This document shows, piece after piece, positions 1 through 26,717 of a DNA stretch of 26,717 bases (position 1 is its first letter; every line of letters starts with the position of its first letter). The translations under genes were made by a program, and so were the position numbers. The stretch is from positions 1-26,717 of the forward strand of contig NZ_CP124035.1 of assembly GCF_030436345.1 (NCBI RefSeq), written 5' to 3'. The notes below the pieces were generated by a model. It had not been told where the DNA came from, did not search any database, and saw only the letters and a program-made list of their open reading frames with translations. The stretch is from [Borrelia] tanukii. Its GTDB lineage: Bacteria; Spirochaetota; Spirochaetia; Borreliales; Borreliaceae.

Positions 1-6
1 TTCAAA

Positions 7-21
7 ATTTTTCTATTGGAT
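7..21. terminator. Right half of the hairpin across the window ends
   Basis: ATTTTTCTATTGGAT pairs with 26703-26717; see that entry. The match between the two ends supports a complete circular molecule. Confidence 0.75.
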
Positions 22-45
22 AGATTTTATATAAAGAAGGTAATA

Positions 46-327
46 ATGTACAAACAGCAGTATTTTATTTCTGGCAAAGTCCAAGGTGTTGGTTTTAGAT
101 TTTTTACAGAGCAAATAGCAAATAATATGAAACTAAAAGGGTTTGTAAAAAATCTAAACGACGGAAGAGTAGAAATTGTAGCTTTTTTTAACACTAAAGA
201 ACAAATAAAAAAATTTGAAAAATTACTAAAAAATGGGAATAAGTATTCAAACATTGAAAATATTGAAAAACAAACTTTAGATGAAAACTATCCTTTTCAA
301 TTTAATAACTTTAAAATTTATTATTAG
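46..327 (+). CDS. acyP: Acylphosphatase (bbb01-like)
   Basis: A 93-residue acylphosphatase, the usual size for this ferredoxin-like enzyme that hydrolyses the carboxyl-phosphate bond of acyl phosphates such as acetyl phosphate. The N-terminal signature is clear: [11 protein letters not shown], with the phosphate-binding loop VQGVGFR and its arginine, followed by [17 protein letters not shown], which contains the catalytic asparagine in [10 protein letters not shown]. The start at 46 is chosen because AGAAGG sits just upstream and the protein then begins at the family start. An in-frame ATG at 16 lies in the terminator hairpin and would add ten non-family residues. The 3' end overlaps the convergent gene by 17 bases. 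On the circle it lies directly downstream of ptsG, separated by a hairpin. The family call is secure; the physiological substrate here is unknown. Confidence 0.93.
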
Positions 328-757
328 ACCTTGCTTCTAGTCTGTCAAGTACTTTAACTTTTTTAGACTTTAGTTTAGTACTGCTCTCATCAGAATTATT
401 TTTTTTAGAGTAAGACACAGCACCCCTAAAAAAATGTTCAACTTTAAATTTCAAAAATTCCAAAGACTTTCTATTTCTGCAAAAGATATTCAAATTGCCA
501 TCAGAAAATTTAATATCAAGACCACAATTACAATCTGTTTTTAAAAATCTACACGAAATAAAACTACCATTTGAACCATCCCTATTAAAAAGAATAAAAT
601 ATTTTTTACCTCTTTTGGAATCCTTAAAATAAATTTTAAGCCAATCTCCTGCTGGCTTAACTGAAGCCAACTTATCATAAAGATAAGAAATATAAATTGT
701 TCTATTGTCATTAGATTTTAAAATTTTTTTAAAGAAATAACGAAGACCTATTTTCAT
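311..757 (-). CDS. Conserved hypothetical protein (bbb02-like)
   Basis: A 148-residue basic protein that I do not recognise. It has no signal peptide or membrane segment. Residues 1-60 are rich in Lys, Arg and aromatics, the middle holds four cysteines (C69, C76, C78, C93) in a [10 protein letters not shown] context, and the last ~35 residues are a Ser/Lys-rich, probably disordered tail. The Cys-x-Cys cluster could bind metal, but four unevenly spaced cysteines are not a named zinc finger. There is no good Shine-Dalgarno before the only plausible ATG; a TATAAT-like stretch lies about 10 bases upstream, so translation may start near the transcript 5' end. Its stop codon lies inside the convergent acyP gene. 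It reads in the same direction as resT, 89 bases downstream of it, so co-transcription is possible. Confidence 0.8.
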
Positions 758-846
758 ATCAATTATATTATAATATCTTATTAATAAAATATTTCCTAAT
801 ATTCTCTAAATGTATTAACAATAAATAAGATTTAAAAAAGCAAAAA

Positions 847-2196
847 CTATAGCTTATAATTAAAAATTATTGATAAATATTCTGTAAGTTTTATGTAGTT
901 ATAATTGTACCCATATGTAGCTTTAAAAGCTTTGCGAATTTTAACATTCAATCCTCTAACCATTGCTAAAGTTTCTAAATTATCATTCAACATCAAATCT
1001 TTAATTACAATCAATGTTTTAATATAATTATCATCAAACATACACGGTTCTTTTATTAAACTTTCTAAACGATCCATTGTAAGAATAGAATAGGTGGCTT
1101 TACGCCTAACATATGTATAAATTCTTTGATTAAGCAATTTTAATAAATTGTTGTCTGCCTTATCATCTAAATTATCCAAAACATACCGATTATAATGAAA
1201 CGCTGTTGTTATGTCGCTTGGCTCGTGCCCTAAAACTTTTGTTATCCAATAATTCATTTCCATGTTTTTGGGCGCAAATGCAAGATAAGAAAATTTACAA
1301 TAAATAGCTCTACAAAAATAAACAGATTCTTCAGGAGCAAAAATATTATTAAAAATTTGACGAAACAATCTATTATAACTGTATGCAAGATTTGAAGAGA
1401 TTAGCTCTTTAGTAAGATTTTCGGTTTGCTCCATGTAGCGTATTTCTTTTATAGAATCAATTATCAATTCGGGATCTGCAAAAACTGGAAAAACAACTTC
1501 ATTAAGAACATTATTTTCTCGCTTTTTTGCAATAACCTCCATACGAATATGATTTTTACCCGCGATATAAAATTGAGAAAGCTTCATTACTTCAACGGGA
1601 CGACGACCTATTGCCATTAAAACTCCATAAAATTTCAATCTAATATCTCGGTTTTGATTTAATAAAAGCTTAATTATCTCAATATAGGTATTTAAATTAA
1701 TTTTAACAAATATCTGTTCTTTTCTATAGCTATTAATTTTTTCAATTTTATATTTATGAGCATAATCATTTAACCATTTTGGAGTTACAAACAAATCTAT
1801 AAAATATTGAAAATAGGGTTTCTCATTATTAATTTGATTTAAAAATATCAACTCTTCTATTTTTTTCTGGTCTTTAATTCCTATATTTTTTAATTCTTTT
1901 ATTTTTTTTGATTTCCAAAAAAATAAAAAAGTATTATCTCTTTTAATCTTTTCGATTACTGAAAGATTAATATATTCTTTAATTATTTTACGAGTTTTCG
2001 AAAGATTTAATATTATTGAACGATTTGTAAATTTATCTTTTCTAAAAAGAATAGTTTTATGATTTTCTGAAAGAATTTTAAGTTTTTCTTTCAATTTTAA
2101 ATACGAAAGTTCATTATTGAGATATTTAGTATATAAAATTTCTAATTCTTTTCTAAATATTTCAAGATCATTTTTTATCTTCACTTTTGGAGGCAT
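847..2196 (-). CDS. resT: Telomere resolvase ResT (bbb03)
   Basis: A 449-residue telomere resolvase (protelomerase), the cytoplasmic enzyme that cuts and rejoins replicated telomere junctions to regenerate the covalently closed hairpin ends of the linear chromosome and linear plasmids. The tyrosine-recombinase-like catalytic residues fall where they are reported for B31 ResT: R199 in GRRPVEV, K224 in AKKRE, R296 in CRAIY, H324 in GHEPSD, and nucleophile Y335 in FHYNRY. The N-terminal ~130 residues are Lys-rich with coiled-coil character, fitting the DNA-distorting N-terminal domain. The gene is a single reverse-strand unit. Its ATG has no Shine-Dalgarno, and a TATAAT lies only nine bases upstream, suggesting a near-leaderless mRNA. 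The enzyme is essential in B31, which is the classical reason cp26 cannot be lost. Confidence 0.98.
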   Translation of the reverse strand: MPPKVKIKNDLEIFRKELEILYTKYLNNELSYLKLKEKLKILSENHKTILFRKDKFTNRSIILNLSKTRKIIKEYINLSVIEKIKRDNTFLFFWKSKKIKELKNIGIKDQKKIEELIFLNQINNEKPYFQYFIDLFVTPKWLNDYAHKYKIEKINSYRKEQIFVKINLNTYIEIIKLLLNQNRDIRLKFYGVLMAIGRRPVEVMKLSQFYIAGKNHIRMEVIAKKRENNVLNEVVFPVFADPELIIDSIKEIRYMEQTENLTKELISSNLAYSYNRLFRQIFNNIFAPEESVYFCRAIYCKFSYLAFAPKNMEMNYWITKVLGHEPSDITTAFHYNRYVLDNLDDKADNNLLKLLNQRIYTYVRRKATYSILTMDRLESLIKEPCMFDDNYIKTLIVIKDLMLNDNLETLAMVRGLNVKIRKAFKATYGYNYNYIKLTEYLSIIFNYKL

Positions 2197-2205
2197 ATTA
2201 ACTCA

Positions 2206-2211
2206 ATTATA
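2206..2211 (-). promoter_or_regulatory. Candidate resT -10 box
   Basis: Read on the reverse strand this is a perfect TATAAT ending nine bases before the resT ATG. No convincing -35 box is visible 16-18 bases further upstream. If used, transcription would begin only two or three bases before the start codon. This is an inference from spacing only. Confidence 0.45.
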
Positions 2212-2411
2212 CCAAGTTTAAAATTTTTAGCTAAGTAAAAAATTTTTGATTTTCTAAAAACCTACCTATATATCAACTTAAATCGTGCAATATTGTACTA
2301 AACTACATAAAAATCAACAAAGAGATGTTCCATTTATGCCAGCCAATCTTTCTGTTGATTTAAAACACAAATAATAAAATTCAAAATTTTAAATAAATTC
2401 TTTTATTGCCT

Positions 2412-2440
2412 AAAAAAGAGCTATTTATAAATAGCTCTTT
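2412..2440 (-). terminator. Terminator of chbC
   Basis: Bases 2415-2440 are a perfect 26-base palindrome (stem AAAGAGCTATTTA). On the reverse strand it is followed by six T residues (the A-run at 2412-2417), the classic intrinsic terminator form. It lies 46 bases past the chbC stop. The 289-base gap between resT and chbC holds nothing else I can name. Confidence 0.75.
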
Positions 2441-2463
2441 GATATTTCCACCATAAGCTTTAC

Positions 2464-2490
2464 AATAGCAATTCAAAAGAATTTGCTATT
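2464..2490 (-). other. Hairpin overlapping the chbC stop codon
   Basis: Imperfect inverted repeat: AATAGCA pairs with TGCTATT, with an inner ATTC/GAAT and an AAAA loop. It covers the chbC TAG stop at 2486-2488. It may add to termination or protect the mRNA 3' end; the role is inferred from position only. Confidence 0.4.
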
Positions 2491-3808
2491 CTTTTTCTTG
2501 TAAAAGCAAAACCTTATCATATGCCTTTATAAAGGGCAAATACATAAATACCGAAATAATCAATAATAATAAAACTAGAACAAACGCTTTAATATCAAGC
2601 CCTGTAGAAAAAAAAGCTGCAATAGGAGCGGGGGTTGTCCATGGAGTCAAGGTTCTGACTCTTTCAATAATTCCAAAATTAGTAAGAGTATACGCAACAA
2701 TTATATTAAACATAGGAATAAGTAAAAAGGGAATCCCTAATATAGGATTTAAAACTATTGGTGCCCCAAACATAATAGGTTCATTGATATTAAAAAGACC
2801 GGGCGCAAATGAAAGTCTACCTATGGCCTTTAGATGTTGAGATTTACTAAGCATCATAGCAATAACAAGACCTAAAGTTGCGCCACTACCACCAATATAC
2901 ACAAACGAATCAAGAAATCCTCCCGCTAAAATATGAGGAAGTGGAAGATTGTCAGAAAGAGCCCTAATGTTAGAATCAAGATTTGTCAGAATTATGGGAT
3001 TAAGTAGAGCAATAATAACATTAGTACCATGAAGACCACAAAACCATAACATATGAACAATAAAAGAAATCGTTAAGGTCCCAACTAAAGTATCACTAAT
3101 TTGCAAAACAGGTCGAAACATGTTCATAATTATTTCGGGGAAAAGGCTTCCTACCGAACTTTGAATGGCAACATTAACGCTTTGAGCTACAATTGAAAGT
3201 ACAATAACAGGAACTAAAGCTTCAAAAGATTTTAAAACAGCAGGCGGAACAGACTCTGGAAGCCTAATTGCCATATTTTTTTGAACTAAAAATTTATAAA
3301 CTTCAACAGAAAAAATAGCAGAAATAATGGCTGTAAATACCCCTTGAGCGCTAAAATATCTTGCATCAATTACAGGAAACCATCCATTAGGCTGAATTCC
3401 CCATTTAGCAGTATCTCCACCGTAAGGTATCCAATCTGATTGCCCAGCTAAAATTAAAAATGTATAAAGAGATAAAAATCCCCCTGTAATTCCACTAAGC
3501 TTATAATGATTGGATAAGTTATAACCAATACCAAAAACAACAAATATGGACATAATGCCCATACTTACATAAAATGGCTGAACAAGATTTCCTTTATATT
3601 TAGCCATTAAATCAACATACCACTGTTGATACAACAATGTTTGAGAATCTGTAAAGGGCAAATTAACTAAAAGCAAAATAAAAGAACCAACTATCAAAAA
3701 AGGCATAGAAAAAGTAAAACCATCTCTTAAAGCAATTAAATATTTATTTGAACCAATTTTACTAGCAATAGGAACTAAAGTAGTTTCAATAAAATCTTGA
3801 AAATTCAT
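2486..3808 (-). CDS. chbC: PTS chitobiose transporter EIIC, ChbC (bbb04)
   Basis: A 440-residue inner-membrane EIIC permease of the lactose/cellobiose PTS family, importing and phosphorylating N,N'-diacetylchitobiose, the GlcNAc dimer spirochetes obtain from tick chitin. About ten hydrophobic segments are visible. Family motifs are present: FCGLHG near 257-261, GGSGATLGL near 306-314 in the substrate region, and NEPIMFGAPIVLNP near 342-355. The start at 3808 (MNFQDF) is preferred because GGAGG lies nine bases before it; the in-frame ATG three codons upstream abuts that GGAGG. It is divergent from chbA-chbB, which supply EIIA and EIIB. Both operons share a 222-base control region with a long inverted repeat. 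In B31 chbC is regulated with RpoS involvement; that is recalled, not seen here. Confidence 0.97.
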   Translation of the reverse strand: MNFQDFIETTLVPIASKIGSNKYLIALRDGFTFSMPFLIVGSFILLLVNLPFTDSQTLLYQQWYVDLMAKYKGNLVQPFYVSMGIMSIFVVFGIGYNLSNHYKLSGITGGFLSLYTFLILAGQSDWIPYGGDTAKWGIQPNGWFPVIDARYFSAQGVFTAIISAIFSVEVYKFLVQKNMAIRLPESVPPAVLKSFEALVPVIVLSIVAQSVNVAIQSSVGSLFPEIIMNMFRPVLQISDTLVGTLTISFIVHMLWFCGLHGTNVIIALLNPIILTNLDSNIRALSDNLPLPHILAGGFLDSFVYIGGSGATLGLVIAMMLSKSQHLKAIGRLSFAPGLFNINEPIMFGAPIVLNPILGIPFLLIPMFNIIVAYTLTNFGIIERVRTLTPWTTPAPIAAFFSTGLDIKAFVLVLLLLIISVFMYLPFIKAYDKVLLLQEKE

Positions 3809-3909
3809 GAAAACCATCCTCCAATAAAAACTAATTAAAAGTTATAATTAACGATTTGTAATATAAATTGTAATTTAATTCAATTAATAATAATTATATC
3901 AAAAAAATC

Positions 3910-3982
3910 CTTATAAGATATATTTAAAATAAATTATTTATTTTAAATATATCTTATAATATAATATATTATAAGATATATT
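3910..3982. promoter_or_regulatory. Triple inverted repeat between chbC and chbA
   Basis: Bases 3911-3933 and 3937-3959 are exact reverse complements (23-base arms around a 3-base loop). The outer part of the second arm (3946-3960) is again reverse-complementary to 3968-3982 (15-base arms, 7-base loop). The sequence TTATAAGATATAT therefore occurs three times in alternating orientation. It lies in the middle of the divergent chb control region, so an operator or alternative hairpins are both possible. Confidence 0.7.
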
Positions 3983-4030
3983 AAACAATATTAATTATTT
4001 ATTTATAAATCAAAGGAGGATCTTTTATAT

Positions 4031-4378
4031 ATGAATAAAAAAACATATAGCATAGAAGAATTAATAGATAAAATAAGTATGCCTGTTGTAGCGTACTCTG
4101 GTGAAGCTAAAAGCTTTCTAAGAGAAGCTTTAGAATACGCTAAAAACAAAGACTATGAAAAAGCAGAGCTTACCATACAAGAAAGTAAAAACTCTATTGC
4201 AAAGGCTCATGAAACACACAGAGCAATAATACAGCAATCCGCTACTAATCCAAGCTCTGTTAAAACACCTTTTATTTTAATTCATGCTGAAGATCATCTA
4301 ATGTCTGCAATTTCAGAATTAAGCATTTTTGAAGAATTGATCAATGTTTACAAAATAATAAATGAAATAAAAAAATAG
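4031..4378 (+). CDS. chbA: PTS lactose/cellobiose EIIA, ChbA (bbb05)
   Basis: A 115-residue EIIA of the lactose/N,N'-diacetylchitobiose family, a soluble helical trimer that passes phosphate from HPr to EIIB. The active-site motif FILIHAEDHLMS is intact: H85 is the expected phosphorylated histidine and D88 matches the conserved metal-binding aspartate at the trimer centre. The N-terminal ~65 residues form the expected amphipathic helices. GGAGG at 4015-4019 is a strong ribosome site, though 11 bases from the ATG. It is followed eight bases later by chbB. Length and motif match the family, so the assignment is secure. Confidence 0.96.
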   Translation: MNKKTYSIEELIDKISMPVVAYSGEAKSFLREALEYAKNKDYEKAELTIQESKNSIAKAHETHRAIIQQSATNPSSVKTPFILIHAEDHLMSAISELSIFEELINVYKIINEIKK

Positions 4379-4386
4379 GAGAAAAT

Positions 4387-4704
4387 ATGAATATACTGCT
4401 TGTATGTGGAGCCGGAATGTCCACAAGTATGCTATTACAAAGAATTGAAAAATATGCCAAAGCAAATAATATAAATGCAAAAATCGAGGCTATTGCTGAG
4501 ACACGACTTGGCGAAGTTATTGACCACTTTGATGTTGTTTTACTTGCGCCACAGTCAAGATTCAATAAAAAAAGACTTGAAGAAATCACAAAACCCAAGG
4601 GAATTCCAATCGAAATAATTAACACAATCGATTATGGAACAATGAATGGCGGGAAAGTATTACAACTTGCAATTAACGCATTTAATAATAAAAGTTCTTT
4701 TTGA
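4387..4704 (+). CDS. chbB: PTS chitobiose EIIB, ChbB (bbb06)
   Basis: A 105-residue EIIB of the lactose/chitobiose family. The N-terminal LLVCGAGMSTSMLL is the phosphocysteine P-loop, with C7 taking phosphate from ChbA and giving it to sugar bound in ChbC. The rest follows the small alpha/beta fold, including VVLLAPQSRF (strand) and GIPIEIINTIDYG. GGAG lies just before the ATG. It is eight bases after chbA and eleven bases before the MupG-like gene, so these three form one operon. Confidence 0.96.
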   Translation: MNILLVCGAGMSTSMLLQRIEKYAKANNINAKIEAIAETRLGEVIDHFDVVLLAPQSRFNKKRLEEITKPKGIPIEIINTIDYGTMNGGKVLQLAINAFNNKSSF

Positions 4705-4715
4705 AGAAGGTTAAA

Positions 4716-5813
4716 ATGAAAGAAATTGGAATATCAATATACCCTAATGTAAGCCCTAAAAATAAAATTATCGAATATATTGAGAAAAGTGCCCATTTTG
4801 GATTTACTCAAGTATTTACCTCTTTACTCTATATTAACGGAAATGAATTTGACATGTTCAAAGAATTGCTCGACATTGCAAATAAGAACGGAATGAAACC
4901 TATTATTGATGTAAGTCCAAAAATTTTCAAAGAATTGGAAATCGATCTTTCAGATCTTAGGAATTGTCCAAAACTAGATTATTTCAAAAAACTTGGTGCT
5001 TGGGCAATTAGATTAGACAATACATTTACAGGAATTGAAGAATCATTAATGACTTTTAACGATTCTGACCTTAAGATTCAACTTAACATAAGTAATATAA
5101 ATAAACATATTGACACAATAATGTATTTTAAGCCCAATATAAAAAATTTGCTTGGATGTCATAATTTTTATCCCCACAAATATACAGGACTTTCAAGGAC
5201 TTTCTTTAAAGAAACAACAAAAATATTTAAACATTATTCAATCCCAACAGCCGCATTTATTAGTTCTACTAATGCAGAAGAATGCGCACGAGGAAAAGAA
5301 AAAGAGGGCGTTCCTACACTAGAATCACACAGATCTAAAGATATAGAAACCCAGGCAAAAGATCTTTTCAAAGAAGGAATAGACACCGTCTTAATTTCTA
5401 ATTGTTTTCCAAGTGAAACAGAACTAAAAAAAGTATCAAAAGTAAATAGAAATATTTTAGAACTCAAAGCAGACATAAATCCAAAAGCAACTTCAGTGGA
5501 AAAAGAAATAATACTTGAAAATTTACATTTTAATAGAGGAGATATTAATTCTTATAGAATTCGATCAACTATGCCAAGAGCATACTACAATAATAAAAAA
5601 TTTCCTGTGCATTCCCCAAATGAAATCAAAAAAGGAGACATCTTGATAGATTCTTCAAAATATTTAGGTTATGCAGGAGAACTTCAAATATCACTAAAAG
5701 ATACTCCAAATAATGGCCTTACAAATGTAGTTGGTAAAATAGTCAATGAAGAAATATATTTACTTGAAAAAATAGAATCTTGGGAAAAATTCAAAATAAT
5801 AGAAAACAAATAA
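4716..5813 (+). CDS. MupG-like (DUF871) protein (bbb07)
   Basis: A 365-residue protein of the DUF871/MupG family. The N-terminal ~235 residues read as a TIM-barrel domain, starting EIGISIYPNVSP and containing FTSLLY, IDVSPKIF and RLDNTFTG; the C-terminal ~110 residues form the family's compact cyclophilin-like domain. Characterised MupG enzymes are cytoplasmic 6-phospho-N-acetylmuramidases that split PTS-imported phospho-disaccharides. No signal peptide, lipobox or membrane segment is visible, although the B31 homologue has been reported as surface-associated and integrin alpha3beta1-binding; a KGD tripeptide at about 306-308 is the only integrin-like motif seen. The ATG at 4716 has AGAAGG five bases upstream; an in-frame TTG at 4701 overlapping chbB is less likely. 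It is third in the chbAB operon. The family is clear; the substrate is inferred. Confidence 0.85.
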   Translation: MKEIGISIYPNVSPKNKIIEYIEKSAHFGFTQVFTSLLYINGNEFDMFKELLDIANKNGMKPIIDVSPKIFKELEIDLSDLRNCPKLDYFKKLGAWAIRLDNTFTGIEESLMTFNDSDLKIQLNISNINKHIDTIMYFKPNIKNLLGCHNFYPHKYTGLSRTFFKETTKIFKHYSIPTAAFISSTNAEECARGKEKEGVPTLESHRSKDIETQAKDLFKEGIDTVLISNCFPSETELKKVSKVNRNILELKADINPKATSVEKEIILENLHFNRGDINSYRIRSTMPRAYYNNKKFPVHSPNEIKKGDILIDSSKYLGYAGELQISLKDTPNNGLTNVVGKIVNEEIYLLEKIESWEKFKIIENK

Positions 5814-5833
5814 ATACCTTAATAAAAGTTTGT

Positions 5834-6463
5834 TTATTGTAAAAATTTTTCAATTGCTTTAAAGACATAATAATAAACAGTAATGTAAGACTCTTTTAGA
5901 TCGAAATTTTTAGAACTGTTAAAAAAATATATAAATTCATTAGTAGTGGAATTAAGATCATCAATATAATTTTTAAGTTCAAAATCCCGATTAATAGCTT
6001 TTATATCATCCAAATTTAAAATAATAGTGGCAACATTCAAAATGTTGCTATTAATATCATTACTTGAAACAATTTTTTTGTTCAAACTATTAATAATGTT
6101 AAATTCAGACTCATTTGAATTTAAATTAGAAATTGTTAATTTAAATTTATGATCAAAAAAAATACCAAAATCATAGGTTAATAAACTTGCTTTTTTAGAA
6201 ATTAAAACCAATTTCATTACAATATTATTACTAAATTTATCTAAAATAAAAAAATAGGAATAATAACTAATATCTTTAATAGAGTCAAAGTAATCTTTAG
6301 TATGAATACCGGTTTTAAATTTACCATTTCCTAACGATTCATATAAACCAATCTCAATTTTTATTGCTTCATCTAAAGGCTTAATAAAAATTGAAGAAAC
6401 GCTAATATTACATGAAAATAAAAAAATAATAAAGGTAAAAAGAAAATTATTTTTTATTTTCAT
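5834..6463 (-). CDS. Putative lipoprotein (bbb08-like)
   Basis: A 209-residue predicted lipoprotein of unknown function. The N-terminus MKIKNNF plus a hydrophobic run ends in LFSC, so C18 is the likely lipidated cysteine. The mature part is rich in Asn, Ile, Lys and Phe, with no recognised domain; it contains one stretch with a repeated aspect (SILNVATIILNLDDI) and long helical-looking segments. The next gene is divergent across a 141-base gap, and its 3' end meets the MupG-like gene 20 bases away. Surface or periplasmic localisation cannot be read from the sequence. Confidence 0.85.
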   Translation of the reverse strand: MKIKNNFLFTFIIFLFSCNISVSSIFIKPLDEAIKIEIGLYESLGNGKFKTGIHTKDYFDSIKDISYYSYFFILDKFSNNIVMKLVLISKKASLLTYDFGIFFDHKFKLTISNLNSNESEFNIINSLNKKIVSSNDINSNILNVATIILNLDDIKAINRDFELKNYIDDLNSTTNEFIYFFNSSKNFDLKESYITVYYYVFKAIEKFLQ

Positions 6464-6604
6464 CTAAGATTTCTCATGAAATATACTAATATTAATAAAA
6501 AGCTTACATAAAAAGTATAACAAATTCTTCAATAATTAAAATCAAAAAGAATGTAATAATTGCACTAGAATTACATTTATATAAAAGCACTTAAGGAATA
6601 AAAA

Positions 6605-7648
6605 ATGAAATACCTAAAAAACATTTCTTTATTTTTATTAATTTTGGGTTGCAAATCCATCTCAAATGGTAATTTCAATCTACATGATACAAGTCATAAA
6701 TTAGGAAAACTTAAATTTCAAGAAGACTCAATAATAAGCAGGAATTATGACAATAAAATATCTATTGTGGGAATATATAATCCTTTAACAGAAAAAGAAA
6801 ATTTTAAAGTTAATATTTACATCAAAAAAAAAGGATTGCAAATAAATCCTGAAAGTATCTTGATAAATGAAGAAAAAATTAACTATTTAAAATATAAAGC
6901 CGAGCTTAAAATAAAATCAAGCTTTAATAAAAGCATTATCAGCATTTCACTAACTAATTCAAGAGATCTATTAACCCACATTTACGATAAAAGTATAGGG
7001 GAATACATTAACATTGACTTTCAGGACAATTGGAATGTATCACATAGTACAAAATTTAATAAGGACTATATTTTAGAATATTTAACAGATTTTGATAAAG
7101 AAGCTAAAATATCTAAAAATATATTACAAAAGCGTATTGATAATAGAAAAATTGAAATTGAAAAAACAGAGCTTAAAACAGAATATAATGAAATAGAGGA
7201 TTATTACATCTACAGCATGAAAATTCCAAAATTATTTGAAAAATCAAACACACCCGCAGAAACTTACGAAACATTTGTTATAGCAAATTATTACCCCTGT
7301 GAAAATTTAAATATCCTGTTTTTAAATTTAAGCTTATACTCTGATCAATTACGTTTTTTAAACTCCATTTATGATGAAAATGATAGAAAATTAAAAATTG
7401 AGCCTCCTATGAGAACTTTAAAGGATTCAAAAACAATAAAAGAAACATTAAATATAGTATTAAGTCCAAAAAAAATAATCGAGCTGACAAAAAACATTGA
7501 AAAAGATATTATTTTAAAATTAAAATCTTATGGTGAAAAGGGTGAATTCACATTTGAAATATACAAACCACTTCTTTTAAAATTTTTAAAAGAAGTGGAT
7601 CATTGTATAAAAAATTTACAATCAAATAAGCAAGATTCAATAAGTTAA
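6605..7648 (+). CDS. Putative lipoprotein (bbb09-like)
   Basis: A 347-residue predicted lipoprotein. MKYLKNISLFLLILGC gives a clear type II signal with C16 as the lipidated residue. I recognise no domain in the mature protein. It alternates beta-like segments (residues ~40-145) with Lys/Glu-rich helices (~160-200 and ~280-345). AAGGA is placed just upstream of the ATG. Near the 3' end the coding sequence contains a 31-base near-perfect palindrome (7568-7598). A 13-base inverted repeat (7613-7625 with 7662-7674) spans the stop and may form the terminator. Function unknown. Confidence 0.87.
   Translation: MKYLKNISLFLLILGCKSISNGNFNLHDTSHKLGKLKFQEDSIISRNYDNKISIVGIYNPLTEKENFKVNIYIKKKGLQINPESILINEEKINYLKYKAELKIKSSFNKSIISISLTNSRDLLTHIYDKSIGEYINIDFQDNWNVSHSTKFNKDYILEYLTDFDKEAKISKNILQKRIDNRKIEIEKTELKTEYNEIEDYYIYSMKIPKLFEKSNTPAETYETFVIANYYPCENLNILFLNLSLYSDQLRFLNSIYDENDRKLKIEPPMRTLKDSKTIKETLNIVLSPKKIIELTKNIEKDIILKLKSYGEKGEFTFEIYKPLLLKFLKEVDHCIKNLQSNKQDSIS
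7568..7598. repeat. Palindrome inside the bbb09-like gene
   Basis: Fifteen-base arms (7568-7582 and 7584-7598) are exact reverse complements around a single T. They encode the stretch KPLLLKFLKEVD near the C-terminus. A structure this perfect inside coding sequence is unusual. Confidence 0.8.
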
Positions 7649-7674
7649 AATTTATGTCTACTTGATTGTAAATT
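7613..7674 (+). terminator. Inverted repeat spanning the bbb09-like stop
   Basis: AATTTACAATCAA at 7613-7625 is exactly complementary to 7662-7674, with a 36-base loop containing the stop codon. There is no T-run after it, so it is only a possible terminator or RNA-stability element. Confidence 0.35.
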
Positions 7675-7763
7675 CACCAATGAAACTTTACTTTTTTAAA
7701 TAAGTGTATTATCATTAATTTCAATGCTTAATGCAATAAAAGATCAAACGATAGGAGCTTAAA

Positions 7764-8675
7764 ATGTATCAATTAACAACCAATAAGATGCCTTTCAATA
7801 AAGTAGTAGATCGAAGATTGAAAATATTTTGGGTAATCCAAAAACTAAGCGTTAACTACTTCATATCTAAAAAAAAATATTCTCTAAGCAATGTTGTAGC
7901 AATGACGAATTCTATATTGGAAAAAAAAGGTTTTAAAAGGGTTACTAAAAGAACAATACAAAATGATATAAAAATTTTTGAAAATTTAGGATTAATTAAA
8001 AGTCATTTCAATCCACTTGGGAAAAACAATGGTAGCTTTACTTACTATACAATAAACAAAGCTCTTGAAAAATTGGCCAAAAAAATTATCAGTACAGCAT
8101 ATTTTATTAATAAAAAAATTAAACATGAAAAATCAAAAAACAAAGAACTAAAAAAATTTAAAATAATTGAAGAATCTCAAAATTATAAAATTTCATATCA
8201 AATAACTTCACATGTATTAAGTAATGATATAAGTAAAAAATATAAGAATTCTAAACATTATTTTAAAAAACAAAACATAAAAAAAACTATAAATTTCTTA
8301 GAAAAAGAAATAAAGAAGAAATCAAAAAAAATAAACTTAGAAGAGATCAAAAAAATCACAGGAAACATCATAAGCTATAAAAATTCATTATGGAACTTAA
8401 AAGACTTTATGGAAGAGCTATGCGAATATGAAGAAACAAAAATCATAAAATTTTTTAAAAGAAATTTAGAAAAAAAGAAAAAAAAAGTATGGTTCATGGC
8501 AAAAAATTTTAAAAACACAGATTTCAACGAACTAATAGAAAAGTTTAAAAATAAAAACAAAATAAAATTCGAAAAAAAACCAAAAAACCATACATCAAAT
8601 AACATAAAAAATGCTATTGTATTAATAAGAAATCTAATAAAAAATCAAAAATATGATAAAAAAATTTCAAAGTAA
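7764..8675 (+). CDS. Plasmid replication protein, PF57/62 (bbb10)
   Basis: A 303-residue, strongly basic protein of the Borrelia plasmid family PF57/62, the putative replication initiator of each replicon. It starts with MYQLTTNKMPFNKVVDRRLKIFWVIQKLS. An N-terminal winged-helix-like region follows, in which RVTKRTIQNDIKIFENLGLIKS (about 55-76) reads as a helix-turn-helix recognition segment. The remainder is extremely Lys-rich and helical. AGGAG lies just before the ATG. It is first in the four-gene replication/partition cluster, 15 bases before the PF50 gene. The family call rests on its position and on recalled similarity to cp26 and lp plasmid homologues. Confidence 0.88.
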   Translation: MYQLTTNKMPFNKVVDRRLKIFWVIQKLSVNYFISKKKYSLSNVVAMTNSILEKKGFKRVTKRTIQNDIKIFENLGLIKSHFNPLGKNNGSFTYYTINKALEKLAKKIISTAYFINKKIKHEKSKNKELKKFKIIEESQNYKISYQITSHVLSNDISKKYKNSKHYFKKQNIKKTINFLEKEIKKKSKKINLEEIKKITGNIISYKNSLWNLKDFMEELCEYEETKIIKFFKRNLEKKKKKVWFMAKNFKNTDFNELIEKFKNKNKIKFEKKPKNHTSNNIKNAIVLIRNLIKNQKYDKKISK

Positions 8676-8690
8676 AGTCAAAAAAATAAA

Positions 8691-9209
8691 ATGAAAAACA
8701 AAGAAACAAAGAAAAATTTTTTCAACAAAATTGAACAATTAGAAAACAAAATTATTTATCATACTAAAATTTTCAGCATGATAAACAATTTTGAAGCAAA
8801 ACCAAAAAAGGGAAAATTTTGGCTATGTCTTAGAAACGTTTTTAATAAAAAAAAATACGAAAGCTTTCATTTATTTTCAATAAAAGAAAGCGACAAATTT
8901 TTAGGAATCTTTTATGGCTTTATAAACCTTTCAAAACCATTTATTATAAATTATTCAGAAGAAGGAACAAAAAAAACTGTAAAATTAAAAAAAATATTTT
9001 ACACAGAATTCAGGTTCAAAAAAGGCAGTGTTTTTTGTTACCTAAGAAGTCTATACATATTCACCAAAAATAAAAACAAAAACAAAATCTTTTACAAGTC
9101 TCTTTTAGAAAGAACTTTGAAAATTGAGGAAGAAATACATAAATTTTATGGCAAAAACTATGAAAGCAATAAAGGAATACTAAATTGGATAAAAAAAAAT
9201 CAAAAATAA
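8691..9209 (+). CDS. Plasmid replication/partition protein, PF50 (bbb11)
   Basis: A 172-residue basic protein of family PF50, whose precise biochemical role is not established. Recognisable features of the family are the N-terminal coiled Lys/Glu stretch, the KPKKGKFWLCLRNVFNKKKYESFHLFSIKESDKFLGIFYGF segment split over residues ~38-80, and the GSVFCYLRSLYIF region. No signal peptide is present and no strong ribosome site is seen, so translation is probably coupled to the gene upstream. Its last 25 bases overlap parA in another frame. It is conserved across Borrelia replicons at this position. Confidence 0.85.
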   Translation: MKNKETKKNFFNKIEQLENKIIYHTKIFSMINNFEAKPKKGKFWLCLRNVFNKKKYESFHLFSIKESDKFLGIFYGFINLSKPFIINYSEEGTKKTVKLKKIFYTEFRFKKGSVFCYLRSLYIFTKNKNKNKIFYKSLLERTLKIEEEIHKFYGKNYESNKGILNWIKKNQK

Positions 9210-9946
9210 TAACAATAGCATCAATAAAAGGGGGAGTAGGAAAAAGCACAACATCACTGATGTTTACAAACATACTTTCAAAAAAAAATAACAAAATATT
9301 ACTGATAGATTTAGACCCACAAGCAAGTAGTACAAGTTTTTACATAAAATCTATAAGAAAAAAAAATCTTAGCTTAAAAAACATTAATATATATAAAGTT
9401 CTTAAAAAAGAAATAGATATAGAAAATTCAATAATTAAAATAAATAATGACATAGATTTCATAGCAAGTCATATAGATTTAAGTAAATTTAATGAAGAAA
9501 GTATTTCATTAAAAGAAAATTTGCTAAAAATATTTTTAAGCTTCATTCAGGATAGATATGACTTTATAATAATGGATACAGCACCTACACTTGGAAGTTT
9601 GCTTAATAATAGCTTGATAGTTACAGACTATCTAATTATACCCTTACCAACTGATCAATGGGCAATTGAAAGTCTAGAGCTAATAACACATAGACTTCAC
9701 GATCTTTTTAGAAATGATTTACCAATATTCTATCTAATAACCAAATTCGTTGAAAGGCAAAATATTGACAAAGAACTTAAAAATCTTATTGAATTTGAAT
9801 ACAAGAATAGATTTTTAGGAAGCGTACCCAAAAGGGATAATTTACGCAAAACCATTTTTTATAGAGAAAATTTCAACTCTAATGAGGATTATTATAAAGC
9901 CTATGAGAATATAATTGAAAATTTTTTAAGAATACTTTCAAATTAG
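9185..9946 (+). CDS. parA: ParA-type partition ATPase, PF32 (bbb12)
   Basis: A 253-residue ParA/Soj-family ATPase that drives plasmid partition by dynamic binding to DNA and to its partner. Motifs are all present: the deviant Walker A IKGGVGKSTTS (K15 signature lysine, K20, S21), Walker A' LLIDLDPQASS (D42, D44), and Walker B FIIMDTAPTLGS. The start codon is TTG at 9185; no ATG lies before the Walker A motif in frame, and AAAGGA sits eight bases upstream. The gene overlaps the end of PF50 by 25 bases, indicating translational coupling. Its stop codon lies inside a large inverted repeat. PF32 sequence type defines plasmid compatibility in Borrelia, so this protein should be cp26-type. Confidence 0.96.
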   Translation: MDKKKSKIITIASIKGGVGKSTTSLMFTNILSKKNNKILLIDLDPQASSTSFYIKSIRKKNLSLKNINIYKVLKKEIDIENSIIKINNDIDFIASHIDLSKFNEESISLKENLLKIFLSFIQDRYDFIIMDTAPTLGSLLNNSLIVTDYLIIPLPTDQWAIESLELITHRLHDLFRNDLPIFYLITKFVERQNIDKELKNLIEFEYKNRFLGSVPKRDNLRKTIFYRENFNSNEDYYKAYENIIENFLRILSN

Positions 9947-9995
9947 TTCCATATGGAACTAAAAGTTCCATATGGAACTAATTTGAAAGTATTCT
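9929..9995. repeat. Large inverted repeat between parA and PF49 (possible parS)
   Basis: Bases 9929-9960 and 9964-9995 are exact reverse complements: 32-base arms around three A residues. Within each arm lies the 16-base self-palindrome AGTTCCATATGGAACT (9945-9960 and 9964-9979), so the site has nested two-fold symmetry. It covers the parA stop codon and ends one base before the PF49 ATG. Position and symmetry suggest a centromere-like (parS) site or an autoregulatory operator; a strong RNA hairpin at the gene junction is the alternative. Confidence 0.85.
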
Positions 9996-10556
9996 ATGGG
10001 GATGAAACAAACTATGAAATTAAATAAAAAAATAGAAATTGTTAAAAGAGTTGAACTCAATAAAAATGAAATTAAAAAAACCAGAGAATCTAGATATTTA
10101 AAATTAAAAGAGAAACTAAAAATTTTGATAAAAGAGGAATCCTATAATAAAATTGAAACAGCCCGAATCTTAAAAGAAATTAACGATAATAAATATTATG
10201 CTATAGACAAATATAAAAGCTTTAGCCATTTCATAAAAGATTATAATATGGCAAAAACTACCGTTTATAGATATATTAAATTAGCAATAGGAATTGATAG
10301 TGGTAAAATTAATTACGAATTAATTTTAAAAAAAGGAGTACAGCATGCTATACAAATTTTAGAGAGTAATGGTATCATAGATGCTTCAAAAAGCACATTA
10401 AATAAATCCTTTAAGTTAAAAATTGAAGACGAGAAAAGTTTTAATTTTTATAAATCAAATACTAGCTTTGTTAGCTTTTTACTAAAAGATTTATATTACA
10501 ACAATCAAGAACTACTTACAAATATTAAAAACAAATATGACAATTTTAAAAAATAA
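9996..10556 (+). CDS. Plasmid partition protein, PF49 (bbb13)
   Basis: A protein of up to 186 residues in family PF49, thought to be the ParB-like partner encoded after PF32. It has a Lys/Glu-rich N-terminal coiled-coil (about 10-60), then SFSHFIKDYNMAKTTVYRYIKLA (about 73-95), which looks like a helix-turn-helix with recognition helix KTTVYRYIKL, then a mostly helical C-terminus. The start is uncertain: ATGs at 9996, 10002 and 10014 are in frame, and only the last has a GGGG-type ribosome site (12 bases away). The true protein may therefore be 180 residues (MKLNKK). The large inverted repeat ends right before the first ATG and may control translation. Confidence 0.88.
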   Translation: MGMKQTMKLNKKIEIVKRVELNKNEIKKTRESRYLKLKEKLKILIKEESYNKIETARILKEINDNKYYAIDKYKSFSHFIKDYNMAKTTVYRYIKLAIGIDSGKINYELILKKGVQHAIQILESNGIIDASKSTLNKSFKLKIEDEKSFNFYKSNTSFVSFLLKDLYYNNQELLTNIKNKYDNFKK

Positions 10557-10607
10557 TATATTGAATCCATAAAGTGATTCTGCATTCAAAAAATGTTTCA
10601 AAAACAC

Positions 10608-10720
10608 TTTACAAAAAAATAAAATACTATATAATAATCTATATAGATTGAGATGCAATGTCTCGCTCTTGTTGTTTGATTAGAATAATAAGTTGGCTAC
10701 CATAAGGTAGCCTTTGTCAT
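10608..10720 (+). ncRNA. Candidate small RNA beside the replicon
   Basis: A good housekeeping promoter is present: TTTACA at 10608-10613, a 16-base spacer, and TATAAT at 10630-10635. Transcription would start near 10642. About 55 bases later lies a 7-bp GC-rich stem GGCTACC/GGTAGCC (10695-10712) with an ATAA loop and a TTTG tail. The predicted RNA is about 75 nt, has a further small GAGA/TCTC stem near its 5' end, and has no reading frame of note. The remainder of the gap 10557-10824 shows nothing else. The hairpin alone could instead be the PF49 terminator. Confidence 0.5.
10695..10718 (+). terminator. Terminator hairpin after PF49 / candidate sRNA
   Basis: Stem GGCTACC at 10695-10701 and GGTAGCC at 10706-10712, loop ATAA, followed by TTTGTC. 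The GC content is high for this plasmid. It would end the partition operon and/or the small RNA. Confidence 0.65.
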
Positions 10721-10807
10721 ATTTACAAACTATCAAAAAAGATTTATATCCTTTATAAAAATACTATTGAATTAGAATTTTTATTTCAAACAGGAAATAA
10801 AATAACC

Positions 10808-10845
10808 AATAAAGATTATAAAAATTAATTTTTATAATCTTTATT
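10808..10845. terminator. Perfect 38-bp palindrome at the bbb14-like stop
   Basis: Bases 10808-10826 and 10827-10845 are exact reverse complements with no loop; the palindrome covers the TAA stop (10825-10827) of the reverse-strand lipoprotein gene. It probably forms the 3' hairpin of that mRNA. Confidence 0.7.
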
Positions 10846-11322
10846 TTCAATTGATTCAATCATTACTAAGAAATCCAAAATTTTATATTTTTTCAAACTT
10901 AAATCTTCTAATCCAATTTTAATTTTAACCGTATCGTTCTTATAAGAAGCATCTTCTTCTTTTATCATCTTTTCTAATAAGGACTTAGGTAGAACAAATG
11001 AAGAATAGTTAATCCAATTACCAAAAAAATGGTTATTATCTCTTTTATGGCTTATTTTTCCTTCAATTCTAGTTCCATCCGGTAATAACAAATGAGTATG
11101 CTCTGTTATACTATGATTCCTAAATCTTGTATATAAAACTATTTTAGTTATTCCTGTTTTATAATTAAAAATCCCTTTAAGTTCCGCATTTTTGTTTAAA
11201 CTTTGGTATATTCTAAATGTTTTTCCAAATTGATCGTGCTCAACGTTTAAAGAATTGCAAGATATTAATAAAAAAAATACCAGCAATTTTAAAAATTTCG
11301 ATTGATCTCGATATAATTCCAT
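10825..11322 (-). CDS. Putative lipoprotein (bbb14-like)
   Basis: A 165-residue predicted lipoprotein. MELYRDQSKFLKLLVFFLLISC gives a type II signal with C22 lipidated. I do not recognise a domain; the mature part looks beta-rich (KGIFNYKTGITKIVLYTRF, then LLLPDGTRIEGKISH) and ends in a short Asp/Lys-rich helix. AGGAGAGG lies four bases before the ATG, a strong ribosome site. The gene is bracketed by two perfect palindromes (10808-10845 and 11419-11460). A decayed open frame at 12002-12243 carries a segment resembling its LPDGT...FFGNWINY region, so the two may be paralogues. Function unknown. Confidence 0.8.
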   Translation of the reverse strand: MELYRDQSKFLKLLVFFLLISCNSLNVEHDQFGKTFRIYQSLNKNAELKGIFNYKTGITKIVLYTRFRNHSITEHTHLLLPDGTRIEGKISHKRDNNHFFGNWINYSSFVLPKSLLEKMIKEEDASYKNDTVKIKIGLEDLSLKKYKILDFLVMIESIENKDYKN

Positions 11323-11418
11323 ATCCCTCTCCTTTGGTAAAAAAAATTATAGATTAATGAACATAATAATATATTTTTTATTAGATCATTGCAAACAATT
11401 TTTAATGAATTAATTATT

Positions 11419-11460
11419 ATTTTATGAATCTAATTTTTTAAAAAATTAGATTCATAAAAT
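11419..11460. repeat. Perfect 42-bp palindrome
   Basis: Bases 11419-11439 and 11440-11460 are exact reverse complements with no spacer. It lies about 100 bases upstream of the reverse-strand lipoprotein gene, in a gene-poor kilobase. In RNA it would be a bidirectional hairpin; in DNA it could extrude or serve as a binding site. Confidence 0.85.
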
Positions 11461-12001
11461 TCGTTTTACAAATTATTTAATATTTTCCCATTAATATTGT
11501 GAGCATTTTGAAAATACCCATAAGTCTATTTTTAGGGGCCAAAAAGTTAGTTTCAAGACCTATGAATTAAATTCTTTTATTGTTATGAATATATCTTTTG
11601 TTTATGTGATTTTCAAAATTTCTTTTTATTCCCTAATTATTTATTGGGTAGTAAATTTTATTATACATGTATTATAAATAATTTAAAGCATTTATAAATT
11701 TTTAAATTCCTTTTTTAAGGTTTCTTGGTTAAAACTTTTGCTCAGGATTGCAGCAAATTGCTGAAAATGCAAAATAAAGATTTCGTATGTTTTAACATCC
11801 TGAAAAAGGTGCTTTAAAAGCAATAAAGTTCTCTTTATAAGAACTTTTATTGCCACAAAGGAAGTGTTAAATATGAAATTTAATTTACAAATTACAATTT
11901 AATTCTAATTTTTTAAAATTCAATATTAATTTATTTTTTTATTAAAAAATAATAAGTCTAATATAGATCTTATTTATAGAATAACCATTGGAGAGGGAAC
12001 A
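11461..12001. other. Gene-poor AT-rich stretch with hairpins
   Basis: No convincing gene is seen. Visible structures are CAGCAAATTGCTG near 11752-11765 and a hairpin at 11820-11853 in which GCAATAAAGTTCT pairs with AGAACTTTTATTGC with one bulged T. A strong-looking ribosome site GGAAG before an ATG at about 11874 opens a frame of only nine codons. The stretch looks like decayed coding and regulatory sequence. Confidence 0.4.
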
Positions 12002-12243
12002 ATGAAAGATTGTAATTTTTTTAATATAAGAACAACTATTTTGTTTATTTTAATGATTTTTAGTTTTCAGAAAAATGCTAGTTTTTATGGATTATTGTGT
12101 ACTTCCTATAGAAGAAGGAACTATCAATGTAAAATACGAATTTTGGTTTAAAAAAATAACATTTTAATAATTGGAATATACCCCTGATAAAAATTAAAGA
12201 TCAAAATATAATAGATGTCATTTTAATGAGAAATAAATTATAA
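12002..12243 (+). pseudogene. Decayed lipoprotein gene (bbb15 position)
   Basis: GGAGAGGG followed by ATG at 12002 opens a frame starting MKDCNFFNIRTTILFILMIF, a typical Borrelia lipoprotein signal, but the lipobox position reads FSFQKNA where a cysteine (as in FSCKKNA) would be expected. The frame stops after 48 codons. Continuation is visible in the other frames: LPIEEGTINVKYEFWFKK, then HFNNWNIPLIKIKDQNIIDV, ending near 12243. These resemble in order the LPDGT and FFGNWINY segments of the lipoprotein encoded at 10825-11322. I read it as a frameshifted, cysteine-less remnant of a paralogue. The similarity is judged by eye. Confidence 0.55.
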
Positions 12244-12361
12244 GTTTTTGTTTTAAGCAATAGTTTAAATGCCTTTAATAATGTTAATGTGAAATTACAT
12301 TTCATATATAATAAAATATAGGCAAAATTTAAATTTATAAAAACTTGTAAGGATGCTTAAT

Positions 12362-13954
12362 ATGAGAATATTGATAAAAAAGTTAAAAGCTTTGTTATTT
12401 TTCAATGCAATCTTATTTATTGCTTGCGTTAAGGAAAATGATGGGCAAAAATTGGTGTTTAAGCTAAATATTGGAAGTGAACCTGCTACTTTAGATGCTC
12501 AGTTAATAAACGATACGATTGGATCAAAGATTGTAAGTCAAATGTTTCTTGGTATTTTAGATGGAGATCCCAGAACCGGAGGATACAGGCCAGGACTTGC
12601 TAAAAGTTGGAATATTTCTAATGAAGGAATAGTTTATACGTTTTATTTAAGAGATAATCTTGTTTGGAGCGATGGAGTTGCCATCACTGCCGAGGGGATA
12701 AGAAAATCTTATCTTAGAATTTTAGATAAAGAAACCGGATCATCTCTTGTTAGCATGATTAAGTCTGCTATAAAAAATGCAGAAGAGTATTTTGATGGCA
12801 AAGTAAATGAGTCTGATCTTGGAATTAAAGCTCTTGACGAGAAAACTTTAGAAATAACACTAAAATCTCCAAAACCATATTTTCTTGATATGTTGGTGCA
12901 TCAAACATTTATTCCCGTACCAGTGCACGTTATTGAAAAATATGGGCAAAGCTGGACAAATCCTGAGAATATGGTTGTTAGTGGTCCTTTCAAATTAAAA
13001 TCTAGAGTTTTAAATGAAAAGGTTATTCTTGAAAAGAACAACAAATATTATAAATCTAAAGATGTTGCTCTTGATAGTATCATATTTTTTACTACAGATA
13101 ATAGTATTACAGCTTATAATATGTATTTAAATGATGAACTAGATGCAATTTTTAACAATATTTCACCAGATTTACTTAAAGATCTTAAGCTTAGAGATGA
13201 TTATTATTCAATAGGGATCAATTCGACTTATTTTTATTCTTTGAATACCAAAGTAAAACCGCTTGACAATGTTAAAGTTAGAAAGGCTCTATCTCTTGCT
13301 ATTGATAGAAAAACTTTAACAGAAAGCGTTCTTAATGATAGTTCTATTCCTACAAGAAGAGCAACTCCAGATTATATTGATTACTCGTACAAAAGTAATT
13401 TAAGCTTATTTGATGCTGAAATGGCAAGAAAGCTTTTGGTGGATGCAGGGTACCCTAATGGTAAAAATTTCCCTTTATTGAAAGTAAAGTACAATACAAA
13501 TGATAGTCAGAGAAAAATTGCTGAATTTATTCAAAATCAGTGGAAGAAAAACTTAAATATTGATGTTCAGCTTGAGAATGAAGAATGGTCAACATACATA
13601 AATAGTAGGGTAAATGGTAATTATGAAATAATAAGAGCAGGTTGGTCAGGAGATTATGCTGATCCCATGACATTCTTAAGCATCTTTAAAACCGAAAACA
13701 CATATTTTTCATCTTATGGATATTCAAATTCTGAATATGATAAACTTTTAATAAAATCAGATCACGAAAGAAATATTTCTGAAAGACAGGAAATTCTAAA
13801 AAAAGCAGAAGCAATAATAATCGAAGAAGATTTCCCCGGTATATTTATTAATGTAGCTTCTTCTAGTTATCTTTTTAGGAACGACAAGTGGAAAGGCTGG
13901 GAGCCAAATATTTCGGAAAGGTTTAATTTATCTGAAATAAAGCCAATTAAATGA
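12362..13954 (+). CDS. oppA4: Oligopeptide-binding lipoprotein OppA-IV (bbb16)
   Basis: A 530-residue periplasmic oligopeptide-binding lipoprotein of the SBP_bac_5 family. The signal MRILIKKLKALLFFNAILFIAC places lipidation at C22. Family landmarks follow in order: LNIGSEPATLDAQLINDT, LAKSWNISNEGIVYTFYLRDNLVWSDG, AITAEGIRKSYLRILD, the central KVRKALSLAIDRKTL helix, and the late YEIIRAGWSGDYADPMTFL substrate-pocket region. It delivers peptides to the OppBCDF permease encoded on the chromosome; no permease genes are present here. AAGGA precedes the ATG at 12362 by eight bases; an in-frame ATG at 12353 overlaps that site and is rejected. A TATAAT-like -10 lies about 50 bases upstream. Confidence 0.96.
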   Translation: MRILIKKLKALLFFNAILFIACVKENDGQKLVFKLNIGSEPATLDAQLINDTIGSKIVSQMFLGILDGDPRTGGYRPGLAKSWNISNEGIVYTFYLRDNLVWSDGVAITAEGIRKSYLRILDKETGSSLVSMIKSAIKNAEEYFDGKVNESDLGIKALDEKTLEITLKSPKPYFLDMLVHQTFIPVPVHVIEKYGQSWTNPENMVVSGPFKLKSRVLNEKVILEKNNKYYKSKDVALDSIIFFTTDNSITAYNMYLNDELDAIFNNISPDLLKDLKLRDDYYSIGINSTYFYSLNTKVKPLDNVKVRKALSLAIDRKTLTESVLNDSSIPTRRATPDYIDYSYKSNLSLFDAEMARKLLVDAGYPNGKNFPLLKVKYNTNDSQRKIAEFIQNQWKKNLNIDVQLENEEWSTYINSRVNGNYEIIRAGWSGDYADPMTFLSIFKTENTYFSSYGYSNSEYDKLLIKSDHERNISERQEILKKAEAIIIEEDFPGIFINVASSSYLFRNDKWKGWEPNISERFNLSEIKPIK

Positions 13955-14061
13955 TTTATGTTTATTTTATTTTTTTAATTAATTTTTAATTGTAAATAGT
14001 TGATAGCTAGATCTTTTGATTTGGCTATAAACAAAAATAAGAAATAAATATTTTTGTATCT

Positions 14062-15267
14062 TTATGTTATGTTAAAAACATCGTGGGGATGGGATTCTTT
14101 TAATGAAGAATGGCTTATTTTTACAAATCTAGAATTTATTTTTAAATCAGATATTGTGCTTGTTCCTAAATAACCCATTCCAGACATTAATCCACCTTTT
14201 AATTGAGCCAAAATATCTTTTAATTTCCCGGAATACGGTACCATGCCTTCAATTCCTTCAGGAACCAATTTTTTAGGCTCGTTGTTCTCAAGTTGAAAAT
14301 ATCTTGATTTGGAACCTCTTTTCATAGCAGAAATAGAACCCATTCCAACGTAAGATTTGAATTTTTTTCCATTGTAAATTATTTCTTCTGAAGGAGATTC
14401 TTTTGCGCCTGCAAAAAGATTGCCTATCATTACGCTGTCAGCTCCTGCTGCGATGGCTTTAACAACATCTCCTGAAAACCTGATTCCACCATCTGCTATA
14501 ATGCAAATATTTGTGTTTTTGCAAACCTCATAAACATCACAGATTGCTGTTATTTGGGGAACGCCAATTCCCGCAACGATTCTTGTTGTGCATATACTAC
14601 CTGGACCTATTCCCACTTTTAGACAGTCTGCTCCCGCATTGATTAAATCTAATGCGGCTTCTTCAGTTACTATGTTGCCAGCAATAAGGTCTAGGTTTGG
14701 ATATTTATTTTTAATTGTTTTGATAAGTTCTAGTATTCTTGTAGAATGACCGTGGGCAGAGTCTATGACAAGTAAATCTACATGTGCTTTTACAAGCTCT
14801 TCAACTCGTTCTATGGTATCAACATCAATGGAAACAGCAGCGCCTACTCTTAACCTACTATTCGAATCTTTGCATGCATTAGGAAAATCTTCTTCGCATT
14901 TTGCATTTTTGCATATCTCGGATTCTTTTAGCTCTTGTTTTGGTACAAGTATTTTGGTTACTTGTTCGTTTGCATTCTTAATAGTTTTTTGAATTTTGTA
15001 TGTTTTTACTTTTTCTATTTCTTTTTTTTGATCCTCTATTGACATATTTTTATGTATAATTCCTATACCTCCTTCTTTAGCAATAGCTATTGCCATTTGG
15101 CTTTCTGTGACGGTATCCATAGCTGAGCTTAAAAATGGTATATTTAAGGAAATGTTTTTTGTTAATTGTGTTTTTAAGCTAACTTCACTGGGCAATACAG
15201 AGGATTTTCTTGGAATTAAAGACACATCATCAAAAGTTAAAGCTTCTTTTATTATCTTATTTCTCAT
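14062..15267 (-). CDS. guaB: IMP dehydrogenase GuaB (bbb17), lacking a full CBS module
   Basis: IMP dehydrogenase, 401 residues, converting IMP to XMP with NAD+, the first committed step to GMP. The catalytic loop GPGSICTTR contains the nucleophile C226; [12 protein letters not shown] and [27 protein letters not shown] are the phosphate-binding barrel motifs; the flap reads [16 protein letters not shown]. The usual ~120-residue CBS pair between barrel strands is replaced by about 45 residues (roughly 90-135), as known for the B. burgdorferi enzyme. The ATG at 15267 has AAAGGAAA upstream; an earlier in-frame ATG at 15300 overlaps the end of guaA and lacks such a site. It follows guaA by 23 bases in one reverse-strand operon. 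Confidence 0.97.
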
Positions 15268-15290
15268 AAAGTTTCCTTTTATTGTTTTTA

Positions 15291-16823
15291 TTATTCCCAT
15301 TCTATGGTTGACGGAGGCTTAGAAGATATATCATAGCAAACTCTATTTATACCCCTAACTTCATTAATTATTCTTGAAGAAACTTTTTTTAAAAAATTAT
15401 AAGGAAGTTCAGTCCATTCTGCAGTCATGAAATCTTGAGTATTTACACATCTAATGACAGCTGTGTATTCGTATGTTCTTTGATCCCCCATTACGCCTAC
15501 AGATTTTACAGGCAGCAATACAACAAATGCTTGTCTTATTTTATAATATAAATCATTTATAAAAAGCTCTTCTGTTAGTATATTGTCTGCGTCTTGCAAA
15601 ATATTTATCTTTTCCTGTGTTATTTCTCCAATTATTCTTATAGCTAGTCCTGGGCCTGGAAATGGATGCCTATAAAGAGCTTCTTTTTTAATGCCCAGAT
15701 TTATTCCGATTTGAATTATTTCATCTTTAAAAAATTCATTCAAAGGTTCCAAAAGTTTTAAGCGCATTTTATCTGGAAGTCCCCCCACGTTGTGATGAGA
15801 TTTAATTTTTGAAGAAGTATTTTTTGATTTAGATTCAATTACGTCAGAATAAATTGTTCCTTGAGCCAAATATTCTATATTTTTATCTTCTAGAGTAATT
15901 TTTTCAAAAACATTTACAAATTCTCTTCCTATTATTTTTCTTTTTTCTTCAGGATCACTTACATTTTTTAAATGGTTCAAAAATTTTTCAGAAGCATCAA
16001 TGTATTTTATATTTAAATCATATTGATGCATTAATTCTAGTATTTTTTTATCTTCATTTTTACGCAATAAGCCGGTGTTTACAAAAACGCAGATTAAATT
16101 TTCTTTTATTGCCTTTTTTATAAGCAATGCACAAACTAAAGAGTCTGTACCGCCAGAAAGTCCTAAAATAACCTTTTTGCTGCCTACTTTAAGTTTAATT
16201 TTTTCTACAATGGTTTCTATACTACCTTCTAATGACCAATTAGTTTGAGCTTGGCAAATTTTAAAAACAAAATTTTTAAGTATTTGCTCACCAAATTCGG
16301 AATGAGTTACTTCTGGGTGGAATTGTAGACCATAAATTTTTTGAGTTTCATTTGATATAGAAGCAATACAATTGTTTGTAAAAGCTAACTGTTTGAAATT
16401 GTTGGGGATTTTTTCAATACTATCTCCATGACTCATAATCATTTGAAATTTTTTTGGAAGTTCTGAAAATAAAATAGATTTTTCATCTTTTAGAAAGATT
16501 TCAGAGCTCCCATATTCTTGTTTATAGTCTTTAGATACTAGGCCTCCAAATAATTTAACAATTAGTTGCATCCCATAACATATTCCCAAAACAGGTATTT
16601 TTAAATTAAAAATTTCCATGTTCAAGGTAGGAGCTTCTTTTGAATAAACAGAATCTGGCCCCCCACTTAGTATTATTCCTGCGATGTTCATATTTTCAAT
16701 TTCTTTTAAAGGGGTACAGTAAGGCATTACTTTTGTATAAACTCCAATTTCTCTAATTCTTCTTGCAATTAGCTGACTATATTGGGAGCCAAAATCTAAT
16801 ACAAGTATTGCTCGAGCATTCAT
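15291..16823 (-). CDS. guaA: GMP synthase GuaA (bbb18)
   Basis: Glutamine-hydrolysing GMP synthase, 510 residues, making GMP from XMP, ATP and glutamine. The N-terminal class I amidotransferase has the triad C82 in GICYGMQ, H169 and E171 in LQFHPEVTHSEFG. The ATP-pyrophosphatase domain has the P-loop GLSGGTDS at about 221-228, and the C-terminal dimerisation domain ends IEWE. The start MNARAILVLDFGSQYSQ at 16823 has TTAAGGAA upstream; the longer frame beginning at 16874 runs through the promoter region and is rejected. It is the first gene of guaA-guaB and divergent from ospC. A TATAAT (16878-16883, reverse strand) with TTGAAA 19 bases further up is a plausible promoter. Confidence 0.98.
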   Translation of the reverse strand: MNARAILVLDFGSQYSQLIARRIREIGVYTKVMPYCTPLKEIENMNIAGIILSGGPDSVYSKEAPTLNMEIFNLKIPVLGICYGMQLIVKLFGGLVSKDYKQEYGSSEIFLKDEKSILFSELPKKFQMIMSHGDSIEKIPNNFKQLAFTNNCIASISNETQKIYGLQFHPEVTHSEFGEQILKNFVFKICQAQTNWSLEGSIETIVEKIKLKVGSKKVILGLSGGTDSLVCALLIKKAIKENLICVFVNTGLLRKNEDKKILELMHQYDLNIKYIDASEKFLNHLKNVSDPEEKRKIIGREFVNVFEKITLEDKNIEYLAQGTIYSDVIESKSKNTSSKIKSHHNVGGLPDKMRLKLLEPLNEFFKDEIIQIGINLGIKKEALYRHPFPGPGLAIRIIGEITQEKINILQDADNILTEELFINDLYYKIRQAFVVLLPVKSVGVMGDQRTYEYTAVIRCVNTQDFMTAEWTELPYNFLKKVSSRIINEVRGINRVCYDISSKPPSTIEWE

Positions 16824-16877
16824 AATACAATTCCTTAAAATTAATAAAAGTTTTCTTATTAAAGCATATTTCAATTA

Positions 16878-16908
16878 ATTATAACATATTAAACTTTGCT
16901 TCTTTCAA
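16878..16908 (-). promoter_or_regulatory. Candidate guaA promoter
   Basis: Reverse-strand TATAAT at 16878-16883 and TTGAAA at 16903-16908, separated by 19 bases. The spacing is slightly long, so confidence is moderate. Confidence 0.45.
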
Positions 16909-16941
16909 TCTTAAAATTAATTTAAGATAACTAATTTGTAA

Positions 16942-17018
16942 CATTTTGAATAATTTTTCAAAATGATTTCTTGAATAATTTTTCAAAATGATTTCTTGAA
17001 TAATTTTGAAAAATTATT
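16942..17018. promoter_or_regulatory. ospC operator inverted repeats with a tandem 25-bp duplication
   Basis: A 25-base unit occurs twice in tandem (16947-16971 and 16972-16996), with a third partial copy from 16997. The 16-base segment AATAATTTTTCAAAAT (16949-16964 and 16974-16989) is exactly reverse-complementary to 17003-17018. In addition 16942-16950 pairs with 16957-16965. These are the large inverted repeats known upstream of ospC and required in B31 for its repression during infection. Confidence 0.85.
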
Positions 17019-17034
17019 TTTTTTATATAAAAAA

Positions 17035-17063
17035 TTGAAAAGAAAAATTGTTGAACTAATAAT
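17035..17063 (+). promoter_or_regulatory. ospC promoter (RpoS-type)
   Basis: TTGAAA at 17035-17040, a 16-base spacer, and TAATAAT at 17057-17063 preceded by C at 17056. A C just upstream of the -10 is the feature associated with RpoS preference at ospC. GGAGG at 17074-17078 then precedes the ATG by nine bases. Confidence 0.75.
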
Positions 17064-17087
17064 TCAATAAAAAGGAGGCACAAATTA

Positions 17088-17723
17088 ATGAAAAAGAATA
17101 CATTAAGTGCGATATTAATGACTTTATTTTTATTTATATCTTGTAATAATTCAGGGAAAAGTGGGGATTCTGCATCTACTAATCCTGTTGATGAGTCTGC
17201 AAAAGGTCCTAATCTTACAGAGATAAGTAAAAAAATTACAGATTCTAATGCATTTGTACTGGCCGTGAAAGAAATTGAGACTTTGATTTCATCTATAGAT
17301 GAACTTGCTACTAAAGCTATTGGTAAAAAAATAGAGCAAAATGCTTTAGGAGCCTTACAAGATCACAACGGATCATTGTTAGCAGGAGCCTATGCAATAT
17401 CAAGCCTAATAACACAAAAATTAAATGGATTGAAAAATTTAGAAGAATTGAAGGTAGAAATTGAAGAGGCTAAGAAACATTCCAAAGAATTTACTAAAAA
17501 ACTACAAGATAGTAACGGGGATCTTGGTAAAGAGAACGCTAGCGATGCTGATGCAAAAAAAGCTATTTTAAAAACAAATGGGGATAAAGATAAGGGTGCT
17601 GCAGAATTTGAAAAATTATTTAAATCAGTGGAAAACTTAGCAAAAGCAGCTAAAGAAGCATTGATTAATTCAATCAAAGAGCTTACAAGTCCTGTTGTAG
17701 CAGAAAGTCCAAAAAAATCTTAA
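17088..17723 (+). CDS. ospC: Outer surface protein C (bbb19)
   Basis: OspC, a 211-residue surface lipoprotein induced in the feeding tick and required early in mammalian infection. The signal MKKNTLSAILMTLFLFISC gives lipidated C19. The conserved core KGPNLTEISKKITDSNAFVLAVKE, the helix HNGSLLAGAYAIS and the C-terminal ELTSPVVAESPKKS are all present, and the central region is the variable, type-defining part. No second cysteine exists: the position of the KKCSE cysteine of B31 reads KKHSK (H131). It is monocistronic, divergent from guaA, under the duplicated operator, and ends in a strong terminator. The OspC type and species cannot be assigned by eye. Confidence 0.98.
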   Translation: MKKNTLSAILMTLFLFISCNNSGKSGDSASTNPVDESAKGPNLTEISKKITDSNAFVLAVKEIETLISSIDELATKAIGKKIEQNALGALQDHNGSLLAGAYAISSLITQKLNGLKNLEELKVEIEEAKKHSKEFTKKLQDSNGDLGKENASDADAKKAILKTNGDKDKGAAEFEKLFKSVENLAKAAKEALINSIKELTSPVVAESPKKS

Positions 17724-17786
17724 TTAGGATTAATATTATAAGATTAATTTGTTTTAAAAAAGTAACTGTAAAAATAAAGTCAATAT

Positions 17787-17824
17787 AAAGTCAAGAAGTT
17801 TTTCTTGACTTTTATTTTTTTATT
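17787..17824 (+). terminator. ospC terminator
   Basis: Stem AAAGTCAAGAA (17787-17797) and TTCTTGACTTT (17802-17812), loop GTTT, followed by a T-rich tail. Textbook intrinsic terminator 64 bases past the ospC stop. Confidence 0.85.
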
Positions 17825-18177
17825 TTAAAAAAAATTATTAAAATTCATTTTAATAAGGATAAATGATTTTAACTATAAGTTTTATTCTCAAAAGAATAAA
17901 ACTTATTCCAAAAATCGCTAATAAATTGAATTTAGGTATTCTAAATATAAACAAAATTAGGTAATAATTTGACTTAAAAATTACAAAATTTTGATTTTGA
18001 AGGTTTTAATAATTTTGAAAGATTTTTAAAGAAATATGTAGTTCTTTAGTTTTATGCGAGACTTTATAAAGTTGCTCAATAAGCGAAATATTGTGACGAT
18101 AAAAGCTTTTTTCATGATTTATAATTTAGTTTGTTAAAATAGCAAATTTTAAATTTTTTTTATAAATAGCAAATCAA
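17825..18177. other. Non-coding stretch between ospC and the purine permeases
   Basis: No gene is seen. A 14-bp hairpin (17875-17888 with 17893-17906, loop CAAA) is the clearest structure and could end reverse-strand transcripts from the permease genes. Smaller elements are a 7-bp stem (18027-18033 with 18042-18048), the palindrome ACTTTATAAAGT near 18062, and a direct repeat of ATAGCAAAT shortly after the permease stop. Confidence 0.5.
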
Positions 18178-19533
18178 TTAATAACCATAAATAAATTTAA
18201 TAATAAATATTAGACACAATATTATCATTATTGGAGAGATTTTATTTTTTTTATTTTCCAATAAATTAAGTATCATGTTTATGATGACATAAAATATTAT
18301 TCCAATGCTTATTCCCGAAGAGATATTGTATGTTAAGGGAATTAAAAAAAGTATTAAAAAACTTGAAACATTTTCTCTTATATTAGAGAAATTAATTTTT
18401 ATTATTTCTCTACACATTGAAAATCCTACATATATTAGTGCTGCAGCGGTTGCACTAGCAGGAACGGCAATAAATAATGGGGAAAGGAATATTGCAATAA
18501 AAAACATTATTCCTGTTACTATTGTTGTAAGCCCGGTTTTGCCACCTTCTTCTATCCCTGTGCAACTTTCAATGTATGCTGTTACAGTAGAAACTCCCAT
18601 TATTGCTCCAACAGTAGTAGCAATGGCATCAATTAAAAATACTTTACCAACATTAGGAATTTTCCCGTTTTTATCTAACATGTTACCTTTTGCTGCTACT
18701 GCTATTAAAGTGCCCAAAGTATCAAATAAATCGTTAAACAGCAATACCAATACAATTGTAATAAAGCTCCAAAAATGTTTATTTAATATGTAGGAAAAAT
18801 CTAACTGATTAAATATCGGCTTAATAGATTCGAATCTTAAAATTCCATCTGGAAAACGTATTCCAGCAGTAACGGCGCTTTCTGGATTAAAAATTGCATA
18901 TGTCCAGGCTATGGCAGTAACTGAACAAATTGCCCAAAGTATACTTCCTCGTACATTTAATTGTTCGAAAATTACAATAAAAAATAATCCCAAAAATGTA
19001 AATAAAACTTTTAAGTCAATAAATGACCCGATTCCAACTAATGTGGCATCATTTTTAATGATAATTCCTCCATTGACAAAACCAATAAAAGCAATAAAAA
19101 GTCCTATTCCAACTGTGATAGAGTATTTTAAATTTACTGGTATGGAATTTGCAATACTTTCTCGAGCTCTTGACAGAGACAATACAATAAAAATCAGTCC
19201 TTCAGTAAAAACAGCAGCTAATGCAACTTGCCAAGGAATATTCATTCCAATTACTACAGAAAATGCAAAAAATGCATTAAGGCCCATGCCTGGCGCTAGT
19301 GAAATAGGGGTATTAGTATAAAGTCCCATTAATATACTGGAAAATGCTGATGTTAAGCAAGTTGCAGTAACTAATGCACCAATTGGCATACCTGTGCTAG
19401 ATAATATTGCCGGATTAACAGCTATTATGTATGCCATACTCAAAAAAGTGGTAATCCCCGCTATAATTTCTTTTTTATAATCAATGGTGTTATTTTTAAA
19501 TTGAAATAACAATGTTTCGTTGGATTGATTCAT
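18178..19533 (-). CDS. pbuG1: Purine (hypoxanthine/guanine/adenine) permease 1 (bbb22)
   Basis: A 451-residue inner-membrane purine permease of the AzgA/PbuG family (NCS2 group), importing purine bases for an organism without purine synthesis. It has 12-14 hydrophobic segments. Family signatures: GITTFLSMAYIIAVNPAIL near 26-44, LAPGMGLNAFFA at 79-90, GGIIIKND near 155, FDTLGTLIAVA in the middle and STVTAYIESCTGIEEGGKTGLTT. AAGGAG lies before the ATG at 19533. In B31 bbb22 and bbb23 together transport hypoxanthine, adenine and guanine and are needed for mouse infection (recalled). It sits 108 bases downstream of the closely similar paralogue, same strand, and supplies bases feeding guaA-guaB nearby. 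Confidence 0.95.
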   Translation of the reverse strand: MNQSNETLLFQFKNNTIDYKKEIIAGITTFLSMAYIIAVNPAILSSTGMPIGALVTATCLTSAFSSILMGLYTNTPISLAPGMGLNAFFAFSVVIGMNIPWQVALAAVFTEGLIFIVLSLSRARESIANSIPVNLKYSITVGIGLFIAFIGFVNGGIIIKNDATLVGIGSFIDLKVLFTFLGLFFIVIFEQLNVRGSILWAICSVTAIAWTYAIFNPESAVTAGIRFPDGILRFESIKPIFNQLDFSYILNKHFWSFITIVLVLLFNDLFDTLGTLIAVAAKGNMLDKNGKIPNVGKVFLIDAIATTVGAIMGVSTVTAYIESCTGIEEGGKTGLTTIVTGIMFFIAIFLSPLFIAVPASATAAALIYVGFSMCREIIKINFSNIRENVSSFLILFLIPLTYNISSGISIGIIFYVIINMILNLLENKKNKISPIMIILCLIFIIKFIYGY

Positions 19534-19641
19534 TATAAATTACTCCTTAAATTTTATTTTATATCAAAAATAAAACCAACGCCATTCATTATATTTAATC
19601 TACTAGTAAAATGTAGTAATAAATTAAATTTTATGAAAACA

Positions 19642-20997
19642 TTAATAGCCATAAATAAATTTAATAATAAAAATTAAGCACAATATTAACATTATAGGAG
19701 AAATCTTAATTTTTTCTTTACTAAAAAGATTAAATGATACATTTACTAAAATGTAAAATATTGCTCCAACAAAAAATCCTGAAGAAATGCTATAAGTTAG
19801 AGGAATTAAAAAAAATATTAAAAAGCTAGAAATATTTTCTCTAATATTATAGAAATCAATTTTTACTAGTTCTCTACACATTGTAAATCCCACATATATT
19901 AAAGCAGCAGCAGTTGCACTGGCAGGAACAGCAATAAACAAGGGAGCAAAAAAAACTGCAATTAAAAACAATGATCCAGTTACAATTGAAGTAAAGCCTG
20001 TTTTGCCACCTTCAGCAATTCCTGTAAAACTTTCAATATAAGTAGTAACAGTAGAAACTCCCATTATTGCTCCAAAAGTAGTAGCAATACCATCGACTAG
20101 TAATATTTTTTTTGCATTAGGAATTTTTCCATTTTTATCCAACATACCACCTTTTGTTGTGACGCTTATTAAAATACCCACAGTATCAAATAAATCATTG
20201 AATAGGAGAATAAAAACTATTGATATAAAAGTCCAAAAATGCTCATTTAAAACATAAGAAAAATCTAATTGATTAAATATTGGTTTAATAGATTCAAATC
20301 TTAGAATCCCATTAGGAAGATGTATTCCAATGGATTTGGCACCTTCTAAATTAAATGTTGCATATATCCAAGCCGTAAGAGTAACTATACTAATTGCCCA
20401 AAGGATACTCCCTCGAACATTTAATTGTTCAAAAATTACGATAAAAAATAATCCTAAAAATGTAAATAAAACTTTTAAGTCAACAAATGAGCCGACTCCA
20501 ACCAATGTGGTATCATTTTTAACAATAATTCCGCCATTGACAAAACCAATAAAAGCAATAAAAAGTCCTATTCCAACTGAGATAGAGTATTTTAGATTTA
20601 TTGGGATAGAATTTATAATTTGCTCTCTTACCCTTAAGAAGGACAGGAGAATAAAAATTAATCCTTCAATAAAAACAGCAGCTAATGCAACTTGCCAAGG
20701 AATATTCATTCCAATTACCACAGAAAATGCAAAAAATGCATTTAAGCTCATTCCAGAAGCTAATGCTAAAGGCGTATTAGTATAAAGCCCCATTAATATT
20801 GTAGAGAACGCTGCTGTTAGACAGGTTGCGGTGACTAGTGCACCAATTGGCATGCCTGTGTTAGATAGTATCGCCGGATTAACAGCTATAATATATGACA
20901 TACTCAAAAAAGTAGTAATGCCTGCAAAAATTTCTTTTTTATAGTTAATATCACTGTTTTTAAATTGAAAAAATAAACCTTTTGTATATTTTCCCAT
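19642..20997 (-). CDS. pbuG2: Purine permease 2 (bbb23)
   Basis: A second 451-residue AzgA/PbuG-family permease, the same length as its neighbour and nearly identical over most membrane segments. The start MGKYTKGLFFQFKN at 20997 has AAAGGAAAG upstream; the frame stays open a further 63 codons upstream, but that extension runs through a low-complexity stretch and part of the next gene in another frame, so it is rejected. The signature loop differs: LASGMSLNAFF where the paralogue and the family have LAPGMGLNAFF (S81 for P, S84 for G). Other motifs (STVTTYIESFTGIAEGGKTGFTS, FDTVGILISVT) are kept. Tandem duplication followed by divergence of the substrate loop is likely. Confidence 0.94.
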   Translation of the reverse strand: MGKYTKGLFFQFKNSDINYKKEIFAGITTFLSMSYIIAVNPAILSNTGMPIGALVTATCLTAAFSTILMGLYTNTPLALASGMSLNAFFAFSVVIGMNIPWQVALAAVFIEGLIFILLSFLRVREQIINSIPINLKYSISVGIGLFIAFIGFVNGGIIVKNDTTLVGVGSFVDLKVLFTFLGLFFIVIFEQLNVRGSILWAISIVTLTAWIYATFNLEGAKSIGIHLPNGILRFESIKPIFNQLDFSYVLNEHFWTFISIVFILLFNDLFDTVGILISVTTKGGMLDKNGKIPNAKKILLVDGIATTFGAIMGVSTVTTYIESFTGIAEGGKTGFTSIVTGSLFLIAVFFAPLFIAVPASATAAALIYVGFTMCRELVKIDFYNIRENISSFLIFFLIPLTYSISSGFFVGAIFYILVNVSFNLFSKEKIKISPIMLILCLIFIIKFIYGY

Positions 20998-21076
20998 AAA
21001 CTTTCCTTTATATTTTTTAAAAATATTTTCAATAATAATTATTATAATTATTACTCTTTTAATTCTTTTTAAAGGT

Positions 21077-21583
21077 CTATTTAACCTTATTAAGCATATT
21101 GTTCTGAAAAAGAATATTTTCACTGTCGGGCAAGTTTGAAAATACAATAGTTTTAATAACCCTTTCAGAACTATTTGTAATAACAAATTTTCTAGCTTTA
21201 ATAAGCTTTAAATAAGCTTTTAAAGAAATATCTTTTCCAACGCTAAAAAAGGTTTGAAGATATTTATGATCAACTAGCTTGTAACGATTAAACAGAAATA
21301 AGGCAATTATATCATTTCCAACTTTTAAAAATAAAGGTTCTTTGTACCGTAAATTCCACTTACTAGAAATAGTAAAATAATGTCTTAAAGAAATTTTATT
21401 ATTTTCTTGAATTAATTTAATATATTTGGAATCTTTTTTTAATTCAGGAATACCTTCAAAAGAGATTGTAGAACAAGACAGTGTTAAAAATATTAAATAA
21501 AAAAATAAAAAATATTTTTTAAAAATTTTAAAGACAGTCAATAATATGTGAGTTTTTTTATAAAATTTTATTTTTAAATGCAT
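21077..21583 (-). CDS. Putative lipoprotein (bbb24-like)
   Basis: A protein of up to 168 residues with an N-terminal basic, hydrophobic signal running through FKIFKKYFLFFYLIFLTLSC, which looks like a lipobox with cysteine at about 37. That leader is long, and no clear ribosome site is seen before the ATG at 21583, so translation may be coupled to the overlapping upstream gene (26 bases) or start at an internal TTG about 14 codons later. The mature part begins STISFEGIPELKKD and contains SLKAYLKLIKARKFV, which resembles FTKGYLKLIQDNKYI in the next gene upstream, suggesting they are paralogues. Function unknown. Confidence 0.75.
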   Translation of the reverse strand: MHLKIKFYKKTHILLTVFKIFKKYFLFFYLIFLTLSCSTISFEGIPELKKDSKYIKLIQENNKISLRHYFTISSKWNLRYKEPLFLKVGNDIIALFLFNRYKLVDHKYLQTFFSVGKDISLKAYLKLIKARKFVITNSSERVIKTIVFSNLPDSENILFQNNMLNKVK

Positions 21584-22070
21584 ATTCTAAAGTATTTTTT
21601 GTATTCTTGAAATTAACATCAATAAATCTTGGATCATATTGCAAGGTGTCCTTAGTCCAAACTTGAAAAGAATCATCATTAAATAAAAAGACTAGCTTTT
21701 TATAAGGAGTTAAAGCTTTTGACATAAGGGTGAAATTGTCTTTATCAAGATTAATGTATAAAAACTTAAAATTTCCAATGCTAACTACCTTAGAAATAGC
21801 AATACTTCCAATATATTTATTGTCTTGAATTAATTTCAAATACCCTTTAGTAAAATTTAAATTTGAATCTAGCATAACATTTAAAAATACAGTAAATCTA
21901 TTATTAGATTTATCTTTTTTAATGTAGATTTGACTATCCGGATAAAAATAAAGAAAATAATCTGCTCTTTCAATTTTTTCAAAATTCTTTTCTAAGTCCT
22001 CAGCAATATTCAAAATCTTGCAAGAAGAACAAATAAAAACCATTAAAATCAAAGAGAAACTATATTTCAT
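21558..22070 (-). CDS. Putative lipoprotein (bbb25-like)
   Basis: A 170-residue predicted lipoprotein: MKYSFSLILMVFICSSC gives a type II signal with C17 lipidated. The mature protein begins KILNIAEDLEKNFEKIERAD and is otherwise beta-rich (YFLYFYPDSQIYIKK, RFTVFLNVMLD, FLYINLDKD, LVFLFNDDSFQVW). Its segment GYLKLIQDNKYIGSIAIS matches the pattern of AYLKLIKARKFVITNSS in the overlapping downstream gene. It starts a reverse-strand pair that leads toward the purine permeases. It is divergent from the metalloprotease-like gene across 46 bases. No domain recognised. Confidence 0.82.
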   Translation of the reverse strand: MKYSFSLILMVFICSSCKILNIAEDLEKNFEKIERADYFLYFYPDSQIYIKKDKSNNRFTVFLNVMLDSNLNFTKGYLKLIQDNKYIGSIAISKVVSIGNFKFLYINLDKDNFTLMSKALTPYKKLVFLFNDDSFQVWTKDTLQYDPRFIDVNFKNTKNTLEYAFKNKIL

Positions 22071-22116
22071 AATTAACTTATATTATACAATACAGAAAGG
22101 AGAGTGTTTATATTAA

Positions 22117-22812
22117 ATGGGTGCAAATAACTTCAGCTCTTATATTGAAAATTCTAAAGTCTATTCGGATTATATAATATTAAAACACAAAATATTACTT
22201 ATTCCTGTTCCTATAATAAAAATTGCTATGGGAGAAGATCTAAAAATTTTTGAAATAGATTTTCAAGACAAACATAAAGATTTTTCAGGATATATTCAAT
22301 TAAATGAAAAATCTTTATACATAAATGAGAGCATGAGTCTTGAAAATAAAAGATTTACAATAGCAAAACACTTGGGGCATTATTTGATGCATAAAGATCA
22401 AATTAAAAATTTATCTAAAAATGAAAACTATTACAATGAGCCTCAAGATAGTCAAATGATAACAGAAGCCAATATATTTGCAGCAAACATTTTAGTTCCA
22501 ACAACTACATTAAAATTAAAATTATCTCAATATAAATCTAGAGAGTGCCCTCAAAAAACAATAGCAAAAGAATTTCAAGTAACCGAAAATACAATTTATT
22601 TAAAATTAAGCATACTTAATGATCTTAACAAGATAGACAAAATAAAAAAGAATAAAAAATTTTTTAAAATTAAAAACACAAAACATAAAATAGAAACTAA
22701 CATTTGCCTCCACAAAACAGATAAAATTAAAGAATCAATAGCTCTTGATTTGGAAAAATATGAACTTGAAAAAAAAGAACAAATTAAAAAAATATTTGAA
22801 GATCTAGAGTAA
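22117..22812 (+). CDS. ImmA/IrrE-like protein with a degenerate metalloprotease site (bbb26-like)
   Basis: A 231-residue protein whose middle follows the ImmA/IrrE (COG2856) metallopeptidase pattern: ENKRFTIAKHLGHYLMH at 76-92, TEANIFAANILVP at 116-128, then IAKEFQVTENTIYLKLSIL near 149-167, matching the family's usual order of zinc helix, EAxxFAA helix with third ligand (E117), and terminal helix-turn-helix-like segment. The HEXXH site is altered: where the family has IAHELGH this protein has IAKHLGH, losing the first zinc histidine (K84) and the catalytic glutamate (H85). A Lys/Glu-rich tail of ~60 residues follows. No signal peptide is visible. I recall that bbb26 of B31 was reported hard or impossible to delete together with bbb27. 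It is best read as a non-catalytic homologue. Confidence 0.8.
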   Translation: MGANNFSSYIENSKVYSDYIILKHKILLIPVPIIKIAMGEDLKIFEIDFQDKHKDFSGYIQLNEKSLYINESMSLENKRFTIAKHLGHYLMHKDQIKNLSKNENYYNEPQDSQMITEANIFAANILVPTTTLKLKLSQYKSRECPQKTIAKEFQVTENTIYLKLSILNDLNKIDKIKKNKKFFKIKNTKHKIETNICLHKTDKIKESIALDLEKYELEKKEQIKKIFEDLE

Positions 22813-22821
22813 AAAGCTTTT

Positions 22822-23373
22822 TTAAATTGAAAACTTTTTGAGTATATATTCCATCTTTACATTAGCCAAGACCAAATAATCTTTACTCTTAATAAGAGAA
22901 TCTAAATGGTTTTTTGCAATTACAATCCAATACTTATTATCCATAAATTTCTTAGCAGTTGGAAAATTTATTTTTAATGAAAAATTTTTCAGAATTTTTT
23001 GTTTTTCAAGATAAGATAAGACTTCTGCCTTAAAAGATGCTCCTTGGGTCAAACTATAAGCAATAAGTATTCTATATAATTTTTTATTATAAATAAAAAG
23101 ATCTTTAATAAAATTAATATTACTATTGAAATTAGATTCATCAACGTAAATATACGCACTATTTTTGGGATCGTTTAAACTTTCAAAATCATATGAACGA
23201 TATAAATGTTCATAGTCTTTGATTTTAAAATTTGAAATTTTCAAATCAGGATAATTCATCAAAGATGTTAAAAGAGTTAAATTTATTTTATCTTTTTCTG
23301 GTATTTTAACCAAAGAAATTGTCGAACAGCCGTAAAGCAATAAAAAATAAATGGAAATTAAAAACTTCTTCAT
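22822..23373 (-). CDS. Putative lipoprotein (bbb27-like)
   Basis: A 183-residue predicted lipoprotein: MKKFLISIYFLLLYGC, with C16 lipidated. The start of the mature part (STISLVKIPEKDK) resembles that of the lipoprotein at 21077-21583 (STISFEGIPELKKD), hinting at common descent, though the rest is not obviously alike. It contains mixed beta/helix segments, including IAYSLTQGASFKAEVLSYLEKQKIL and KYWIVIAKNHLDSL. No strong ribosome site is visible before the ATG. It is convergent with the metalloprotease-like gene, nine bases away, where AAAAAGCTTTTTT may act as a minimal terminator. Reported in B31 as essential or jointly essential with bbb26 (recalled). Function unknown. Confidence 0.82.
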   Translation of the reverse strand: MKKFLISIYFLLLYGCSTISLVKIPEKDKINLTLLTSLMNYPDLKISNFKIKDYEHLYRSYDFESLNDPKNSAYIYVDESNFNSNINFIKDLFIYNKKLYRILIAYSLTQGASFKAEVLSYLEKQKILKNFSLKINFPTAKKFMDNKYWIVIAKNHLDSLIKSKDYLVLANVKMEYILKKFSI

Positions 23374-23474
23374 TTAATGCTTTAATTGTATGTTTTTAAC
23401 AAAATAAAGTAAAGTAAATAAAAATATATAAATATTTTGATATAATATAAAAATAAAGTTTAAAAGGATGCAAA

Positions 23475-24719
23475 ATGAGTTATTATGCGCTAAGCAAAAT
23501 ATTTCTATATTCTGGATACCTTGTTATTGGATTTTTATCTTTTACAATTTTCAATAAAAACTTACGAAATAAAATCAGAAAGAAATTAAAAAACTTATAC
23601 TTTTTATATTATTTAACTTTTTTTGCTCTTTTTATAATCAGCTCAAATTTATCTTATTACTTTACTGAAAAGCAATTATTGGAAAATTTTAATATTTTTG
23701 AAAAAGAATTTTTTGAAATACATAAGGTAAACGAACAATTTTTTCAAAAATACCTACTAAATTTTCCAGTACCAATAAGAATGGAATTGATGTCAAAATT
23801 TAATCCAATATATACAGTGTTTAATGCTAGTTTTGAGAAATATGCTAAAAACATAGGTAAAAGTTCTTATGAAATTCAAACAAATTATAAAAATTACGTT
23901 AAAGCAACAAATTCAGAAATTAAAAGAAAATTAGAACAAATAAAAGAAAATATTACTCCTATTTATAATAAATATAAATTACCTATTCTAAATGGAGAAA
24001 ATACAGAAATAAGTATCGATGCGAATGGGAATATTATTCCTGTTACAAAAAATACAAACGGACAAGTAACAGAATTGCTGTTTTACGATCAAAATTATAA
24101 TTTAATTCCCTTTAGAGAATTTAAAAACTATAAAGTTAGATTTGATCTAATTCCAGAAAATAAAAATATATATTTCAAAGAACTAATAAATGTTTACTAT
24201 ATTGATGAAAACAATATTACTACTCCTATAGAGTATTATAAAAATAATATAGAGACTAGCCCTTATTACATAGACTTGCAAGAAGAGAAAGACAATTTTC
24301 TTAAAACAATAAAAATCAAAAAAGAGTATGGTTTATACCTTGAGCAAAAAAAGCAACTACAACATTTAACTGAGAATGATAAACTTGATGATTTTAAAGA
24401 ATTTTTAGCAAAAAATAATAATATTTTTTCATTAAATACAATATTTTCTAACGGCAATCCAATATTTACTTATGCCATAAATGTAAAAGCAAAAAGTATT
24501 ATAAATTATTTAATAACAAAAGAATTTAATATTAATTTAACAAATCAAAGTTCTCAAACAGCTCTTCATAATGCCATAATTCAAAAATATGAATTAAAAT
24601 TTATTAAATCACTTATTAAAAAAGGCGCTAATCCAAATATCAGAGATAGCGACAATAAACTGCCTATAGATTACTCTGATAAAACTAGTGAGATCTATAA
24701 ATATTTAATTGGCATTTAA
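23475..24719 (+). CDS. Membrane-anchored ankyrin-repeat protein (bbb28-like)
   Basis: A 414-residue protein with two N-terminal membrane segments (about 9-27 and 43-60) joined by a basic loop (NKNLRNKIRKKLKNL), then a ~260-residue mostly helical and beta region of unknown type, and C-terminal ankyrin repeats. The ankyrin part (about 326-414) shows NPIFTYAINVKAKSIINYLITK, QTALHNAIIQK...FIKSLIKKGANPNIRDSDNKLPIDYS: the TALH and GANPN signatures are clear. With two membrane passes and a basic loop between, both termini would be on the same side; the charge pattern (basic loop cytoplasmic) suggests the bulk faces the periplasm. AAGGA precedes the ATG, and TGATATAAT at 23439-23446 is a possible extended -10. 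Ligand unknown. Confidence 0.85.
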   Translation: MSYYALSKIFLYSGYLVIGFLSFTIFNKNLRNKIRKKLKNLYFLYYLTFFALFIISSNLSYYFTEKQLLENFNIFEKEFFEIHKVNEQFFQKYLLNFPVPIRMELMSKFNPIYTVFNASFEKYAKNIGKSSYEIQTNYKNYVKATNSEIKRKLEQIKENITPIYNKYKLPILNGENTEISIDANGNIIPVTKNTNGQVTELLFYDQNYNLIPFREFKNYKVRFDLIPENKNIYFKELINVYYIDENNITTPIEYYKNNIETSPYYIDLQEEKDNFLKTIKIKKEYGLYLEQKKQLQHLTENDKLDDFKEFLAKNNNIFSLNTIFSNGNPIFTYAINVKAKSIINYLITKEFNINLTNQSSQTALHNAIIQKYELKFIKSLIKKGANPNIRDSDNKLPIDYSDKTSEIYKYLIGI

Positions 24720-24720
24720 T

Positions 24721-24751
24721 GTTATCATGCTAATTCAATTAGCATGATAAC
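24721..24751. terminator. Hairpin after the ankyrin gene
   Basis: GTTATCATGCTAATT (24721-24735) is exactly complementary to 24737-24751 around a single C. It starts one base after the stop. No T-run follows, so it may be a terminator or an mRNA 3' stabiliser. Confidence 0.6.
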
Positions 24752-25043
24752 AGCATTCTAATTCAAATTGATCCGACTTATTAAGCTCTAAGCTTAATTT
24801 AAAATAATTGTAATGAGAACAAAAGTTACAATCATCGATATTTAAATAATAAATGACATTTGTTAAAGATAATCTTTAACACTTTTTAGAAATACAAAAT
24901 TATATAAACAGTTATTTGATAATATTATTATTTATTCATTGCTAATCTTTACAAGATCGAAAAATCTTGTTAAGATATTAAGCGTATTAATTAAATTAAT
25001 TATTTTAATTAATTAATTTGAACTTAATAAAAAGGGGAAAATT
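24752..25043. promoter_or_regulatory. Structured leader region upstream of ptsG
   Basis: About 290 bases without a gene. Hairpins: GTTAAAGA/TCTTTAAC (24862-24869 with 24873-24880) followed by ACTTTTT, terminator-like; ACAAGAT/ATCTTGT (24951-24957 with 24964-24970); and a TTAATTAA-rich palindromic tract (24985-25019). The last ends shortly before an AAAGGGGA ribosome site. A regulated leader is possible. Confidence 0.4.
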
Positions 25044-26672
25044 ATGGCAACATCATCAGCATCTATATCTATATTTACAATATTACAAAAAATAGGAAAA
25101 GCTTTCATGCTTCCTATAGCACTTTTACCAGCAGCCGGAATTTTATTGGGAATCGGAGGAGCATTTACTAACGAAACAATGATTCAGGCTTATGGGTTAG
25201 AAGAAGTGCTTGGGAAAGGAACTGTAGCTAATTCAATACTTTATCTTATGAAATATACAGGAGAGGTAATTTTTGCTAACTTGCCTTTAATGTTTGCAGC
25301 AGCAATTCCAATTGGACTTGCTAAGGTAGAAAAAGGAACGGCCGCTTTAGCAGGAGTAGTCGGTTTTTTAGTCATGCATCAAACTATAAATGGAATTTTG
25401 TATATACAAGGAATCACACCAGAAAGCGCAAGCTTAAAAGCACTTTTGGAATTAGGAATGCCTGAAACAGCTGCAACTGCAAAAAGTCAGGAATACACAA
25501 ATGTACTTGGAATATTCTCTCTTCAAATGAGCGTAATGGGGGGACTAGTAGCGGGATTCGTTGCTGTTTTTCTTCATAACAGATTTCATAATATTCAATT
25601 ACCCACATTTTTAGCATTTTTTGGAGGCACAAGATTTGTGCCAATCATAACCACAATAACAATGTTTGTAGTGGGAATATTTTTAACATTTACTTGGCCT
25701 TTTATTCAGGGTGCAATGACTTCGTTTGGGAAAATTGTAGAACAATCCGGACTTTTTGGAACATTTGCATATGGAGCAATAAAAAGGTCTTTAATTCCAT
25801 TTGGACTTCACCATATATTTTATTTGCCATTTTGGCAAACAGCTGTTGGTGGAACATTGGAAATAAATGAAGAACTCATATCAGGAGCACAAAATATATT
25901 CTTCAAGCAACTTGCAGATCCAAATACTGTACACTTTGAAGTCGCAAAGGGAACAAGGTTTTTTAGCGGAGAATTTGTTGTTATGATTTTTGGATTACCT
26001 GGAGCCGCGCTTGCTATGTACCATACATCAAAACCTGAAAATAAAAAAAACGTAGCTTCATTGCTACTATCTGCTAGCTTTACATCAATGTTAACAGGAA
26101 TTACAGAACCTCTTGAATTTGCATTCCTTTTTGCAGCACCAGCACTTTATTACTTTATATATGTTCCTCTTTTTGGATTAGCGTATCTTTTAACACACCT
26201 TTTGAACGTAGGAGTGGGACTAACATTTTCTGGGGGATTTATAGATATGTTTCTATTTGGAATACTTCAAGGGAATAGCAAAACAAATTGGATAGCAATT
26301 CCTATCTTAGGAATCTTCTACTTTATTGGGTTTTACTTTATATTTAAATTTGCAATCATGAAATTCAATCTTAAAACAATAGGAAGAGAAGATGAAGAAA
26401 TGGAAAAAGATAGCATAAGTTCAGAAAAAACAAATTTATCAGAAACTGCTTCAAAAGTATTAGAAGGTCTTGGAGGAAAAGATAATATTACATATATTGA
26501 TGCATGTGCATCAAGACTAAGAGTTAATCTAAAACAAATAGAATTAATCAAATCAGATGCCTATTTCAAAAATCTGGGTGCTAGTGGAATATTAAAAAAA
26601 GGAAATAGTGTCCAAATTGTATTCGGTGGATTATCCGATAATATAAAAATGGAAATAGATAAACTTATGTAA
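25044..26672 (+). CDS. ptsG: PTS glucose/maltose-type EIICB (bbb29)
   Basis: A 542-residue glucose-family PTS permease with fused EIIC and EIIB domains. EIIC fills residues ~10-440, with about ten membrane segments and landmarks LPIALLPAAGILLGIGGAF, GLHHIFYLPFW and the conserved GITEPLEFAFLF. After a charged linker, EIIB holds the phosphocysteine in YIDACASRLRV (C488). No EIIA is fused, so phosphate must come from a separate soluble EIIA encoded elsewhere. AAAAGGGGAA lies just before the ATG. Annotated variously as glucose- or maltose-specific (PtsG/MalX); the sequence does not settle the sugar. On the circle the terminator hairpin 30 bases downstream separates it from acyP. Confidence 0.95.
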   Translation: MATSSASISIFTILQKIGKAFMLPIALLPAAGILLGIGGAFTNETMIQAYGLEEVLGKGTVANSILYLMKYTGEVIFANLPLMFAAAIPIGLAKVEKGTAALAGVVGFLVMHQTINGILYIQGITPESASLKALLELGMPETAATAKSQEYTNVLGIFSLQMSVMGGLVAGFVAVFLHNRFHNIQLPTFLAFFGGTRFVPIITTITMFVVGIFLTFTWPFIQGAMTSFGKIVEQSGLFGTFAYGAIKRSLIPFGLHHIFYLPFWQTAVGGTLEINEELISGAQNIFFKQLADPNTVHFEVAKGTRFFSGEFVVMIFGLPGAALAMYHTSKPENKKNVASLLLSASFTSMLTGITEPLEFAFLFAAPALYYFIYVPLFGLAYLLTHLLNVGVGLTFSGGFIDMFLFGILQGNSKTNWIAIPILGIFYFIGFYFIFKFAIMKFNLKTIGREDEEMEKDSISSEKTNLSETASKVLEGLGGKDNITYIDACASRLRVNLKQIELIKSDAYFKNLGASGILKKGNSVQIVFGGLSDNIKMEIDKLM

Positions 26673-26702
26673 AAGTTTAAGAATATAATATAAAAACAGC
26701 TA

Positions 26703-26717
26703 ATCCAATAGAAAAAT
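26703..26717. terminator. Left half of a hairpin that closes across the window ends
   Basis: ATCCAATAGAAAAAT at 26703-26717 is exactly complementary to 7-21, with bases 1-6 (TTCAAA) as the loop when the window is read as a circle. This 15-bp stem would lie between ptsG and acyP and act as a terminator on either strand. Confidence 0.75.

What the first reader, a model, noticed from the sequence alone, without database searches (positions are those of the whole stretch)
22117..22812. ImmA/IrrE-family protein with a destroyed HEXXH site, in a reportedly essential position
The frame reads RFTIAKHLGHYLMH where active ImmA/IrrE peptidases have IAHELGHxLxH. The first zinc histidine is Lys and the catalytic Glu is His, while the rest of the motif, the downstream EANxFAA helix with its Glu, and the C-terminal helix-turn-helix-like segment are kept. 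Selective loss of catalytic residues in an otherwise preserved fold suggests a pseudoprotease retained for binding, perhaps sensing a ligand or sequestering a repressor. I recall bbb26/bbb27 of B31 as essential or jointly essential. That would make this an essential pseudoenzyme with no known partner.
Basis: partly seen in the sequence, partly recalled or inferred. Interest (0 to 1): 0.72.

Follow-up and report, generated by a model that had tools for sequence, protein, structure and literature searches.

The report
Dead-site protease relative on Borrelia cp26
A small protein on a plasmid that Lyme and relapsing-fever spirochaetes keep has the fold of a protein-cutting enzyme but seems to have lost the cutting site in their common ancestor, so its job is probably to bind something rather than to cut it.

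Summary
The frame is real: 231 aa, the cp26 gene orthologous to B31 bbb26 (window nearest Borreliella tanukii). Profile and predicted fold make it a Peptidase_M78 (ImmA/IrrE) relative, but its site is dead: His84 is Lys/Gln, Glu85 is His/Gln/Tyr/Asn, and the third zinc Glu (position 115) and an otherwise invariant Arg (77) are lost too. The loss holds in 22 of 22 Borreliaceae proteins and 33 of 33 genomes; 97 of 97 other spirochaete M78 domains covering the motif and 100 of 100 database relatives keep HExxH. One old loss plus purifying selection means a fixed pseudopeptidase. 'Essential' needs qualifying: single bbb26 mutants grow normally, only the bbb26-bbb27 double was never obtained, and B. 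recurrentis A1 has an interrupted bbb26 beside an open bbb27. The published 'transmembrane' stretch lies inside the predicted soluble fold. The HTH_3 profile finds no XRE repressor in 36 Borreliaceae genomes. Best reading: a non-catalytic binding protein, probably cytosolic and peripherally membrane-attached, buffered by lipoprotein BBB27; partner unknown. Mycobacterial PrpR is a precedent for the fold without HEXXH.

The parts
22117..22812 (+). bbb26 orthologue, 231-aa M78-fold pseudopeptidase
   Evidence: translation; Pfam E 3.6e-24; same place in B31 NC_001903 21898-22593
22186..22242 (+). residues 24-42, published as a probable transmembrane stretch; in the model a loop, helix 33-39 and the run-up to strand 43-47
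   Evidence: Psort claim in PMC2229028; block pLDDT 91, 96, 91 over residues 21-50; LLIPVPIIKI identical in 22 of 22
22345..22347 (+). codon 77, Asn; Arg in 99 of 99 database relatives aligned; by position Arg85 of D. geothermalis PprI (sulfate/ssDNA cavity)
   Evidence: PprI numbering from PMC10904395 passages
22366..22380 (+). destroyed HExxH: Lys84-His85-Leu-Gly-His88
22459..22461 (+). codon 115, Ile; place of the family's third zinc ligand Glu, lost
22549..22620 (+). HTH-like helices at the end of the M78 domain (residues 145-168)
   Evidence: Pfam match to the profile's end, weak HTH_11 E 0.005 below its cut-off; helices 145-153 and 157 onward
22708..22806 (+). C-terminal helix (residues 198-230) with residues invariant in Borreliaceae, beyond the M78 domain
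   Evidence: (block pLDDT 62-79 over 201-230)
22822..23373 (-). bbb27 orthologue, convergent lipoprotein gene; jointly required with bbb26 in B31
   Evidence: PMC2229028; next to bbb26 in 30 of 30 loci, one cut by its contig end; no similarity to BBB26
22799..22871 (.). 73-nt stretch (B31 22580-22652) removed in the published double deletion but in neither single deletion
   Evidence: deletion coordinates in PMC2229028; B31 coordinates are shifted by 219; no unusual conservation, no terminator, no Rfam match over it

Best explanation
BBB26 is a pseudopeptidase: an ImmA/IrrE (M78) fold whose zinc and catalytic site was lost once, before the Lyme and relapsing-fever lineages split, and which has since been kept by selection. 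It works by binding, not cutting. I think the most likely mechanism is that the fold sits in the cytosol, is held at the inner membrane by a partner or by its conserved hydrophobic N-terminal stretch, and uses stretches conserved only in Borreliaceae (about residues 16-36, 129-141 and 198-231) to hold a protein partner needed for envelope or growth homeostasis. Its loss is buffered by the unrelated periplasmic lipoprotein BBB27, so only the double loss is lethal. Shown here: homology, predicted fold, loss of the site, its age, constraint. Published: joint requirement, membrane fraction, no caseinolysis. Inferred: cytosolic side, partner binding, which process is buffered.
Against: No partner or ligand is known, and beyond the HTH_3 scan I had no means to look for one. 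The 2007 membrane result could mean an integral protein; the best 19-residue hydropathy mean is 1.47-2.00 in 22 Borreliaceae proteins against a median of 0.96 and a maximum of 1.75 in 100 relatives. bbb26 is interrupted in B. recurrentis A1 and single B31-A mutants grow normally, so the role is not indispensable by itself. Synthetic lethality rests on failure to recover mutants.
Confidence: 0.55

Rival explanations
1. Small-molecule sensor: as in mycobacterial PrpR, a cavity of the dead fold holds a ligand such as a CoA derivative, and binding changes partner contacts.
Against: Pfam shows no GAF-like or N-terminal XRE domain and the Cys residues are not conserved; in PrpR those parts form the pocket and the cluster. 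The fold match is shared by all M78 proteins.
Confidence: 0.15
2. Non-proteolytic antirepressor: like Rir of Streptococcus thermophilus, BBB26 binds a repressor and blocks its oligomerisation, with the HTH-like helices helping.
For: Rir acts without cutting its repressor (statement in a PMC7907104 passage); COG2856 genes commonly pair with XRE regulators (PMC2701414 passages).
Against: HTH_3 matches one frame of 265-279 aa in 18 of 36 Borreliaceae genomes at E 1e-3 and none in 18; in the window genome it is ParB, with two further weak matches at E 0.014 and 0.035 that I did not identify. No XRE domain in the four neighbours scanned. Some assemblies lack plasmids and other HTH families were not searched. 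Membrane fraction in PMC2229028.
Confidence: 0.12
3. Integral periplasmic protein: residues 24-42 span the inner membrane and the M78 fold lies in the periplasm, as proposed in 2007.
For: Psort prediction and recovery in the membrane but not the soluble fraction (PMC2229028); raised hydrophobicity of the stretch.
Against: In the model these residues are a loop, a 7-residue helix and the run-up to a strand with pLDDT 91-96 by block, inside the range aligned with soluble IrrE, PprI and CapP; the tagged protein was driven by a strong promoter; proteinase K shows only that it is not on the surface.
Confidence: 0.15
4. Still a metallopeptidase, with a rebuilt metal site (for instance His85, His88, His92).
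For: His88 and His92 invariant in 30 of 30 loci; His85 in 13 of 30.
Against: Position 85 is Gln, Tyr or Asn in the other 17; no Glu at 85 or 115 in any of the 30; no casein cleavage published.
Confidence: 0.04
5. The lethal double deletion reflects loss of a 73-nt element shared by neither single deletion, so BBB26 and BBB27 have no overlapping role.
For: Deletion coordinates leave B31 22580-22652 in both singles but not in the double.
Against: In 30 aligned loci 6 of 24 columns are invariant in each of the three blocks from 22813 to 22884, against 9-12 of 24 in the four blocks of the bbb26 end before them and 3-9 of 24 in the three after; no terminator; no Rfam family over it.
Confidence: 0.08

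Closest known systems
ImmA/IrrE (PprI) metallopeptidases, Pfam PF06114 Peptidase_M78, COG2856
   Same: Sequence profile, predicted fold, HTH-like end of the domain, scaffold residues
   Different: Lacks the first zinc His, the catalytic Glu, the third zinc Glu and the invariant Arg; no XRE partner found or fused; no GAF-like domain; lysine-rich C-terminal tail
Mycobacterium tuberculosis PrpR (and its paralogue RamB)
   Same: PrpR: M78-like fold in which the HEXXH residues are not conserved
   Different: PrpR is a transcription factor with XRE, GAF-like and 4Fe-4S parts; BBB26 stands alone
CapP (M78 peptidase, 7t5t)
   Different: CapP keeps HExxH (alignment)
Rir of Streptococcus thermophilus (COG2856)
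   Same: Acts without proteolysis (as stated in PMC7907104)
   Different: Rir has a predicted HEXXH and a repressor target, Crh

Membership tests
Peptidase_M78 / ImmA-IrrE fold family | significant match to the family profile | tested here: met
   85.3 bits against cut-off 22
Peptidase_M78 / ImmA-IrrE fold family | IrrE-type fold | tested here: met
active M78 peptidase | HExxH zinc and catalytic motif | tested here: not met
   0 of 22 proteins, 0 of 30 loci
active M78 peptidase | third zinc ligand Glu (xExxANxFA) | tested here: not met
   0 of 22, 0 of 30
active M78 peptidase | proteolysis | not testable with these tools
   published casein tests negative, data not shown there (PMC2229028)
ImmA-ImmR / IrrE-DdrO two-part systems | XRE-type repressor partner, adjacent or in the genome | tested here: not met
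   four neighbours scanned; HTH_3 at E 1e-3 only in one frame in 18 of 36 genomes, ParB in the window genome; other HTH families not searched, some assemblies lack plasmids
PrpR/RamB regulators | N-terminal XRE domain plus GAF-like domain and cluster cysteines | tested here: not met
   231 aa, no such Pfam match; its two Cys are not conserved
PrpR/RamB regulators | M78-like fold with HEXXH not conserved | tested here: met
   the PrpR side from PMC6765138 passages
single-span inner-membrane proteins | a transmembrane helix at residues 24-42 | tested here: inconclusive
   model shows loop, short helix and strand run-up but hydrophobicity is raised
BBB27 homologues (as PMC3485029 calls the pair) | sequence similarity between BBB26 and BBB27 | tested here: not met
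   best local score 15.0 bits, E 1.1

The most novel reading that the evidence does not exclude
A whole bacterial family fixed a stand-alone M78 pseudopeptidase that lost both its scissors and its repressor, moved it to the inner membrane, and made it one half of a two-gene safety pair with a periplasmic lipoprotein, so that an envelope or growth checkpoint is read from both sides of the membrane. That would be a new use of this fold.
Probability: 0.2. Interest if true: 0.75.

Novelty: new variant of a known kind. Interest (0 to 1): 0.52.

Why it matters
RefSeq names this protein a metallo-endopeptidase (57 of the 60 rows listed; B31), and the 2007 study tested it for protease activity; the site is dead in every copy examined here, so a search for a substrate would mislead and a search for a partner or ligand is the better test. 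It makes part of the open question of why cp26 cannot be lost directly testable: find what BBB26 binds, on which side of the membrane, and why BBB27 can stand in for it. It also gives a clean case of enzyme-to-binder evolution with one old loss and many descendants.

Tried and rejected
Structure from the 22 Borreliaceae sequences alone: pLDDT 44.1, not used. Kinship among the lipoproteins BBB24, BBB25 and BBB27: profile comparisons gave probabilities of 9.0 (24-25), 35.5 (24-27) and 0.04 (25-27), single-comparison E 9.5e-4, 6.8e-5 and 0.85; the first two alignments start at the signal peptides and are broken by long gaps, so no kinship is claimed or excluded. Listeria Mtz-Tim, a secreted protease with a lipoprotein partner (PMC8235301, outline and passages), as an analogue: Mtz is a metzincin, not M78; rejected. 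ssDNA sensing as in PprI: the Arg that corresponds to PprI Arg85 is lost and Pfam shows no GAF-like domain, although Phe80 (PprI Phe88) is kept; not favoured, not excluded. Other M78 matches in the 36 genomes lie in two long chromosomal frames per genome (589-635 and 641-653 aa), the first just above the family cut-off in many genomes, and once in a 519-aa frame; from position and length I take the two to be PepF-like and FtsH-like HEXXH enzymes (recalled, not tested). BBB27 relatives in viral contigs: none. Closest relatives of P0024, the best-scoring HExxH homologue, in genome contigs: six loci in Proteobacteria and Firmicutes, no clear donor; the tree leaves the sister group open. Foldseek searches of pdb and viral never ran because the machine was busy; only the VIA-align second look did.

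Literature: the loss of the site is not mentioned in the parts of PMC2229028 that I read (abstract, 12 of 24 passages with bbb26, section 8 part 1 of 2, Discussion). Searches for bbb26, BBB27, Borrelia with IrrE and ImmA/IrrE/M78/HEXXH terms (20 of 53 listed, 3 of 3 listed) listed no paper whose title or abstract start reports it; the library holds open-licence papers only. Passages only were seen of PMC3485029, PMC6765138, PMC7907104, PMC2701414, PMC3757035 and PMC6117026; outline and passages of PMC8235301 and PMC10904395.

Rows left out of counts: the partial protein P0013; P0010 and P0025 in alignment A4 (21 Borreliaceae and 99 relatives); Borreliaceae cut to nine rows for the tree; the second bbb26 copy of G030 was not fetched.

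Full report
What is there. The frame at 22117-22812 (+) codes for 231 aa. The window is a cp26 plasmid; its copy of the gene is 99.0-99.3% identical to three Borreliella tanukii plasmids. The same place in B31 cp26 (NC_001903, 21898-22593) is bbb26, annotated in RefSeq as 'ImmA/IrrE family metallo-endopeptidase'. Pfam Peptidase_M78 matches residues 41-165 at E 3.6e-24.

The active site. The loss goes further. In 22 Borreliaceae proteins (the window's and 21 database clusters; partial record P0013 left out) position 84 is Lys (16) or Gln (6), position 85 is Gln (11), His (9), Asn (1) or Tyr (1), while His88 and His92 are invariant. The third zinc ligand of the family, the Glu in xExxANxFA (IrrE 'IETLCN', aligned; I recall it as Glu113 of D. 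deserti IrrE), is Thr (10), Val (6), Ile (3), Ala (2) or Lys (1). By codons in 30 loci: 84 Lys 21, Gln 9; 85 His 13, Gln 12, Tyr 4, Asn 1; 115 Val 11, Thr 11, Ile 4, Ala 3, Lys 1; 88 and 92 His 30 of 30. The three genomes fetched later show the same loss, which makes 33 of the 33 genomes that have the gene. Position 77, Arg in 99 of 99 aligned database relatives, is Arg in none of 21 Borreliaceae rows, mostly Asn; by position it is Arg85 of D. geothermalis PprI, part of its sulfate and ssDNA cavity (PMC10904395 passages).

Controls. The Pfam profile found 99 places in the non-Borreliaceae genomes among 296 spirochaete-phylum genomes at E 1e-8 (my count of its rows). I first fetched 80 and later the other 19. 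HExxH is present in 80 of 80 and then in 17 of 17 that cover it; two of the 19 are fragments that miss it. The third Glu is present in 80 of 80 and in 18 of 18 that cover it; one interrupted copy misses it. Several of these are near-copies of one another. Of 100 further database relatives, 100 keep all four residues; that set came from a profile that included HExxH proteins, so it is the less independent control. In a tree of 189 rows with the trait columns removed, the nine Borreliaceae rows form one side of a branch with SH-aLRT 99; with only 138 columns the sister group is unresolved. The simplest reading is one loss before the two genera split.

Constraint. Median dN/dS is 0.200 in 153 pairs of Lyme-group loci and 0.094 in 66 relapsing-fever pairs (Nei-Gojobori); the between-group median of 0.244 rests on high dS and I do not use it. 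Phe80, Ala83, Gly87, His88, Ala118, Asn119, Ala122 and Pro128 are unchanged in 21 of 21 rows. Residues invariant in Borreliaceae but variable or absent in relatives are densest at 6-46, 129-140 and 205-231, with others scattered between.

Spread and neighbours. 33 of 36 Borreliaceae genomes have the gene; the three without are single-contig assemblies, so their plasmids are probably not held. The order bbb24-bbb25-bbb26-bbb27-bbb28, with bbb26 and bbb27 convergent, is kept in 29 of 30 loci; the other, L004, ends inside bbb27.

Is it essential? Jewett et al. recovered single bbb26 and bbb27 mutants without a growth defect in the wild-type background, but never the double, and a plasmid with resT alone could not displace one with resT, bbb26 and bbb27. 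Without cp26, loss of bbb26 slowed doubling to 9.5 h. In the transposon library bbb26 had no insertion and bbb27 three (PMC3485029 passages); cp26 has 302 unique sites in 26,498 bp by its table and 250 by its figure legend, so 6.6-7.9 would be expected in 696 bp, Poisson chance 0.0004-0.0014 for one gene, about 0.01-0.04 after allowing for 29 genes (my arithmetic, uniform density). So bbb26 loss may cost something, but it is one half of a pair. Two new points. First, Borrelia recurrentis A1 (NC_011252) has an in-frame stop about two thirds along bbb26 and an altered C-terminal end, with bbb27 open at 188 aa; the other 32 genomes with the gene show no stop in it. A single genome could hold errors. 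Second, the double deletion removes 73 nt that neither single deletion removes (window 22799-22871); nothing there looks functional, but the genetics should be repeated with that stretch kept. PMC3485029 calls BBB26 and BBB27 homologous; I find no similarity, and Jewett et al. call them unrelated.

Partner. ImmA/IrrE proteins commonly pair with XRE-type regulators (PMC2701414 passages). In 36 Borreliaceae genomes the HTH_3 profile gives one match in each of 18 and none in 18 at E 1e-3; in the window genome it is ParB, with two weaker matches at E 0.014 and 0.035 left unidentified. By this one profile the classical partner is absent, so the antirepressor idea is weakened, not excluded.

Mechanism. 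Shown: an M78-fold protein, by profile and prediction, with a dead site, most simply fixed in the family ancestor and constrained since. Published: jointly required, membrane-associated, no caseinolysis. Inferred: it binds a protein partner at the inner membrane through stretches conserved only in Borreliaceae, and BBB27 buffers its loss. Precedents: PrpR keeps the fold without HEXXH and binds CoA (PMC6765138 passages); Rir acts on a repressor without cutting it (PMC7907104 passage). I put about 0.93 on 'pseudopeptidase' and 0.55 on the whole statement.

Verdict. A real and well-supported pseudoenzyme; a variant in being a stand-alone M78 protein, though its DUF955 membership was noted in 2007 and a dead-site M78 fold is known from PrpR. 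The surprise is moderate; the value lies in redirecting work on the cp26 pair from protease to binding protein.

Noticed in passing
L151:1616-2302 (Borrelia recurrentis A1, NC_011252): bbb26 orthologue with an internal stop and an altered C-terminal end, next to an open bbb27; a natural single mutant, unless it is a sequencing error.
   Followed up: partly
window 22799-22871: 73 nt removed only in the published double deletion; could confound the synthetic-lethal reading, though nothing functional shows.
   Followed up: partly
window 22162-22224: Residues 16-36 hold a stretch (LLIPVPIIKI) identical in 22 of 22 Borreliaceae proteins and more hydrophobic than in relatives; possible membrane or partner contact.
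   Followed up: partly
B. lusitaniae plasmids of 44.9-49.6 kb (NZ_CP132462, NZ_CP124047, NZ_CP132469); also genome G030 contig C3: Two copies of bbb26 in one record; looks like a doubled cp26, real or an assembly effect.
   Followed up: no
window 23475-24719: Neighbour bbb28 codes for an ankyrin-repeat protein with a hydrophobic N-terminal part, conserved beside bbb26 and bbb27.
   Followed up: no
window 22822-23373: bbb27 evolves faster than bbb26 (median dN/dS 0.258 Lyme, 0.357 relapsing fever), odd for one of a jointly essential pair.
   Followed up: no
RefSeq and GenBank names of the rows H1-H60: The name 'metallo-endopeptidase' is carried by 57 of 60 listed cp26-type copies (123 records matched) although the site is dead.
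   Followed up: yes
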